Below, piece by piece: positions 1 to 64,000 of a DNA stretch of 64,000 nt. Position 1 is the first letter of the stretch, and every line of letters starts with the position of its first letter. The notes under the pieces are model-generated. The model saw only the letters and a list, made by a program, of their open reading frames with translations. It had not been told where the DNA came from and ran no database searches. Made by a program: the position numbers and the translations under genes. Source of the DNA: Armatimonadota bacterium (GTDB taxonomy: Bacteria; Armatimonadota; UBA5829; DTJY01); the NCBI GenBank assembly GCA_029907255.1, contig JARYMF010000002.1, positions 124,001 to 188,000 on the forward strand, given 5' to 3'.

Positions 1-1
1 C

Positions 2-2404
2 TGTGTCATGGCACTAAATCTCAAGACCAATGTTCCCGAAATTCCAGGGGTGAACACCCATCTCAGAGCCATGTGCTATCCAAAATTTGGCTTCGAGGGT
101 GCAAAGGTTGCCGTCATAGCATGTCCTTTCAGCGAAATGCGAAGCATTATGCAAGATGTCGTGCTGTCATCTAATGACCTGCCACATTCTAGCTTAGGCG
201 GCCCATGGGCGCTTGACCAAGAAATCAATAGAGGCTCTTACATATTTAACTTCGACGGCATAAGCGAGGAAACGGTTGACGAATGGATAGCTTTGGCAAA
301 GAAATACGGAATGACCCAGATTGATTTTCACGGCGGTTCGTCCTTTCGCTTTGGCGACTGCCAGCCAAATCCTCAGCGCTATCCCAAAGGGCGCGCAAGC
401 TTGAAGGCAGTCATTGATAAGCTCCATGCTGCAGGTTTGAAAGCTGGTCTGCACCCATATGCCTTTTTCATTGCAAAAGATTGTCCTTGGGTAACGCCGG
501 TGCCCGACCCGCGGCTTGCGAAAGATGCCGCGTTTACCTTGGCAGAAGATATTGCGGAAGATTCAAATGCCATTCCTGTTGTGGAACCAACTGATAAGAT
601 GTCTGCAGTTACGGGTTTCTTTGTTCGAAATAGCGTTACACTTCAAATAGATGATGAGTTAATAACATATTCTGGCGTATCAAAAGAGCCGCCGTATTCT
701 TTTACTGGTTGTAAAAGAGGTGCATATGGGACAAAAGTTTCGGCGCACAAGAAGGGGGCGAAGGTTCACCACCTTAAAGAATGTTTCTTCCTCTTTGCGC
801 CCGATGGCGATTCCACCCTGCTTGCGGAAGTGGCAAAATCAATCGCCGACACGTTCAACGAGTGCGGCTTTGATATGATGTATCTTGATGCTTTGGATGG
901 CGAGGATGTGCTTGGGGGTGGAGAATATGGCTGGCACTATGGGTCCAAGTTCGTGTTTGAAATATGTAAGCATCTAAAAAAGCCTGCACTGATGGAAATG
1001 AGCACTTTCCGCCACCACCTTTGGTACGTGCGATCACGTATCGGAGCTTGGGACCATCCAACCCGAAGCTATAAGAGGTTTATCGATCTTCATTGCCGCG
1101 ACAATGAAAAAGGTAAGTACATTTTTATGCCGGTGCATCTCGGCTGGTGGCATATAATTACCGGTGAAGGTCCTGCCGCGATTCAGAATGAGCGTACTTA
1201 TCCAGATGACATTGAGTATCTTCTTTGCAAAGCTTTGGGAAATGACGCAAGCCTTTCCTTGACTGGTTTTGGACCAGCAACACCTGGTTATCAAAGGCTT
1301 GCGACATTATTCCATAACTATGAGAATCTGCGCCATATGGGTTATTTCTCCGAAAAAGTTAAGGCGCAGTTGCGCGAACCAGGTAAGGAGTTTACCTTAG
1401 AGAAGAACGGCGATAAGTGGCAGTTTCGCCGTATGAGCTATAGTGTCCATAAGGTGGATAGCGAGCACACCTCTAAATGGGAAGTGAATAATCCTTTCGC
1501 AAGTCAGCCACTGCGACTCCGCATTGAAGCTCTTTTTTCGGCGGCAGATTATGACTCTCCTGAAAGCATGGTTATTGCAGATTTTAGCAATCCGTCGGAT
1601 TACCCGGACCACGAAGCCGCGCAGAACGTAACAGCGAGTCTTTATGCCTCAACAGACCAAGCAATGGCTGGAAAGCCGTGTGCGGTTTTCACCGCAAAAA
1701 GTGCCCTTCCGAAGCGAGATGCATCTTGGGCGAAGTTTGGCAAGGTACTGAGCCCAGACCTAAATATTGCAGATAAGCAAGCACTTGGAGTATGGGTGTA
1801 TGGCGATGGACAGGGAGAGATTCTCAACCTTCAATTGCTCAGCCCTCCCCATATGGTTGGTGGTATAGCAGACCACTATATTAAGGTTGATTTCAAAGGT
1901 TGGCGCTACTTCGAGCTAATAGAGGCTGAGGGAGGCAACATAGACAATTACTCGTGGCCATATAATGCTGGGGCTGCTGAGCATGGCTACGGCTACCTTT
2001 ATAAAGTATACCGTGAATCGGTAGACTATGGGCATATTGGTTCAATCTCGCTTTGGTGTAATAACCTGCCTCCAGGAAAATCCATAAAATGCCTTCTTAG
2101 TCCAGTTAAGGCTCTTCCTTTGGTTAAGGCAAAGATTAAGAATCCTTCGTTAACGATAGGCGGCAAAACCATTGTTTTTCCTGTCGAAATGGAAAGTGGA
2201 TCATGGCTTGAGTTCAACTCTCTTAGCGACTGTAAACTTTATGCTCCTAATGGTGAATTGATTCGAGAAGTCGAGCCAAGGGGTGACGTTCCCATGCTAT
2301 CGCCTGGCGGTAACAAGGTGGAATTCGATTGCGAAGTGTCCCCAAGCGTTACCCCGAGGGTAAAGGTTACCATAATAGCTAGTGGCGACTTGATAGGAGA
2401 ATGA
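2..2404 (+). CDS. glycoside-hydrolase-like TIM-barrel protein, 5'-partial
   Basis: The reading frame is already open at the window edge. The first ATG is at base 8, but the text after it reads like the middle of a larger protein, so the true start probably lies upstream. No signal peptide is visible in the part present. Residues about 90-460 (numbered from base 8) carry barrel-type strands, including an acidic motif DMMYLDALDG near 290 that resembles the catalytic strand of GH27/36/101-like clans. A small beta-rich module near 198-256 (IDDELITYSG, then CKRGAYGT) appears to be inserted in the barrel. The C-terminal 300 residues look like beta-sandwich carbohydrate-associated domains. Two bases separate its stop from the SIS gene start, so the two are probably co-transcribed. 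A role in polysaccharide handling is inferred; I do not recognise the exact family. Confidence 0.75.
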   Translation, partial: CVMALNLKTNVPEIPGVNTHLRAMCYPKFGFEGAKVAVIACPFSEMRSIMQDVVLSSNDLPHSSLGGPWALDQEINRGSYIFNFDGISEETVDEWIALAKKYGMTQIDFHGGSSFRFGDCQPNPQRYPKGRASLKAVIDKLHAAGLKAGLHPYAFFIAKDCPWVTPVPDPRLAKDAAFTLAEDIAEDSNAIPVVEPTDKMSAVTGFFVRNSVTLQIDDELITYSGVSKEPPYSFTGCKRGAYGTKVSAHKKGAKVHHLKECFFLFAPDGDSTLLAEVAKSIADTFNECGFDMMYLDALDGEDVLGGGEYGWHYGSKFVFEICKHLKKPALMEMSTFRHHLWYVRSRIGAWDHPTRSYKRFIDLHCRDNEKGKYIFMPVHLGWWHIITGEGPAAIQNERTYPDDIEYLLCKALGNDASLSLTGFGPATPGYQRLATLFHNYENLRHMGYFSEKVKAQLREPGKEFTLEKNGDKWQFRRMSYSVHKVDSEHTSKWEVNNPFASQPLRLRIEALFSAADYDSPESMVIADFSNPSDYPDHEAAQNVTASLYASTDQAMAGKPCAVFTAKSALPKRDASWAKFGKVLSPDLNIADKQALGVWVYGDGQGEILNLQLLSPPHMVGGIADHYIKVDFKGWRYFELIEAEGGNIDNYSWPYNAGAAEHGYGYLYKVYRESVDYGHIGSISLWCNNLPPGKSIKCLLSPVKALPLVKAKIKNPSLTIGGKTIVFPVEMESGSWLEFNSLSDCKLYAPNGELIREVEPRGDVPMLSPGGNKVEFDCEVSPSVTPRVKVTIIASGDLIGE

Positions 2405-2405
2405 A

Positions 2406-3146
2406 ATGTTAGCAAAAAGTTATATTCAGACCCTCCACAGCCTCCTTGATCGCATTGCCGATGAGCAGATGGCGAACATCCGTAGGGCGGGCGAAATGAT
2501 AGCCGATACTTGGGCTTCGGGTGGAGCCGTGTTCATCACTGACATGGGGCATGGGGTTGCTTCCGAGCTTACTGGTCGAGCTGGTGGTTTAATGGCGCTA
2601 AGGAGGTTTGGCTTCTCCATGCACCTAGACAATCCAATTGCCGATTGTCAACGCAACCGCCCAAGAAACGAACCTATTGAGGTGGATTTAGAACAGATTC
2701 GCACGGCAGTTCGCACTAGCCAACTAAGACCAGGTGACTTGGTGCTTGTCGGTTCGGTTTCGGGGCGGAACAAGTGGCCGATTGAAGTGGCGATGGAGTG
2801 CCGGAGGCTCGGGGTTAAAGTCATAGTTCTCACATCCTTGGAATACACGTCGCAGGTCAATTCTTTGCATCCCTCGGGCAAGAAGCTTTCAGACGTTGGC
2901 GACCTTGTCATTGACATATGCGCCCCGTATGGCGATGCTTCCCAGGAAGTAGATGGACTCCCTGTAAAAGTCCTTCCAGTTTCGGGCATTGGATTCATTG
3001 CCATCCTTTGGATGATTTGCGGAGAGGCAATCGAGAAGATGCTCGAAAAAGGGTTGCGGCCACATGTTTACATGAGCAACAACCGCGACGGTGGCCCTGA
3101 ATTTAACGAAAGGGAGCTTGCCGAATACAACAAGGTGGGTTATTAG
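2406..3146 (+). CDS. SIS-domain sugar-phosphate-binding protein
   Basis: This 246-residue cytoplasmic protein has a single SIS (sugar isomerase) domain. It shows the phosphosugar-binding patterns VFITDMGHG near residue 40 and GDLVLVGSVSGRNKWP near residue 115, plus a C-terminal helical segment. It resembles the UPF0309/GmhA-like group, whose members bind phosphorylated sugars or amino sugars; the exact substrate cannot be read from the sequence. The ribosome-binding site GGAGA overlaps the end of the upstream barrel gene and the start lies two bases past its stop, so translation is probably coupled. A second SIS protein lies at 7451. Together they suggest amino-sugar or heptose-type metabolism fed by the neighbouring extracellular enzymes. 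Confidence 0.85.
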   Translation: MLAKSYIQTLHSLLDRIADEQMANIRRAGEMIADTWASGGAVFITDMGHGVASELTGRAGGLMALRRFGFSMHLDNPIADCQRNRPRNEPIEVDLEQIRTAVRTSQLRPGDLVLVGSVSGRNKWPIEVAMECRRLGVKVIVLTSLEYTSQVNSLHPSGKKLSDVGDLVIDICAPYGDASQEVDGLPVKVLPVSGIGFIAILWMICGEAIEKMLEKGLRPHVYMSNNRDGGPEFNERELAEYNKVGY

Positions 3147-3351
3147 TTCGGTTTGCCATACTGTGGTATATCAACCTTATGTGAATCACTTGCTGTTTTA
3201 AAAATGCTCCTCACGACTTTTGCGATTTTGAAACGTGATATCAGGAGAATCTGTCACTCTCATTTTGAATTCTTAGCGGTAAAGGCAAAATATATACTTG
3301 TGCCAACGCTAGGTGCTGTTTAACCTCAAAATGGTCATAGAGGAGGACTAT

Positions 3352-3384
3352 ATGTTGGCGAAATTGAATCTACATTTGACGTGA
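3352..3384 (+). CDS. possible 10-residue leader peptide
   Basis: An ATG with a strong ribosome-binding site (GAGGAGG, five bases upstream) opens a ten-codon frame reading MLAKLNLHLT and ends 22 bases before the start of the beta-helix gene. It is immediately followed by a small hairpin CTCC-TTTA-GGAG (about 3388-3399) that contains part of the beta-helix gene's own ribosome-binding site. This is the layout of a translated leader controlling access to the downstream site, but there is no homology support and it could be chance. Confidence 0.3.
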   Translation: MLAKLNLHLT

Positions 3385-3406
3385 ATTCTCCTTTAGGAGC
3401 GCGAGG

Positions 3407-5416
3407 ATGAAAGATACATTTTTCGCCGCTTTGTTTCTCCTCACTTTGTGCAGTTTTGCTAATGCAGATTTCTACGTTGCGCCAAATGGTAATGACGAAA
3501 ATCCCGGGACAAAATCGAAGCCATTTGCTACCCTTGAGCGAGCCCGAGATGCAATCCGCGTCTTGAAAGAGAGCGCAGGCCTTCCGTCGGGAGGAATAAC
3601 GGTATGGATAAGAGGTGGCGATTACCAGAGGGACAGTGCATTTCAACTGACTGCCGAGGATTCAGGTACAAAGGAGTCGCCCATTGTCTACCGGTCTTAC
3701 TTCGGCGAAAGAGTTCGTTTAATTGGTGGGCTAAAAGTCAAAGGATTTAAGCCTCTGAATAAACAATGTGACCCATCAATTCTTCCGTCAATTCAGCCAA
3801 AGGCTCGCAGCAAAATATTCACAGTCAATCTTCGGGAGCTGGGAGTGGCTGATTTCGGAAGGTTATCCCCACGAGGTTTTGGGAGGGCTTCAACTCCTGC
3901 ACACTTGGAGCTGTTTTTTAATGGAATGCCCATGACCCTTGCGCGCTGGCCCAATGACGCTTGGGCGAAGATTGCCGATGTTCCGAATGGTCCCCAAGGC
4001 GGGAGATTCACCTATCATGAAAGCCGACCTAGCCGATGGAGCAAGGCGGCGGATATTTGGTTGCATGGTTATTGGACGTGGGATTGGGCAGATTCTTATG
4101 TTAAGGTGAGGGCGATTGATACGCGGGCGAAAGAAATTATTACCGAAGAACCCCACGGAGTGTATGGGTATAAGGCTGGTGCCAGATATTATGCGCTAAA
4201 CCTGCTTGAGGAGCTAGATCAGCCTGGTGAATACTATATCGACCGTGTATCTGGAATCCTTTACTTCTGGCCGCCAGGTCCTCTCGACAAAGCAGAGGTA
4301 ATGGTTTCGCTTCTAGAACAGCCAATAATGAGGCTGGAAAATGTGCAACATCTAACTGTTCGCGGGCTCACGTTTGAATGCACCAGAGGCAATGGGGTTG
4401 AAATCAAAGGGTGTTCGGATGTCCTAATCGCCGGTTGCACCCTTTCCAATATTGGAAATACAGCTGTAGTCATTACAGGCTCTGTTAAAAGCGGCGTGTT
4501 GTCATGCAATCTTTCGCACATCGGCGATACTGGAATTTCAATTTCGTGCGGTGACCGTCAAACGCTTAATCCTGGCCAGTGCTTTGCCGTGAACAACTAC
4601 ATTCGAGACTTCAGCAGATGGACGAGAACATACCATCCGGCCATTAGCCTCCATGGAGTTGGCAATCGTGCGGCACATAACTTAATATGCTATGCACCCC
4701 ATAGCGCCATACTGTTCGGCGGAAACGACCATATAATGGAGTTTAACGAAGTGCATCATGTTTGCATGGAAACCAGCGACGCCGGTGCCTTTTATGCAGG
4801 TCGTGATTTCTCTTGGCAAGGGAACGTGATAAGATACAACTTCTTCCACCATATGGGCACGGCTGACGTTCGCTCAGTATATCTTGACGACAACCTAAGC
4901 GGGGTGCAAGTTTATGGCAATGTCTTCTACAAAGCGAAGATGGGGGTGTGCATAGGCGGTGGTCGGAATAATGTGGTGGAAAACAATATTTTCGTGGATT
5001 GTGAGCCGTCGGTGCATATAGATAACCGTGGCCAAAACTGGGCAAAGCCGACTGTTGATGGCTATATGAAGCAACAACTTGAGGCAGTGCCATATAGGGA
5101 GTTACCTTGGAAGGAACGCTACCCCATGCTACTCATGATTTATGATGATGACCCTGGTGCACCGAAGTATAATAAGATTGAGCGCAACATCTCATTTGGC
5201 GGCAAGTGGTTGAATATCTACAGCAAAAACTATGATTCTACTATCTCAATTAAGGATAATCTGGTAGATGTTGACCCCTGCTTTGTGGATGCCGCTTCAA
5301 TGAAATTTCAGCTCAAGGATAACTCGCCTGCTTTTAAGCTTGGTTTCAAGCGTATACCCTTTGAGAAAATAGGACTCTATAAGGATAAGTATCGCAGAGT
5401 CTTGCCACCAAAGTAA
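3407..5416 (+). CDS. secreted right-handed parallel beta-helix protein
   Basis: This 669-residue protein begins with a clear signal peptide (MKDTFFAALFLL, predicted cleavage after FANA, about residue 20), followed by the motif DFYVAPNGNDENPGT. That motif is typical of DUF1565/beta-helix polysaccharide-active proteins. Residues about 300-560 contain rungs of a right-handed helix, with repeats such as NVVENNIFVD and NVFYKAKMGVCIGG. The fold is used by pectate lyases and other polysaccharide lyases and hydrolases; the catalytic type cannot be assigned. The ribosome-binding site AGGAG is partly inside a short hairpin. The gene sits between two SIS genes and ahead of a TPR membrane protein, which suggests export to the periplasm or cell surface for glycan processing. 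Confidence 0.85.
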   Translation: MKDTFFAALFLLTLCSFANADFYVAPNGNDENPGTKSKPFATLERARDAIRVLKESAGLPSGGITVWIRGGDYQRDSAFQLTAEDSGTKESPIVYRSYFGERVRLIGGLKVKGFKPLNKQCDPSILPSIQPKARSKIFTVNLRELGVADFGRLSPRGFGRASTPAHLELFFNGMPMTLARWPNDAWAKIADVPNGPQGGRFTYHESRPSRWSKAADIWLHGYWTWDWADSYVKVRAIDTRAKEIITEEPHGVYGYKAGARYYALNLLEELDQPGEYYIDRVSGILYFWPPGPLDKAEVMVSLLEQPIMRLENVQHLTVRGLTFECTRGNGVEIKGCSDVLIAGCTLSNIGNTAVVITGSVKSGVLSCNLSHIGDTGISISCGDRQTLNPGQCFAVNNYIRDFSRWTRTYHPAISLHGVGNRAAHNLICYAPHSAILFGGNDHIMEFNEVHHVCMETSDAGAFYAGRDFSWQGNVIRYNFFHHMGTADVRSVYLDDNLSGVQVYGNVFYKAKMGVCIGGGRNNVVENNIFVDCEPSVHIDNRGQNWAKPTVDGYMKQQLEAVPYRELPWKERYPMLLMIYDDDPGAPKYNKIERNISFGGKWLNIYSKNYDSTISIKDNLVDVDPCFVDAASMKFQLKDNSPAFKLGFKRIPFEKIGLYKDKYRRVLPPK

Positions 5417-5425
5417 TGCCAAGTC

Positions 5426-7318
5426 ATGCGAAAATCCATTGCCACACGAATAAGTCATAAGAAAGCACAATATCTAGGCATATTAACTATTGTTCTCCTA
5501 ACGGCTGCTGCCTACGTTCCAGCAATGCAGGCTGATTTTATTTGGGATGATGACGTTTATGTCACGAAGAATCCCCTTGTAATATTTCCTGGCGGTTTGA
5601 AGAAGATATGGTTTTCGCTTGATTCCCCGTCCCAATATTTCCCGCTCGTATACTCAATGTTTCGAGTCGAATATGCCCTTTGGGGGTTGAACCCAGTTGG
5701 CTACCATGTAGTGAATATAGCACTTCATGTCATAAATGCACTTCTCGTTTGGGCTGTATTAAGCTATCTTCGGGTTCGAGGTTCATGGCTCGCTGCTGTC
5801 CTTTGGGCTCTCCACCCAGTGAATGTGGAGTCGGTCGCTTGGATAACTGAACGAAAGAACACGCTTTCCACGCTTTTTTACCTCCTGGCAATAATTGCCT
5901 GGGTGAAATTCATAGATAAAGAGACCAAACGTGCTTGGGGATATTACGTCCTATCGCTGGGTTTGTATGCGCTTGCGCTTTTTGCAAAAACAACCGCATG
6001 TACTCTCCCCGTAGCATTGTTTCTAATATGGTGGTTGCGAAGAAATAAAGCAATTGAAGGTCACTCACATGGGCTTAATCATAATTTGGTTGGCAAGCAT
6101 GAAGCAGCCGCTTCAAGCTTTGCTAATGATGGCATAGCGAGAAGGATAGTCCAATTGGTTCCATTTTTGGCGCTCGGATTTACAATGGGGCTTATCTCCA
6201 TATGGTGGGAGCAGCATCATCAGGGCACAGCAGGGCCGGAGTTTGCATTCACTCCTGTTGAGCGTCTCTTAATCGCCAGCAGAGCCATCTGGTTCTACAT
6301 AGCAAAACTTATATGGCCAGCCCGATTAGCGTTTAGTTACCCAAGATGGGATATCAATGCATCCGACCCAAATCAGTATATTTGGATTGTAGCATGCATA
6401 GTTGCCGTGGTTGTGCTGTGGAAATGGAGACAGTCGCTAGGTAAAGAATCGTTAGCTGCTATTATCTTTTTTGTGTCAGCCCTTGCGCCAACTCTGGGTT
6501 TTATTTCCATTTATACATTCAAGTATTCATTTGTTGCGGACCACTATCAGTATGTTGCTTGCATAGGCCCCATAGCGCTCTTTAGTGGGGCAATCATCAG
6601 CAGATTTAAAGCACGTAATATTCTGAGAAACGCGATTCCGGCTGTCATCATTTCAGTGCTTGCAATTCTTACTTGGCGGCAAGCCCACATCTACAAGAAT
6701 GAAGAGGTCCTATGGCGTGATACAATTGCGAAGAACCCAAAAAGTTCAATGGCGTACAATAATCTTGCAAATTATCTAGCAAACAATCAAAGGCTTGATG
6801 AAGCGCTCGTGATATTCGGAGAAGTACTCAAACGCAGGCCCAAAGACCCCAATTCCTACTACAACATTGCTGGGGTTTTAATGGCTCAAGGGTATATTGA
6901 ACAGGCAAAGGAATGGTATTTAAAGTCGCTAGAAATTGATCCTAGCTTCGGTCGTAGCCATGCCAACCTGGCAGTGATATTGAACATGGAGGGAAAGCTT
7001 TCCGAGGCAATCTCTCACCTGCAAAAGGCGGCGGCTTTCGTTCCAAATAATCCTGAGATACGATATAATCTTGCCTGTTTGTTAGCAGAACAGGGGGACC
7101 TAGATGGAGCCATTGAACAATACCGTGAAGCTGTTCGCCTGGCTCCGTGGATGGTTGAGGCGCAATGCCATCTGGGGCAAAATCTGCTTCGTATTGGCAG
7201 AGTAAAAGAAGCCATCTCTCACTTTGAAACAGCCCTTCGCTTTAAGCCTGATTACCTCGAAGCCCAAAGTGCTCTTGAGGAGGCTAGAGATTTGTTAGTA
7301 AAAGAAAACAACCGCTGA
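5426..7318 (+). CDS. multi-pass GT-C-like membrane protein with C-terminal TPRs
   Basis: The protein has 630 residues. The first 425 residues contain about ten hydrophobic segments, and the first loop after TM1 carries an acidic stretch FIWDDDVYVTKNP. This pattern is found in GT-C-fold glycosyltransferases and in TMTC-type proteins, where the acidic pair is catalytic. Residues about 435-625 form five tetratricopeptide repeats (starting NPKSSMAYNNLANYLA). TMTC family members transfer sugars from lipid carriers to proteins, and bacterial homologues are mostly uncharacterised. The gene starts ten bases after the beta-helix gene with no clear ribosome-binding site, so it is probably translated by coupling. 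Protein or surface glycosylation is inferred. Confidence 0.8.
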   Translation: MRKSIATRISHKKAQYLGILTIVLLTAAAYVPAMQADFIWDDDVYVTKNPLVIFPGGLKKIWFSLDSPSQYFPLVYSMFRVEYALWGLNPVGYHVVNIALHVINALLVWAVLSYLRVRGSWLAAVLWALHPVNVESVAWITERKNTLSTLFYLLAIIAWVKFIDKETKRAWGYYVLSLGLYALALFAKTTACTLPVALFLIWWLRRNKAIEGHSHGLNHNLVGKHEAAASSFANDGIARRIVQLVPFLALGFTMGLISIWWEQHHQGTAGPEFAFTPVERLLIASRAIWFYIAKLIWPARLAFSYPRWDINASDPNQYIWIVACIVAVVVLWKWRQSLGKESLAAIIFFVSALAPTLGFISIYTFKYSFVADHYQYVACIGPIALFSGAIISRFKARNILRNAIPAVIISVLAILTWRQAHIYKNEEVLWRDTIAKNPKSSMAYNNLANYLANNQRLDEALVIFGEVLKRRPKDPNSYYNIAGVLMAQGYIEQAKEWYLKSLEIDPSFGRSHANLAVILNMEGKLSEAISHLQKAAAFVPNNPEIRYNLACLLAEQGDLDGAIEQYREAVRLAPWMVEAQCHLGQNLLRIGRVKEAISHFETALRFKPDYLEAQSALEEARDLLVKENNR

Positions 7319-7322
7319 CTTG

Positions 7323-7351
7323 TTGAAACAATGGGTTTGTAGTAGTATTCT
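7323..7351 (+). promoter_or_regulatory. sigma-70-type promoter for the second SIS gene
   Basis: TTGAAA (7323-7328), a 17-base spacer and TATTCT (7346-7351) make a good housekeeping-type promoter in the 130-base gap. The predicted transcript would begin near 7358 and carry a small hairpin (TTGCCT at 7399 with AGGCAA at 7413) before the start codon of the SIS gene. Confidence 0.45.
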
Positions 7352-7450
7352 ATTTTGAGTGCTTTTGGGGCATTTTTAGTTAAACTGTTTAAGATAACTT
7401 GCCTGGGATTTTAGGCAATCTCGGAGTATTTTAATAGCGGGGGACGAAAT

Positions 7451-8497
7451 ATGGCGTTTCTTGATGAGGTAAAGGAGAAAAGCAAGGTTCTACGTGATTT
7501 AATAGCATTTTACCGACGAGATGAGGGCCGTAGCCTTTTAGAAAAGCTATGGGCAATGGCCTCACGAAGGCCGAGAAGCTTTATATTCACTGGCATGGGC
7601 ACTTCTGAATTTGTTTCCCAGGTATTGGTTGAATATTTATCTAAAAAATCGCCTGTGCCTTTTGTTTTTTGGGAGGCCGGCGAACTGCTCCACTATGGTA
7701 TCGAAAGCATTCGAGATGATGATGTTGTCATTGCCGTGTCGCAATCTGGTGAAAGCATAGAAACGCGTCGCATTACCGAACATCTTTCCTATCACTTACG
7801 GCTGGTGGCGGTTACAAACAATCCTGAAAGCTATATGGCACGCTACTCTAGAGTTAACCTTCCAATGCTTGCAGGCAAGGAGGCATCTATTTCGAATAAG
7901 ACCTATTCAAACAGTATGGCTCTAATGCTCCTTATCGGGCGGGCATTGATTGGAGAAGATTACGATGAGGTGCTTGCCAACCTTGAACAAGTTGCTAATG
8001 AAATGGATCGGTTCCTTGCCGAGCGTCAGAATGAAATTGCTCAAGCCGCAGAGTTGCTTCGGGATGCGACTTTTGTATACTTCATATCTCGCGGGCCATC
8101 CCTTGCAGCTGCTAGGCAAGCTGGCTTGACTTACCAAGAGGGTGTGCGTATTTTTACCTCAGTCCTTCCGGGTGGAAGTTTTCGCCATGGGCCCTTCGAG
8201 ATAGTGGGGCAGGGACACTACGCAATTATGTTTGCCTCCGATGGGCATGGCGGCGACTTGGTAAGAAACATGGCACTTGAGATGGCAGAACTTGGTAGTA
8301 AAGTTGTTTTATTTACATCCAAAAATGCCGGTGAACACAAAAACCTGTTAAATATTGTGCTGATGCCTGCTGCTCCCGAACTTTTCCCACTTGCCTGTGC
8401 GCTTCCTCAAGAACTCCTTCTTTACCGTATGGCCGCAGACCGAGGATGGGAAGCGGGCGTTTTCCAACGTGGAAGTAAGGTAACTTTGCGAGAATAA
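7451..8497 (+). CDS. double-SIS-domain aminosugar isomerase/deaminase-like protein
   Basis: This 348-residue protein has two SIS domains, like the isomerase half of GlmS or AgaS/FrlB-type deaminases. The first domain has FTGMGTSEFVSQ (about 48) and VSQSGESIETRR (about 97), the typical phosphosugar-binding serines. The second has FISRGPSLAAARQAG (about 200) and LPGGSFRHGPFE, the usual catalytic-region motif. The N-terminal glutamine amidotransferase of GlmS is absent, so it should use free ammonia, or act as a deaminase or deglycase; the substrate is unknown. It has its own promoter and a GGGGGACGA region upstream of the ATG. Confidence 0.88.
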   Translation: MAFLDEVKEKSKVLRDLIAFYRRDEGRSLLEKLWAMASRRPRSFIFTGMGTSEFVSQVLVEYLSKKSPVPFVFWEAGELLHYGIESIRDDDVVIAVSQSGESIETRRITEHLSYHLRLVAVTNNPESYMARYSRVNLPMLAGKEASISNKTYSNSMALMLLIGRALIGEDYDEVLANLEQVANEMDRFLAERQNEIAQAAELLRDATFVYFISRGPSLAAARQAGLTYQEGVRIFTSVLPGGSFRHGPFEIVGQGHYAIMFASDGHGGDLVRNMALEMAELGSKVVLFTSKNAGEHKNLLNIVLMPAAPELFPLACALPQELLLYRMAADRGWEAGVFQRGSKVTLRE

Positions 8498-8520
8498 CAA
8501 CGGAGGCCTGATAAAAAGAA

Positions 8521-8538
8521 ACCCACCTTTCGGTGGGT
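8521..8538. terminator. short hairpin after the SIS gene
   Basis: ACCCACC-TTTC-GGTGGGT is a perfect 7-bp stem. It is preceded by an A-rich run but not followed by a T-run on the plus strand, so termination would be more efficient for transcripts on the minus strand. It is probably the 3' end of the SIS transcript, with uncertain efficiency. Confidence 0.45.
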
Positions 8539-8731
8539 CCGTTATGCTGCTATTGTCCTAAGGCACAACGAAGAAGATTCTTGCAATCACCCAATTAAAT
8601 TATGAACGATTTTTGTGAAATCTTGAGATAAATTCTGCTCCTCGGCAAGAAAAAAGCTAGAATTAACATCCTGGGTATTTCCTTAATCTAGCCATTAAGA
8701 AGGAATGGACACTTTATATGCTTAATGTGAC

Positions 8732-8754
8732 TGCAAAAATGTTTTGCATTTTTT
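8732..8754 (+). terminator. attenuator-like terminator before the TAT oxidoreductase gene
   Basis: TGCAAAA (8732-8738), a three-base loop and TTTTGCA (8742-8748) are followed by a run of T to 8754. The hairpin sits only 40 bases upstream of the oxidoreductase start at 8795, with about 200 bases of non-coding sequence before it. A terminator at this position acts either on an upstream transcript or as an attenuator in the leader. The AT-rich 7-bp stem is moderately weak. Confidence 0.45.
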
Positions 8755-8794
8755 AATTGTATTGAATCCTAATCTTTTGAAAGGATTGATTGCA

Positions 8795-10153
8795 ATGGCT
8801 GGACGTATGAATCGAAGAGAATTTTTGGAAACAAGTGGCAAAGCAGCACTAGGTGTCGGGCTCGGGGTGGCGGTGGCGGAGGCGCTTGCAACGCCCACTT
8901 ACGCCCAGGAGCCAAAGGTTTCTCCCAACGACAAGATTGTGGTTGGTTGCATTGGGATGGGCGGTATGGGCATGGTGAATATGCGCGGTTTCATGAGCAA
9001 CCCTGATGTGGAAGTTGCCGCCGTATGCGATGTGGACTCGAATAATCTCAAGAATGCCGCGAAGGCAGTCCATAAAAAATACGGCAGGTTACCACTTGCT
9101 GTTAAAGATTTTCGGTATGTGCTCGACCGCAAGGATATTGATGCAGTTGTTATAAGTACCCCAGATCATTGGCACGCGCTTCCATTCATAATGGCATGCG
9201 AGGCGGGTAAGGATGTCTTTTGTGAAAAGCCAATCTCACACGATATCATTGAGGGCAAAGCAATGGTTGCGGCCGCCAAATACTTCAAACGCGTATGCCA
9301 AATTAACACTTGGCAGCGAAGTGTGGGGTTTTTTCGGCAGGCGATAGACTTTGTTCGGTCGGGCAAGATGGGTAAAATAAGCATCTGTCGCGCATGGGTC
9401 TGCGGTCCAGGCGGCCTTGGCAAGAATCCAATTAAGGACCCACCTCCACACCTTGATTGGGACTTTTGGTGTGGCCCCGCGCCGAAGGTGCCCTATCATG
9501 ACACGTATCACCCCGGCATGTGGCGGCTTTACTATGATTTTGGCACAGGGATGAGCGGCGATTGGGGCGTCCATATGATTGACATTGTCTTGCTTGGCAT
9601 GAATGAGTGGCACCCCCTTGAGGTAGCGGCTTACGGTGGAAAGCTGAGGTGTGCGCCTGACGATGACCGAACGACGCCTGATACCATGATAGCAATTTAC
9701 AAATTCTCGAACTGGATACTCCAGTGGGAAATACACGTTGGCGGCGAAGGTTTGGATGGCGGCGGCGGCCACGGCGCAGAATTTATCGGTGAAAAAGGAA
9801 AGTTAATCGTTGACAGGAGCGGAATTAAGTGGCATCCTTATGGCGACCATCCAGGTCCCGAGGAAGCCGGCAAAGATCAAGGTGGTGATGCACCTCATCG
9901 CTGGGCAGATGCAAACCACATTCGCAATTTCTTGGAGAATATTCGCACTCGGGGCAAGTGCACCTCAGATATAGAGACAATGCATTACACGACGGCGTGT
10001 TGCCATCTCTCGAACATCGCCTATTTGCACGGAAAAAGCATCAAATGGGACGGCGAAAAAGGCGTCATTGTAGGCGATAAGAAGGCGATGGAGGTCCAAT
10101 GCTATCAGCGCGAATATCGAAAGCCTTGGAAGCTCCCAATGTATAAGGTTTGA
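8795..10153 (+). CDS. TAT-exported Gfo/Idh/MocA-family oxidoreductase
   Basis: The chosen ATG at 8795 follows AAGGA at a proper distance; an in-frame upstream extension to 8744 has no such site. The N-terminus carries a twin-arginine signal (NRREFLETSG, then a hydrophobic stretch and cleavage near TYAQ), so the enzyme is probably exported folded, with its dinucleotide cofactor. The Rossmann motif GCIGMGGMGMVNMRG and the substrate-domain motif FCEKPISHD identify the Gfo/Idh/MocA family, which oxidises or reduces sugars and sugar derivatives with NAD(P). Many exported members occur in Armatimonadota, Planctomycetota and Bacteroidota, some as glycosidase-like enzymes. The specific substrate is unknown. 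Confidence 0.9.
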   Translation: MAGRMNRREFLETSGKAALGVGLGVAVAEALATPTYAQEPKVSPNDKIVVGCIGMGGMGMVNMRGFMSNPDVEVAAVCDVDSNNLKNAAKAVHKKYGRLPLAVKDFRYVLDRKDIDAVVISTPDHWHALPFIMACEAGKDVFCEKPISHDIIEGKAMVAAAKYFKRVCQINTWQRSVGFFRQAIDFVRSGKMGKISICRAWVCGPGGLGKNPIKDPPPHLDWDFWCGPAPKVPYHDTYHPGMWRLYYDFGTGMSGDWGVHMIDIVLLGMNEWHPLEVAAYGGKLRCAPDDDRTTPDTMIAIYKFSNWILQWEIHVGGEGLDGGGGHGAEFIGEKGKLIVDRSGIKWHPYGDHPGPEEAGKDQGGDAPHRWADANHIRNFLENIRTRGKCTSDIETMHYTTACCHLSNIAYLHGKSIKWDGEKGVIVGDKKAMEVQCYQREYRKPWKLPMYKV

Positions 10154-10195
10154 TAGCGAGTTGCAAATATAGCCCGAAAAAGATAGAATGAGGGC

Positions 10196-12721
10196 GTGAT
10201 GAAGAGATCCATATTCCTAATCCTAGCTGCCGTGAGCACAGCAGTGTTGTTATTGGCTGCTGCTGGGGAATCGCATTTGCGCGGTCAGCCGCAACTATAT
10301 ACTGCCGTCTATTGGTTCGGCGGCCTTGTCGCCATTGCTGTCTTTGGGATTATGCTCTCCGAGTATTATCTCCATTCACGGAGAATCTTCCTCTACCTCG
10401 GTGCAGGTTTTCTCGCAGCAGGCGTCATGGATGTCTGGAATGCGCTATCTTTCTCCATCCCTGGCCACGATACAATTAGGAGCCAAGCAGGATATGCCAT
10501 TTGGATGGTCAGCCGCCTAACGCTGGGCACCCTTGCGGTAGTTGGATTTATAAGACATCGAACGCCTGCCCTCAGGAGCCGAAGTGCACTTGAGGTTGCT
10601 ACTTTCACAGCTAGCGCGGTTCTCTGGGCAGCAATTCTCATTTTCCTGGCTTCCACATTTCCACTCGGGAGGTTCTTCTCCGCAAGAGGTGTGAGCCCAA
10701 TTATAAATGCGGTCTGCATAGTGCTTTTCGCAGTCGCATGTGTTGGGTACTCCAGAGCTAGCGTCCACCGTGGAAACCTTCTTGTCGCATGGATGACCTA
10801 TGGTTTTATGTTTGCAACATTTGGACAGCTTGCAATAGGATTGGCAAAGAATCCTGTGGGGCTTCTTTTCGGTTTTGCCAACGTAATGAAGGTTCTTGGC
10901 TACCTGACGCCGCTGGCTGGTCTTCTTGCAGAGCAGTCCAGGCTTCAGAGACGTCTTCATCGGCAGAGCAGCGAATTCTATGGACTTATGCAAGCTCAAC
11001 AGGCCGTTGTTGAAACTAGCGATCCTCTTGAGGCGTTCCAGAAAATTGTTGATGCAGCGAAAGCATCCCTTGATGCACAAGCTGCTTGCCTCATGGTGCA
11101 CGACAGGGCACGAAATATCTTGGAAATAGCCGCTCATACTGGTTTTGACAATGAAGTGGCAGAGGCACTAATTTTCAGACCAGCCGAGGGTGCCTTTGGC
11201 AGCGCCTTTGCCACGAAGGCGACAATCGCACTTTTTGAAATTTCAGAGGATCCAGCTCTAACAGGAAAGCTTGGAGATAGCGTTGGTTTGGCATCTGTTG
11301 TTTGTGCGCCCCTGGTTGTGAAAGGTGAGGCGACTGGCGTTTTGGGACTTTTCTTCGAAAAGCCTACCAAGCTTACGAAAGAGCAAATGCGAGTCCTCGA
11401 TGCTTTCGCCGGGCAGGCTGGACTTGCCATAGAAAACCTGCAGGTTCGTGGACAAGCGAAGGATTCGCTCAAGGCAATTTCCGAACGGACCAAAGAATTG
11501 GAAATTGTCTATGAAGTTAGCCAAGCTATTACATCAAAGCTTGAACTTCACGAATTGGTTGATGCGCTTGCAGAGAAGCTGAAGTCGAGTGTCCAAGCTC
11601 ATGCATGCTCGGTTCTATTGTTTGAGCCGGACAATGATTCTTTGCGGATACTGGGGCATAACAAGCTGTCGAGATATGTAGCGGTTGAAGGCCATGTGGA
11701 CCAATGCGATATGGTTGCAGTCTCGGTAGCCAAGGAAGGTAAGGCAAAGCTGATTGCCAATGTGCCGAATAGCTCGCATTGCAAGTACCCTGACCTTGCG
11801 GGAGACGATGGCGGCAAGCACCATCTGCTTTCTGTGCCGATGTTCTCGCAGGGGGTATCAATTGGCGCAATTAATGTTTTTCGACGCGGCGGTGAGCCGT
11901 TTGGAGAGCGAGAAAAGCGCCTGATGACCTTGCTTGCTAATGTTGTTGCAGTAGGAATAGCAAATTCGCGTCAATATGAGTATCAGAAAAGAATCGCAGA
12001 CAGCCTACAGAGTACTTTCGCGCCAAAGTTAGAGATCATACCTGCTGGGACCGAAGTCTATACTTTGTATCGCCCAGGGATGAGCGAGTCTGACCTTGGC
12101 GGCGATTTCTATGATATCATTCACCTTGGCGGGCCCAAGTATGCGCTTGTAATTGGTGATGTGGCTGGCAAGGGACTCGATGCGGCGGTTTATACGGGAA
12201 TGAGTCGGTATATGGTGCAGGCTTATTCACACGAAGATCCAGACCCTGTATCTGTAATAACAAGGGTGAACAATGCGCTGTGCCGATACACTCCCGCCAG
12301 CAAGTTTGTAACGATGATCTATGGGGTCTTTAATTCAGAGACAAGGGAGTTTACGTACGTAAACGCTGGCCATGAGCTTCCGCTTCTTTTTAGGCAGTCG
12401 GAGGGAAGCATCGAAAGACTCAACACCTCCGGGCCAGCAGTTGGGGCGCTAACTGAAGCAGAGTATGCCTCAAGCGCTGTCACTCTTTCACCGGGAGATG
12501 CACTTGTGTTTTATACAGACGGTGCAACTGATGCGCGCAAGGAGGGGAAGTTCCTCGGGACAGAGGGGTTGGAGAAAATCGTTGCATCAGAACTACGGCG
12601 TAATATTGGCGACCCAGCTGAGGGGATATTCGAAGGAATAAATTCCTACGCGAACGGTTATCTTCGCGACGATGTTGCTATTCTTATAGTTAAAGTTCGC
12701 AAACCTGGCTCATTGTTCTAG
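10196..12721 (+). CDS. membrane GAF-GAF-PP2C (SpoIIE-type) serine phosphatase
   Basis: The start is GTG at 10196, directly followed by an ATG. The 841-residue product has an N-terminal sensory region of about seven membrane segments (1-250), a short coiled linker, GAF domains at about 278-415 and 448-590, and a PP2C/SpoIIE phosphatase domain at about 620-835 with the metal-binding motifs GGDFYD (about 635) and DVAGKGLDAA. Enzymes of this type dephosphorylate anti-sigma-factor antagonists in partner-switching stress or developmental pathways. No anti-sigma kinase or antagonist gene is adjacent, so its partner is encoded elsewhere. A bidirectional terminator follows. Confidence 0.9.
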   Translation: MMKRSIFLILAAVSTAVLLLAAAGESHLRGQPQLYTAVYWFGGLVAIAVFGIMLSEYYLHSRRIFLYLGAGFLAAGVMDVWNALSFSIPGHDTIRSQAGYAIWMVSRLTLGTLAVVGFIRHRTPALRSRSALEVATFTASAVLWAAILIFLASTFPLGRFFSARGVSPIINAVCIVLFAVACVGYSRASVHRGNLLVAWMTYGFMFATFGQLAIGLAKNPVGLLFGFANVMKVLGYLTPLAGLLAEQSRLQRRLHRQSSEFYGLMQAQQAVVETSDPLEAFQKIVDAAKASLDAQAACLMVHDRARNILEIAAHTGFDNEVAEALIFRPAEGAFGSAFATKATIALFEISEDPALTGKLGDSVGLASVVCAPLVVKGEATGVLGLFFEKPTKLTKEQMRVLDAFAGQAGLAIENLQVRGQAKDSLKAISERTKELEIVYEVSQAITSKLELHELVDALAEKLKSSVQAHACSVLLFEPDNDSLRILGHNKLSRYVAVEGHVDQCDMVAVSVAKEGKAKLIANVPNSSHCKYPDLAGDDGGKHHLLSVPMFSQGVSIGAINVFRRGGEPFGEREKRLMTLLANVVAVGIANSRQYEYQKRIADSLQSTFAPKLEIIPAGTEVYTLYRPGMSESDLGGDFYDIIHLGGPKYALVIGDVAGKGLDAAVYTGMSRYMVQAYSHEDPDPVSVITRVNNALCRYTPASKFVTMIYGVFNSETREFTYVNAGHELPLLFRQSEGSIERLNTSGPAVGALTEAEYASSAVTLSPGDALVFYTDGATDARKEGKFLGTEGLEKIVASELRRNIGDPAEGIFEGINSYANGYLRDDVAILIVKVRKPGSLF

Positions 12722-12731
12722 AAGCAAAAAG

Positions 12732-12767
12732 TCAGCCGCCGACCTTTAGTGAAAAGCCGGCGGCTGA
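12732..12767. terminator. bidirectional terminator between phosphatase and iolB-like genes
   Basis: TCAGCCGCCG (12732-12741) pairs with CGGCGGCTGA (12758-12767), a perfect 10-bp GC-rich stem. The A-run at 12726-12730 gives a U-tract to minus-strand transcripts, so it mainly terminates the convergent epimerase-iolB operon. It can also stop the phosphatase transcript. Confidence 0.8.
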
Positions 12768-12782
12768 TAGCGATTGGAGAAG

Positions 12783-13616
12783 CTATATCTCTTTTACCCA
12801 CGCATGTCTGGGGTCATCGGAAAGTGCCCCAGGCTTGCGAATGTCGCCAGCCATCGCCCACGTATAGTGAAGCGTATATCCTGGCGCAGCGGCAACTGGG
12901 TGGTAGCCTCTGGGAATGACAACTGTATCTCCGTTTTCCACTACATAAACTTCATCCATTGGCCCTGGATCGTTTGGCTCGGTATAAATGCGAATAATCC
13001 CAAATCCCTGGCTTGGATTGAGCTGAAAATAGTAAATTTCTTCCAAAGGCACTTCATTTGGTGGAACAAATGCATCGTGCTTATGCGGTGGATAGCTTGA
13101 CCAATTCCCTGGAGGATTGACCGTTTCCCCAAAGATTATTTTTGTAGCAGGCAAGTTATTGCCAATTGCAGTATAAACATGCCTCAACCAGTTATCTTTG
13201 CCTGGAGTGGTCACAATGTTATCCTCGGGGCGTATGATAGTAACATTAGCCTCGGAGGAAGCTGCGGCCGCAGAGAAAACAGCAATGTCAGCTGGTCCTT
13301 CAATAACACTTAGGCGGTAGGGCGTCTGCGGTGGTAGATAAATCACCGTGGCTGGTCCTTCGAATACGTTTTTGCGATTGCCAAGCCGCTCAAAGTTCGC
13401 CGCATTGGTCTCTAGCGAGACTACGCCCGAGTAAATATCCAAAACAACCTCGCAGTCTTTACTGTCCGACGACCATTCGCCTGATGTGAGCCAGAGCCTT
13501 CCAAACTCGAGGTGCTTCAATCCCTTTTCACCTCGACCTATAATTTTTGTATATCCTTCCGAAATAGTTTTTGCTTTTATAAGCAAATTCTCGGTGCATT
13601 GCTCAGAGCGGCTCAT
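12783..13616 (-). CDS. iolB: 5-deoxy-glucuronate isomerase family protein (IolB-like)
   Basis: This 277-residue protein has the two-cupin architecture of the IolB/KduI family. The metal-binding cupin motif is visible at GNWSSYPPHKHD, followed by EEIYYF and, later, VVIPRGYHPVAAAPGY. IolB converts 5-deoxy-glucuronate to 5-dehydro-2-deoxygluconate in myo-inositol breakdown. Length and motifs fit the family well, but the other iol genes are not in this window, so a related uronate isomerase role is possible. It is the second gene of a minus-strand operon, 21 bases after a xylose-isomerase-like epimerase gene (IolE/IolI-like fold), which supports an inositol or uronate pathway. Confidence 0.85.
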   Translation of the reverse strand: MSRSEQCTENLLIKAKTISEGYTKIIGRGEKGLKHLEFGRLWLTSGEWSSDSKDCEVVLDIYSGVVSLETNAANFERLGNRKNVFEGPATVIYLPPQTPYRLSVIEGPADIAVFSAAAASSEANVTIIRPEDNIVTTPGKDNWLRHVYTAIGNNLPATKIIFGETVNPPGNWSSYPPHKHDAFVPPNEVPLEEIYYFQLNPSQGFGIIRIYTEPNDPGPMDEVYVVENGDTVVIPRGYHPVAAAPGYTLHYTWAMAGDIRKPGALSDDPRHAWVKEI

Positions 13617-13637
13617 GTTCCATATCTCCTATCCAAG

Positions 13638-14570
13638 TTATATCTTCGCCCATGCCTCGTTTAGAACACGCTTTGCGCCAGCTATTACAAGCTCTGAACT
13701 CTCGCCAGGAAGTGGTTTAACCTCAAAGCTGACTACTGGCATTCCTGTCGGAAGCTGCTTGTTGAAGAAGCCAATATCCATCAGGCAGCGAAGATATTCG
13801 GCAACCTCATTCACATCGTTCTCGCCTAAGTCACAGCCAAATGCAGGATGTGCGTCTCCATAAGCTGGATTCGAGGGATCGCGCATCACGCAGTTGCCCA
13901 TATGGGCGTGAATAAGATATTCAGATGCTCCTCTTACCATCTCAGGAATTGACTCCGAGAGTAGCGGCTGATGGCTGAGGTCTATAGTGAGACCGAAGTT
14001 TGAACACTCTTTTTTAACACGCTTTGCCAGCTCGACAGCTTCTTTTGTTGGACCAATCAAGCACTTTTTTTCAATGGTACGGTCGAATGTTTCGAGCGAA
14101 ATGTATATCGGATTTTCTTGCCGCTGGGCTTTCGCATAATCGCAGATTTGGCAAAGCGAATCTACTAGTCGGTTCATTGCATTAGCTCTATCTGCATCTC
14201 CAGGGTCTGGCCCGCTCAGGATGGCAACTAGGTGGGCGCCGAGTTCGTAAGCTTGGTCCACAGAATCCTTAGTTTGGTCAATTGCACGCTTCCGGGCAGC
14301 TTCATCGGCCGCATTGAGGTCAAGCCCTTGTGTGAGAAGTGGCGGTTGTCCGGCGAAAACTACCTCGACATGGGCAGTCTTTAGCATCTTGGCGGCTTCT
14401 TCTCTGACTTTCTTATCCTTTATCCATGTTACTTCGACAGCACTGAAGTAATCATCCGCCAAGATTTTTTCTAATGTCTCAAGAATTGGGCCTTCGCCCT
14501 TGATAACCGAAGGATATGCCATGGGGTGTATAAGCCCCACCCGGAAATACTTCGAAATGGGTTCCTGCAC
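13638..14570 (-). CDS. sugar phosphate isomerase/epimerase (xylose-isomerase-like barrel)
   Basis: This 310-residue AP-endonuclease-2/xylose-isomerase-like TIM barrel has typical metal-ligand contexts: EVTWI near the start, ISLETFDR (about 157), LTIDLSHQPLLSES (about 195) and VSFEVKP near the end. The start is GTG, with AGGAGG upstream. It heads a two-gene operon with the IolB-like gene and has a consensus-like promoter. Its family includes IolE, IolI and other ketose epimerases and dehydratases. An inositol or sugar-acid role is inferred from the partner gene. Confidence 0.82.
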   Translation of the reverse strand: MQEPISKYFRVGLIHPMAYPSVIKGEGPILETLEKILADDYFSAVEVTWIKDKKVREEAAKMLKTAHVEVVFAGQPPLLTQGLDLNAADEAARKRAIDQTKDSVDQAYELGAHLVAILSGPDPGDADRANAMNRLVDSLCQICDYAKAQRQENPIYISLETFDRTIEKKCLIGPTKEAVELAKRVKKECSNFGLTIDLSHQPLLSESIPEMVRGASEYLIHAHMGNCVMRDPSNPAYGDAHPAFGCDLGENDVNEVAEYLRCLMDIGFFNKQLPTGMPVVSFEVKPLPGESSELVIAGAKRVLNEAWAKI

Positions 14571-14630
14571 CTTATTTTACCTCCTGGTTTGGGTTTTATT
14601 GCCGGCGCTGAGAGTTGCCAGCTTCTTGAG

Positions 14631-14660
14631 ATTATAACCTTTGGCAGAAGTTGGTGTCAA
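14631..14660 (-). promoter_or_regulatory. consensus sigma-70 promoter for the epimerase-iolB operon
   Basis: On the minus strand TTGACA (14660-14655), an 18-base spacer and TATAAT (14636-14631) match the consensus at both hexamers. The promoter is flanked by an inverted pair TGCCAGC (14616-14622) and GCTGGCA (14662-14668), a plausible operator arrangement for a repressor. Confidence 0.75.
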
Positions 14661-14803
14661 CGCTGGCATTGGAGGCAATTAATTATAAGCTATTTAAGTT
14701 TCTCTAATGAAACTTCTGTTTATTGGTTGAATCTCTGCCAACACAAAAATAGATTGGAAGTGTTTTAAGAGCTTGCCGAAGGATTGAATCTCATTTATGG
14801 CGT

Positions 14804-14826
14804 AAATCAAAGTATGATTTTGATTT
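14804..14826 (+). repeat. 8-bp inverted repeat next to the ribosome-binding site
   Basis: AAATCAAA (14804-14811) and TTTGATTT (14819-14826) are separated by seven bases. The right arm touches the AGGAGG of the beta-helix gene at 14838. It could be a protein-binding site or a weak RNA hairpin. Confidence 0.4.
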
Positions 14827-14837
14827 AGGAGGAAAAG

Positions 14838-16112
14838 ATGAGTATTTATGGCTCGCTAACAATAATCACGTTATTGTGCACGGCAATTGGAGCGTCTGCG
14901 GCAAATATGCTTGACGTAAAGCAATTTGGTGTAAAGGGAGATGGTAAGGCAGATGATTCTGCGGCGATTCAAAGGGCGCTCGATGCCTGTGCGGCAAATG
15001 GCGGCGGCACTGTGAAGCTACCCGCGGGCAAATATAAGCTTTCAAAACCGATTACCGTGCCTTCCGGCGTTATGCTCGCAGGCGAGTGGGAGGCGCCCCA
15101 CCACGCCCAGCTTATGAAGGGCACTGTGATACTTGCCTATGCCGATAGAGGCAAGGAAGACGGCCCAGCGCTTGTGACTCTCTCGCCAAGCAGTGGAATT
15201 AAGGGAATGACTTTCTTTTATCCTATGCAGAGAATCCCTGGCGTGAAACCTTACCCTTGGACAATTAGGGGGTATGGAATGCACTGCAGCGTGATTGATG
15301 TGACACTTGTTAATTCGTACAAAGGAATCGATTTCGCAACTGAGCCGAATGAGCTTCACTACATCCGTAATGTATTTGGCTGTCCGCTTAAAATAGGCAT
15401 TGCGGTAGATAAGTGCACCGATATCGGGCGCATTGAGAATGTACACTTCAACCCTCACTATTGGATGCGTGCCGAGGTTGAGGGAATACCCACATGGCAA
15501 GACTTGCGAGATTATCTACTGGAAAATTGTACTTCTTTTGAGTTCGGGCGCACAGATTGGGAATATGTGCTTAACACTTTTTCCTACGGGTGCAAAGTTG
15601 GAATGCGCTTTTATGCTAGCAAAAACGGAGCTTGTAACGGAAACTTCCTTGGGTGCGGCGTTGATTGGGCGCGGACTGCAGTGCTAATTGAGCAGACTCA
15701 AGAGCCGGGACTTCTCTTCACTAATGGCGAGTTTGTTGGGGCGGATATTGCCGATGCTGAAATTGAGGTTGCACCTGGATTTACAGGAGTCGCCCAATTC
15801 TCAAACTGTGCCTTTTGGGGCCCAACTCAGCAAATTGTTAAGATGGCAGGCGACGGCTTTGTAAGCTTCTCTCAGTGCAATTTCCAAGCGTGGGATAGGA
15901 TGAATAATGGTACGCCGGCGCTGGAAGCAACAAAAGGCAGTATCGCAGTTCATTCCTGTCGGTTCGGGCGCGACTTGAACCAAATTAAACTTGGTTCCGA
16001 TGTAAAGACAGCTACAATCATTGGAAACACCTTGGCTGGCCCGCAGAAAATAGAAAATCAAAGCAAGGGTGATGTGCAGATAAGCATGAACGTGAGCCGC
16101 GCAGGGAAATAA
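14838..16112 (+). CDS. secreted pectate-lyase-superfamily (GH28-like) protein
   Basis: This 424-residue protein has a signal peptide (cleavage after GASA, about residue 21), followed by LDVKQFGVKGDGKADDSAAI, the hallmark of the Pectate_lyase_3/polygalacturonase-like beta-helix group. NGGGTVKLPAGKY follows, as in GH28-type and tail-spike-like enzymes. Catalytic acidic residues cannot be assigned with certainty. The ribosome-binding site TTAGGAGG is excellent. An 8-bp inverted repeat (14804-14826) abuts it. The gene is divergent from the epimerase-iolB operon, so it may be co-regulated with uronate use. Confidence 0.87.
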   Translation: MSIYGSLTIITLLCTAIGASAANMLDVKQFGVKGDGKADDSAAIQRALDACAANGGGTVKLPAGKYKLSKPITVPSGVMLAGEWEAPHHAQLMKGTVILAYADRGKEDGPALVTLSPSSGIKGMTFFYPMQRIPGVKPYPWTIRGYGMHCSVIDVTLVNSYKGIDFATEPNELHYIRNVFGCPLKIGIAVDKCTDIGRIENVHFNPHYWMRAEVEGIPTWQDLRDYLLENCTSFEFGRTDWEYVLNTFSYGCKVGMRFYASKNGACNGNFLGCGVDWARTAVLIEQTQEPGLLFTNGEFVGADIADAEIEVAPGFTGVAQFSNCAFWGPTQQIVKMAGDGFVSFSQCNFQAWDRMNNGTPALEATKGSIAVHSCRFGRDLNQIKLGSDVKTATIIGNTLAGPQKIENQSKGDVQISMNVSRAGK

Positions 16113-16176
16113 GGGGGTGTCCTTGGTAGTTTTGCTGTGTTCCGCTTCCTCCGAGGCCTATGTGCTACATAATAAT

Positions 16177-16291
16177 GGCACGGAGGCCGTGCGGTAGGAG
16201 ACGCGGTACCAGCTTTCGAGCATTCTGCCGGGGAAAGGGGGATCCGGAACCCCTTTCGCTGGGCCCCGGCAGGCTTTTCGGCCTCCATGCC
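16177..16291. repeat. three-tier nested GC-rich inverted repeat (candidate structured RNA)
   Basis: The outer arms are GGCACGGAGGCCG (16177-16189) and CGGCCTCCATGCC (16279-16291), with one mismatch. The middle arms are TGCCGGGG (16226-16233) and CCCCGGCA (16264-16271). The inner arms are GAAAGGGG (16233-16240) and CCCCTTTC (16250-16257). A competing local hairpin GCACGG-AGG-CCGTGC uses 16178-16192. Base composition is much richer in GC than the surroundings. It could be a structured RNA, a mobile miniature element or a complex 3' end. No known RNA family was recognised. Confidence 0.55.
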
Positions 16292-16299
16292 AAAAAGAA

Positions 16300-16340
16300 A
16301 AAAAGAGGAACACAGAACCAAGTTCTGTGCCCCTCTTTTT
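16300..16340. terminator. bidirectional intrinsic terminator
   Basis: CACAGAAC (16311-16318) pairs with GTTCTGTG (16322-16329). A second stem, AAAAAGAGG with CCTCTTTTT, continues it outside a 2x2 internal loop. The A-run and T-run at the two ends allow termination in both directions. It ends the beta-helix transcript or the nested-repeat RNA. Confidence 0.85.
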
Positions 16341-16411
16341 CGCGTTCCATAAATATTATTCCATTTTCTTGTGAGATTTGGTATGCGAATCTCTTTGTTG
16401 TACTCAGGAAT

Positions 16412-16439
16412 TTGCAATTAATTCTTAAGATGGTATTAT
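16412..16439 (+). promoter_or_regulatory. candidate promoter for the UroD-like gene
   Basis: TTGCAA (16412-16417), a 16-base spacer and TATTAT (16434-16439) lie about 120 bases upstream of the UroD-like start and after the terminator. The match is moderate. Confidence 0.4.
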
Positions 16440-16558
16440 TACCCTATAGGTTTACTCAGGTGAAAACTAGCATTTTTGATGCTTTCGTTTGCTGAAGAGG
16501 ATAGATCATATTTACAGTGAACCGTTAAGTTTGAGCATGTTTACCCAGGAGGCAGTTT

Positions 16559-17617
16559 ATGGACTCGCGCGAGAGGATTCTCACGACGCTTAAAGGCGGT
16601 ATCCCGGACAGGGTTGGCAGGCAGGAATCGCTGTGGAGTGAAACGCTTGCACTTTGGAAAACCCAGGGTCTTGAGGAGGGACAGGACATATCCGAGCTTT
16701 TTGGCTTTGACTTCCACAGTCTGCCATGGATGGATATGAGTTTGCGATTGCCTGTCGAGATTTATGAAGAGACAGATGAATACGTGATTCAAAAGGATGC
16801 TAATGGTGTAACTAGAAAAGATGTCAAACGCGAATCTGGTCATACGCCCCATTGGATTGCGCATACCGTCCAAACTGCAAAAGATTGGTATGAGTATAAA
16901 GAGCGTCTAACGCCAGATGACGTACGCATACCTGCGAATATCCGTGAAGTTTATGAAGCTGGACGGGCAAAAAAGAAGTTTGTCCACTACGCCGGCATAG
17001 AGGCGTATGAGTGTGCGTGGCCAGTTTTTGGTCAGGTTAATATCTTTATGCTAATGATGGACGAGCCCAAAGTAGTTGCCGATGTTTTTAACACTTACAC
17101 CGACCTTCAGATTGCCCTAGCGCAGAAGGTTCTCGATATGGGGCTAGATTTTGATGGCGCATGGATGTATGGCGATATGGGATATCGGAATTCCACGCTA
17201 TTTTCGCCGGAATGCTACGAACAGCTGCTTTGGCCAGCACACAAGCGCATGTGCGATTTCTTTAACTCCCACGGCAAGCCAGTTATACTGCACTCATGCG
17301 GAAAAATCGAGGCGCTGATTCCGAAGCTAATTGAGGCGGGGTTCGCGGCAATTCAGCCACTTGAGGCGAAGTGCGGCCAGGATGTCCGGGTGCTCAAGGA
17401 GCTTTACGGAAACAAAATTACGTTCTTCGGCAACATTGACATTCGCAAGCTCTCCGGCACTAAAGCCGACATTGAGGAGGAAATCTCCAGCAAGGTCCCG
17501 ATTGCCATGAAAGGCGGCGGGTACATCTTCCATTCAGACCACTCCGTCCCCCCGACAGTATCGTTTGACAACTACCGCTATGCGATTGAGTTGTTGGAAA
17601 AGTACGGGAAGTACTGA
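16559..17617 (+). CDS. uroporphyrinogen-decarboxylase-like protein (MtaA/CmuA group)
   Basis: This 352-residue UroD-fold protein has the zinc-site pattern HSCG (about residue 245) and a later cysteine in EAKCGQD (about 272). This pattern is found in MtaA/MtbA/CmuA-type corrinoid:thiol methyltransferases rather than in true haem-pathway HemE. It lacks the arginine-rich N-terminal motif of HemE. The ribosome-binding site CAGGAGG precedes the ATG. Families like this are expanded in Armatimonadota, mostly without assigned function. No corrinoid protein gene is adjacent, so a methyl-transfer role is only inferred. A strong terminator follows and is shared with clpC. Confidence 0.82.
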   Translation: MDSRERILTTLKGGIPDRVGRQESLWSETLALWKTQGLEEGQDISELFGFDFHSLPWMDMSLRLPVEIYEETDEYVIQKDANGVTRKDVKRESGHTPHWIAHTVQTAKDWYEYKERLTPDDVRIPANIREVYEAGRAKKKFVHYAGIEAYECAWPVFGQVNIFMLMMDEPKVVADVFNTYTDLQIALAQKVLDMGLDFDGAWMYGDMGYRNSTLFSPECYEQLLWPAHKRMCDFFNSHGKPVILHSCGKIEALIPKLIEAGFAAIQPLEAKCGQDVRVLKELYGNKITFFGNIDIRKLSGTKADIEEEISSKVPIAMKGGGYIFHSDHSVPPTVSFDNYRYAIELLEKYGKY

Positions 17618-17627
17618 GTGTTATTAA

Positions 17628-17662
17628 AAAAGCCCATCCCAGGAACTTTGGGATGGGCTTTT
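17628..17662. terminator. strong bidirectional terminator
   Basis: AAAAGCCCATCCC (17628-17640) pairs with GGGATGGGCTTTT (17650-17662) around a nine-base loop. It lies between the convergent UroD-like and clpC genes and has the right tracts for both directions. Confidence 0.92.
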
Positions 17663-17693
17663 AGCTATCGTCTACCACCTATTGATGGTATTT

Positions 17694-20147
17694 TTATACC
17701 TTGAGTGGCTCGGCTTTCTCCGCTTTTTTGAAGATTACCTTGCCGTCGTCCAGCTCAGCGCGGATGACGTCGCCTTCCGTGAAGCGTCCCATAAGTATCT
17801 CTTCGCTGAGCGGATCTTCAATTATCCTTTGTACAGCCCTGCGCAGGGGCCTTGCACCAAACGCTGGGTCGAAGCCTTCTTTCGCCAGTACTTCCTTTAC
17901 CTCGTCGCTTGCTTCAAGGTCCATGCCTTGAACCTTGAGCTGTTCGCGCACTCTGTTCAGCATTAGGTCGACGATTTGCAGAATCTGCGCCGACGAAAGC
18001 GAGTGGAACACTATAACTTCGTCCACCCGGTTCAGGAACTCGGGACGGAAGATCTTCTTCATCTCCTCGGTTACTCGGTTTTTCATTGCCTCATAGGCAC
18101 GAGCGTCCTCGTCAACCTTCTTTGCGGTTCGGAAACCGATGCCGCCATCGCTGCTTATTAGCTGTGCTCCTATGTTTGAGGTCATTATCATAACCGTATT
18201 CTTGAAGTCGACAACGCGTCCCTGTGAATCGGTTAGTCGGCCGTCCTCCATAACTTGGAGCAAGATGTTGAATACTTCTGGATGCGCCTTCTCTATCTCG
18301 TCGAGCAGCACAACCGAGTACGGTTGCCGACGAACGGCTTCGGTGAGCTGTCCGCCTTCTTCGTAGCCCACGTACCCAGGTGGCGCACCGACAAGTCTTG
18401 ATACGGCAAACCGCTCCATATATTCAGACATGTCTATGCGAATCAAGTTATCCTCATTGTTGAATAGGAACGCCGCGAGTGCCCGTGCAAGCTCCGTCTT
18501 TCCGACGCCAGTGGGGCCCAGGAATATGAACGAACCAGTAGGCCGCTTGGGGTCCTTTAGCCCTGATCTAGCTCGTCTGATTGCACGGGAAACCGCCGCA
18601 ATTGCTTCATCCTGTCCGATAATTCTCTCGTGCAAAGCCTGCTCCATGTTCAAAAGCTTGGCTGTCTCTGTTTCAACTAGTCTTGAAACAGGGATGCCTG
18701 TCCAGCTGAACACAATGTGAGCAATTTCATCTTCTGTCACGACCGGGTCTGTTGCATTCAAGCTTTCCTGCCATTGACGGTCAAGCTCCCGGATTTTTTC
18801 GGTGAGATACCGCTCCTGAGCTTGGAGCTCGATTGCGCGGTCGTATTGCCCCGTTGCAGGCAGTGACTCTAGTTCCTGCGTGACCAAACGTAGCTCAGCC
18901 TTTGCTGCTCGGAGTTCTGCAGGTGGCAATGTTCTTTGCAACCTTACTCGCGAAGCAGCTTCGTCTATAAGGTCAATTGCCTTGTCTGGCAGGCAACGGT
19001 CGGTTATATACCTATCAGCGAGACGAGCTGCGGCATAGAGGGCGTCATCTCGAATCTTTACATGATGGTGCCCCTCATATCTATCCCTCAATCCCTTGAG
19101 GATGTCTATTGCCTCCTCAACGGTGGGCTCGCGGACCTGGATGGGCTGGAATCTTCGCTCGAGAGCGGCATCGCGCTCGATATACTTGCGGTATTCGTCC
19201 ATTGTTGTTGCGCCGATGCACTGGAGCTCGCCGCGCGCAAGGGCTGGCTTCATGATGTTCGAAGCATCGATTGCTCCCTCGGCTGCGCCTGCGCCAACCA
19301 AGGTGTGAAGCTCGTCAATAAAGAGGATTACCTCACCATTGGCTTTGCGCACTTCATCTATAATGCGCTTCATTCGCTCTTCGAATTCGCCTCGATACTT
19401 CGTGCCAGCAACCACACCCGCAAGGTCGAGAGCCACGATCCGGCGGTCTTTCAGCATTTCAGGGATGTCGCCGGATACAATGCGCTGGGCAAGACCTTCG
19501 GCGATTGCTGTCTTACCTACACCCGGCTCTCCAATCAGCACAGGGTTGTTTTTCGTCCTTCTGCTCAGGATTTGGATAACGCGCTCGATCTCGGTATTTC
19601 TGCCCACAACTGGGTCGAGCTTATCTTGTCTGGCTAAATCTGTCAGGTCGCGGCCGAATTCATCCAATGTGGGAGTCCTCGACCTTGTCCTGGTCGTTGC
19701 CATAGAACTATCGTCGCTTTGGAGATTCATTACTTCTCGTCTTGTTCTTTCTAGATCAACTCCAAGCTTGGCTAGAACGCGTGCTGCAAGCCCTTCACCC
19801 TCTCGGATGAGGCCGAGTAGCAGGTGTTCCGTGCCTATGTAGTTGTTGTTCAACTGCCTAGCTTCGTCATATGCCAGGTCAATCACGCGCTTTGCGCGTG
19901 GGGTTAGTTGCATGGTATCCTGGCTGAGCCGGCCGTCTCCTCTTGTAACCTGCCGCTCGATTTCAGCCCGGATCCGGTTAAGGCTTACGCCCATCCGGTC
20001 GAGTATTCGCGCGGCTACGCTATCGCTCTCGCGTACAAGGCCAAGAAGCAGGTGCTCGGTCGTGACAAAATTCTCGCCAAGCCTGCTGGCCTCTTCCTGA
20101 GCGAAGAAAACGACTCTACGCGCCCTCTCAGTAAACCGCTGCCACAT
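17694..20147 (-). CDS. clpC: ATP-dependent Clp protease ATP-binding subunit ClpC
   Basis: This 817-residue Hsp100 unfoldase feeds ClpP. It has a double Clp-N domain (1-145), a first AAA+ domain with GEPGVGKT (about 205), a middle coiled segment (about 400-470), and a second AAA+ domain with GPTGVGKT (about 543) and [13 protein letters not shown]. The glutamates of both TEHLLLGL motifs, which in Bacillus bind phospho-arginine, are present. The ribosome-binding site is AAGGAGG. It follows ilvE-mcsA-mcsB on the same strand after a 155-base gap holding an inverted repeat, so it probably has its own control. ClpP is not in the window. Confidence 0.97.
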
Positions 20148-20210
20148 TCCACTGTCCCTCCTTTTCTATGGAATGGGTGTTACATAACCCGACCGGAGAC
20201 TCTAGTTGTA

Positions 20211-20250
20211 TAATACTTATTGCTTTCTAGCTTTTTGATTGTAAGTATTA
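20211..20250 (-). promoter_or_regulatory. 9-bp inverted repeat upstream of clpC (candidate operator)
   Basis: TAATACTTA (20211-20219) and TAAGTATTA (20242-20250) are perfect inverted copies separated by 22 bases. On the minus strand the promoter-proximal arm runs into a TATTAT hexamer, so a bound protein would cover a likely -10 region of clpC. Neither a CtsR box (GGTCAAA repeats) nor a CIRCE element was seen in this gap. A small GC hairpin (CCCC..GGGG, about 20264-20275) lies between mcsB and the repeat. Confidence 0.4.
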
Positions 20251-20302
20251 GTAAACTTATGAGCCCCCTTCGGGGAGTCTTCTATTTATAATTACGTCTT
20301 TT

Positions 20303-21421
20303 TTAATTACAAGGTTCTCCTTCTTCGGAAAACGCTAGTTGGGCAATCGCACTTTCCTCCGCAAGCTTTTCGCGCACTTGCCGGGCACGTCTCACTTCAG
20401 CGCCTACAGTTTCTGCAATGGGCAGGCCGCGCCTTTTGATTGAGGCGGTTGCCCCTATTTGCATTGATGCAAGAAGTTCGCTGAACGCTGTCGCCGATAT
20501 TCCTGGCGGTATCCCAAGCCCGGCTGCAAGTCGGAGTGTGGAGAGATGTGCTAGTGCTTCTTCTCCACTCAGCGCACGCGCCGTTAATAATCTGGCTCGC
20601 GCTTTATTTGCCAGATTGGTGATTTCTTCTTTTTTATTATGAAGAATTATTCTTCGTGCCTCACGTTCCCTTGCTATTAGGTGTTCAGCCGCACCTCTTA
20701 CTCTGGAGGTTATCTCCTTTTCAGAGAACCCTATTGTTGTTTCGTTTGATACCTGAAAAAGATCTCCCAGGGCTTTTGTACCCTCTCCGAAAAGCCCGCG
20801 CACAGAGATTTTTAGTTGTGCGGCCGCGGTCAATGTCGAAACCACCTCTCCAAGCATCGTCAAGCCTGCGAGATGAAGCATTACCGACAGCCTGAGCCCT
20901 GTGCCTATATTGCTTAGAGATGCTGTTAGGTACCCATAATTGTCAGCCCGGGCATACTGAATCTGTTCGCCAAGAAATGTATCGAACTCGCGAACGACTT
21001 CCAGCGCTCTTAATGGCTGTAGCCCCGGCAGGATGCACTGTATCCTCATGTGGTCTTCTTCGTTTACCATGAGGCTTAAAGTGCCGCTTTCGTTTAACAC
21101 CACAGGGCGGTAACTCCCGCCAGCTACATGCTGACTGCTTGCAAGGTGTGAGTCAATCAGAACAAGTCTTTCGAAGGCTGTCATGTGCCGAGGATGCAAC
21201 ACATAGAACCTGCCGAACCTTTCATCTGTTTTATGAATTGTGTCTAAAACTCGGTCGGCAACCCTTTTAAGGTCTGCGTCGCATGCACGGCAGGGAAATG
21301 GCAAGCCTTCTATATTTCGTGCCAGGCGGGCGCGAGTGGAAATCGCAACGTCGCTGGCAGGCCCTTCAGCGCGGACCCAAGCCGGCATTATAGTCTTTTT
21401 CTCTGCGCGATTTTTCAGCAT
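20303..21421 (-). CDS. mcsB: McsB-family protein arginine kinase, catalytic cysteine replaced
   Basis: This 372-residue guanido-kinase-fold protein has the ATP-site arginines in ISTRARLARN (about 27), the conserved NEEDHMRIQ and RGLFGEGTKALGDLFQVSN. It is the protein-arginine kinase that marks substrates for ClpC-ClpP. In characterised McsB the reactive loop reads SCPTN-GTG. Here it reads ASLSNIGTG (about 165-173), so the usual cysteine position is serine, which may lower or abolish kinase activity or indicate a variant mechanism. It starts one base past the stop of mcsA. Fold assignment is secure; activity is uncertain. Confidence 0.93.
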   Translation of the reverse strand: MLKNRAEKKTIMPAWVRAEGPASDVAISTRARLARNIEGLPFPCRACDADLKRVADRVLDTIHKTDERFGRFYVLHPRHMTAFERLVLIDSHLASSQHVAGGSYRPVVLNESGTLSLMVNEEDHMRIQCILPGLQPLRALEVVREFDTFLGEQIQYARADNYGYLTASLSNIGTGLRLSVMLHLAGLTMLGEVVSTLTAAAQLKISVRGLFGEGTKALGDLFQVSNETTIGFSEKEITSRVRGAAEHLIAREREARRIILHNKKEEITNLANKARARLLTARALSGEEALAHLSTLRLAAGLGIPPGISATAFSELLASMQIGATASIKRRGLPIAETVGAEVRRARQVREKLAEESAIAQLAFSEEGEPCN

Positions 21422-21422
21422 T

Positions 21423-21794
21423 TTATAATGGTTTACCCCGACTCACAGTATATCCATGCAGCTCAGCTATGATAGCGCCTACTTCCTCTTCGAATACAAT
21501 ATAGCACGTTGGACATCCTACCATGCCTGTCTGCCGAGTATTTTCTATTGTATTCCCACAGTTGGGGCAAACCTTTGTTCGATTTTGTTCTTTACTAGAG
21601 GCAGAGAGTTTGCTTAAGTGTATGTTTACAAGTTCGGTAAGCAATAAGCCGCTATTGCCGTAAATTATCTTCTCTCTGTCTCCAGTGCATTTAGCGCAGA
21701 GTTGCCGTTCCTCTCGCCGTTCGTTTCCGCTTATTTTGCAGACGACGAATTCAGCTTGCCTTTTCCTGCATAACTCGCAAAGTCCTGCGCGCAT
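21423..21794 (-). CDS. mcsA: McsA-like zinc-binding protein, short form without UVR motif
   Basis: This 123-residue protein has the McsA zinc-finger region: CELC (about 6-9), CAKC (33-36), then CPNC and CPTC. It continues to LHGYTVSRGKPL, where Bacillus McsA (about 185 residues) proceeds into its UVR coiled-coil motif; that half is missing and the frame simply stops. McsA activates McsB and protects against metals. Its start overlaps the stop of ilvE (TGATG), indicating translational coupling, and the mcsB start follows its stop at once. The stop codon is in a clean frame context, so the truncation seems real rather than a frameshift. Confidence 0.88.
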   Translation of the reverse strand: MRAGLCELCRKRQAEFVVCKISGNERREERQLCAKCTGDREKIIYGNSGLLLTELVNIHLSKLSASSKEQNRTKVCPNCGNTIENTRQTGMVGCPTCYIVFEEEVGAIIAELHGYTVSRGKPL

Positions 21795-22666
21795 CAGAAC
21801 GGCACGCCTTCTGTTTTTGTCAAAGTTCTAAAGGCTTCAATCAGCCTTTTTGTCATATTGCCTGGCTGGCCGTTGCCGATTGTGCGTCCATCTACTTGAA
21901 CTACCGGGATTACTTCTGCGGCAGTCCCAGTTAGGAAGCACTCGTCGGCTATATAGACATCAAAGAGAGTAAATAGTCTCTCTTCGACTGGTATACCCAT
22001 GCCTTTCGCAAGGTCAATCACTGTGTTTCTTGTTATCCCCTCCAATATACCTGCATAGGGTGGAGGGGTGATTAGCTTATCATCTTTTACGATGAAAATG
22101 TTGTCGCCTGTTGCTTCGGCAACATAGCCTTCAGTGTTGAGCATCAAACCTTCGCCTGCGTTAACCCTGTTAGCTTCAATTTTCGCTTGAATGTTCGCAA
22201 CGTACTTCCCGAGCGACTTGATTCTTGGTTCCAAGCACTGCGCCGGGCACACTCTTGTGGACACGGTCACCACGTGAAGGCCGTTGCGGTACATTTCTTC
22301 AGGGTAAAGGCTAAGCTTGTCGCTCATTATAATTATCGTGGGGGTCTTGCAAACACGCGGGTCTAGCCCGAGGCCAACTCCTCTTGTTACAGTTATTCTT
22401 ATGTAGCCATCCTGAACCTCATTTCGCCGAAGGAGTTCGAGAATTGCTTCTTCCATCTCCTTCTGCGAGATAGGCAGGTTGATCATCATGGCGTGGGTTG
22501 AACGATACAACCTTTGTATGTGTTCGCGAAGCTTAAATACTTTGCGGGAGTAGACCCGAATTCCCTCGAACGCTCCGTCCCCATAGAGCAAGCCGTGATC
22601 GTATACTGTGATCTTTGCTTCCTCCAGAGGGACGAATTTTCCGTTCAAGTATACGACTTGACCCAT
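21794..22666 (-). CDS. ilvE: branched-chain amino acid aminotransferase (fold-type IV PLP)
   Basis: This 290-residue PLP enzyme shows DHGLLYGDGAFEGIRVY (about 23-39), with the fold-IV core, the catalytic lysine in RIKSLGKYVANIQAK (about 155) and EATGDNIFIV. IlvE interconverts Val, Leu and Ile and their keto acids using glutamate. D-amino-acid transaminase and PabC share the fold; another member at 57139 is better placed as PabC. It heads the operon ilvE-mcsA-mcsB, occupying the position of ctsR in Bacillus. It has a recognisable promoter and a GGGGG-type ribosome-binding site. Confidence 0.88.
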   Translation of the reverse strand: MGQVVYLNGKFVPLEEAKITVYDHGLLYGDGAFEGIRVYSRKVFKLREHIQRLYRSTHAMMINLPISQKEMEEAILELLRRNEVQDGYIRITVTRGVGLGLDPRVCKTPTIIIMSDKLSLYPEEMYRNGLHVVTVSTRVCPAQCLEPRIKSLGKYVANIQAKIEANRVNAGEGLMLNTEGYVAEATGDNIFIVKDDKLITPPPYAGILEGITRNTVIDLAKGMGIPVEERLFTLFDVYIADECFLTGTAAEVIPVVQVDGRTIGNGQPGNMTKRLIEAFRTLTKTEGVPF

Positions 22667-22692
22667 CAGTACCCCCTAAATTCTGTGTTTAT

Positions 22693-22721
22693 AGTATATC
22701 ATAATACAAGCTTAGTTGCAA
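22693..22721 (-). promoter_or_regulatory. promoter for ilvE-mcsA-mcsB
   Basis: On the minus strand TTGCAA (22721-22716), a 17-base spacer and TATACT (22698-22693) lie about 30 bases before the ilvE start. This gives a short leader. Confidence 0.6.
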
Positions 22722-22780
22722 CACGCAATTATGCTGGTTGTCGGTCCATCTCGAGAAGCGGTTTGGTGTTTGTGTTGCAT

Positions 22781-22810
22781 AAGGGGCGCTTAAAATTCCA
22801 AGCGCCCCTT
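22781..22810. terminator. hairpin terminator after the epimerase gene
   Basis: AAGGGGCGCTT (22781-22791) pairs perfectly with AAGCGCCCCTT (22800-22810). The U-tract is poor on both strands but the stem is strong. It lies downstream of the minus-strand epimerase gene at 22931 and upstream of the ilvE promoter. Confidence 0.65.
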
Positions 22811-22930
22811 GTTTGATATGCGTTCCTCTGCTTAAGAATCCACGAGCTGTTTGGGCTTTTGGAGCTGTGAATTTCATCAGCCCCGCATGATGTTTTGCTG
22901 CTATCTAACAAAGTATGGCAACAGCCTATT

Positions 22931-23893
22931 CTATGCCCAGAATGCTTCACTCGGTTTCTTTGAAATTACCACCTCTTTTAGGAATGAGACAGCCTTTTCA
23001 AAGCCTTCAGTTTGCGCCATAAGGCTGTCTTCGTGTTCAATGGAAAGCACCCAATCATAACCTACAAGCCGCAATGCACTCACAATGTCCTTCCAAACGT
23101 CAGCGTCGTGTCCATAGCCGATTGTTCGGAAAATCCAGCTTCGGTTGATTTCATCAGTGTAGGTTTTTGTGTCCAGTACGCCGTTTACTTCTGCGTTTAT
23201 TGGGTCAACTCGGCAATCCTTGGCGTGAACGTGGTAGATTGCGTCGCCAAGCTTTCGGATGGCTTTTACTGGGTCAATTCCCTGCCAGAAGAGATGGCTT
23301 GGGTCAAAGTTCGCACCAATGGCATCCCCGCAAGCATTTCGGAGTTTGAGGAGCGTTTCAGGGTTATACACCACAAACCCAGGATGCATCTCGAAGCAAA
23401 TCTTGACGCCGTGTTCTTTGGCAAACTTAGCTTCTGCGCGCCAGTAGGGAATGACCTTTCGCTTCCACTGCCATTCAATAATCTCTCTGAAATCTGGCGG
23501 CCAAGGGCATGTAACCCAGTTTGGATATTTTGCTCGTGGTGAGTCGCCTGAGCAACCAGAGAAGTTTATTACCCTCTCAACCCCTAGTTTCTGTGCTAGT
23601 TCGACTGTCTTGCGGTGCACCGTATGATGCTCGTTTGCGATTTGCTTGTTTGGGTGGAGGGGGTTCCCATGGCAAGAGAGCGCGCTTATCACCAAGCCGC
23701 GAGACTCAATGGCTTTGAGGAAAGCTTTCCGCTGTGTCTCGCTTGAGAGAAGTTTGTCGAGGTCGCAGTGGCAGTTAGGCGGATAGTTTCCTGTGCCAAT
23801 TTCCACTGCTTCTACACCGACGCTCTTTACGTAATCGAGCGCCTCTTCGAACTTTAGGTGCCCAAATGCTACTGTAAAAACTCCAATCTTCAC
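22931..23893 (-). CDS. sugar phosphate isomerase/epimerase (IolE/AP-endonuclease-2 fold)
   Basis: This 320-residue TIM barrel of the xylose-isomerase-like family shows metal-ligand contexts VEAVEIGTG (about 30), KICFEMHPGF (about 165), GANFDPSHLFWQ (about 198), HVHAKDCR (about 225) and LSIEHED near the end. The start is GTG with AAGGAGGT. It is followed on the opposite flank by a Gfo/Idh/MocA oxidoreductase on the same strand (78-base gap). This pairing is common in operons for inositol or uncommon-sugar breakdown; the specific substrate is unknown. Confidence 0.86.
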   Translation of the reverse strand: MKIGVFTVAFGHLKFEEALDYVKSVGVEAVEIGTGNYPPNCHCDLDKLLSSETQRKAFLKAIESRGLVISALSCHGNPLHPNKQIANEHHTVHRKTVELAQKLGVERVINFSGCSGDSPRAKYPNWVTCPWPPDFREIIEWQWKRKVIPYWRAEAKFAKEHGVKICFEMHPGFVVYNPETLLKLRNACGDAIGANFDPSHLFWQGIDPVKAIRKLGDAIYHVHAKDCRVDPINAEVNGVLDTKTYTDEINRSWIFRTIGYGHDADVWKDIVSALRLVGYDWVLSIEHEDSLMAQTEGFEKAVSFLKEVVISKKPSEAFWA

Positions 23894-23971
23894 TGTCTGA
23901 TTACCTCCTTTTTAATCGAAGGAATTGATGGTTTAGATATCCCATTTTTGAGATTCTTGGGTAGCGAAAAC

Positions 23972-25030
23972 TTATTTTAATATCACCTCTCTGCCTGTCT
24001 CGGCAGATTTATACAAGGCATCTAGAATCCGAACAATCTCCAAGCCATGTTCGCCAGTTGATATCGGCTCTTTGCCGTGTATTATGCAATCTATGAAATG
24101 TCGAATTTCCATCTCATGGCCTGAGACATTTGGGCATTGAGGCATAATGTCCGAGCTTGTGCCGTGGATGTCTGTGTATATGCGGAGCGGGTCGAGCTCG
24201 GCGCCGCCTTTTGTTCCTAGCAATTGCGTGTAAATCATGTCGCACTTGATGTGCGATGCCCAGCTAGCTTCGAGCATTACGGTTGCACCGTTTTCAAGTC
24301 GGATAAATCCAGCCGCAAAGTCCTCAACGTCGAAAATACCGCTGGCATCCATAGTTCCCCAGGTGCCAATGCCTTCACCTTTTGGACCAAACTTGGCATA
24401 GGTGCTGCCAGTAACAGAGATGGCTTTAGGATTGCCCATTAGCCACAAAGCAAGATCAAGGACGTGAACACCAATATCAATTAGCGGCCCTCCGCCAGCT
24501 TTTTCTTTCTGCGTAAACCAGCTGCCCATGCCAGGAATGCCTTTTCGCCTGACCCAGCCGGTTTTAGCAAAGTAGATTTCGCCTAGCTCGCCGTTTTCAA
24601 TGAACTTTTTAAGAGTTTGGGTATCCCCCCGAAACCGATTGTTGAATGCAGTCATGAATATTTTCCCTGCCTTTTTCCCTGCCGCGACCATTGCTTCTCC
24701 TTCCGCAGGGTTTATTGCAAGGGGCTTCTCGCAGATGACGTGTTTTCCAGCTTCGAAGCTGTCAATCGTCATTTGCGCGTGCATATAGTTTGGTGTGCAC
24801 ACGCTTACAGCGTCAAGGCCAGGCAATGCTAGCATGTCTCGATAATCGGTATATATGTGAGGAATCCCAAACTCGGTAGCAACCCGGCGGGCACGGTCCT
24901 CTCTTTCATCACACACAGCGACAACCTCTGCTTCGGGGCATTTGACGTAAGATTGGATATGAAGCCGGCCAATGCCGACTCCAATCACGCCAACACGTAC
25001 TCTTTCAGGTTTGCTTTTTGATTTTGCCAT
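23972..25030 (-). CDS. Gfo/Idh/MocA-family NAD(P)-dependent oxidoreductase
   Basis: This 352-residue cytoplasmic protein has an N-terminal Rossmann motif VGVIGVGIGRLHIQSY (about 12), the CEKPLAINP motif with the conserved lysine (about 98) and GGGPLIDIGVHVLDLALWLMG (about 178). There is no export signal, unlike the paralogue at 8795. It likely oxidises or reduces a sugar or inositol derivative. It is upstream of and co-directional with the epimerase gene, suggesting one pathway. Confidence 0.9.
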   Translation of the reverse strand: MAKSKSKPERVRVGVIGVGIGRLHIQSYVKCPEAEVVAVCDEREDRARRVATEFGIPHIYTDYRDMLALPGLDAVSVCTPNYMHAQMTIDSFEAGKHVICEKPLAINPAEGEAMVAAGKKAGKIFMTAFNNRFRGDTQTLKKFIENGELGEIYFAKTGWVRRKGIPGMGSWFTQKEKAGGGPLIDIGVHVLDLALWLMGNPKAISVTGSTYAKFGPKGEGIGTWGTMDASGIFDVEDFAAGFIRLENGATVMLEASWASHIKCDMIYTQLLGTKGGAELDPLRIYTDIHGTSSDIMPQCPNVSGHEMEIRHFIDCIIHGKEPISTGEHGLEIVRILDALYKSAETGREVILK

Positions 25031-25148
25031 TCCGCTCTCCCAATCTTAAGAAGTATTGCCTTGCAAGGCATAAATCTACTAATCCGACACATTGTAGCAC
25101 AACGGACTTTGGGTGTCTAGAATAGTAGAGTAGGAAGTAAGCAGATAA

Positions 25149-25568
25149 TTAAATGCGTATTTGCATGCCATACAACGTGAAACCTATTGCCACTGAAATA
25201 ATAATGGCTGTGAATGCTTTCACAAAACCAATCGGATTACTCCAAAAGATTGCAAGCAGTAGAGTGTAAATTGCAGCTTGAAATACTAGAATTATGAAAA
25301 GCACAAGTGCCCACGAAGCAAGCCTTGCTTTTGCGGACGAATGGGCGGAAAGAGCCATCAAAATTTGCTTCTCGGTAGTCGCAAGCACTATCGCCGTAAT
25401 TAGCAGAGCCAAAGCTGGCATTAGGAAGTAAATCGCAAGCCCACTTGGTATACCGATGCCAACAGTTGCAACACCAGCCAAGGGTGTAATCAGGAGAATC
25501 CAGAGGAGAACTCTCTTTCGCATCATTAGCTTTAACTCACGGATTGTGAGAATGAAGATGATTTCCAA
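25149..25568 (-). CDS. small four-helix membrane protein, putative minimal ABC permease
   Basis: This 139-residue, very hydrophobic protein has about four membrane segments. Its N-terminus (IRELKLMMRKRVLLWILLITP) resembles that of ABC-2-type permeases, with a cytoplasmic loop before TM1. It is much shorter than a usual ABC-2 permease (250 or more residues). The start is TTG, preceded by GGAGA. It sits 19 bases after the ATPase gene, which supports a partner role; it may need to oligomerise or have an unlinked partner. Function unknown. Confidence 0.65.
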   Translation of the reverse strand: MEIIFILTIRELKLMMRKRVLLWILLITPLAGVATVGIGIPSGLAIYFLMPALALLITAIVLATTEKQILMALSAHSSAKARLASWALVLFIILVFQAAIYTLLLAIFWSNPIGFVKAFTAIIISVAIGFTLYGMQIRI

Positions 25569-25587
25569 TTTTTTATCTCCATTTTTG

Positions 25588-26484
25588 CTATAGATGTGTA
25601 GGCTCTTCTTTTTTCGCTATGAGCTCTGCTAGAATTGAATCAACTTTTCGAGGGCTTAGGCGAACTGCGCTGATTTCGTCGTCCATCTGTTTTATGATTT
25701 CCGAGGGCCGAACTTTAGCTGAAAGTTCGATAATAAGCGACCCATTCTGCTCGATTGCGGTAATTCCCTTGTGTTGCTGCATTTTTGCAATAGATTTGCC
25801 GGCCTCGATGGGTTGGATTATTAGCTTTTCGGGGCCAGTGGCGCTTCTAAGTTCGTCTAGGGTTCCGCAAGCAATCAATCTTCCTTCGTGTATCAATGCA
25901 ATGCGATCGCATATTTCGGCATCTTGTGGGCGGCTAGTTGCCATTAAAATTGTATGTTTCTTTGAAGCCCTGCGTGCTAGAAGATGTTCCCAAAGTCGTT
26001 CTCGCGTTGGCGGGTCAATGTCAGCCATTGGCTCATCGGCAAGAAGCACCTCTGAAGGTGAAAGCAGTGCTCTGGCAGCCTCGAGTTGCTTCAGCATCCC
26101 TTTGGAAAATGATATCGCTGGTTTGTTTCGCAGGTCATCAAGACCAACGAGCGATAGGATGTCTCTAATCATTGATCGTCGTTTGCGCCTTGGGATGCCG
26201 TATAAAGTTGCGCTAATCCATAGAGTTTCAAAAGGAGTAAGCTGGGGATCGACTGCTGGTTTTTCGAACCATATTGCCGGGGATGTGTTTGTGCTCATCG
26301 TTACTGTGCCAGCATCGGGTTTGATAATTCCAGCAAGGGAGTAGATGAGTGTCGTTTTCCCTGAGCCGGAAAATCCAAATATGCCGAACACTTCACTCTT
26401 ATAAACTTCGAGCGTAATCCCAGCGAGAGCGGTCCTAGTGCCGAATTGCTTTTTTATGTTCTCCGCTCTGATAATTTGCTGCAT
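25588..26484 (-). CDS. ABC transporter ATP-binding protein
   Basis: This 298-residue ATPase has Walker A GFSGSGKTT (about 36-44), a signature region of the FSKGMLKQLEAARAL type, Walker B EVLLADEP and an H-loop ATSRPQDAE lacking the usual TH pair. The C-terminal 80 residues form an extra domain as in CcmA/drug-export ABC-2 ATPases. It is followed by a very small membrane protein that could be the permease. Substrate unknown. Confidence 0.88.
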   Translation of the reverse strand: MQQIIRAENIKKQFGTRTALAGITLEVYKSEVFGIFGFSGSGKTTLIYSLAGIIKPDAGTVTMSTNTSPAIWFEKPAVDPQLTPFETLWISATLYGIPRRKRRSMIRDILSLVGLDDLRNKPAISFSKGMLKQLEAARALLSPSEVLLADEPMADIDPPTRERLWEHLLARRASKKHTILMATSRPQDAEICDRIALIHEGRLIACGTLDELRSATGPEKLIIQPIEAGKSIAKMQQHKGITAIEQNGSLIIELSAKVRPSEIIKQMDDEISAVRLSPRKVDSILAELIAKKEEPTHL

Positions 26485-26535
26485 CTTCTTTTTAAGGAAT
26501 ATGCTTTAAATTGTGGCATTGAGGCTGACTCACCG

Positions 26536-26564
26536 ATTATAACATTAGCGATTCGAATATACAA
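26536..26564 (-). promoter_or_regulatory. promoter for the ABC pair
   Basis: On the minus strand TTGTAT (26564-26559), a 17-base spacer and TATAAT (26541-26536) lie about 50 bases upstream of the ATPase start. Confidence 0.55.
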
Positions 26565-26682
26565 CGGCTACTTGACAAAGTTTTGGGTTTAATTTCTTTT
26601 TAAATTGGGGAGTTTTCCTAAAAAGAGGGATTGCTTCCTATTTTGTCAAATTAAGGATTAAAAAGCAAAGGAGGGAATTGTT

Positions 26683-28605
26683 GTGAGGAAGGAGTTATTG
26701 TTTGCGTTAGCAGCAATCTGCATCGCGGCGCTTGTTGCTGGATGCGGAGGCGGAGGCAACGGCGGAGCTCCAGGCACCTTATTAACGATTGGTGCCGATG
26801 TTTTTACTGGTGCCACAGCAGGTGTTGAGTCCGTTAGGGCAGATACTACTTTAATTGCCCCTCTTGATCCAGGGACATTGGTAGTGGCTTACGACTTCGA
26901 GACGGGCAAAGAGGTCGCGCGTGGAACGTTGGATTCCACTGGATGGTGCACCCTTAGAATCACACCCGGTCTAACTGTGGCTGTGGTGGCAACTGGCACT
27001 AGAAATGGCAAAAATTATAGATTTTCGACGATTATCCCTCAAGTGCCAGTAAACCCTGGCGAGTACGTCTTGAAGGCTGAGACAACAATAGCAGCAGAAG
27101 CAATCGCCCAGAAGTTCTTTAAGACAGGCACCCCGATTGATGAAGACACGTTTAATAAAGTTGTTGAAGCCGCACGTGCTTTTGTGCAAGCTCATGTAGA
27201 TGCCGATTATTCGCTGGAAGGCAATGTTATTGGTGGAACTGCTTTTGGAGCGAGCAATAGCCTTTCTGATGAGGTTAAGTCCGAAGTAGAAGATGAAATT
27301 CCAGGCACTATTGATGAAAAGCTTGTCATGGCGAAACAGGCGGTCCAGCAAATCAGAGAAGCTGGGGTGCCAATTGAAGCCATGGTGAGCCAAGAGCCAC
27401 AGGAAATCGAAAACATCTTCACCAACCAAGTTACGTCTAAGTACAGTGCGCTTTTCGACCGACTTTCCAAGCTCATTGTGCCTGCCATTTCAGGCAACAT
27501 GACTTATGGGGCATCTGAAAATATAAGTGTATTTGAGCTGACGATGGGCCAGGCATACAAGGCAACTGCAGGCTTGGACGGACGGTTGAGCCTAGAAAAT
27601 ACAACTGGCGGCGAAGCTGGCAAGATAATTATTTTCTACTCGGAGGCGCCAGCAGGTACTTACAGGCTTACTGCAACAAAGTCTGGAAGCACATGGACAG
27701 TAAAGCAAACACTGTCCAGCGACCCTGCGCAGGCATATATTGTTACCCTTCCTGAAATTCCCGAAACTGGGCCTGGTGCAAATCCATCGTTTACAGGGAC
27801 CGTCAGCCTTAAGGATTCAGTGTTTACCTCTCCGTTAACCTTCAATGGAACAATAAGTGCATCGGGACCAGATATGAACCATTATTCCCAGGTAGTCTTT
27901 CAAGGAAGCTTAGATACTCCCAATTTAGATGCCCAGGGTAGATTCCAGGCTAATTTCTTATCCAGTTTGCCAAGCGGTGCCAGCCCGGATGATTCCATCT
28001 ATGACTATTTAACCAGTGCTTCCATGACGAATGCGAGTATAACGGCGGCTGGTGGCGGTACAACCATCACGATTGGAGGGAATATCTCTATTTCGCAGGC
28101 GCTTGTAACCTCCAATGGATATCCAGATATGGTGGGCAAGCACGTGGAAATTTCAGGGTCTTACAGCAACAGTCATAGTGGCCTCAACTTTGAAGGCAAC
28201 ATATCGTTTGACAGAGCGAACCCTGAAGTTGATTTGGACGAGCCCAATGCAAGTGCGACACTTGTTCTGCATGGTGAACTGGTCCGCTCTGGCCACCCAA
28301 CATATTATGCCGATATGCGCTTCACATTGGCCAACAGCAAGATTACAAGTCAGATTGACTTAAGGGCTGGCAGCAACACTCTTGCTGGCACAGGGAGCTT
28401 GCAGCTAAGTGAAGGTGAGCCGACAAGCGGTTCGCTTACCCTAACGAACCAGAGCGGTGTGGAGTTTGCTATTTCAAGAAATGCGTCTGGCGTTCTATCA
28501 GGAACGGTGAAGGTTGGAGGCGAGACGAAAGCAAATATTACTATGGAAGGCAACATTCTAAAAATCACCTATACAGATGGAACGTTCGACGCTTTTGAGC
28601 TGTAG
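26683..28605 (+). CDS. large lipoprotein of unknown function
   Basis: The GTG start follows AAAGGAGGG. This 640-residue protein has a type II signal with lipobox LVAGC (Cys21), then a glycine-rich linker. Residues about 30-230 look like a carboxypeptidase-regulatory/adhesin-type N-terminal region (CTLRITPGLTVAVVATGTRNGKNYRFS). Residues about 300-640 are rich in Ser, Thr, Gly and Asn with repeated beta patterns (ITIGGNISISQA, VEISGSYSNSHSGL), as in autotransporter or AsmA-like beta-solenoids. It is probably anchored to the outer or inner membrane and exposed to the periplasm or surface. No enzyme motif was recognised. It ends at a strong terminator. Confidence 0.8.
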   Translation: MRKELLFALAAICIAALVAGCGGGGNGGAPGTLLTIGADVFTGATAGVESVRADTTLIAPLDPGTLVVAYDFETGKEVARGTLDSTGWCTLRITPGLTVAVVATGTRNGKNYRFSTIIPQVPVNPGEYVLKAETTIAAEAIAQKFFKTGTPIDEDTFNKVVEAARAFVQAHVDADYSLEGNVIGGTAFGASNSLSDEVKSEVEDEIPGTIDEKLVMAKQAVQQIREAGVPIEAMVSQEPQEIENIFTNQVTSKYSALFDRLSKLIVPAISGNMTYGASENISVFELTMGQAYKATAGLDGRLSLENTTGGEAGKIIIFYSEAPAGTYRLTATKSGSTWTVKQTLSSDPAQAYIVTLPEIPETGPGANPSFTGTVSLKDSVFTSPLTFNGTISASGPDMNHYSQVVFQGSLDTPNLDAQGRFQANFLSSLPSGASPDDSIYDYLTSASMTNASITAAGGGTTITIGGNISISQALVTSNGYPDMVGKHVEISGSYSNSHSGLNFEGNISFDRANPEVDLDEPNASATLVLHGELVRSGHPTYYADMRFTLANSKITSQIDLRAGSNTLAGTGSLQLSEGEPTSGSLTLTNQSGVEFAISRNASGVLSGTVKVGGETKANITMEGNILKITYTDGTFDAFEL

Positions 28606-28633
28606 AATAAAGTGTTCCCAAATTTAAAATATT

Positions 28634-28671
28634 GGCAGGGCGGGGTGACAAACTCGCCCTGCCTCCTTTTT
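28634..28671 (+). terminator. strong terminator after the lipoprotein gene
   Basis: GGCAGGGCG (28634-28642) pairs with CGCCCTGCC (28655-28663), followed by TCCTTTTTT. It lies only 18 bases before the preferred start of the next gene. That gene therefore needs read-through or a promoter inside the terminator region. Confidence 0.9.
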
Positions 28672-28689
28672 GCAGAATTTGGCGCCAAT

Positions 28690-29853
28690 ATGAGGTATTT
28701 TCGCGGAAGAGCTCTTAAATTTGCTTTCAGCATTTGCTTTATCTTGTGTTTAGCTTTTCTACCCCGACTTGAAAGCTTGGCTGCACCTTCGGTAAATCTC
28801 CCGGCTTTCTATGATGCCAATGACCTCTTTCAATTGTATTTCAAAGACTCGAAGGTTGATGACTTACACATTGTGGCGGGAGCAATGGCTTCCGGAACAA
28901 ACAATGTTGGCTCGCTTTGGGACGTTGGGAAGGAGAATCAACCGTCGAGAGTTTTTAGAAACAATAGCGCTTACGTTACCATAAGTACCAATAATTGGAT
29001 ACGCATTACTTCTCGCGAGTGGTGGGTTGGCTTCGGAAGGGGCAAGCGCGAGGAATACCGGGGTAATGGCGACGCGGCGCAACTTTGGATTGACCTAAAT
29101 TCCGGCGTAAATACCAAGCAGTCGTATGCCCCTTCTGTACAAAGCACTAGAATTTCAGGCGATTGGGTTGGCGTTGGGCGATATGTCGCCTTCAAAGCAG
29201 GTGACGTCCAAGGGACCGCCGAGATAGCATTTCGAAGCATTGATGCTGAGGAATATCTAGCTCGTAGCCTTGTGGGTAATGTTTCAGGTGAGGATTTTGA
29301 GGGGATGTTGAGAATCGAATCGTCGAATTCATCGCTGGGGAGCGTTAGGGGTAGGGGATGGTCTCTAGATGCCAGCGCTGGCTTCACAATTGGCAATCGT
29401 TGGATGGGCAAGTTCAGCGTGGAAGGTTTAGCTGGAAAAATTCGCTGGCGCGGATTGTTTGTTGACGACGGTTGGATTACTTCGCCCGGAGTATTCACCG
29501 ACCCAGAGGGCTTCTTGCATAATTGTGGTGGGATAAGCGGCGCGTCTTGGCGTGAGGATGCAACTCTTAAGATTAACCCATGTTGGCGTCTAGACCTTAT
29601 CCTGATTGGCAATCCTAATCTGCTAATTGGGGTAATTGGGCGACCGGGAGACCGCACTCTTCCCAGTGTAGGCGCCGCGTGGTCGCAAAGGACGCAGTGG
29701 CTGCCCTACTTCCGTTGTTACCCAACGCAAAGTCGCCTTGAAGTGGGGGCGGTTGGCAGAAGTTGGCAATTCCGCATATCTGGGGATGATTGGATTTTTT
29801 CTTCTCCCAAGCATGCTGAGATCGCCGTCTCAGCGGCGGCGATCTCATTCTAA
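28690..29853 (+). CDS. exported beta-rich protein of unknown function
   Basis: The preferred ATG is 28690. An in-frame extension to 28612 would run through the terminator hairpin and put 26 residues before the signal peptide. From 28690 the protein has 387 residues, a signal peptide ending near SLAAPS, and a mature part rich in Trp, Gly and alternating hydrophobic patterns. These are consistent with beta-sheets and possibly an outer-membrane barrel (for example WRGLFVDDGWITSPG). There is no clear ribosome-binding site. A hairpin (29818-29846) overlaps its last codons. It converges with a small exported-protein gene. Not recognised. Confidence 0.62.
   Translation: MRYFRGRALKFAFSICFILCLAFLPRLESLAAPSVNLPAFYDANDLFQLYFKDSKVDDLHIVAGAMASGTNNVGSLWDVGKENQPSRVFRNNSAYVTISTNNWIRITSREWWVGFGRGKREEYRGNGDAAQLWIDLNSGVNTKQSYAPSVQSTRISGDWVGVGRYVAFKAGDVQGTAEIAFRSIDAEEYLARSLVGNVSGEDFEGMLRIESSNSSLGSVRGRGWSLDASAGFTIGNRWMGKFSVEGLAGKIRWRGLFVDDGWITSPGVFTDPEGFLHNCGGISGASWREDATLKINPCWRLDLILIGNPNLLIGVIGRPGDRTLPSVGAAWSQRTQWLPYFRCYPTQSRLEVGAVGRSWQFRISGDDWIFSSPKHAEIAVSAAAISF
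29818..29846 (+). terminator. hairpin overlapping the 3' end of the exported-protein gene
   Basis: GAGATCGCCG (29818-29827) pairs with CGGCGATCTC (29837-29846) inside the last coding triplets. There is only a weak T-rich tail. It is a possible 3'-end or stability hairpin. Confidence 0.55.
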
Positions 29854-29930
29854 GCAAGGTAAAGCATGGGCTACTATAGCGATATCACGTTGAATAAGAA
29901 AATCATAAGCTGGTGCTTTACTGAAATAAT

Positions 29931-30377
29931 CTAAAGTCTCACGTCTATAATTGCGCTAACACCAACGCCGCTTACGCGTTTTAGATCCTTCACGACATCC
30001 TTTGACTCGACGGGTACAAGCGCTTTAATGCGGAACGTTCTGCCTGAAAAACTTGTTTCAAGCTGAGCGACTGCCTTGACTTTTTCAACGAGGTGTGCCG
30101 GTCCGCTTACTTGAGCAGCGCCTACATATCCTCCTTGGCCAATGCTGATAATAGGCACTACTTTAGTCCTGTCCTCAACACCGACACCTTTGTTCAGAGT
30201 AAGCTTGTTGATGGTGTTGTTTATTTCATCACTAAACTTGTCAACAAGAATTGCAATTCCAGCTCCTTTTAGGACGTCGCCAAGGTTTGCTCCAAATGCA
30301 GCCATTGTTCCGATAAAAATGCCGAAAAGAAGCAATCCTGCAAGGCCGGTGGCAAACAATCTGCTTTTGATTTTCAT
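29931..30377 (-). CDS. small exported protein of unknown function
   Basis: This 148-residue protein has a signal peptide (MKIKSRLFATGL to AAFGA, about 30 residues). The mature segment has a glycine-rich motif IGQGGYVGAAQVSGP (about 80) and a C-terminal VSGVGVSAIIDVRL. The ribosome-binding site GGAGGT is good. It lies downstream of the SLH gene terminator on the same strand, so it needs its own promoter. No family was recognised; periplasmic localisation is inferred. Confidence 0.7.
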   Translation of the reverse strand: MKIKSRLFATGLAGLLLFGIFIGTMAAFGANLGDVLKGAGIAILVDKFSDEINNTINKLTLNKGVGVEDRTKVVPIISIGQGGYVGAAQVSGPAHLVEKVKAVAQLETSFSGRTFRIKALVPVESKDVVKDLKRVSGVGVSAIIDVRL

Positions 30378-30448
30378 ATTAGCTACCTCCGGGAGTTAAA
30401 TGTGAAATCTACAAATGTATACGATGGATTTATGTGATAGTTACATGA

Positions 30449-30480
30449 AAAACCCCCGGAGCATCTACTCCGGGGGTTTT
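30449..30480. terminator. strong terminator after the SLH outer-membrane protein gene
   Basis: AAAACCCCCGGAG (30449-30461) pairs with CTCCGGGGGTTTT (30468-30480) around a six-base loop. On the minus strand it ends the SLH transcript 24 bases after the stop codon. Confidence 0.93.
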
Positions 30481-30503
30481 GTTGCTTAATTTAGGCAGCG
30501 CCC

Positions 30504-32300
30504 TTAGAACTTGAGCTGGAACTGGGCAGCAGCCTTGCCACCGCGGTAGTCGCTGCCTGCGGTGCCATAAGGAGAAGGCACACCCTGCTCATACTCAATG
30601 ATCTGGTAGAGCAGCTTCAGGCTCGCATTCGGATTAATCGAATGCCCAATACCGATGGAGATATATCTTTCCTCGGTATCGCTACCGGTTGCCGGCTCCC
30701 AGTTCACTTGCTCCCAACCTAGATCGATTGTATTGGCAGAAGTTAGACCATACTTCAGTCCAGCTCGCCAGTACGTAATCTTGTCTAGGCCAGAAGCGCT
30801 AACAACTGCGCCCTGGCTGATGGCGCTGCGGCCAGTGACTGCTACGGCATCGTCGCTCGGCTCGAGGAACTGTCCCTCGGCGGAAAGGCTGATCTTTGAG
30901 GTCAGCGTGTAGTTCAGGCTTGCCATCGGCCCTTCGACGTTCGTGAGGTTCACAGCACGACCCAGCCTGGACCAGTAGCCCGGGGCATTGTAGCTCGCTT
31001 CGATGGTGGAGAATCCACCAGCTATGGCGAGGTTCCCGGTCTGCCAGCACAGCTTGGCATTCCAAGCTGTGTTATCGTCGTCCAGTGCAGGATTGACTGC
31101 TGTCAGCGTATCGTTGGGGTCGGTCTGTGCCCATTCGGCTGCAAGACCGAGATTGCCGAATGTTAGGTTCACGTCGGCGCCGAATATCTGCTCACGACCA
31201 ACTGACGGAGCAAGGCCAGCCTGGTAGTATGTCAAGCCGAGGTTGTTGCCCTCTGAAATGCCAATGACGGCCCTTGCGCCACCAAGCTGTGATACTTCGA
31301 TGTCACCCTGAAGATCAGGAGTGATTAGGTCGGCGACGCTGCTCACAGCCTTGCCAGCAAATGCAGTAAGTGCAACCTTGCCGAGGTTGAAGGTCGCGCT
31401 TCCACCATCGAGCAAGTAGTTGCCCGAGTCGAGGATGCTGACGTTGGTGTAGCTGTCAGGGTCCACGAACTTCATGGTCAACGGTGTGAGCTGGAGTGGG
31501 AATCGCCCGACCAACAGCTGGGTGGTGCCGAGAGGCCCGAGCTTCATCGCTCCGTCAAAATATGCATTCCAGAGCGTGAAGTCATCCACCGAGCCAATTG
31601 CGTAGTTCAGGTAGTCTCCGGCAACTACTAGGGCCTTGACTGCCTGAGCATCGCTCACCCTGCCCGTGATTCCGAGCTCGAAGTCCGGCAGGAATCTTGA
31701 ATTGGCAAGTGGGTTGTCAGGCGTTGCGGCGCCCTGAACACCTAACAGTCTGCTGTCTCTGTCTACAGCAGCGCCTTCGTTCACGACATCGCCCAGGGCG
31801 ATCGCGTTGGCCTCACCTGTCAGCCTGACGCGGCCTACCTCAGCTTCGAGAGCCGAGACGCGCTCGTTAAGCGCTGCCACGTCTCTGCGGACAGCTTCTA
31901 CATCCACGCCTAAAGCGGCAAGCTCATCGCGGAACTCGTCAACGAGCTTCTTTAGTGCCGCCAGCTCTTCAGCTCCGACGCCAGGCTTACCCTCAGGTCC
32001 TGGAGGTCCAGCAGGTCCGGCAGGTCCCGGAGGTCCCTGAACTCCTCCCGCGGCAGTCGCCTTCTCGACGATTGCTGGGATGGCTCTCGCCAATGCCTCA
32101 GCAAACTCGTAGCGGGTCATGGCGCGCTTCCCTGCAAATGTGCCGTCAGGGTAGCCCACGATGATTCCCGCATCTACGAGCTGCTGGACAGCGTCGTATG
32201 CCCAGTGATCAGGCGGGACATCAGGAAATTCCTGAGCTAATGCTAGGCCCGCTGCACCGAAAATAACGGTAGCAGCAATCAGAATCGCTAGTTTTTTCAT
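30504..32300 (-). CDS. SLH / collagen-like / coiled-coil / beta-barrel outer-membrane protein
   Basis: This 598-residue protein has a signal peptide (1-22). One SLH domain follows (about 23-75: FPDVPPDHWAYDAV, then GYPDGTFAG and MTRYEFAEALAR). Next are eight Gly-X-Y triplets (86-109), a heptad-rich coiled coil (110-160), and about 430 residues of alternating patterns with a terminal phenylalanine (QFQLKF), as expected of an outer-membrane porin. SLH-barrel proteins of the OmpM/SlpA type tether the outer membrane to peptidoglycan-linked polymers in diderm Terrabacteria. The collagen-like spacer is unusual. The gene has a near-consensus promoter, a 233-base structured leader, a strong terminator and GC-rich codon use, all fitting very high expression. 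Confidence 0.92.
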   Translation of the reverse strand: MKKLAILIAATVIFGAAGLALAQEFPDVPPDHWAYDAVQQLVDAGIIVGYPDGTFAGKRAMTRYEFAEALARAIPAIVEKATAAGGVQGPPGPAGPAGPPGPEGKPGVGAEELAALKKLVDEFRDELAALGVDVEAVRRDVAALNERVSALEAEVGRVRLTGEANAIALGDVVNEGAAVDRDSRLLGVQGAATPDNPLANSRFLPDFELGITGRVSDAQAVKALVVAGDYLNYAIGSVDDFTLWNAYFDGAMKLGPLGTTQLLVGRFPLQLTPLTMKFVDPDSYTNVSILDSGNYLLDGGSATFNLGKVALTAFAGKAVSSVADLITPDLQGDIEVSQLGGARAVIGISEGNNLGLTYYQAGLAPSVGREQIFGADVNLTFGNLGLAAEWAQTDPNDTLTAVNPALDDDNTAWNAKLCWQTGNLAIAGGFSTIEASYNAPGYWSRLGRAVNLTNVEGPMASLNYTLTSKISLSAEGQFLEPSDDAVAVTGRSAISQGAVVSASGLDKITYWRAGLKYGLTSANTIDLGWEQVNWEPATGSDTEERYISIGIGHSINPNASLKLLYQIIEYEQGVPSPYGTAGSDYRGGKAAAQFQLKF

Positions 32301-32533
32301 TCACATCCTCCTTGAATGTGTTTTTGGTTTACTCGGCTGGAGGATGTTTTTTTAATTGACGGGTTTATAGCCGCAGGAAATTAGAGAGTATCCGTGTTTC
32401 CTCTCTGCTCCTTTGGTTTTATTTCCGTCCATCCTCCGGCCTATCTATCACCACAAGGTCTCTCACAGGCCATTCAAGGTATCCTTTTCACCTCCTTTCA
32501 AACCTGTGACCTCATAGTGTGATAGCCTAGCTA
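32301..32533 (-). promoter_or_regulatory. structured leader of the SLH gene with anti-SD and anti-anti-SD segments
   Basis: Read on the minus strand, an upstream segment GGCCGGAGGATG (32441-32430), a middle segment CATCCTCCAGCC (32346-32335) and the ribosome-binding region AGGAGGATG (32312-32304) are mutually complementary. The middle segment can pair with the upstream copy (11 of 12 pairs, extended by GACGG with CCGTC) or with the ribosome-binding site (8 pairs). The two pairings exclude each other, the logic of a riboswitch or ribosomal or protein-controlled attenuator. A local hairpin (GAGAG with CTCTC) sits between. No known riboswitch core was recognised. The middle and downstream parts hold no gene. 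Confidence 0.6.
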
Positions 32534-32539
32534 ACAAGC

Positions 32540-32568
32540 ATACTAGCAAAATTACCAGGTTTTGTCAA
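32540..32568 (-). promoter_or_regulatory. near-consensus promoter for the SLH gene
   Basis: On the minus strand TTGACA (32568-32563), a 17-base spacer and TAGTAT (32545-32540). An 8-bp inverted repeat AAGTTTTT/AAAAACTT (32581-32599) lies just upstream and could be an activator or UP-like site. Confidence 0.75.
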
Positions 32569-32658
32569 GGGCTAACTTATAAGTTTTTTCGAAAAACTTG
32601 TATTTGCCTGCAAGATTACCAAAATAAGCTCTTCTATACCTGTTATTTTCACCAGTTG

Positions 32659-32748
32659 CCGAATACTTATACGATGGCTTTGCCTCCTTGGTTACAGTGA
32701 TTTTTTGTTTGGGGATTTTTCCGTAAAGCCTCGATTAAGTATTATCGG
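32659..32748. repeat. long imperfect inverted repeat
   Basis: The left arm CCGAATACTTA (32659-32669), then CGA and GGCTTT, pairs with AAAGCC, TCG and TAAGTATTATCGG (right end 32736-32748). There is a two-base bulge and small internal loops, about 20 pairs in all. The TAAGTATTA core is the same as in the inverted repeat upstream of clpC (20242-20250). Confidence 0.5.
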
Positions 32749-32758
32749 CTAGGTAATT

Positions 32759-32854
32759 TTTACAGATTAGCCCGATTTGTATAATGTCCTTTTTGAGAAA
32801 CATTCAATCGCATAACTTAGCGCTTCTTAATAAATGTTGAGTTTCTCTTATTTT
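32759..32854 (+). ncRNA. candidate small RNA (promoter plus terminator-like hairpin)
   Basis: TTTACA (32759-32764) and TATAAT (32780-32785) with a 15-base spacer precede a hairpin: GAGAAAC and TCAA (32795-32807) pairing with TTGAGTTTCTC (32837-32847), followed by TTATTTT. The predicted transcript is about 60-65 bases. The spacing is short and no family is recognised, so this is tentative. Confidence 0.25.
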
Positions 32855-32935
32855 GACTACCCATCAAGTATTTTGGCTAAACATTTTTAGATTTTTGACG
32901 TGGGGTTGGGAGAAGGGGGTGGGTTTTGAAGCTAG

Positions 32936-33325
32936 TTACCGGTTTATGTAATCCTCTGCGAGGATTACAGCAACATAGTCATCGTACGGACGATTTGGTG
33001 TAAGCATGCCTCTTGGTATTAGGCGCAAGAGACCTTTTGGGGGATTCTCTTTGAAAAAACGCATTCGCGCGCGAAGAGTAGAATTCTCTTCATTGACAAG
33101 TTCAATTGGGAGATTTGTTTTGCTTTGAATGTTTTTAAGTAGAGTTGCACTGCCTGTTCCGGAACCTATAATGATGCAAGTGACACCATACTTTTGCAGA
33201 AGAGCGCCTACTTTGCTTGGTATCTCAGTTGTCTGTACCACTTCTTTGTGAAGGATGCCTGCTTCGCTCACCACAGCCAAACCACTTTTTTCGCGCCCAG
33301 GGTCAATTGAGAGTACTGTTCTCAT
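32936..33325 (-). CDS. YqgF/RuvX-like RNase H-fold protein
   Basis: This 129-residue protein begins MRTVLSIDPGREKSGLAVV, the first acidic strand of the RuvC/YqgF nuclease fold. It continues with IIIGSGTG, LVNEENSTLRAR (second acidic site) and a C-terminal DDYVAVILAEDY (third acidic site). YqgF/RuvX matures the 5' end of 16S rRNA, but this divergent form is linked to DUF3084 in several lineages and its job may differ. Its start overlaps the DUF3084 stop by four bases (ATGA), so translation is coupled. Confidence 0.8.
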   Translation of the reverse strand: MRTVLSIDPGREKSGLAVVSEAGILHKEVVQTTEIPSKVGALLQKYGVTCIIIGSGTGSATLLKNIQSKTNLPIELVNEENSTLRARMRFFKENPPKGLLRLIPRGMLTPNRPYDDYVAVILAEDYINR

Positions 33326-34641
33326 GAAGGCTCACCGATTATGAAATTGAGGGTAACGGGGTCTGCTGACCATATCTGAGTCTTGGCTATTGCCCTTACT
33401 TCTACAGGCTTTCCAGTCGATTTGATTTTGTCGACTGTCTCTAATAGTTGCTCACCTGGTATTTCTACTACAGACATCTGACCCTCTTCATCATACGTAG
33501 GGATAACACCTTTCCCGATTGCTGCCGAGCGAACTTCGCCCTTGAGAAAGCTAATCAATTGCCCGAGGATTTCGCCACGAGAAGCATTCCCATTGATGAT
33601 TGTGCTTGCAACTTCGTCCCCAGGTGCGTATATTAGGCGGTTATAGTTCAGCACAAAGTCTACCAGCGTCGTTTCACCTTCGATTGCGTTATCGGCTGAG
33701 ATTAATCTTACGACGACCGTGCCAATGCCTTCGGAGATTTCGTCTACCACGGCGTCGATGTTCTCAGCCTCGGTTGCAAACCGTCTCTGTCCTGAGTTGC
33801 TACTCACAATCTCTTTTGGATATATTTCGACAGCGCGTCCATTTTCGCCCACTTTGGCTCCTAATGTTTCTGCACGTTGGCTAGCCTCGTTAAGCAAGCT
33901 TATTAGTTGGGACCGGATGTTTGCTTTTGAATCAGCACAGTTAACTACTTTTCTGACAATTTCTTGGTTAGATCTGAATATAACTGTTTTTTGGCGCATG
34001 GCCGCATACTGCCTGCCTTTTGCTTCCAAGCTTCCCCAATATGCTTCGGCTCGCTTTGCAAGCTCAGCAACTTCTTTTTTGCGCCTCTCAACCTCGATCA
34101 GCCTGGCCGCCAGCTCGGCTTTCGCTTGACGAAGTTGTTCGTTGGAGTGTGCAAGCTCTGCTTTTCTTTGCTCTAGCTCAGCGCGATTGCGAGAAAGGTC
34201 TGATTTGAGTGTATTCAAATCCTTTCTGAGGCCAGCAATTTCTGCCACCAGCTTGTCTCGTTGTTTAACTGCGGCTTCTGCTTTTCGACGTGCTTCAGCT
34301 GCAAGCTCTTGCTGGCGGGATAGTTCTTTCGTCGCTCGCTCTATGGCTTCCTTTGCTGCGATGTATTCTTTTCGGTAAATTTTATTTTGTCTAATTAGCT
34401 TTTCGCCTTGTAGGATAAGAGTTCGCGCTTGTTCGCTTGCTATCATCATGAAGCTGATGGTTAGGATGGCAATAATCATGCCAGTGATTGTAGTGGTGAC
34501 GATGGCTGTATATCTGGGGCGCATTCCAAAAAGGCTGAGCCGACGCTTGCCCAATCGTCTTCCCAGCATGTCTCCCCAATACGCTATGAAGCCGCATACT
34601 CCTACGAATACGGCTATTGCAACAATTGTTCGCCAAGTCAT
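33322..34641 (-). CDS. DUF3084 membrane-anchored coiled-coil protein
   Basis: This 439-residue protein has two N-terminal membrane segments flanking the family signature GKRRLSLFGMRPRYTAIV (about 31-48), a coiled coil (about 80-205) and a C-terminal alpha/beta region. DUF3084 proteins are known from cyanobacteria, Deinococcus and other diderm Terrabacteria; function is unknown, though an envelope role is suspected. It lies after lptF and before the YqgF-like gene on the same strand, suggesting a shared envelope operon. Confidence 0.85.
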   Translation of the reverse strand: MTWRTIVAIAVFVGVCGFIAYWGDMLGRRLGKRRLSLFGMRPRYTAIVTTTITGMIIAILTISFMMIASEQARTLILQGEKLIRQNKIYRKEYIAAKEAIERATKELSRQQELAAEARRKAEAAVKQRDKLVAEIAGLRKDLNTLKSDLSRNRAELEQRKAELAHSNEQLRQAKAELAARLIEVERRKKEVAELAKRAEAYWGSLEAKGRQYAAMRQKTVIFRSNQEIVRKVVNCADSKANIRSQLISLLNEASQRAETLGAKVGENGRAVEIYPKEIVSSNSGQRRFATEAENIDAVVDEISEGIGTVVVRLISADNAIEGETTLVDFVLNYNRLIYAPGDEVASTIINGNASRGEILGQLISFLKGEVRSAAIGKGVIPTYDEEGQMSVVEIPGEQLLETVDKIKSTGKPVEVRAIAKTQIWSADPVTLNFIIGEPS

Positions 34642-34676
34642 AATTACTCTTGTTTGTAGTTTTTAAAGCCTAAAGG

Positions 34677-35768
34677 CTATTTTGCGGCACGCACAATAAG
34701 CGCTATGCCAGCAACCACCCCAACTAGTGTTGGAAAGAAGCTAGCTGCGGCGGGTGAGATAGTCCCATTTCGACCCAAAATGAACATGTAATGGGTAAAC
34801 ACCCAATATGCAAATATGATAACTATTGATAGACCCAAGCCCATCGCCGAGCTACTTCGATGGGGTCGCAAGCCAAGTGGCGTTCCAATTAAGGCAAATA
34901 CCAGGCTTGCAAGAGGTACAGCGATTTTTTGATAAAGTCGGACCCTGTATTCGCTGACGTCCGCTCCCTGTTCCTGGAGCATGCGAATGTAGTCCCTAAG
35001 CTGTGAGAAACTAAGCTCATCATATTTACGCTGGTAAAGAGCCAGTTGTTCCGGTGTCTTGTCAATCTTGATTTCTCGTGTCTTTGATTCTCGAAAAGGT
35101 ACTATTACCGTTGCGCCAGAGCCGAGGTTTTGTGAGTATCCGTTTTTTAGAATCCATTCATTATCGCCTTTCCAGATAGCTTCATTGGCATAGATGAATA
35201 TTGCTGGCTTATTATTCCAGTATTGGATTATTGCCACGTTGCGTAAAGTGCCTGTTGATGCATTGAATCCTTTCTGAACATAAAAAACCATATTTGTGAT
35301 TCCGTTATTAGCCGAGATTACCCAAAAAGGTTTGTCGCTGGTAAGCGGTTCGTTTGTCAGTTTGCGTCGGATTGCTTCGTGCTGGGCATTTGTGACGGGG
35401 ACAACCATTTCATTTAGCACAAAACTTCCTGCAGTTACAAATAAGGACATTGCGATAACTGGTACTGCTATTCGATATAAGCTTACGCCGCCAGCAAAGA
35501 GTGCCACGGTCTCGCTGTCGCTCGATAGCCGCCCAAAGCCCAAAAGTGCCGCAAGCAGCATTGCCATTGGAAGCGTCATTACCACTAGCGACGGCAGATG
35601 AAGCATAACAAGCTGTGCCGCTTTGAGGAGCGGAGCGTGGTATTCGGCAAGAAGCTCGGTTATCTTAAAGAGCTCCTTACCTGCAAACATCAAGCTGGTA
35701 AAAGCGGCAACTCCGAAAAGGAACGGCCCAATCAGCTCTATTAGTATATATCTGTCTAATGTTTTCAT
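34677..35768 (-). CDS. lptF: LPS export permease of the LptF/LptG (YjgP/YjgQ) family
   Basis: This 363-residue protein has three N-terminal and three C-terminal membrane segments around a periplasmic beta-jellyroll-like region. It starts MKTLDRYILIELIGPFLFG, the family N-terminus, and includes NEMVVPVTNAQHEAIRRKLTN. It forms the membrane part of the Lpt ABC transporter that extracts lipopolysaccharide from the inner membrane. Only one permease gene is present here, whereas Proteobacteria have an F/G pair, so it may work as a homodimer or have an unlinked partner. It is in line with lptB, lptA and lptC. Confidence 0.9.
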   Translation of the reverse strand: MKTLDRYILIELIGPFLFGVAAFTSLMFAGKELFKITELLAEYHAPLLKAAQLVMLHLPSLVVMTLPMAMLLAALLGFGRLSSDSETVALFAGGVSLYRIAVPVIAMSLFVTAGSFVLNEMVVPVTNAQHEAIRRKLTNEPLTSDKPFWVISANNGITNMVFYVQKGFNASTGTLRNVAIIQYWNNKPAIFIYANEAIWKGDNEWILKNGYSQNLGSGATVIVPFRESKTREIKIDKTPEQLALYQRKYDELSFSQLRDYIRMLQEQGADVSEYRVRLYQKIAVPLASLVFALIGTPLGLRPHRSSSAMGLGLSIVIIFAYWVFTHYMFILGRNGTISPAAASFFPTLVGVVAGIALIVRAAK

Positions 35769-35851
35769 TGTTAATTGTTGTGGAATCGGGAATTTCTTGA
35801 ATGCTGGCAGGGCGAGCGCTTTATTCTTTTGTTAGTCTTTATTCATTTTAA

Positions 35852-36571
35852 TTAAATAACGTATCTCTCGCCTAGGTAGTATTGCCTGGCGATTGGATCG
35901 TTCGGCAGTTCACTCGACGAACCCGATGTCATTATTTTGCCATCGGAAATAATATACGCACGGTCGGTTATGGCAAGCGTCTCTCGGACATTGTGGTCTG
36001 TTATGATAATGCCAATGTCTTTCTTTCGCAATTCGGCGATGATATCTTGGATATCGCCAATTGAAATTGGGTCAACCCCGGTGAAAGGTTCATCTAGGAG
36101 GAGAAACTTGGGAGATACTGCTAGTGCTCGAGCAATTTCAACGCGCCGGCGCTCGCCTCCTGAAAGCATGTAGCCTTTGTAGTCCTTCACCTGCTCAAGT
36201 TTAAGCTCGGAAAGGAGTTCCTTTATGCGGGCAGCCCGAGTCTTTTTGGGTATACCGTGCATTTCGAGCACAAGCTGGATATTTTCTGTGACTGTGAGCT
36301 TGCGAAATACCGATGGTTCTTGTGCAAGGTAGCCAATTCCTCGTCGTGCACGCATGTACATCGGGAGGTCTGTAATATCCTTGCCCTCAAGGTAAACTTT
36401 GCCTGAAGTAGGTTTGACTAGGCCCACAATCATATAAAATGTCGTGGTTTTGCCGGCGCCATTTGGACCCAAAAGGCCGACGATCTCTCCTTGCTTGATG
36501 TGCAGAGAGACGCCGTTAACCACATTTCTTCCCCTATAAGTTTTTACTAGATTGTCAGTGATAATCTCCAA
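35852..36571 (-). CDS. lptB: LPS export ABC transporter ATPase LptB
   Basis: This 239-residue ATPase has Walker [10 protein letters not shown] (about 35-43), the Q-loop region [12 protein letters not shown] and signature [15 protein letters not shown] (about 135), and Walker [16 protein letters not shown]. These are characteristic of LptB. It powers lipopolysaccharide transport with LptF/G and LptC. The start is TTG, seven bases after the lptA stop. The TTG is preferred because the family begins directly with the first strand ([14 protein letters not shown]). Confidence 0.96.
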
Positions 36572-36578
36572 TTTCGGT

Positions 36579-37121
36579 CTACTTCTTTTCGCTTGGTTTA
36601 TTTGCCTTTGGAGTAAGGTTCAGCTCTGCCTGTTTGCCGGCGCCCTGCTGAGCTTCAATCTTACTTGTTTTAAGGAAGACGGTAATGGTTTCCCCGCTGA
36701 GCGACGCAGGTTCAGCGAGGTCTGGGTCGCTAATCTTGACGCGAGCATTGCCACTTAGGATTATGCGGTCATCACCTATGGCCTCTGCATTTTGGGCATT
36801 GGCATCCACTGTTCTTGATGTATTGGTTTTTTTGTCGGTTTGCCGTGCATGTATTATAACATTGCCTGAACCGATTGCTTTGCCAATGGTAAGCTTTCCA
36901 TCTTTGCCCTTCACCAGCGAAATCTTGATTGTTTTTGCAGTTACTAATGCATCTGGCATCTGAAGCTTTGGTTCGCCAGTGGCTAAAACTAGGTCCTTTT
37001 CGATGGTTATAACTGCGGCTGAAAGCTTGATATTGCCGATAGCTAAGCTTTCCGCGCCGATTAGTCCTGCATACAATATTAAAACAATTGCTGGGATTAC
37101 GAGGACTGCCGACTTTCTCAT
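36579..37121 (-). CDS. lptA: LptA/OstA-like periplasmic lipopolysaccharide-transport protein
   Basis: The start at 37121 is preferred: AAAGGAG lies six bases upstream, and an in-frame extension to 37172 would add 17 residues before the signal peptide. From there the protein has about 180 residues, a signal peptide ([16 protein letters not shown] to GLIGA), and beta-jellyroll OstA patterns ([38 protein letters not shown]). LptA bridges LptC and LptD across the periplasm. The C-terminus is rich in Lys and Glu. It lies between lptC and lptB. Confidence 0.85.
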
Positions 37122-37185
37122 TGCTTTCTCCTTTTGGAATCTTGCAAATGGAAAATAGCGAACAAGCGCCAACCTCTCTTTTTTT

Positions 37186-37752
37186 CTACTCTAGGCTTAC
37201 CTCAGCGCCCTGAAGAACCAGCTTCGTAAGCCCAGTATCGGCATTGAAAGATTTTGCATGAGCTCGAAGGTTACCGCGATATACTTTTACCTCGCCAATG
37301 CCAATAATTTTGCCTTCATGTGCCTTCCAAATGATTTGCCTAACGTTTGCCGACGTCTTTGCGACGGCTGAGATAATCTTCACGCCACCAATAGCTCTAA
37401 CCTCTTTTGTTCTGTTGTCAGCAGCTATGTCGGGGGCAATTAGGGTGCTTGCAATTTTGCCATCTTGATATAAATTAGCCTTGACGCCGAGGAGTTTCAC
37501 TTGTGTCTCGTCTCCCCGAAAGGCTTTTGCCTCCCTGAACTCAGCCTCCCATAACTTTCTGCCTTGCTCGTCGTTCCAGATAATTCTTGCCCCTTTGAAT
37601 TGAGCTTCAATTTTCGACTTTGCAGGTCGTTCAGTTGCTGTTGGAGTCTTTCCCTCTTTAGGTTTCTGACGACCGCACCCAAAGCATAGAACGATAGCTA
37701 CCAAGGTAGCAAGCAAAAGTTGGAAAACTTTCCGGGCTAGATGGCGATTCAT
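37186..37752 (-). CDS. lptC: LptC-like lipoprotein
   Basis: This 188-residue protein has a short N-terminal signal ending in a lipobox-like LCFGC (Cys26) and a charged Lys/Pro linker. A beta-jellyroll region follows (KIEAQFKGARIIWNDEQGRKLWEAEF, about 46-70; IIWKAHEGKIIGIGEVKVYRGN). LptC receives lipopolysaccharide from LptBFG and passes it to LptA. A lipid anchor instead of a membrane helix is seen in some lineages. It heads the lptC-lptA-lptB-lptF run. No clear promoter was identified in the 130 bases before it. Confidence 0.82.
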   Translation of the reverse strand: MNRHLARKVFQLLLATLVAIVLCFGCGRQKPKEGKTPTATERPAKSKIEAQFKGARIIWNDEQGRKLWEAEFREAKAFRGDETQVKLLGVKANLYQDGKIASTLIAPDIAADNRTKEVRAIGGVKIISAVAKTSANVRQIIWKAHEGKIIGIGEVKVYRGNLRAHAKSFNADTGLTKLVLQGAEVSLE

Positions 37753-37917
37753 TTGATGTTTCCCGCGCTACAGCCGCGAATAGGGAATCATCACGAGTGT
37801 ACCACAACAAATATACCTTTGCAACCAACCACCATTGATAATTGAAGGTTTATAGTGGCAACCGAATAATACTTTATTTGATTGCGAATAAAAATCATTT
37901 TTAAAAGGGTGATTTTC

Positions 37918-38871
37918 TTGACGCCACGAGAACGAGCAGTTGCAGCTTTTGAACTTCGTGAGCCGGACGATATTGTTCCGACGTTTGAGCTTCAATTTCA
38001 ACTTGCTGAGTGGTTGCTAGGGAAGAAGCATGTTACACAAGAGGAGCTCGACATGGCTTCCGGTGCTGAACGTGATAGACTCCTCCATGAGAATGCAGAG
38101 CTTTACTTGGAAGAGGCCGAACGGCTGGATTATTCGCTGATTAATGTGTCCATGGGACCAAGAAAAGTTGAAGATTTAATTGAAACCATAAAAATACTAC
38201 GCAAGCTTGCCGGCAATAAATACATGATTACAGCGCATGCCGATGGGACTATGGCAATCCCAAATGGCCAGAATATGATGGATGTGGCTATTAGGCTTGT
38301 CGAAAAAGCCGACGAAGTGCATGAGGAGCTTCGGAGGAATGCTGATTCAACAATCGAGTATGCAAAGAAGCTTGTTGACGCTGGCGCAGAATGTTTTGCC
38401 ATGTGCGCAGATTACTGCTTTAACGATGGCCCATTTCTTTCACCACGCATGTTTCGCGAGTTCGTGACACCTTATCTTGCTTATATCATTGCCGCAATGC
38501 GTGAAATGGGCGCATATACGATAAAGCATACTGATGGCAATATCATGCCGATACTTGACCAACTTGTCGAATGCCGGCCGCATGCAATCCACTCAATTGA
38601 TCCACAAGCTGGCGTTGACCTTAAAGAGGTCAAGAATCTCGTTGGCGATAAGGTTGCTCTCTGCGGGAATGTAAGTTGTGCAATTCTGCAGACGGGCACG
38701 GTTGAGGATGTGATTCGTGATTCCGAGCGTGCTCTTCGGGATGGAATGCCTGGCGGGGGCTTCTTCTTCTGCACTAGCAATACCCCTTTTGTGGGAATGC
38801 CTCTTGAAAATTACCTAGCAATGCTTGATGTAAGGAAGCGGCTTGGAACCTATAGAAAATGCTGTGAGTAA
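37918..38871 (+). CDS. uroporphyrinogen-decarboxylase-like protein without the His-Cys zinc motif
   Basis: The preferred start is TTG at 37918, seven bases after an AAAAGGG ribosome-binding site; the frame extends to TTG at 37882, but without such a site. The 317-residue UroD-fold protein (MTPRERAVAAFELREPDDIVP) has IKHTDGNIMPILDQL where the MtaA-type paralogue at 16559 has HSCG, and SIDPQAGVDLKEVK as in UroD-like proteins of unknown role. It is unlikely to be HemE. It sits upstream of and co-directional with a sodium/solute symporter. Confidence 0.82.
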   Translation: MTPRERAVAAFELREPDDIVPTFELQFQLAEWLLGKKHVTQEELDMASGAERDRLLHENAELYLEEAERLDYSLINVSMGPRKVEDLIETIKILRKLAGNKYMITAHADGTMAIPNGQNMMDVAIRLVEKADEVHEELRRNADSTIEYAKKLVDAGAECFAMCADYCFNDGPFLSPRMFREFVTPYLAYIIAAMREMGAYTIKHTDGNIMPILDQLVECRPHAIHSIDPQAGVDLKEVKNLVGDKVALCGNVSCAILQTGTVEDVIRDSERALRDGMPGGGFFFCTSNTPFVGMPLENYLAMLDVRKRLGTYRKCCE

Positions 38872-38916
38872 TGGGTCAACAACAATTTGAAGCGTTCTTA
38901 TAGTATACTAGGTAGG

Positions 38917-38945
38917 TTGACAAAGCTTCATTATTGACCTACTAT
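38917..38945 (+). promoter_or_regulatory. promoter for the sodium/solute symporter
   Basis: TTGACA (38917-38922), a 17-base spacer and TACTAT (38940-38945). An inverted repeat GTAGGT (38912-38917) / ACCTAC (38937-38942) covers parts of both hexamers and could be an operator. Confidence 0.6.
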
Positions 38946-38985
38946 CGGGTGGATAAAAATTGTTTGTTGGCTAAAGGAGGGCTTT

Positions 38986-40845
38986 GTGGTTACTGGTCAT
39001 CTTCATGTCATAGATTGGGTTTTCATTGTCGGATATATTTCGTTCGCCATTGGATTGGGGCTTTATCATTCGAGAAAAGCCACAAATTCGATTAAGGAAT
39101 ATTTCGCGTCAGGGCAAGACGCACCATGGTGGATACTTGGCACATCAATCGTCGCCACTACCTTTGCTGCAGATACCCCACTTGCAGTGAGCGGTCTTGT
39201 CGTTCGGCGCGGAATAGCAGGCAATTGGTATTGGTGGAATGGTGCACTGATGGGCATGTTCGCCGTCTTTTTCTTTTCGCGGTTTTGGCGGAGAGCAAAT
39301 GTCTTGACGGACACAGAGCTTGCCGAGCTTCGCTATAGTGGCAAATCAGCCGCTGTACTCCGCGGTTTCCGTGCTTTATATTTCGGCTTGCCATACAACT
39401 GTATAATCATGGGCTGGGTTAATCTGGCGATGGCGAAAATTATTACAGTTACACTGGGGTTACCTGATACGCCCGAAACAAAGTTCTGGGCGGTAACTTT
39501 TTGCTTCTTTTTAACGCTTGTCTACACAGCCCTTGCAGGAATCACAGGCGTCATGATTACCGACTTCATGCAGTTTATCCTGGCAATGTTTATGTCCGTG
39601 CTCATAGCTGTGCTGGCCGTTATACGGATTGGCGGAATGGATGTTGTTCTCCAGAAGATTGGTGAAATATATGGTCATTCACAAGCCCATTCGATGACGT
39701 CTATCATACCAACCACAGTTGAAGGTGCGATGATGCCCATTAGCTTCTTCTTAATCTATGTTGGCCTTCAGTGGTGGACTAGTGGGAATACCGACGGCGG
39801 TGGGTATGCCGCTCAGCGTTTGATTTCTGCAAAGAATGAGAAACACGCAATGCTGGGGTATTTGTGGTATAACATAGCGCATTTCTGCCTTCGCCCTTGG
39901 CCATGGATTGTCGTTGGTCTGGTGGCCGCCGTAATGTTCCCATGCCGGCCTGACGCTACAGGCGCGCTAGTGCCTGATCCTGAACAGGGCTATATTAAGG
40001 TTATGGTGGACGTCCTGCCAGTTGGAATTTTAGGACTAGCATTAGCAGCATTTTTTGCAGCGTATATGTCAACCGTTGATACTCAGATGAACTGGGGTGC
40101 CTCGTATTTGATTAATGATTTCTACAAGCGGTTCATCGCGAGGAATAAACAAGAGAAACATTATGTTTTGGCATCCGTGGTTGCAACTGTGATTATTGCA
40201 TTGTTTGGCGCCATCGTTACCTTCCTAATGCAGTCAATCGTCAGTGGATGGGAGTTGCTCACTCAAATCGTCGCCGGAATTGGTGTCGTTTATATTCTCC
40301 GCTGGTATTGGTGGCGGGTAAATGCTTGGTCTGAACTTTCGGCACTTGCGACATCCTTTGTAACTGCCATTATTCTTAAAATCTTTGCCAGCCCATGGTT
40401 CGCCGCAAAATATCTCACGGTCGAGAAACTAGCTTCTATGCCACAGTGGCTTGGCTCAACGCTTAAGTTCCTTAATACGATGGTGTTCCCGACTACCCTT
40501 CTCGTGTTGGTGCCAGTTTGCACGATTGTCTGGTTGCTTGTAACGCTTCTCACTAAACCAGTTGATGATGCAACTTTAATAGAATTCTATAAACGGGTGC
40601 GTCCCCCCGGGCCGGGTTGGAGTCGAATCAGGAAGCTCATGGGAGACGATGCGCCCTATCCGATTGGTAGTATAAGGAAAAACCTTGTAAGCTATATAAT
40701 TGGCATAGTGTCGGTGTATAGCGCGTTGTTTGGCATCGGCCGGCTGATTCTGGGTCCTTGGAGTGTTGGGCTGGCGCTCCTTGCCGTATCGGTCATCGGT
40801 GGATTCCTTCTATCGCGCCGGCTTTCCGAAGAAAAGTTTGCTTAG
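38986..40845 (+). CDS. sodium:solute symporter (SSS family)
   Basis: The start is GTG after AAAGGAGGG. The 619-residue protein has about 13-14 membrane segments and the SSS-family motif ASGQDAPWWILGTSIVATTF (about 42-60). Further motifs are YTALAGITGVMITDFMQF and AAFFAAYMSTVDTQMNWGASY. SSS proteins import sugars, amino acids or organic acids with sodium; this one falls among putative sugar/solute members whose substrate is unknown. It follows a UroD-like gene and has its own promoter with a possible operator. Confidence 0.9.
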   Translation: MVTGHLHVIDWVFIVGYISFAIGLGLYHSRKATNSIKEYFASGQDAPWWILGTSIVATTFAADTPLAVSGLVVRRGIAGNWYWWNGALMGMFAVFFFSRFWRRANVLTDTELAELRYSGKSAAVLRGFRALYFGLPYNCIIMGWVNLAMAKIITVTLGLPDTPETKFWAVTFCFFLTLVYTALAGITGVMITDFMQFILAMFMSVLIAVLAVIRIGGMDVVLQKIGEIYGHSQAHSMTSIIPTTVEGAMMPISFFLIYVGLQWWTSGNTDGGGYAAQRLISAKNEKHAMLGYLWYNIAHFCLRPWPWIVVGLVAAVMFPCRPDATGALVPDPEQGYIKVMVDVLPVGILGLALAAFFAAYMSTVDTQMNWGASYLINDFYKRFIARNKQEKHYVLASVVATVIIALFGAIVTFLMQSIVSGWELLTQIVAGIGVVYILRWYWWRVNAWSELSALATSFVTAIILKIFASPWFAAKYLTVEKLASMPQWLGSTLKFLNTMVFPTTLLVLVPVCTIVWLLVTLLTKPVDDATLIEFYKRVRPPGPGWSRIRKLMGDDAPYPIGSIRKNLVSYIIGIVSVYSALFGIGRLILGPWSVGLALLAVSVIGGFLLSRRLSEEKFA

Positions 40846-40850
40846 CGATG

Positions 40851-40890
40851 CCCTTAATTTCTCATTTATAAATTGAATTAGGGACTTTTT
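40851..40890 (+). terminator. terminator between the symporter and queG
   Basis: CCCT-T-AATT (40851-40859) pairs with AATTAGGG (40876-40883), followed by ACTTTTT. It overlaps the 3' end of the convergent queG. The AU-rich stem makes it moderate. Confidence 0.45.
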
Positions 40891-42110
40891 AGTAAAAAAT
40901 CCAGGGCGGAACGAATTTCGGTCGAGACCTTTGCATCGGTTTCTCGGTGCAGTGCAGATTCAAGAGCGTTCTTTGCAGGTAAAGTGCCAATTTTGCCAAG
41001 TGCCCAGGCGGCGTGAGCTCGTATCACTGGCTCAGGGTCTGAGAGGGCTTCAATGAGGCTGGGAACTGCCGCTGGGTCGCCAATGTTTCCAAGTGCCACT
41101 GCTATGTTCCGACGGAATCGCGTGCGCCCAATCCATCCTACTGTTGTTGGGCCAATCTGTCTTTTAAACTCCGCTGGCGAAATGTTCAGCAGAGGAATCA
41201 GCTCTGGGTTGGCGCCAAATCCTGAGGATGCTAGATGAGACTCGGAAGTATCTCTTTCCTCGCGCGTCAGAGCGACTGAAGAGGTCTTGGATAAGGACGG
41301 CGGGGTCTGGAAATCGACGACATTTCCTGTTTTTGCATATTTATTTAATGGGCAAGCGGATTGACAAGTATCGCATCCATATATTCGATTGCCGAGTTTC
41401 TCGCGAAGAGGAAGCGGAATAAATCCCTTCATTTGCGTGACATAGGATAGGCAAATTCGCACATCCACTTTAAACGGAGCGCGTATTGCATTAGTGGGAC
41501 ACGCTTTCATACATGCATCACATTCTCCGCAAATATCAAGCAAGCCTGGTTTGTCTGGCATTAGCTCAAGATCTGTGACAAGCTCGCCAAGCACAACCCA
41601 TGATTTGTATTCTCCAACATAGACGCACGTATTTTTTCCACGCGAGCCAATACCCGCTCGAATTGCGACCGAACGGTCCAAGAGCGGACCCGTATCCACA
41701 AGTGAATAAATTTGAACTGAGGTTTGTACTTTGCTCCTTATCAGCTTTGTGAGTAATGCTAGTTTTTCCTGCAGAACAAGATGATAGTCGCGTCCTCGGG
41801 CGAACCTCGCGACAAATCCACGGGGTACGTCGGTGCGCAGAGACTGGTGTCCGGTTTCGCTCGTTAGATAGGAGAGAGCAACTGAGATAATTGACTGGGC
41901 AGTTGGGAACGACTCGCGCGGGTGAGTGTATAACTTTATGGTTTCGGGGTTAAAGCTAGTTCCATTAAGAAATCCTTGCTCGAAGCGCTCGATGAGGGCG
42001 TGCTCAGCTTCGTCAAATGGCTCGGCGCTAGTGATTCCAACTGCGTGAAAGCCAAGTTCAAGGGCACAAGACTTGATTACGGAGCTGAGGTGCGCCGGTG
42101 AATTGTACAT
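40878..42110 (-). CDS. queG: epoxyqueuosine reductase QueG-like protein with HEAT repeats
   Basis: This 410-residue cobalamin- and iron-sulfur-dependent enzyme reduces epoxyqueuosine to queuosine in tRNA. Two [4Fe-4S] motifs are visible, CGECDACMKACPTNA (about 201-215) and YGCDTCQSACPLNKY (about 255). The residues VDTGPLLDRSVAIRAG mark the active-site region. C-terminal HEAT-like repeats (FRRNIAVALGNIGDPAAVPSLIEAL) are typical of the family. Residues around 280-320 form an extra low-complexity insert (TSSVALTREERDTSES). It is convergent with the symporter. Confidence 0.92.
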   Translation of the reverse strand: MYNSPAHLSSVIKSCALELGFHAVGITSAEPFDEAEHALIERFEQGFLNGTSFNPETIKLYTHPRESFPTAQSIISVALSYLTSETGHQSLRTDVPRGFVARFARGRDYHLVLQEKLALLTKLIRSKVQTSVQIYSLVDTGPLLDRSVAIRAGIGSRGKNTCVYVGEYKSWVVLGELVTDLELMPDKPGLLDICGECDACMKACPTNAIRAPFKVDVRICLSYVTQMKGFIPLPLREKLGNRIYGCDTCQSACPLNKYAKTGNVVDFQTPPSLSKTSSVALTREERDTSESHLASSGFGANPELIPLLNISPAEFKRQIGPTTVGWIGRTRFRRNIAVALGNIGDPAAVPSLIEALSDPEPVIRAHAAWALGKIGTLPAKNALESALHRETDAKVSTEIRSALDFLLKSP

Positions 42111-42216
42111 TTAATCAGACGTCAGTCCTCCAATGAATAAGGCGCCTTGCCACTCTATATTCTTTGATGGCTAGTTTTTAAACCCGTGCATTAAATGAAA
42201 GGTACTTTTGTTTTAC

Positions 42217-44454
42217 CTACAAAACTGACTTCACTGCTTGGACAATATCATCTCTACTTGGGACGACTGCATCCTCCAAAGGCTCGCTCATCGGGATTGG
42301 CACATCCTTGCCTGCGAGGACGACTGGCGGCGCATCGAGATAGTCAAAGCAGAGAGTGCCATCTGCGAATCTGAATTCACTTACCTGGCGCACAATAGTT
42401 TCGCCAACTCCGCATGCTGGATAACCCTCTGATACAGTAATCAACCGACCGGTTTTGCGTACTGAGTTTGCAATTGTCTCTACATCTAGAGGTTTGAGTG
42501 TCCGAGGATCAACCACCTCTATGCTTATTCCTTCTTTCTCCAGTTCGCAAGCTGCGTCAAGGGCGAAGTGCAGCATTCGGGAATAAGCCACAACTGTTGC
42601 ATCCGTTCCCTCTCGCTTTATATCCGCAACTCCAAGGGGGATGATATAATCTTCCGTAGGCACGGGGCCCATCACGCCGCTGTAGAGTACCTTGTGTTCA
42701 ATGAATATAACCGGGTTGTCGTCGCGGATGGATGCTTTTAGCAACCCCTTTGCGTCGTAAGGCGTGGATGGCATTACGACATATAGACCGGGGATATGCA
42801 CAAACCAGGCTTCCAAGCTCTCGGAGTGGTGGGCTGCAATACATCGGCCTACTCCTCCTTCGGTGCGGAGTACACACGGCACCTTGGTTTTTCCGCCAAA
42901 CATATAGCGGTTGTAAGCCATATTGTGCACTATCTGGTCAGAGGCAATCGTAGCGAAGTCAATGTACATTATTTCGGCGATTGGTCGCATCCCACGCATC
43001 GCCGCTGCTGCCGCCGCTCCCGCGATTGCCGCTTCTGAGATTGCCGTATCAATAACTCGATTTGGGCCAAACTCTGCATATAAGCCTCGAGTAGCCGCAT
43101 ATGCACCGCCGTAAAGCCCAACATCTTCGCCCATGATAAAAACGCGTTCGTCACGCTTCATTTCTTCGCGTTGGGCATCAACGATTGCTTGGACATATGT
43201 TATGATTGGGATGCCGTATTTCTCTTCAAATTGAGCGACAGCCTCTTTGTTCAATTTGGGTAAAGCTGCCTTTGGGGCACCGCCAGATTGCTGGCGGGTG
43301 AAGGCGCGAATTTCAGCTTCAATAGCCTTTATTTTCTCCGCAAGTGGTTTTTCACGAGCTTTTTCTGCCTCCCACCGCTCGATGTCAAGCGGGACGTAAA
43401 CGTCGTCATAGAGTTCGCTGACGTCGGGGTAGGGGCTGTTCATAGCAAACTCGGTTGCTTTTTCAATAGTTTCAAATGCCGTATCGCGTATCTTATTTAG
43501 CTCTTCTTCGGTAAAGCCAGCTTCTTTTTGTAACCTGATGCGGAAGTTCTCGATTGGGCATTTGCTCTTCCATTCTGCTTCTTCTTCCTTTGTGCGGTAA
43601 ATGCGCTGGTCGGAGATTGAGTGGCCAAACCAGCGATATGTTTTGGCTTCTATTAATGTTGGGCCCCCACCTTGGCGCGCACGCTCAACAGCGCGAAGAA
43701 CAACATCGCGAACTGCTAAGACATCCATGCCATTTACTATGTAACCTGGTATGCCATAGGCCGAAGCTCGGTCTGCAACATTCTCAATCTTCGATGCCCG
43801 CCCCGCATCCTCTACCGATTTTTTATGAAAGGCGACCGACATGCCGTATAGGTTGTTTTCACATATATAAACCACCGGTAGCCCGCCAAGAAGTGATGCC
43901 CCCATGTTTAGCGATTCGTGAAAAGCGCCCGTGTTGCTTGCACCATCACCAAAGAAGCATAGTACAACGTTTTTTGTTCCCTTTAGTTTTTCTGCAAGCG
44001 CTGCGCCGGTGCCAATTGGAATATTACCGCCAACTATGCCCGTTGACCCAAGATTTCCTTTCGCAACGTCGGCAATGTGCATGGAACCCCCGCGGCCCTT
44101 GCAGTATCCCGTGGCTTTGCCCATAAGCTCAGCCATCATTTTATTCCAATGCTCTTGGCGTTCGGCTTCTGTGTGTGCGTGTTTCACGCCAATGGCGCCA
44201 CAGTGGCCATGGCCGCGGTGAGTGCTGGCAATGACATCGTCTTCTGTAATTGCGGAAATTGCGCCGACTGCCACAGCTTCCTCGCCAGCGTATAAATGCG
44301 AGGCACCTTTGATGATTCCCATCTTGAGCAATTCGGCGACTTTCTCTTCGAAAAATCGTATCTCATACATCTGCCGAAGAAAATCGGCAAGCTGTTCACG
44401 AGGCAGTCCAAGATTTGTTTCTACAACCGGGGTTTCTTTTTCAGTCTTTGCCAT
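42217..44454 (-). CDS. fused 2-oxoacid dehydrogenase E1 (alpha-beta)
   Basis: The ATG at 44454 is preferred, with AAGGAG upstream; a longer frame starts ten codons earlier. This TPP-dependent decarboxylase has the alpha part (about 20-330; TPP motif GDGASNTGAFHESLN) and the beta part (about 415-745; EDVGLYGGAYAATRGL, EGGVGRCIAAHHSES) fused by a charged linker rich in Glu, Lys and Ala. The family includes pyruvate, branched-chain and acetoin dehydrogenase E1. No lipoyl E2 or E3 genes are adjacent, so the substrate is open. It has a strong promoter. Confidence 0.92.
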   Translation of the reverse strand: MAKTEKETPVVETNLGLPREQLADFLRQMYEIRFFEEKVAELLKMGIIKGASHLYAGEEAVAVGAISAITEDDVIASTHRGHGHCGAIGVKHAHTEAERQEHWNKMMAELMGKATGYCKGRGGSMHIADVAKGNLGSTGIVGGNIPIGTGAALAEKLKGTKNVVLCFFGDGASNTGAFHESLNMGASLLGGLPVVYICENNLYGMSVAFHKKSVEDAGRASKIENVADRASAYGIPGYIVNGMDVLAVRDVVLRAVERARQGGGPTLIEAKTYRWFGHSISDQRIYRTKEEEAEWKSKCPIENFRIRLQKEAGFTEEELNKIRDTAFETIEKATEFAMNSPYPDVSELYDDVYVPLDIERWEAEKAREKPLAEKIKAIEAEIRAFTRQQSGGAPKAALPKLNKEAVAQFEEKYGIPIITYVQAIVDAQREEMKRDERVFIMGEDVGLYGGAYAATRGLYAEFGPNRVIDTAISEAAIAGAAAAAAMRGMRPIAEIMYIDFATIASDQIVHNMAYNRYMFGGKTKVPCVLRTEGGVGRCIAAHHSESLEAWFVHIPGLYVVMPSTPYDAKGLLKASIRDDNPVIFIEHKVLYSGVMGPVPTEDYIIPLGVADIKREGTDATVVAYSRMLHFALDAACELEKEGISIEVVDPRTLKPLDVETIANSVRKTGRLITVSEGYPACGVGETIVRQVSEFRFADGTLCFDYLDAPPVVLAGKDVPIPMSEPLEDAVVPSRDDIVQAVKSVL

Positions 44455-44537
44455 CGTAGAGCTCCTTTTTGTTTCAGAGGACACTGATAAACTGTTTTAT
44501 ATATTCCCACCTAAAGCTTCCTTGGCAGGCAAAACTT

Positions 44538-44566
44538 ATTTTAAACTTTACACCCGTGTTCGTCAA
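44538..44566 (-). promoter_or_regulatory. promoter for the fused E1 gene
   Basis: On the minus strand TTGACG (44566-44561), a 17-base spacer and TAAAAT (44543-44538). A dyad GTGTT-CGTC-AACAC (44556-44569) covers the -35 region and may be an operator. Confidence 0.65.
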
Positions 44567-44730
44567 CACAACTATGAATCCAACTTACTTATTTACTTTT
44601 TAAGGCTTTGTAGAATGGCTTTTGGAAATGTAGGACAAAATCGTATCAATGCTTTGTTTTGAACTCTTTGGCATGGAAATTACTGGGTTAAGGCGTTAAA
44701 CAACTAGTAAAATTACCTGTTTTTTAGAAA

Positions 44731-44750
44731 TGTCAAGAATCTTCTTGACA
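44731..44750 (+). promoter_or_regulatory. palindromic operator over the -35 of the PEP-CTERM promoter
   Basis: TGTCAAGAA and TTCTTGACA are inverted copies separated by two bases. The right arm contains the -35 hexamer TTGACA (44745-44750). A dimeric repressor bound here would block the promoter. Confidence 0.6.
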
Positions 44751-44773
44751 ACCTTGGCAATTGGGTTTATACT
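44745..44773 (+). promoter_or_regulatory. near-consensus promoter of the PEP-CTERM locus
   Basis: TTGACA (44745-44750), a 17-base spacer and TATACT (44768-44773). Transcription should start near 44780, immediately at the 5' edge of a strong hairpin, giving a leader of about 300 bases. Confidence 0.8.
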
Positions 44774-44777
44774 GCAC

Positions 44778-45077
44778 ATGTTGGTATCGGTAGAAAACTT
44801 GCCGACCAACATAGTTTCCGGGGAGCGGTGACCCACAGCCGCTGCAAAAATAATATGGCATGTGGCGAGCCCCTAGGAAGCAAGATAATTTTGCAGTGTA
44901 AGGGACAGGAGAAAAAGAGGCTGATGGTTTCCCAGCATACCTCTTGATTACCTCTATTCTCCTTCAAAACCGTTTTCTGTTTTGAAGAAAATCTTTGTTC
45001 GTACAGCCGGCGATTCCGATTCCTAGCCCGGGGCACCGGAGGGTTTAATGCCCTTCGAAAAGGAGGTGAGCAAGAGC
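44778..45077 (+). promoter_or_regulatory. long structured leader RNA upstream of the PEP-CTERM genes
   Basis: Hairpins in order: ATGTTGG-TA-TCGG / CCGA-CCAACAT (44778-44812); TTCCGGGG with CCCC-TA-GGAA (44816-44879), enclosing AGCGG/CCGCT; CTGCAAAA (44842-44849) with TTTTGCAG (44889-44896), which would cross the previous stem (pseudoknot or alternative); AGGAGAA/TTCTCCT around a GAGGCTG hairpin; TTCAAAAC/GTTTTGAA near 44975. Close to the gene, GGGCA/TGCCC (45031-45053) competes with CCTT-CGAA-AAGG (45052-45063), the latter covering the ribosome-binding site. It has the features of a riboswitch but fits no family I recognise. Confidence 0.6.
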
Positions 45078-45650
45078 GTGTATAAATTTTTCCGCTTCGT
45101 GATTGTGATTGCGCTTCTTGCCTTCGTCACCAGCTCATGTGCACTTGCTGTTACTTTCCCAACAGTCCAGTATTTGGGTTTTAACCCGAACACATGGACG
45201 TATACCTACAAAGTAACCCAATGGAACGTGCCTGATTCGATCTACCCTTTTGACCATTTTGAGGTTAGAGCTTATACTCCCTTAAACTTTGCTTATTCAA
45301 TGTCAGGAATAATTGTTGACGGTGAAAGCTGGGGGTGGAGTAACCGGCTAACTTATTGGAATCCTGGTTCTGGGAATGTTTCCCTTTACATTTGGTATTC
45401 TGGAATGGGCGACCCAGTTCCGCCAGGCCAATATCTCGATGCTCCACTTGTTGGTTACTTTTACCTCACCGTACCAAATACGCAACCTGTCCCAGGTATT
45501 GTTGGAACTATGGGCGGTGGTTTGCTGGAAAGCCGCAATGAAACAAGCCTTATGGTTCCTGGCATGATACCCGAGCCGTCAAGTTTGGCAATATTAGCAG
45601 GTATGTTTGTGGGGAGCATACCTGTTATCATGCGCGGGCGTAGAAAATAA
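45078..45650 (+). CDS. PEP-CTERM-sorted exported protein 1
   Basis: The GTG at 45078 is preferred, eleven bases after AGGAGG (AGGAGGTGAG, as for the next gene). An ATG at 45048 is in frame, but its GGAGGG lies in a hairpin loop. The product (about 190 residues) has a signal peptide (YKFFRFVIVIALLAFVTSS), a beta-rich mature part (VQYLGFNPNTWTYTYKV) and a C-terminal sorting signal PEPSS, a hydrophobic helix and RGRRK. PEP-CTERM proteins are processed by an exosortase, which is not in the window, and often belong to extracellular matrices. It is homologous in layout to the next gene. Confidence 0.8.
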   Translation: MYKFFRFVIVIALLAFVTSSCALAVTFPTVQYLGFNPNTWTYTYKVTQWNVPDSIYPFDHFEVRAYTPLNFAYSMSGIIVDGESWGWSNRLTYWNPGSGNVSLYIWYSGMGDPVPPGQYLDAPLVGYFYLTVPNTQPVPGIVGTMGGGLLESRNETSLMVPGMIPEPSSLAILAGMFVGSIPVIMRGRRK

Positions 45651-45706
45651 ACAAGCCCTTTGAAATTTCAAAATACTTCTAAGGGGCTGAGGAGGTGAGT
45701 TGGAGT

Positions 45707-46267
45707 ATGAAAATGGTCCTTCGGCTAGCTACAATGCTCGCACTTGCAGGAATTTGCTTCGGGGGCGCTTGGGCTCAGGAATTTGTTCCACCCAGCTGTG
45801 AGTTTGTAAGCTTCGACCCGCAAACTTACGAGTATGTCTACAAAGTCACATGCTATGAAAACCAAACGATACCATTCGGCCAGCTGATTGTCCGCGCCGA
45901 GGTGCCAAACACTGGCATTTATAAGCCATGGGTTGGTTCTGGGCCTGTAAACCATCCGGAAGTTAGTTGGAGATTTTGGATTCAAACGCGACAGTGGGTG
46001 CCGAGAAAAGACAATGCGATTTGGACGGCGAATAGCTTGGAGGATGTCATTCCAGACCACACTGCTTGGGTGGGATACTTCCACTTAATAGTTCCCAATA
46101 GCTACCTTACCGAGGGAATTGCAGTGACGATGGACGGAATGGCCCCCGGCACGGAATGGACTGTATATGTGCCCGGCCCAGCAATGTTGATTCCGGAGCC
46201 GAGCTCGATACTGGCGTTGTTTGGTCTCACTGGCGGGTTGCTCCCGATCCTTAGAAGAAGAAAATAG
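45707..46267 (+). CDS. PEP-CTERM-sorted exported protein 2
   Basis: The ATG at 45707 is preferred because GGAGGTGAG lies seven bases upstream; the GTG at 45695 is inside that site. The roughly 186-residue product has a signal peptide (to GGAWAQ), the motif CEFVSFDPQTYEYVYKVTC similar to the first gene (FNPNTWTYTYKV), and a C-terminal IPEPSSILALFG helix with RRRK. The two are probably recent paralogues or members of one family. They share the leader and promoter at 44745. A strong terminator follows. Confidence 0.82.
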   Translation: MKMVLRLATMLALAGICFGGAWAQEFVPPSCEFVSFDPQTYEYVYKVTCYENQTIPFGQLIVRAEVPNTGIYKPWVGSGPVNHPEVSWRFWIQTRQWVPRKDNAIWTANSLEDVIPDHTAWVGYFHLIVPNSYLTEGIAVTMDGMAPGTEWTVYVPGPAMLIPEPSSILALFGLTGGLLPILRRRK

Positions 46268-46336
46268 AAAAAACCAATTACACGAGTTTTTAATTCGTGA
46301 ATCAGTTGGTCTTGGTAAGGAAGAAAGCGATTTGAG

Positions 46337-46392
46337 ACGTCTGTCCTTCGTGCTGGCGGGCGATTTTAAAAGGCAGAAGGACAGACGTTTTT
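46337..46392 (+). terminator. strong terminator after the PEP-CTERM pair
   Basis: ACGTCTGTCCTTC (46337-46349) pairs perfectly with GAAGGACAGACGT (46376-46388), followed by TTTTT. The 26-base loop is large but the 13-bp stem is very stable. An AT-rich hairpin (CACGA/TCGTG, around 46280) precedes it. Confidence 0.9.
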
Positions 46393-46514
46393 GCGCTTTA
46401 GGGAGAAACAAACTTGTGTGAGTGCGACGTTTGGGAAGTGTTTTTTTAGCGAATGCTCTCGTGTTTTTCAATTGCTCTAGTACGGAAAAAAATGTTTCCG
46501 CGAGTTGACCAGCA

Positions 46515-49109
46515 ATGTTTAGAAATAGGCCGCTTATTAGTGTACTGCTTGCGGCTTTGGCGGGTATTTGTTTGCCCGGTATTTGCGTTGGCGGTGGGGG
46601 ACCGAAAAACGTTCTTCTCGTCGTAAATGACAATAGCCCCATCTCACAGTCGATAGCCGCATATTATCAGCAAAAGCGCGGTATTCCTGCAAAGAATGTT
46701 TGCCACATTCGTTGTTCAACATCCGAGTATACTAGCAAGTCGGATTGCGAGAACAATATCGTTGCGCCTATACGCGACTACATAAACAATACTCCAGGGT
46801 TACATGACCGCATTGATTATATTGTTCTAACCAAAGGAATTCCCCTCGGGGCTCATTATGATGATGTTGCCTTCAGCGGGCCGCTCTCAGTTAACAGCAT
46901 CCTGACTTGTGTTGGAGAACCGACTATTAAGGACGTGATACAAAACCCTTATGGTCCAACTGCCAATCCGCCAGCTCCTGTCCAGTACTTCACTCACAAA
47001 CTTGATTTCAATGGTAAACATTTCTACGCAGTAACTCGCCTTGATGCTCGTACGGAGGCCGACATTCGGCGAATGATTGATGACTCTTTAGCAGCACAGC
47101 CTAGAAATGGCCTCTTCATTCTGGACGGTGCGAGCAGTGGATACGCCCAATACATGCTTGTTAACGATCGCATCCGAACAGCAAACAATGCTTTGTTTAA
47201 TGCTGGGTGGCAGACCTACTATGATAACGTGACTTTTGATTCAAGGATAAATGAGTTTGTCGGCGGCCAGCAGGGTGTAATGGGTTACTTTGGTTGGGGA
47301 AGCGCAGAGGCGAGTTTTAGCTACTCCTTATATACTTCGAATTATTTTGCGCCTGGGTCCATTGCTGACACAGTAGTTTCTAGCAGTGGAAGGACATTTA
47401 CCGACCCGTGGATGCCGGGCACTCAATCGCTAATAGTTGATTTAATTGCCCAAGGAGCATCAGCCGTTAATGGTTTTGTCTCCGAGCCGTTCGTTACTGT
47501 AGCGACGTATCCCACAATTTTGTTCGGTAGATACCTCCAGGGCTATAATGTGGCGGAGAGCTTTTTAGCGGCAACACCTTGTATTTATTGGAAATCTGTA
47601 GTGTCTGGTGACCCGCTTATGGCGCCTTACGCAACTCCGCCAATTGTGAGCATAACTAGCCCCAACCCAGAAAAAGTAGCGCATGGTATGGTCACAATTG
47701 CTGTCGAAGCAAGTGATGCCTCTGGCATTGCCAAAGTTGAATTCTATATAGATGACAATCTAGTTGCTACCCAAACATCTCCACCTTACCAGTATATTTG
47801 GGATACTACTACGGTTGCTGATGGTGCCCATGTCATTGAGGCAATAGCTTACGAGAATTCAAGCGTATATACACAAGGCATGGCAAAGCTGGACATTCAA
47901 GTGGTCAATACCGTTTTAGATGTCCCCGCTATTGGGGACATTTCTTCGCTCCAAGAAGGTAGGTTAGTCCGACTTAGCAACAAGCCTGTTATCGCAGGGA
48001 GCGATGCTTTCACTGACTGCATATGGATATGTGAAAGCGATCGTTCCACTGGAATACAGGTCAGTGGTAATTGTGAGGCGCTTACAGGATCGCTAGTGAC
48101 TGTTACAGGCGAAGTTCAGGTCGTTGGTGGTCAGAAACTTATACAAGCGTATGTTTTCGAGAGCCGTGGGAGCAACAGTGCTCCGCCTCCATTGGGGATG
48201 CCCAACTTGTACGTTGGAAATCGCGGCGGTGGAATGGGCTTGTTATATGAAGATTTATTGCAAGGACTCTCAAACGCGGGTCTTCTAGTCAAGACTTGGG
48301 GCAAGGTGACTCAAGTTGGAACTGAGTGGTTCAATATATCAGATGGGACTTTGCCTAAATTATCCGGCGAGTTGACCGTTTCGCTTTCCAATCTGAGAAA
48401 CCCGATTCCTAAACCGCCTGTTGGTAGCTATGTTACAGTAACAGGTGTTTGCGCGCTTGCTCTTGAAGCCGGGCAGCTAAAACCTCAGATTCGCCCAAGA
48501 TTCGCAAGCGATATTGTTTGTGATATACCTTTGGAGGTCTACACATCGCCAATAGGCACTGTCAGACAAGGGGCCAATCTGATTTCCATTCCGGCAATTT
48601 CTACGACGTCTAAGCCTGAGCAGGTATTTGCAGGAATACCAATAGACGGGTTGCTAGCACACTGGGATAATTTTACCAAATCATTCGTTATTTATGATAG
48701 TTATCAATCGTATACCTTTCCCGGAATTCGATTGGGTTTGGGTTTGTGCCTTTTATCGTCGCAGAATCATACCATCGCATTTGAAGGTTTGGGGAATTAT
48801 GAGCCAAGAGCAGATTTTTGGATTGGTTTGCCGAATACCGGTTACCATATGATTGGGCATCCATTTAATTTTATTGTTGATGTAAACAGCTGTTTAGTTT
48901 CCAACGGCAAAAGCGTTATTTCGGTTGAGACGGCAGCAGACTATGGTTGGATTGAGCCATGCCTTTATTTCTGGGACAACGTCCGCTCAGAGTATGGGGC
49001 AGTAGATATTGGCTTTGGCAATATTTGCATCCTCGAGCCCTGGCGTGGGTATTGGATTAAGACCTATCACCCCAATCTCGCGTTAATAATCCCATTTGCG
49101 CCAAGTTAA
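46515..49109 (+). CDS. TIGR03790-family exported protein with Ig-like and C-terminal repeat domains
   Basis: This 864-residue protein has a signal peptide (MFRNRPLISVLLAALAGICL), then the TIGR03790 domain (about 30-370; VLLVVNDNSPIS, YYQQKRGIPAKNV, YIVLTKGIPLG). A bacterial Ig-like domain follows (about 375-465), then an OB-like region (475-570), and two C-terminal beta modules beginning GANLISIPA (about 685) and GYHMIGHPF (about 780). TIGR03790 proteins are of unknown function and are often found with PEP-CTERM systems. No sorting signal is present, so it is probably secreted or periplasmic. There is no good ribosome-binding site. Confidence 0.85.
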   Translation: MFRNRPLISVLLAALAGICLPGICVGGGGPKNVLLVVNDNSPISQSIAAYYQQKRGIPAKNVCHIRCSTSEYTSKSDCENNIVAPIRDYINNTPGLHDRIDYIVLTKGIPLGAHYDDVAFSGPLSVNSILTCVGEPTIKDVIQNPYGPTANPPAPVQYFTHKLDFNGKHFYAVTRLDARTEADIRRMIDDSLAAQPRNGLFILDGASSGYAQYMLVNDRIRTANNALFNAGWQTYYDNVTFDSRINEFVGGQQGVMGYFGWGSAEASFSYSLYTSNYFAPGSIADTVVSSSGRTFTDPWMPGTQSLIVDLIAQGASAVNGFVSEPFVTVATYPTILFGRYLQGYNVAESFLAATPCIYWKSVVSGDPLMAPYATPPIVSITSPNPEKVAHGMVTIAVEASDASGIAKVEFYIDDNLVATQTSPPYQYIWDTTTVADGAHVIEAIAYENSSVYTQGMAKLDIQVVNTVLDVPAIGDISSLQEGRLVRLSNKPVIAGSDAFTDCIWICESDRSTGIQVSGNCEALTGSLVTVTGEVQVVGGQKLIQAYVFESRGSNSAPPPLGMPNLYVGNRGGGMGLLYEDLLQGLSNAGLLVKTWGKVTQVGTEWFNISDGTLPKLSGELTVSLSNLRNPIPKPPVGSYVTVTGVCALALEAGQLKPQIRPRFASDIVCDIPLEVYTSPIGTVRQGANLISIPAISTTSKPEQVFAGIPIDGLLAHWDNFTKSFVIYDSYQSYTFPGIRLGLGLCLLSSQNHTIAFEGLGNYEPRADFWIGLPNTGYHMIGHPFNFIVDVNSCLVSNGKSVISVETAADYGWIEPCLYFWDNVRSEYGAVDIGFGNICILEPWRGYWIKTYHPNLALIIPFAPS

Positions 49110-49122
49110 GCGATATTCTTAT

Positions 49123-50001
49123 CTATGCGTCCGATGCCGCAAGTTTCTTTAGTGCAATAATAAGAGCTTGCGTGCCTTTTTCGCCCATGCCTGCGGCTTC
49201 GACTGCTCGGAATAGTTGATGAACGAGGCTTGTTCCCGGCAGAGGCAGCTTCATCTCCTCGGCTGCTCCAAGCGCGAGGCGGAGGTCTTTTTGCTGGAGA
49301 ATAACTTTGAATCCAGGTTCGTAGTCTTCCGCAAGCATTTTTGGGGCGAGGTTGGATAACATCCAACTGCTCGCTGCGCCAGCTGAGACAACCGATAGAA
49401 GCTTTTCCATGTTTAGCCCCGCTTTCTCGCCAAGCATAAGACCTTCACATACCGCTTGGATGTTCAGCGCGCAGATAATCTGGTTGCAGAGCTTCGTCAT
49501 CTGGCCGGTTCCACTTTCTCCCATGTATGTTATGTTTTTTCCAAGAGCCTGAAAAATAGGGAGACACTTGTCGAATGCCGCTTTGTCGCCGCCGACCATT
49601 ATTGAAAGGGTGGCGGCAATTGCGCCAGGCTCGCCTCCGCTAACTGGAGCATCGAGGAAATAGATTCCCTTCTCAGCAGCCTCCTTAGCAATTTCTTTGG
49701 CAACTGCCGGGGAGATTGTGCTCATATCAATTATCACCGATTCGGGCCGCGCACCTTCTAATACACCCGAGGGGCCGGTTACGACCAACTTTACATCTGG
49801 AGAATCGGGGAGCATGGTGATAACGACTTCCGAGCGACGGGCGACTTCTGCCGGTGATTCTGCGGGCACTGCTCCTTCTGCTGCAAGCTCATCCATAATT
49901 GGCTTTCGCCGCCCATATATGTTAACCCTAAATCCACTTTTCAGCAGATTTCGCACCATGGGCCGCCCCATGGTTCCAAGGCCAATGAAACCTACGTCCA
50001 T
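49123..50001 (-). CDS. 3-hydroxyisobutyrate-dehydrogenase-like NAD(P) oxidoreductase
   Basis: This 292-residue beta-hydroxyacid dehydrogenase has the Rossmann motif VGFIGLGTMGRPM (about 3-15), the substrate motif DAPVSGGEPGA (about 120), the catalytic lysine region GTGQMTKLCNQI (about 167-178) and a C-terminal KDLRLALGAAEE. Family members include tartronate semialdehyde reductase (GarR), MmsB and GLYR1-like reductases; the substrate is not resolved. The start is ATG, with GGTAGGTG upstream. It is the second gene after the TPR protein gene (8-base gap). It converges with the TIGR03790 gene. Confidence 0.9.
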   Translation of the reverse strand: MDVGFIGLGTMGRPMVRNLLKSGFRVNIYGRRKPIMDELAAEGAVPAESPAEVARRSEVVITMLPDSPDVKLVVTGPSGVLEGARPESVIIDMSTISPAVAKEIAKEAAEKGIYFLDAPVSGGEPGAIAATLSIMVGGDKAAFDKCLPIFQALGKNITYMGESGTGQMTKLCNQIICALNIQAVCEGLMLGEKAGLNMEKLLSVVSAGAASSWMLSNLAPKMLAEDYEPGFKVILQQKDLRLALGAAEEMKLPLPGTSLVHQLFRAVEAAGMGEKGTQALIIALKKLAASDA

Positions 50002-50008
50002 TTTTCAC

Positions 50009-50515
50009 CTACCGAAGCTTTTCTGCGCAGAACTTGCAGAAGATTTTTCCATCAATAATAGTCTTGCATTCCTTACATACAGGCAGGTGGCAAAAAGAAC
50101 AATGTCCAATGGCTGGTTCATCGGTATGCCTAGCACAAGCTTGCCCTTGGTTTAGCTCTTCCTCTTCCTTCATTACGTGCTTAAGGGCTTCCCTGGCTTT
50201 CTCGTAGTTCGGGTCTAGCTCGAGTGCCTTTTCGAACTCCTCGCGCGCCTTTTCGGGAAGGCCGTCGGCATCGTATGCAAGCCCAAGGTTGTAGTGGACG
50301 CTGGGGATATCCGAGCGAAGTTGTATTGCCCTGTTGAATGCTCCTATGGCTCTGTTGAAAAGCTTCTTCTGTGCGTAAGCAATTCCTAGATAGTTGAACG
50401 CTCTGTAATCGCTCGGATCCATTTCACAAGCTAGCTCGAGCTGACCGATTGCTTCGTCTATTTTTCCAGCTTTCAGAAGCTCCAGACCCTGCTTCAGTTG
50501 GTTTTGGTCGGACAC
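50009..50515 (-). CDS. TPR protein with C-terminal B-box-like zinc-binding region
   Basis: The GTG start follows GGAGGG. The 168-residue product has about three tetratricopeptide repeats (residues 5-110) and a Cys/His-rich tail: CARHTDEPAIGHCSFCHLPVC, then CKEC and CKFC (about 125-165). The tail resembles a B-box or zinc-ribbon domain. TPR plus B-box-like tails suggest a protein-interaction adaptor. It is translationally close to the dehydrogenase gene (8 bases). Confidence 0.82.
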   Translation of the reverse strand: MSDQNQLKQGLELLKAGKIDEAIGQLELACEMDPSDYRAFNYLGIAYAQKKLFNRAIGAFNRAIQLRSDIPSVHYNLGLAYDADGLPEKAREEFEKALELDPNYEKAREALKHVMKEEEELNQGQACARHTDEPAIGHCSFCHLPVCKECKTIIDGKIFCKFCAEKLR

Positions 50516-50595
50516 GGTGAATCCCTCCGCTCATGATGGCATCCTGCCTGAACTTTCTCTTGCTAACTCAACTCTACTGCGTTTGCGTCCATATG

Positions 50596-51414
50596 TCAAT
50601 CATTTATTAACTTTCGTACCAAGAGTATCGCTCCAATTGCAAAGAGCCCGAGGAGAATTTCAGTCCAGAAGAGACCCAGGTGTCTTGATGCAAATATGGC
50701 AGAGAAGTTAATTCCAGCATGGATGCCTATTGCAAGAACCAGCCAGGACCTGTCTTGCCTTGAAAAAGCTTGCAGAACTACCAGCGAGAGAGCGACATGA
50801 ACAGGAAGAGTCGCAATGCGCTCAAAAGCGCCTGCCATGGGAAGCCATCCGGTCTTGGCAAATTCAATAATAGAAAGGGTCTGAGCGTTGAGATGAACCG
50901 CTGAAATATCTAATCTTCCATAGGCGGAAAGCATACGTAACACCGAAAGCATCTGAAGGGCGACGAGTGATGTTTCGAACCCCCCGTGTCCTAGCCCATA
51001 TATTACTGCATTCTGAGGATTACGACCACCACGAAAAAGAAATAAAAAGCCAATATATCGCGCTACCTCTTCGAAAAAGCCTGCGCTGAGTGCAAGACAT
51101 GCCAACCAAAGAATTGTTGCAGACTCATGTTGTGCACCGGTGACTTTTCTAATTATTTCAAGCGTGGGGAGGCGCAAAACTTGCGAGATAATGAACGTTA
51201 GAATCCCATAGGCGAGGTATTTCCATGGGGCATGAAGTTTACGGCGCATCCAAAGAGCCGATGTGATTGGGACTCCAATAACGATACAGATTGCTAGCCC
51301 ATAGTAAAAATAGGTATAAGAGCTCATGTGGAGAATATCCATGTAGCCAGCGTTTACTGGCAGGTCAGCTACGAGCATTATATCATTAGGGCAACTCAAG
51401 TAGCAATTTTGCAA
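50596..51414 (-). CDS. YhfC-family intramembrane protease-like protein
   Basis: This 272-residue protein has about seven membrane segments and the family signature GFFEEVARYIGFLF with a later GLGHGGFE (about 145). These glutamate and histidine contexts are proposed for the glutamic-type intramembrane proteases of the YhfC group; activity is not shown for most members. The start is ambiguous: the annotated ATG gives an extra 25-30 residues, and the hydrophobic part starts near MSSYTYFYYG. It is upstream of and co-directional with the TPR and dehydrogenase genes (80-base gap). Confidence 0.75.
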   Translation of the reverse strand: MQNCYLSCPNDIMLVADLPVNAGYMDILHMSSYTYFYYGLAICIVIGVPITSALWMRRKLHAPWKYLAYGILTFIISQVLRLPTLEIIRKVTGAQHESATILWLACLALSAGFFEEVARYIGFLFLFRGGRNPQNAVIYGLGHGGFETSLVALQMLSVLRMLSAYGRLDISAVHLNAQTLSIIEFAKTGWLPMAGAFERIATLPVHVALSLVVLQAFSRQDRSWLVLAIGIHAGINFSAIFASRHLGLFWTEILLGLFAIGAILLVRKLIND

Positions 51415-51487
51415 AATATCTTATGAACTCCTGCGATTAGTTGAGCATGAGAGGTGGCTTTCTCGGTTACTTATGCACGCCTAACGT

Positions 51488-51516
51488 TTGACAGCGAACT
51501 AGTGCAGTGTTAAATT
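51488..51516 (+). promoter_or_regulatory. promoter for the ligA gene train
   Basis: TTGACA (51488-51493), a 17-base spacer and TAAATT (51511-51516), about 115 bases before ligA. Confidence 0.55.
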
Positions 51517-51613
51517 TTACAATTGAGCCCAAGTAAAGTTGAAATGAAAAAGAGCTGAATTCTTGAAATTGCGCATTTTAATCTTTTTACCGCCCTATTC
51601 CTGAAGTACTTAG

Positions 51614-54151
<2,538 letters not shown>

Positions 54152-54168
<17 letters not shown>

Positions 54169-54589
54169 GGAATATGAGGTTGTTGATAAGCGCAAAATTA
54201 AGATTAATAAGGACGGAGATGTGGAAGTAGTCGAGGGCGCAAATCGCCAAGCTAATGAGTCCCCACAACCAAACGAGGAAGAAGCTTCAGCAAAAACCGA
54301 AGAAGCGGCTGAAGAAGAGTACCAAATGCAGCCGGCAGATGTGTACTCACTTCTTAAGTCTTTCATCGGTATCCTGGGAGCGCATGCTTGGCAGTGGCTC
54401 GGATTGGTAAAGAATCCTTTAACTGGAAAGATTGAGAAAGATCTTGGCCAGGCAAAAGTTGCAATTGATGCGCTTGCGCTTTTAATTGGGCACATCGAGA
54501 GCAATCTCCAGCCGGAAGAGATAAATGAATTGAAAGGAATGCTCAGCGATTTGCGGATGAATTTTGTCCGCCAGAGCGGAATGGGTTAA
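54152..54589 (+). CDS. DUF1844 domain protein
   Basis: The TTG start follows ACGGAGGG. The 145-residue product has a charged disordered N-terminus and the DUF1844 core at about 62-140 (DVYSLLKSFIGILGAHAWQWLGL and LLIGHIESNLQPEE). Function is unknown; in many bacteria it is encoded near fabrication and repair genes in this type of train. It is four bases before the HIT gene. Confidence 0.85.
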
Positions 54590-54592
54590 CCA

Positions 54593-55084
54593 ATGAAGCG
54601 TTTGTGGGCACCGTGGCGAATGAAGTATATTCAACAGAGCGAGATGGAGGGTTGTATATTTTGCGATAAGCCAAAAGAGAATAGAGATAAAGAAAACCTG
54701 ATTCTCTGGCGCGGGAAGACGGCTTTCATAATGCTGAACAGCTTTCCCTATAACCCTGGCCATTTAATGATTGCGCCGTTTAAACATACGGCGGATATGT
54801 ATGACCTAGGCGAAGACGAACTTCTCGAAATTAGCCAACTCTTAAGGTATTCGGTGCGGCTTTTGACCGCTGAGATGAACCCCGACGGTTTCAACTTGGG
54901 CGTTAATCTTGGTCGGCCAGCTGGTGCGGGAATCGAGGACCATTTACACTGGCATGTTGTTCCGCGTTGGAACGGCGATACAAACTTTATGCCTGTAATC
55001 GGAGAGACGAAGGTTTTACCCGAAAGTCTCGAAGCAACCTATGAGAAGCTAAAAAAGAGGATTGAAAACTTGGGGGCGCCATAG
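54593..55084 (+). CDS. HIT-family protein
   Basis: This 163-residue HIT-fold hydrolase has the histidine triad motif DHLHWHVVPRW (about 110-120) and an N-terminal CIFCDKPKENRDK zinc-like pair (CxxC). Many members hydrolyse AP4A/AP5A-type or nucleoside phosphoramidate substrates; the specific substrate is unknown. It lies between DUF1844 and the type 4 uracil glycosylase gene, within the plus-strand train. Confidence 0.93.
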   Translation: MKRLWAPWRMKYIQQSEMEGCIFCDKPKENRDKENLILWRGKTAFIMLNSFPYNPGHLMIAPFKHTADMYDLGEDELLEISQLLRYSVRLLTAEMNPDGFNLGVNLGRPAGAGIEDHLHWHVVPRWNGDTNFMPVIGETKVLPESLEATYEKLKKRIENLGAP

Positions 55085-55085
55085 C

Positions 55086-55715
55086 ATGTCTGAAGTAGTC
55101 GAACGCATGGAAAGGCTGAAGGCGGAAGCTCTTGAATGTCGACGGTGTGAGCTTTGTGAGACTCGAACGAACGTTGTTTTTGGCGAAGGGAATCCCGAGA
55201 CACCGTTGGTAATAATTGGAGAAGGTCCAGGGGCAACAGAGGACGCTACAGGGCGGCCATTCGTCGGCAGGGCTGGTCAGCTTCTCGATCAAGCGCTTAG
55301 GGAGAATGGCATCACCCGAAAACATGTGTATATATGCAATGTTCTCAAATGTAGGGCAATCACAGTCGAAAACGGTGCTGTGCGAAATCGGCCGCCTACT
55401 GCTACTGAGATTGCAATGTGTCTTCCCTGGCTCCAAAAGCAAATTGAGATTATTCAGCCGCTGGTTATATTATGTCTGGGCGCACCTGCAGCAAACACAA
55501 TCATTCATAAGGGTTTTCAAATGACAAAGGAGCGGGGCCAATGGTTTCCCACTCCATATGCTAGATATGCTACGGCAGCGCTACACCCGGCTTACATTTT
55601 GCGCCAACATGGCGAGGCTTTCGAAAGCGCTCGTGCTTCTCTGGTGGCTGACATTGCGGCTGCTCGCCTAAAGGTTATTGAGGCGAAAAAGGAGCCTAAA
55701 CTCAGCTTGTTCTGA
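55086..55715 (+). CDS. udgA: type 4 uracil-DNA glycosylase
   Basis: The ATG at 55086 is preferred, as the frame upstream overlaps the HIT gene. The 209-residue iron-sulfur enzyme removes uracil from DNA. It has the family motif GEGPGATEDATGRPFVGRAG (about 42-61), cysteines CRRCELC (about 15-21) and others at 87 and about 104 that can form the [4Fe-4S] site, and ALHPAYILR near the end. The train ligA, udg and, nearby on the other strand, nfo points to base-excision repair. It is 14 bases before pabB. Confidence 0.93.
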   Translation: MSEVVERMERLKAEALECRRCELCETRTNVVFGEGNPETPLVIIGEGPGATEDATGRPFVGRAGQLLDQALRENGITRKHVYICNVLKCRAITVENGAVRNRPPTATEIAMCLPWLQKQIEIIQPLVILCLGAPAANTIIHKGFQMTKERGQWFPTPYARYATAALHPAYILRQHGEAFESARASLVADIAAARLKVIEAKKEPKLSLF

Positions 55716-55729
55716 AAGGACCATTACTT

Positions 55730-57181
55730 TTGAGTAGCCGTGCTTCATATCTGGCAACCAAAAGCTCCTCCATATTGACCCGGAAATTACCGTTCTGGGT
55801 TGAGCCAGCGCAGGTTTTCGAGCATATTGCCTGCCTGCCCGGCTCGATGCTTCTTGAAAGCCAGCCAGGCGCACTTTATGGAAGATTCTCGATTATTTGC
55901 ACCAGTCCCTTCGGGACCCTCCGCACAATTGGCCGCAGCAGTTTTCTAAATATGTCGGGTGAAAGCTTGGAAACAAATTTATCTCCATTTGAAATACTTC
56001 GGGATTTGCTTTTTCGTTTCCAAACCGAGCCCAATCTACTTGCGGGAGCCATTGTTGGATACTTTGGATATGAAATGGGCGGTTTAATTGAGAATTTACC
56101 TGAGCCTCAACCTGATGATATTGGCATGCCGGACTGCTTTCTTGGCTTCTATAATCACTTGGCAATCTTTGACCATACAGAGAAGGCAATATTTCTGAAT
56201 GGATGCTCCCTAGAGGGGACACCAGATCCATTGCCTGGAATCATGGCACTAGAACAATTGATTATTGACGCACAAGGCGAAGACAATCAACATCATTTGC
56301 CAAGAGAGGGCGAGAGTATAATTGCTCCTTGCTCAAGCTTTACACTGGATGAATACTGCGCGGTTGTTAATAGGTGCAAAGAATATATTGCGGCTGGCGA
56401 TATCTACCAGGTAAACATTTCTCAAAGGTTTAAAGTGCCGCTCACAATGTCACCCTGGAGTATGTATCTTAAATTGAGAAGCATCAATCCGTCGCCCTAT
56501 GCTGCCTATTTAAACTGCGGCGGTTTCCAAGTTGTGTGTTCCTCGCCCGAATGTTTCCTTGACTACTGCCCCAGCACGCGAATTGTGATTACAAAACCAA
56601 TTAAAGGCACGCGGCCACGTGGAAGCACCTCGAGTGAGGATGAGAGGCTTGCGAGAGAGCTAGCCTCAAGCGAGAAAGACATGGCAGAGAATGTCATGAT
56701 TGTGGACCTTGAAAGGAACGACCTTGGGCGGGTGTGTGAGTTTGGTTCGGTGGATGTGCCGCTTCTTGCGCAGGTGGAAAGCCATTCGACAGTGCATCAC
56801 CTTGTTACGACTGTTAGGGGTCGCTTGCGGCAAGGGCTAGGAGCAGTGGATTTGCTGATGGCTTGTTTCCCTAGCGGTTCTATTACCGGTGCACCAAAAA
56901 TACGCTCGATGGAGATTATCAGCGAACTCGAGCCGGTTCGCCGCGGAGTATATACTGGTTCGATAGGTTATCTTGGGTTTGACGGCTCGGTTAATCTGAA
57001 CGTAGCAATTAGGACAGCTATAACAAAGGGTGATTTGTGTTATTTCCACGTTGGCGGGGGCATTGTTGCTGATTCCGAGCCGGTGGCCGAATACCAGGAG
57101 ACACTTGACAAGGGTCGAGCATTCATGGAGGTTCTAGGATGTCTGAAAAGCTCCTCAAAGAATGGGGCAAAGTTTGCATAA
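55730..57181 (+). CDS. pabB: para-aminobenzoate synthase component I
   Basis: The start is TTG after GAAAGGA. The 483-residue chorismate-binding enzyme shows CSSPECFLDY, PIKGTRPRGS (the lysine form typical of PabB; TrpE reads PIAGT), ENVMIVDLERNDLGRV and GGGIVADSEPVAEYQET. It turns chorismate and ammonia into 4-amino-4-deoxychorismate for folate. The amidotransferase PabA is not nearby, so it may use free ammonia or an unlinked partner such as TrpG. It overlaps pabC by 43 bases. Confidence 0.9.
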   Translation: MSSRASYLATKSSSILTRKLPFWVEPAQVFEHIACLPGSMLLESQPGALYGRFSIICTSPFGTLRTIGRSSFLNMSGESLETNLSPFEILRDLLFRFQTEPNLLAGAIVGYFGYEMGGLIENLPEPQPDDIGMPDCFLGFYNHLAIFDHTEKAIFLNGCSLEGTPDPLPGIMALEQLIIDAQGEDNQHHLPREGESIIAPCSSFTLDEYCAVVNRCKEYIAAGDIYQVNISQRFKVPLTMSPWSMYLKLRSINPSPYAAYLNCGGFQVVCSSPECFLDYCPSTRIVITKPIKGTRPRGSTSSEDERLARELASSEKDMAENVMIVDLERNDLGRVCEFGSVDVPLLAQVESHSTVHHLVTTVRGRLRQGLGAVDLLMACFPSGSITGAPKIRSMEIISELEPVRRGVYTGSIGYLGFDGSVNLNVAIRTAITKGDLCYFHVGGGIVADSEPVAEYQETLDKGRAFMEVLGCLKSSSKNGAKFA

Positions 57182-58002
57182 ATGGAAAGCTTGTCGCGGC
57201 AGAAGAAGCAACTGTCTCGGCTATCGATAGGGGCTTTTTGTATGGAGATGGAATATTTGAAACGATACGTGTCTATAAGGGAGTGCCATTTATGCTCGAT
57301 GCGCACCTTGCACGCATGGCTGAGGGTTGCTCAGTGATTTCTATGCCCCCTCCAAACATGGAACAAGTCAAGCTTTGGGTTGAGGAAACCCTCTCGGCAA
57401 ATTATCTGAGCGATGCTTATTTGAGGATTACGGCAACTAGAGGGGCAACCGGTTTGCTTTGGTATGACCTTGATACTTCCAGCGTGACTGTGGTGATTAT
57501 GGCTAAGCCAATGGTGCAGGAGAGATTCAGCGAGGGGTTACGCTTGATGGTGTCAAGCTTCCGAAGTGATGAGCTTAGCCCTCTTAGTCGTATAAAGCAT
57601 ACTGGAATCCTCTGGAAGATTATGGCTAGGGCGGAGGCTAGGCGTGCTGGAGTAGATGACGCTCTCTTGCTCAACACCAAAGGGCATGTCTCTGAAGCAA
57701 CTGCTGCAAATATATTTTGGGTATGCGATGGAAAGCTCTTTACGCCAGCGCTGGATTGCGGAATCCTTGCAGGAATTACCCGTGCAATTGTGATTGAGAT
57801 AGCAAATGCTGTTGGAATCGAGACACAGGAAGGCTATTTCACACTAGACGATGTTTTCAATGCTGAGGAGGTCTTTCTAACCAGCTCAACTAGAGAGCTT
57901 GTGCCGGTGCGCTCGCTTGGCGATAAACAGTTTGGAGACATGGGTTATGGCCGGATGACCAAGCTGTTGTTGAGCCTGTACCAAGAACGTCTTCCTTCAT
58001 GA
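57139..58002 (+). CDS. pabC: aminodeoxychorismate lyase / fold-type IV aminotransferase
   Basis: This 287-residue PLP enzyme has AIDRGFLYGDGIFETIRVYK (about 29-48), the catalytic lysine in SRIKHTGILWKI (about 150) and EATAANIFWV. It is probably PabC, which cleaves 4-amino-4-deoxychorismate to para-aminobenzoate and pyruvate; branched-chain or D-amino-acid transaminase activity cannot be excluded. The start, preceded by GGAGG, lies 43 bases inside the pabB 3' end, so the two are tightly linked. Confidence 0.88.
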   Translation: MSEKLLKEWGKVCINGKLVAAEEATVSAIDRGFLYGDGIFETIRVYKGVPFMLDAHLARMAEGCSVISMPPPNMEQVKLWVEETLSANYLSDAYLRITATRGATGLLWYDLDTSSVTVVIMAKPMVQERFSEGLRLMVSSFRSDELSPLSRIKHTGILWKIMARAEARRAGVDDALLLNTKGHVSEATAANIFWVCDGKLFTPALDCGILAGITRAIVIEIANAVGIETQEGYFTLDDVFNAEEVFLTSSTRELVPVRSLGDKQFGDMGYGRMTKLLLSLYQERLPS

Positions 58003-58081
58003 ACCTGTTTCTAGCAAGAGATGATTTTGTTTGCTGTTGAAAAAGATAGTGCCTTTTTAATAATGATATTGCCTTCGAATA

Positions 58082-58110
58082 TTGACACAACATGGCGCTC
58101 GGTACAAAAT
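58082..58110 (+). promoter_or_regulatory. candidate promoter for the small MshEN-like gene
   Basis: TTGACA (58082-58087), a 17-base spacer and CAAAAT (58105-58110). The leader would be very short, about 12 bases, so the assignment is uncertain. Confidence 0.35.
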
Positions 58111-58129
58111 GTAGTGGGAGGTAAGAAGC

Positions 58130-58345
58130 ATGGCGGAAAACAAACTCCTTGGTGAGATAATGATTGATATGGGTTTTGCATCGCGAGAAATAATCATGGA
58201 ATGTCTTAAAATGCAAACAGAGATTCATCAAAAAGGGCTTGACCCCGTTCCCATCGGGCGGCTGCTCATAAAAACTGGCCACATTACAATGGAACAGCTA
58301 GAGAAAGCCTTGGCTAAGCAGGCAAAATCTCGACTGCCAAGTTAG
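58130..58345 (+). CDS. small protein with MshEN/GspE-N-like helical motif
   Basis: This 71-residue protein has repeated LGEIMIDMGFASREIIMECL and IGRLLIKTGHITMEQLEKAL, each like the loop-helix module at the N-terminus of type II secretion/MshE ATPases (which binds c-di-GMP in some of them). As a stand-alone protein it may be a regulator; function is unknown. A good ribosome-binding site GGGAGG precedes the ATG. It is 127 bases after pabC. Confidence 0.8.
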   Translation: MAENKLLGEIMIDMGFASREIIMECLKMQTEIHQKGLDPVPIGRLLIKTGHITMEQLEKALAKQAKSRLPS

Positions 58346-58412
58346 GTTTTGCTTTTACAGATAGGTGAAATTGCTCCTAGTTGTAAACCAACATCGCTTG
58401 TCCAGCAGGAGT

Positions 58413-59258
58413 TTACTTTTCACGCAGCCTCTTTAAAACTCCGAGATCATGGATATCTGTCTCGATAGACTTCGCGGGAACCTCAATTACCCCGGCGAGG
58501 TTTGCAAGTGGCGGGTAATGTAGCAGAGCGTGGAAGCCCTGCTCACCAATTTTCCCCACGCCTATATTTGCGTGCCGGTCAACACGCGAGCCAAGTTCAA
58601 CTTTGGTGTCGTTCAGGTGTAAAAGCTTGAGATATTCCATTCCGACAGTCGAGTCAAAAGCCTCGAATGTTCGTTCAATCTCATCTTTATTTGACACATC
58701 GTATCCCGCTCCCCAAAGATGAGCAGTGTCGAGGCATATCCCCAGTCTGTCTGCGTAATCGCTTAGTTGGTCAAGAATTGCCCGCAGGTTCTCGAATTTC
58801 GAACCAATCGAATCGCCAGAGCCGGCGGAATTTTCAAGAAGGAGCGCCGTCTTTCCAGTTGATTGGTTCAGCGCCTTAGAAATAGCACTGGCAACACGTT
58901 TGATTCCCTGCTCAATTCCTGAACCCTTGTGACTTCCTATGTGAGTTACGACGAAATTGGCGCCAATTGCCTCAGCACGGCGCACATGGTCCGCTAGTAC
59001 GTGAGCTGATGCCAAATAAATACGCCAATCAGGTGATGCGAGATTAAGCAAATATGGTGTATGGACGGCTACTGGGTGGAGGCCGAAATCGGTTGTGAGC
59101 TTTCTAAAGAGTGCACCGTTGGCAGGTTCGATTGGTGGCGAATTCCAAGCATTTGGATTGGCGGCGAAAACCTGGATTGTCTCGCATCCGATCTCCGCAG
59201 CTGTCCTTGCCGCTGCTTCCAAACCCTCGCTTATTCGCATGTGTACGCCAAGTCGCAT
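58413..59258 (-). CDS. nfo: endonuclease IV (AP endonuclease)
   Basis: This 281-residue TIM-barrel AP endonuclease has the metal-ligand strands RLGVHMRISEGLE, HTPYLLNLASPD (about 65), THIGSHKG (about 107), LLLENSAGSGDSIG (about 140), LGICLDTAHLWGAGYD (about 170), LHLNDTKVELGSRVDRHANIGVGKIG (about 212) and the last strand IEVPAKS. It nicks DNA at abasic sites, downstream of the uracil glycosylase at 55086. A preceding small gene ends 15 bases before its start, so the two probably form a minus-strand pair. Confidence 0.96.
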   Translation of the reverse strand: MRLGVHMRISEGLEAAARTAAEIGCETIQVFAANPNAWNSPPIEPANGALFRKLTTDFGLHPVAVHTPYLLNLASPDWRIYLASAHVLADHVRRAEAIGANFVVTHIGSHKGSGIEQGIKRVASAISKALNQSTGKTALLLENSAGSGDSIGSKFENLRAILDQLSDYADRLGICLDTAHLWGAGYDVSNKDEIERTFEAFDSTVGMEYLKLLHLNDTKVELGSRVDRHANIGVGKIGEQGFHALLHYPPLANLAGVIEVPAKSIETDIHDLGVLKRLREK

Positions 59259-59273
59259 TGGGCGTGCGCAGCG

Positions 59274-59597
59274 TTACTCCTCTTCCTCATCAAACTCATC
59301 AAGTTCCGTGGGGCAATAGCTGAATGAGCTGATTTCTTCTCCGCGGAATATTGTGACTAGCATTTCCTCGCGTTCAAAGCTGGGAAGATAGGACGATACT
59401 ATTTGGTCGTCAATTTCGGCAAGCAACTGCTCTTCTTGTTGTAGTGAGACATCTACCTCAAAGAACAGTGTGAGGTATATGGTATAGTGGGCATAGTGGA
59501 GATGGACTTGTCCGATTCGCCGTTCTCCTTGCCAAATTATATAGATTTCTGAAGATACTGTGCGTACTATTCTCGAAAGCTTGTAATCTTCTGCCAC
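59274..59597 (-). CDS. small acidic protein of unknown function
   Basis: The GTG start follows AAGGAG. This 107-residue protein has beta-rich middle patterns (IYIIWQGERRIGQVHLHYAHYTIYLTLFFE) and a C-terminus rich in Asp and Glu (ELDEFDEEEE). It is 15 bases upstream of nfo on the same strand. No family was recognised. Confidence 0.65.
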   Translation of the reverse strand: MAEDYKLSRIVRTVSSEIYIIWQGERRIGQVHLHYAHYTIYLTLFFEVDVSLQQEEQLLAEIDDQIVSSYLPSFEREEMLVTIFRGEEISSFSYCPTELDEFDEEEE

Positions 59598-59750
59598 TCT
59601 CGTTTCTCCTTGCCCGTAGTTTTTAGACGTGTTTTAAAAATATTATACGCCAATAAAAACCATTCCGCAAGACAAATGCGCTAAGTTAGTCATTTACTAT
59701 CGGTTGTTTGCCAATTGCGTTTCCGAGCATTCTACGTTTCGATTTGCTGA

Positions 59751-60176
59751 GTGAAGGGTACAGCAAAATATGATTATTTTCGCAGGTTTGGAGATAATCA
59801 TTGGTGGTGGGGTTCAATGATATGGCTGATTGTTTTCGTGGGCGTCATTGCCTTATGTAATCTTTTGCTGCTAGGCACAGTTGCTTATCTTGCATTAATG
59901 GTTAGAGGACTTATTAATAAGTCAGTTCAACCAGCAATGGCTGAAGTAACGTCAACAATAAAGTCGGTCAATGGCTTTGTTGAGAAAGTAGAAAACAGAG
60001 CAGAACATGTAATGGAAATTAGCGAGGAGACTGCTAAAAAAGTATCGAGCAAAATTGTAGCGACGACTGATATTATCAAACAAGCGGTTTCGTCACCGCT
60101 TATTGGCATTCTAAGCATAATAGCTGGTGTCTCGCGTGCGATTAGCGAGTATAAGCGGACATCGGTGCAAAAATAA
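59751..60176 (+). CDS. DUF948-like membrane protein
   Basis: The start may be GTG at 59751 or, with GGTGG upstream, ATG at 59817 (MIWLIVFVGVIALC), directly before the membrane segment. Either form has one N-terminal helix, then an amphipathic coiled region (MAEVTSTIKSVNGFVEKVENRAEHVME) typical of DUF948 (YtxG-like) proteins. It is 14 bases before a YtxH gene. Such pairs are known as general-stress or envelope proteins in Bacillus. Confidence 0.78.
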   Translation: MKGTAKYDYFRRFGDNHWWWGSMIWLIVFVGVIALCNLLLLGTVAYLALMVRGLINKSVQPAMAEVTSTIKSVNGFVEKVENRAEHVMEISEETAKKVSSKIVATTDIIKQAVSSPLIGILSIIAGVSRAISEYKRTSVQK

Positions 60177-60190
60177 AAGGAGGAGTTGCA

Positions 60191-60553
60191 ATGGCACGCA
60201 AGGGAAACTTTTGGCTCGGCATCCTAATTGGCGCGGCCGCAGGGGCTGTTACCGCTTTGCTTTACGCCCCCAAAAAGGGTGAAGAGCTTCGAAGCGATAT
60301 TGGCGAGAAAGCCCGTGAGGCTGGAAGAAAAGCGGGCGAAGCATGGGGTGAAATGAAAGCGAAGGCTTCCACCCTTGCATCAACAGCAAAGGGGCAAATT
60401 TCGCAAGCGGCAATTAAGAGCCGTGAAATGGTCGCAGCAACTAAATCAAAAGTCAAGGAAGCCGTGGAGGCTGGACGTCAAGCCGCTGAAGAAAAGCGAA
60501 AAGAGCTCGAAGCTCAAATGGAGGAGAAAGAACGCGAGTCCCCTTGTGAGTAA
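60191..60553 (+). CDS. YtxH-domain membrane protein
   Basis: This 120-residue protein has an N-terminal membrane helix (GILIGAAAGAVTALLYAPKKGEELR) characteristic of YtxH, then a Lys/Ala/Glu-rich amphipathic tail. The ribosome-binding site AAAAGGAGG is strong. YtxH proteins respond to stress in Bacillus, with unknown mechanism. It is paired with the DUF948-like gene and ended by a strong hairpin terminator. Confidence 0.85.
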   Translation: MARKGNFWLGILIGAAAGAVTALLYAPKKGEELRSDIGEKAREAGRKAGEAWGEMKAKASTLASTAKGQISQAAIKSREMVAATKSKVKEAVEAGRQAAEEKRKELEAQMEEKERESPCE

Positions 60554-60590
60554 GAATAGAAATAATTTGGAAATACCCGTAAAACGGAAG

Positions 60591-60673
60591 AACAGGGGAA
60601 ATAAATACAAAAACTGCCAAATTGACTAGAATGGCTCATCCATAGTGGCTTCATTTCCCCTGTTTGCTTTTTT
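60591..60673 (+). terminator. long-loop terminator after the YtxH gene
   Basis: AACAGGGGAAAT (60591-60602) pairs perfectly with ATTTCCCCTGTT (60653-60664), then TTTGC and TTTTTT. The 50-base loop has a smaller GCCA/TGGC hairpin. It lies between the plus-strand YtxH gene and the convergent MFS gene. Confidence 0.8.
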
Positions 60674-60674
60674 A

Positions 60675-61892
60675 TTAATATCTTGACTTGACTCCTACCA
60701 GCTGAAGTACTGCACCGAGGAGCATAAGCAGCATTGATATTAGGAAAACAAACCTGATATCTATATGGCTTGCTCTAAAGAATGCAACTAGCGCAGCTCC
60801 TATAAATGGCGCTATCGTTCCTCTGATGCCTAATAAGAATGAGTGCAATGCCTGGTAGTGTGATTCTCTGCCTTCTTTTGCAAAGTAGAGAATGCTATTA
60901 AAGTAGCTGAGCTCTATTCCAGCCATGGTGATTCCGTTGATTATCGCAGCTGGAATCAACATCCAAACATTGTTTGCCAGGAAGTAAGCAAAGGGCACTA
61001 GGCTTACCATCAAGACATTTACCATCACTGCTTTTAATGGGCTCTGCATATCCACGTATTTTCCCCAATATAGATAAGAGAACATCCAAATAACAGTTGC
61101 AATGTTTGATAACATGGCGACTTGTGCTGCTGTAATGTGCAGTTGGTCCACCTGAAATACAGGATAGAGTGGCGCTACAATCAAATTTCCAAATCCGAAC
61201 GTGAATACCGAGAGCGCAAACCAAGCATAGTTGCGGTCTTCTTTGAAGATGGCAAGCGTGCTCCGCAAAAACTGAACTGTTGAGGATTTGTAATTGTTTG
61301 ATTTTGGGTCAACGGGAGCTGTTCTTATGCTTCCGAAGACCAAGGATGATGTGATGCCGAAAAGGGCACCAATTGGGAATATGTAGTTAAAATCTAGAAT
61401 ATGCCTTTTAAGCAGTTGGCCAACTGCTAAGGTGGAAAAGAAGCTTGTTGCTGCAAGTCCAACCCTGATATAGCCCATTATTCGGCCTCGATGTTCATCA
61501 GGGTAAATCTCTTTGAGTACTGCGGCATAGGCTGGTCCAGAAACTGTGGCTACGAGCTGTGCGGCAGATGCAATTAGCGCGAAACGGAGAGGGGTCATTG
61601 TGAAAAGAGTAAGCAGAAATAGTGCTCGCGCGATTACACCTGACCAAACTACATAAGGCATTTTAGCCTTGCCTTCCATTGCGTTTGCGTAAAACAATGC
61701 AAACATGCTTCCCACATAGGGAGCAGAGGTTATCAAAGCGATTAGCGAAGTACTAGAGTGGAGCTCGTCTCTTGCAATGAACCCAATAAATGGAAAAATT
61801 GCACCATTGTATACGCCAACTAGCAATCCGGACAATGCGTCGCGGCGATATGCATTCCTTACCTCTTGTGGTACGGCTTTTTCGAAGAACAC
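60675..61892 (-). CDS. MFS transporter
   Basis: This 405-residue protein has about 12 membrane segments with the MFS pattern. Its loop 2-3 motif is divergent (YANAMEGKAKMPYVVWSG instead of GxLaDrxGrk) and the second conserved site reads YPDEHRGRIMGYIRVG. The start GTG has no clear ribosome-binding site. A hairpin (TGCCTG/CAGGCA, about 61983-62003) lies in the gap to the next gene. Substrate unknown. Confidence 0.85.
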   Translation of the reverse strand: MFFEKAVPQEVRNAYRRDALSGLLVGVYNGAIFPFIGFIARDELHSSTSLIALITSAPYVGSMFALFYANAMEGKAKMPYVVWSGVIARALFLLTLFTMTPLRFALIASAAQLVATVSGPAYAAVLKEIYPDEHRGRIMGYIRVGLAATSFFSTLAVGQLLKRHILDFNYIFPIGALFGITSSLVFGSIRTAPVDPKSNNYKSSTVQFLRSTLAIFKEDRNYAWFALSVFTFGFGNLIVAPLYPVFQVDQLHITAAQVAMLSNIATVIWMFSYLYWGKYVDMQSPLKAVMVNVLMVSLVPFAYFLANNVWMLIPAAIINGITMAGIELSYFNSILYFAKEGRESHYQALHSFLLGIRGTIAPFIGAALVAFFRASHIDIRFVFLISMLLMLLGAVLQLVGVKSRY

Positions 61893-62119
61893 TTTTGTTT
61901 TCTGCCAGCTGTTGTAGTTGTCTCGTCGGCGGCCGGCACCTCCATTGTTTCCTTTAGTTCAATGGAATTGTCTATCCTCCACTGCCTGTAAACCTGCAGG
62001 CAAATGTGACTCAAATTGATTTGCTTTTGCAATTTGATATTCTAAATAAAGTTTTCAAGGGAAATTTTGCTAAAATAAACTTTGGCTGGTACCAAATTTT
62101 GACCTAAGTATGTGGCTTT

Positions 62120-63007
62120 ATGAATGTTATTTCTGCTAGCAGAAGAACAGATATCCCCGCTTTTTACTCGGAATGGTTCATAAACCGGATTCGAAAGGGT
62201 TACGTTCGCTGGATGAATCCGTTTTCAAATGTAGTATATGATGTACCGCTACTTCCAAAAGATGTATTGGCGATTGTCTTCTGGTCGAAGAATTACCTGC
62301 CTCTTTTGCCTTATCTCGACGAACTTGATGCTGGTGGTTATCGAATGGTTTTTCATTTTACAATTACAGGATTGCCAAAAGTGTTCGAACCGAGGGTGCC
62401 AGACACGGCAGATATGGTAAAATGCGCCCGAATACTTTCAACGCGATATGGAGCTGAGAGCGTTCTGTGGCGTTATGACCCCATCTTAATATCTACAGCG
62501 ACAGATAACGAATACCATTTTAGGCGGTTTCGCGAACTTTGTGCTCAATTAGAAGGCGTGGTGAAGCGCTGTTATTTCAGCTTTGTTTGCTACTATGAAA
62601 AAGTTTTGCGCAATATTAAGGCTCTTGCTGTTGAAACAAGAATTGAATGTTTTGATTTACCCCAATCTGAGCGAATTACGCTAGCCAATATCCTTGCAGA
62701 TATCGCAGCCAATCATGGAATCGAGATGTATTCTTGTTGTGGAGATTACCTTGTTGGGAGCAAAATAAAGAAGGCGCACTGTATTGATGGAGAGCTCCTA
62801 AAGCAATTGTTTCCTGATAGAGTAACTAATTTAGTCGAACATCCCACGAGGAAAGAATGTGGGTGCTATGAGAGTAAGGATATTGGAACATATGGCACTT
62901 GCCCCCATGGTTGCGTATACTGCTATGCAAACTCGAATAAACGTGCTGCGATTCGTAGTTATGAAGCTCATGACCCAGGAGCTGATATATTATGCCTCAA
63001 ATGTTGA
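62120..63007 (+). CDS. DUF1848-family protein
   Basis: This 295-residue protein has the DUF1848 start MNVISASRRTDIPAFYSEWF, VFWSKNYLPLLP (about 55), and a C-terminal cysteine cluster (CGCYESKDIGTYGTCPHGCVYCYAN, about 251-275). The cluster resembles a radical-SAM or ferredoxin-type iron-sulfur site. Function is unknown; members are common in bacteria and archaea as putative iron-sulfur proteins. There is no obvious ribosome-binding site. Confidence 0.9.
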   Translation: MNVISASRRTDIPAFYSEWFINRIRKGYVRWMNPFSNVVYDVPLLPKDVLAIVFWSKNYLPLLPYLDELDAGGYRMVFHFTITGLPKVFEPRVPDTADMVKCARILSTRYGAESVLWRYDPILISTATDNEYHFRRFRELCAQLEGVVKRCYFSFVCYYEKVLRNIKALAVETRIECFDLPQSERITLANILADIAANHGIEMYSCCGDYLVGSKIKKAHCIDGELLKQLFPDRVTNLVEHPTRKECGCYESKDIGTYGTCPHGCVYCYANSNKRAAIRSYEAHDPGADILCLKC

Positions 63008-63041
63008 TCTCAAGTTGGATTGGCTCTCTAAAAAATTAAAT

Positions 63042-63062
63042 GCCCTGATGGGAAATCAGGGC
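63042..63062 (-). terminator. terminator downstream of the tRNA gene
   Basis: GCCCTGAT (63042-63049) pairs with ATCAGGGC (63055-63062). On the minus strand it is followed by a T-rich tract (ATTTAATTTTTT), about 50 bases after the tRNA. Confidence 0.8.
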
Positions 63063-63111
63063 TTAAAGCTTAGTCCTTCTAGCGCGAAGTGCCAATATTC
63101 AAGTTCTTATT

Positions 63112-63186
63112 TGGTGGGCCCACTCGGATTCGAACCAAGGACCAACCGGTTATGAGCCGGCCGCTCTACCGCTGAGCTATGGGCCC
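63112..63186 (-). tRNA. tRNA with CAU anticodon (Met or Ile2), CCA encoded
   Basis: The cloverleaf is complete. Acceptor GGGCCCA pairs with TGGGCCC and is followed by ACCA. The D arm reads AGCTCAGCGGTAGAGC, the anticodon loop CTCATAA (anticodon at 63154-63152), and the T arm GGTTCGAATCC. The first pair is G-C, so it is not the initiator tRNA. CAU is shared by elongator Met and by lysidine-modified Ile2, which sequence alone cannot decide here. A terminator lies about 50 bases downstream. Confidence 0.95.
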
Positions 63187-63269
63187 GCACACTCCCATTT
63201 TGCTGCAAGCATCAAAATTATATCAACATTTTGTGTTGCAGTCAAGAATTTGCATAATGGACGATAGGA

Positions 63270-63998
63270 CTACTTCTGTGATTTTTCCTTCAATGCACGG
63301 TTGAGTACAACCGCGGTGTGCTCGACCTGGCGTGAAATTCCGGCAATTGAAAACATTTCTCGCAGTTGGAGAATGCACACAGGGCAACCTGTCGCAACTA
63401 GGTCCGCCTCGGTCTTCAAAATATTATCCGCTTTTCTTTCGCCTATCTTTCGTGACATGTCTGGATGGTAGATGCTGTATGCACCGCCGCCTCCACAGCA
63501 TGTATCAGCGCCTACGAGCTCGACATACCTTGTGTCAGCTAACGATGAGAGGAGTTTTCTGGGTTGATTTCGTACCCCCATACCTCTGACGAGGTGGCAT
63601 GGGTCATGATACGTGATAGTCTTTGCCTTTGGCGTATGTGCACTAAGCAAAACTGCCAAACAATCGGTGAGAAATTCAGTAATATCATAGACTTTTGACG
63701 TTAATTCACTTGGAACTTCAATTCCTAGGAGATCGTGCCATTCATGCTTTATCGTTGTGCCGCAGGACCCACAAGCGGTGATAATTGCGTCAACATCCAA
63801 GTTACTCAAAACTTTGAGGTTTTGTCTTGCTAAATATTTTGCACCTTCAAAATCACCTGAGGTGAATACCGGTGTCCCACAGCACATTTGCTCGCGTGGG
63901 ATGACGACTTCGACTCCAAAGTGAGTCAGTAGATTGACGACTGCTTCTCCAATCTCCGGATAAATCAGGTCTGCTCCACACCCCACAAAGTATGCTAC
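63270..63998 (-). CDS. CCG-domain iron-sulfur oxidoreductase, 5' end outside the window
   Basis: The frame is still open at the window end, and the GTG near 63986 is internal (YFVGCGADL), so the start lies beyond 64000. The 240 residues present carry two cysteine-rich CCG domains: GCGADL..MCCG..TACGSCG and HDPCHL..CCGGGGAYS..GCPVC. These are found in GlcF, LutA, HdrB and related electron-transfer subunits. It probably belongs to a lactate/glycolate oxidase or heterodisulfide-reductase-like complex; a partner is expected beyond the window. Confidence 0.88.
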   Translation of the reverse strand, partial: VAYFVGCGADLIYPEIGEAVVNLLTHFGVEVVIPREQMCCGTPVFTSGDFEGAKYLARQNLKVLSNLDVDAIITACGSCGTTIKHEWHDLLGIEVPSELTSKVYDITEFLTDCLAVLLSAHTPKAKTITYHDPCHLVRGMGVRNQPRKLLSSLADTRYVELVGADTCCGGGGAYSIYHPDMSRKIGERKADNILKTEADLVATGCPVCILQLREMFSIAGISRQVEHTAVVLNRALKEKSQK

Positions 63999-64000
63999 GC

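Follow-up and report, generated by a model that had tools for sequence, protein, structure and literature searches.

A serine-type McsB in Armatimonadota: phylum-scale variation within a known enzyme family

The serine-type McsB of Armatimonadota is real and represents, at the scale of the phylum, a variant within an already known family of enzymes. In the window, by which we mean the whole analysed stretch of 64,000 nucleotides from contig JARYMF010000002.1 of an Armatimonadota bacterium, the McsB homologue has Ser168 in place of the catalytic cysteine, and its sequence suggests that it is probably an active, McsA-stimulated protein-arginine kinase. In McsB the active-site cysteine is regarded as essential, and in all phosphagen kinases as important, but its exact role is still debated.

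The mcsB gene, its assignment and its active-site motifs

The serine-type mcsB homologue (20303–21421; 372 aa, ATG start; all window coordinates given here refer to the minus strand) reads ...NYGYLTASLSNIGTGLRLSVM... and was assigned by profile searches and a structure model. The ATP:guanido phosphotransferase catalytic domain is present (Pfam PF00217, E=2.3e-51; 174.5 bits versus a cut-off of 22.4). The best NCBIfam match is ‘protein arginine kinase’ (E=1.5e-85), which stays under the equivalog cut-offs (287.3 bits versus 385 and 272.6 versus 500). McsB of G. stearothermophilus (6fh1) aligns to the protein with E = 2e-63 and is also the structure closest to its AF2 model (pLDDT 83.5; TM 0.86/0.90). 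When the model was compared with the PDB, the top matches were McsBs aligned over ~350 columns, whereas arginine kinases mostly reached ~240; a kinase domain and a C-terminal dimerisation domain can be recognized, without the N-domain of arginine kinases. The source genome has a single McsB copy. By phylogeny, fold and gene neighbourhood, the window protein belongs to the McsB lineage, although a definition of McsB that relies on the catalytic cysteine or on the NCBIfam cut-offs would leave it out.

Alignment and codon reading place the reactive loop, TASLSNIGTG, at residues 166–175 (20897–20926). Ser168, encoded by TCT at 20920–20918, is aligned with the catalytic cysteine of TSCPTN in 6fh1, which bears out the predicted serine at this position; the cysteine of the [ST]CPTN motif is thus absent from the window protein. 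The NEEDH motif (residues 120–124; 21050–21064) contains the catalytic glutamates E121 and E122, and in the alignment of non-Cys rows E122, D123 and H124 are found in 82/82 and E121 in 79/82. STRAR (residues 28–32; 21326–21340), with the nucleotide-phosphate arginines R30 and R32, and the lid loop RGLFGE (residues 208–213; 20783–20800), with R208 and the catalytic E213, are each kept in 82/82 non-Cys rows. According to the alignment, the window protein itself retains NEEDH, both STRAR arginines, R126, N171, R177, R208 and E213, so that both the catalytic glutamate pair and the phosphate-binding arginines are in place. The coordinates, the TASLSNIGTG motif and the preserved NEEDH and arginines given in the original prediction all proved correct on re-reading.

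Residue 168 across the phylum and beyond

A single base change separates Cys TGT from Ser TCT, and Ser168 could therefore stem from an error in sequencing or assembly or from a mutation peculiar to the strain. This explanation is refuted by the relatives, which carry serine too, and can be practically dismissed: genome G001 of the same genus has the identical codon (McsB proteins 95% identical), and the whole family, like most of the phylum, has serine. Cysteine in relatives, which the original prediction had named as evidence against itself, was not encountered in the window's family and class, where every other member with a readable site is non-Cys. Our survey of the phylum covered 291 genomes, 170 of them with an McsB match. 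Among the 95 homologues with a readable site, residue 168 is Ser in 81, His in 5, Asp in 2 and Cys in 7, which supports the expectation of a serine fixed across the clade, and does so at phylum scale. In a first set from other phyla (79 loci, mostly from Bacillota, plus the Geobacillus reference), all 80 have Cys at this position, and in a second, more diverse sample (L260–L287, 28 genomes) 26 have Cys and 2 have Ser. Intact McsBs of other phyla are thus nearly all of the Cys type, and serine occurs in two near-intact ones, which lie in mcsA-mcsB-clpC operons and each keep 10 of the 11 other catalytic residues considered below.

The 88 non-Cys rows have only Ser, His or Asp at residue 168, three side chains capable of hydrogen bonding, and never Ala, Gly or Thr, and the neighbouring residues 169 and 170 take 7–8 or more residue types in the same rows. 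Conservation of Ser168 equals that of serines 28 and 225. No compensating cysteine was found elsewhere in the protein, the commonest Cys column being occupied by Cys in 20/88 rows and not in the window protein. Mixing of TCN and AGY codons at residue 168 was considered as a sign of repeated Cys-to-Ser change and was discarded, as such switching is about equally frequent at serines 28, 95 and 225.

In a maximum-likelihood tree computed without residues 168–170, 81 phylum rows form one starred clade (SH-aLRT 100), and 80 of them are non-Cys. The lone Cys exception, L245, is nested in family f38 among neighbours that have Ser and Asp (starred), and its cysteine therefore looks like a return from Ser. 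All 11 other catalytic residues of L245 are intact. At L291/L245 (genome G168), the Cys-type McsB, with TACPTN, is found beside a phylum-typical ClpC. The Cys-type phylum families f9, f30, f35 and f44 lie outside the starred clade. The same holds for the His-type families f7 and f20, the Ser-type family f18 and the two Ser-type proteins of other phyla, and the position of these non-Cys types suggests that cysteine was probably lost several times. The minimum number of Cys/non-Cys changes on the tree is 6, of which 3 are forced by starred branches, although the count is approximate because the tree search was quick and many branches are weakly supported. By sampling Ser, His, Asp and one apparent return to Cys, the clade provides a natural set of mutants for studying the role of the cysteine.

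Retention of catalytic residues and the predicted mechanism

We followed 11 other catalytic residues, chosen from published work on McsB and arginine kinase (PMC12387690, PMC11075012) with arginine-kinase equivalences assigned by alignment, and compared them with 26 further positions that do not vary among the 80 Cys-type McsBs of other phyla. Mean retention in the non-Cys group is 99.6% for the catalytic residues versus 78% for the comparison residues (Mann-Whitney p = 5e-5, a guide only, since the rows are related). All 11 are kept in 85 of the 88 non-Cys proteins, and the remaining three keep ten. Furthermore, dN/dS between the window and G001 mcsB is ~0.15 (NG86) or ~0.24 (YN00), and mcsB is thus under purifying selection. 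Degenerate McsB relatives are found in other phyla (L251, L252, L253, L255 and L258), several of them adjoining an McsA homologue; with 4–7 of the 11 catalytic residues kept, they are likely true pseudokinases.

The window protein might likewise be a pseudokinase that binds ATP, McsA or ClpC without phosphate transfer and provides ClpC with an adaptor or scaffold. Indeed, a cysteine described as essential in McsB is absent, regulatory residues are eroded, homologues that have degenerated at their catalytic residues occur elsewhere, and what is retained could be there to bind ATP even if no phosphate is transferred. However, the degenerate proteins differ sharply in retention from the serine group, residue 168 does not drift to Ala, Gly or Thr, and the guanidinium-binding E122 and E213, needless for an ATP-binding adaptor, are invariant in 82/82 rows, which makes a dead scaffold appear unlikely. 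Of the options originally put forward, an altered mechanism is therefore the best supported, whereas the scaffold is disfavoured by the contrast in retention. The third, a changed substrate, would imply an active guanidino kinase whose acceptor is a small guanidino compound or a different set of proteins, the cysteine having been replaced because the acceptor is bound differently. It could explain why H92 (Arg in 48/82), D147, Y211 and Q227, nearly invariant in Cys-type McsB, vary in the non-Cys group, and no CtsR was found, in a search whose control shows weak sensitivity. Nevertheless, we consider it quite improbable, as the window protein keeps H92 and D147, its fold and domain order are those of McsB, without the N-domain of arginine kinases, and mcsA and clpC are adjacent in its class.

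The active-kinase reading is favoured because phosphagen-type kinases use the cysteine not as a nucleophile but as a thiolate that holds and polarises the guanidinium group, so that transfer can in principle survive its loss. The arginine kinase cysteine makes a hydrogen bond to N-eta1 of the substrate and donates charge, and it is Glu225 and Glu314 that position the attacking N-eta2 and activate it (PMC11075012). In the serine-type enzyme, E122 and E213 would correspondingly orient and deprotonate N-eta2, the hydroxyl of Ser168 (His or Asp in a few relatives) would give the guanidinium a neutral hydrogen bond replacing that of the thiolate, and the glutamates, the phosphate-gripping arginines and N171 are all intact. 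Tagged proteins would then pass to the ClpC encoded next door. Catalysis would be expected to be slower, with no thiolate available for oxidation or alkylation, and phospho-arginine feedback to be weaker, since the receptor motif is eroded. Activity, proteins as the substrate and the takeover of the hydrogen bond by serine are all what we infer from sequence.

Retention of the 11 residues, the restricted choice at residue 168, purifying selection, the single starred clade, the recurrence of Ser in two operons of other phyla, the kept zinc finger of McsA and the match of the AF2 model to 6fh1 argue for an active kinase. The strongest objection comes from Bacillus, in which Cys-to-Ser replacement reportedly inactivates McsB. 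Yet a mutation introduced into a Cys-adapted site differs from a site that evolved with serine, in which residues 169, 170 and others have changed too. Cys157 of S. aureus McsB is termed catalytically essential in a review (PMC12467219), and for arginine kinase, partial activity is described when the equivalent cysteine is changed by engineering (Gattis 2004, as cited in PMC11075012). Also against activity are the erosion, in the clade, of the receptor motif and of parts of the dimer interface, the failure to find a YwlE-like phosphatase, and family f16, in which mcsB has no adjacent mcsA or clpC in the stretch read.

Regulation, gene neighbourhood and known systems

In Bacillus-type McsB, the RDxxRA motif is the receptor that binds phospho-arginine. 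In the alignment, its eroded counterpart in the window protein is AEVRRA (residues 341–346; 20384–20401), with R341 and D342 replaced and R345 and A346 kept. Between other-phylum and non-Cys rows, R341 falls from 74/80 to 12/82, D342 from 77/80 to 21/82 and R345 from 80/80 to 65/82. The Arg–Glu salt bridge of the dimer (273–288) is represented in the window by Lys273 and Glu288, a pair that might still bridge, and is poorly kept in the clade.

The mcsA homologue (21423–21794; 123 aa) encodes two CxxC zinc fingers and no UVR tail, as judged from NF053706 (E=4.1e-14, under the cut-off), a UVR search, which gave no match in the window McsA, and tail length. Tails were read in the window McsA and among L001–L070 and L181–L200. 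The UVR tail is lost in 39/39 readable non-Cys phylum loci and kept in 82/82 first-set Cys loci, tail length being 17–46 aa in non-Cys phylum loci versus 71–98 aa in Cys loci. A coupling of UVR loss to cysteine loss was rejected: UVR is present in two Ser-type loci from other phyla, L284 and L287, and the loss is therefore probably a lineage trait. The C-terminal zinc finger, reported to bring the catalytic cysteine of McsB into the right orientation and so to switch the kinase on (PMC12467219), is retained in the phylum even where McsA has shrunk to ~70 aa; in family f25, McsA is little more than this activating finger. In family f8 (L040, ORF from 301, 475 aa; L039, L067, L068 and L069), the McsA zinc-finger region and McsB make up one ORF, a natural activator–kinase fusion. 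Since the finger is kept and the UVR tail and receptor motif are lost, the activating part has been maintained and regulatory parts have decayed.

The order mcsA-mcsB-clpC, with mcsA directly beside mcsB, is found in the window and its class. ClpC (17694–20147; 817 aa), identified by profile search and alignment, has the predicted N-domain glutamates E31 and E107. Their value as evidence of phospho-arginine reading did not hold, however: every compared ClpC carries both where aligned, phylum genomes without an McsB match (G005, G007, G033, G046 and G047) included, and we rejected them as a sign of a live system, since they are not diagnostic. At the place of ctsR in Bacillus sits a gene whose sequence reads as branched-chain aminotransferase-like (21794–22666) and which overlaps the start of mcsA by one base. 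CtsR was found in 0/61, with weak sensitivity, as the control recovered only Lactococcus CtsR and missed that of B. subtilis. The source genome yielded no arginine phosphatase of the YwlE type; its only low-molecular-weight phosphatase match (L212, G000:C6:26631-27020) is ArsC-like with a CIHNSGRS motif. The source genome also has, outside the window (G000:C7:25418-26326), two further Clp N-domain proteins of 165 and 472 aa, either stand-alone or fused in another way and ~51% identical to the ClpC N-domain. In family f16 (L048, L052–L062, L066, L191–L194, L198–L200), neither mcsA nor clpC lies beside mcsB in the stretches read, and G038, of the same family, has only a weak Clp N-domain match. 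PADLOC gave no match for anti-phage defence.

On balance, it seems reasonably likely that a phylum-wide branch of guanidino kinases phosphorylates arginine without a thiolate, using Ser, His or Asp, and that this branch has also lost the McsA tail and a large part of the feedback by phospho-arginine, both of which regulate the Bacillus system. If true, protein-arginine phosphorylation would extend beyond Bacillota in an oxidant-resistant form. One residue is, in any case, insufficient to call kinases dead or to annotate them by the CPTN motif. A description of Ser-type McsB was not found in the literature searched (Cys167/C167S; McsB of Planctomycetes and Armatimonadetes), which is not proof of absence.

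Compared with McsB of Geobacillus and Bacillus (6fh1, 6tv6), the window protein has the same fold and domains, ~35% identity, mcsA and clpC as neighbours and all catalytic residues but one. It differs in having Ser for the catalytic Cys, in lacking half of the RDxxRA receptor and in missing the NCBIfam equivalog cut-offs; its McsA has no UVR tail and its operon no ctsR. Arginine and creatine kinases share the catalytic domain (PF00217), the glutamate pair and the arginines, but have an N-terminal substrate domain and the cysteine, both of which are absent here. The degenerate McsB homologues are likewise McsB-related, but, unlike the serine group, they lack 4 to 7 of the 11 residues followed.
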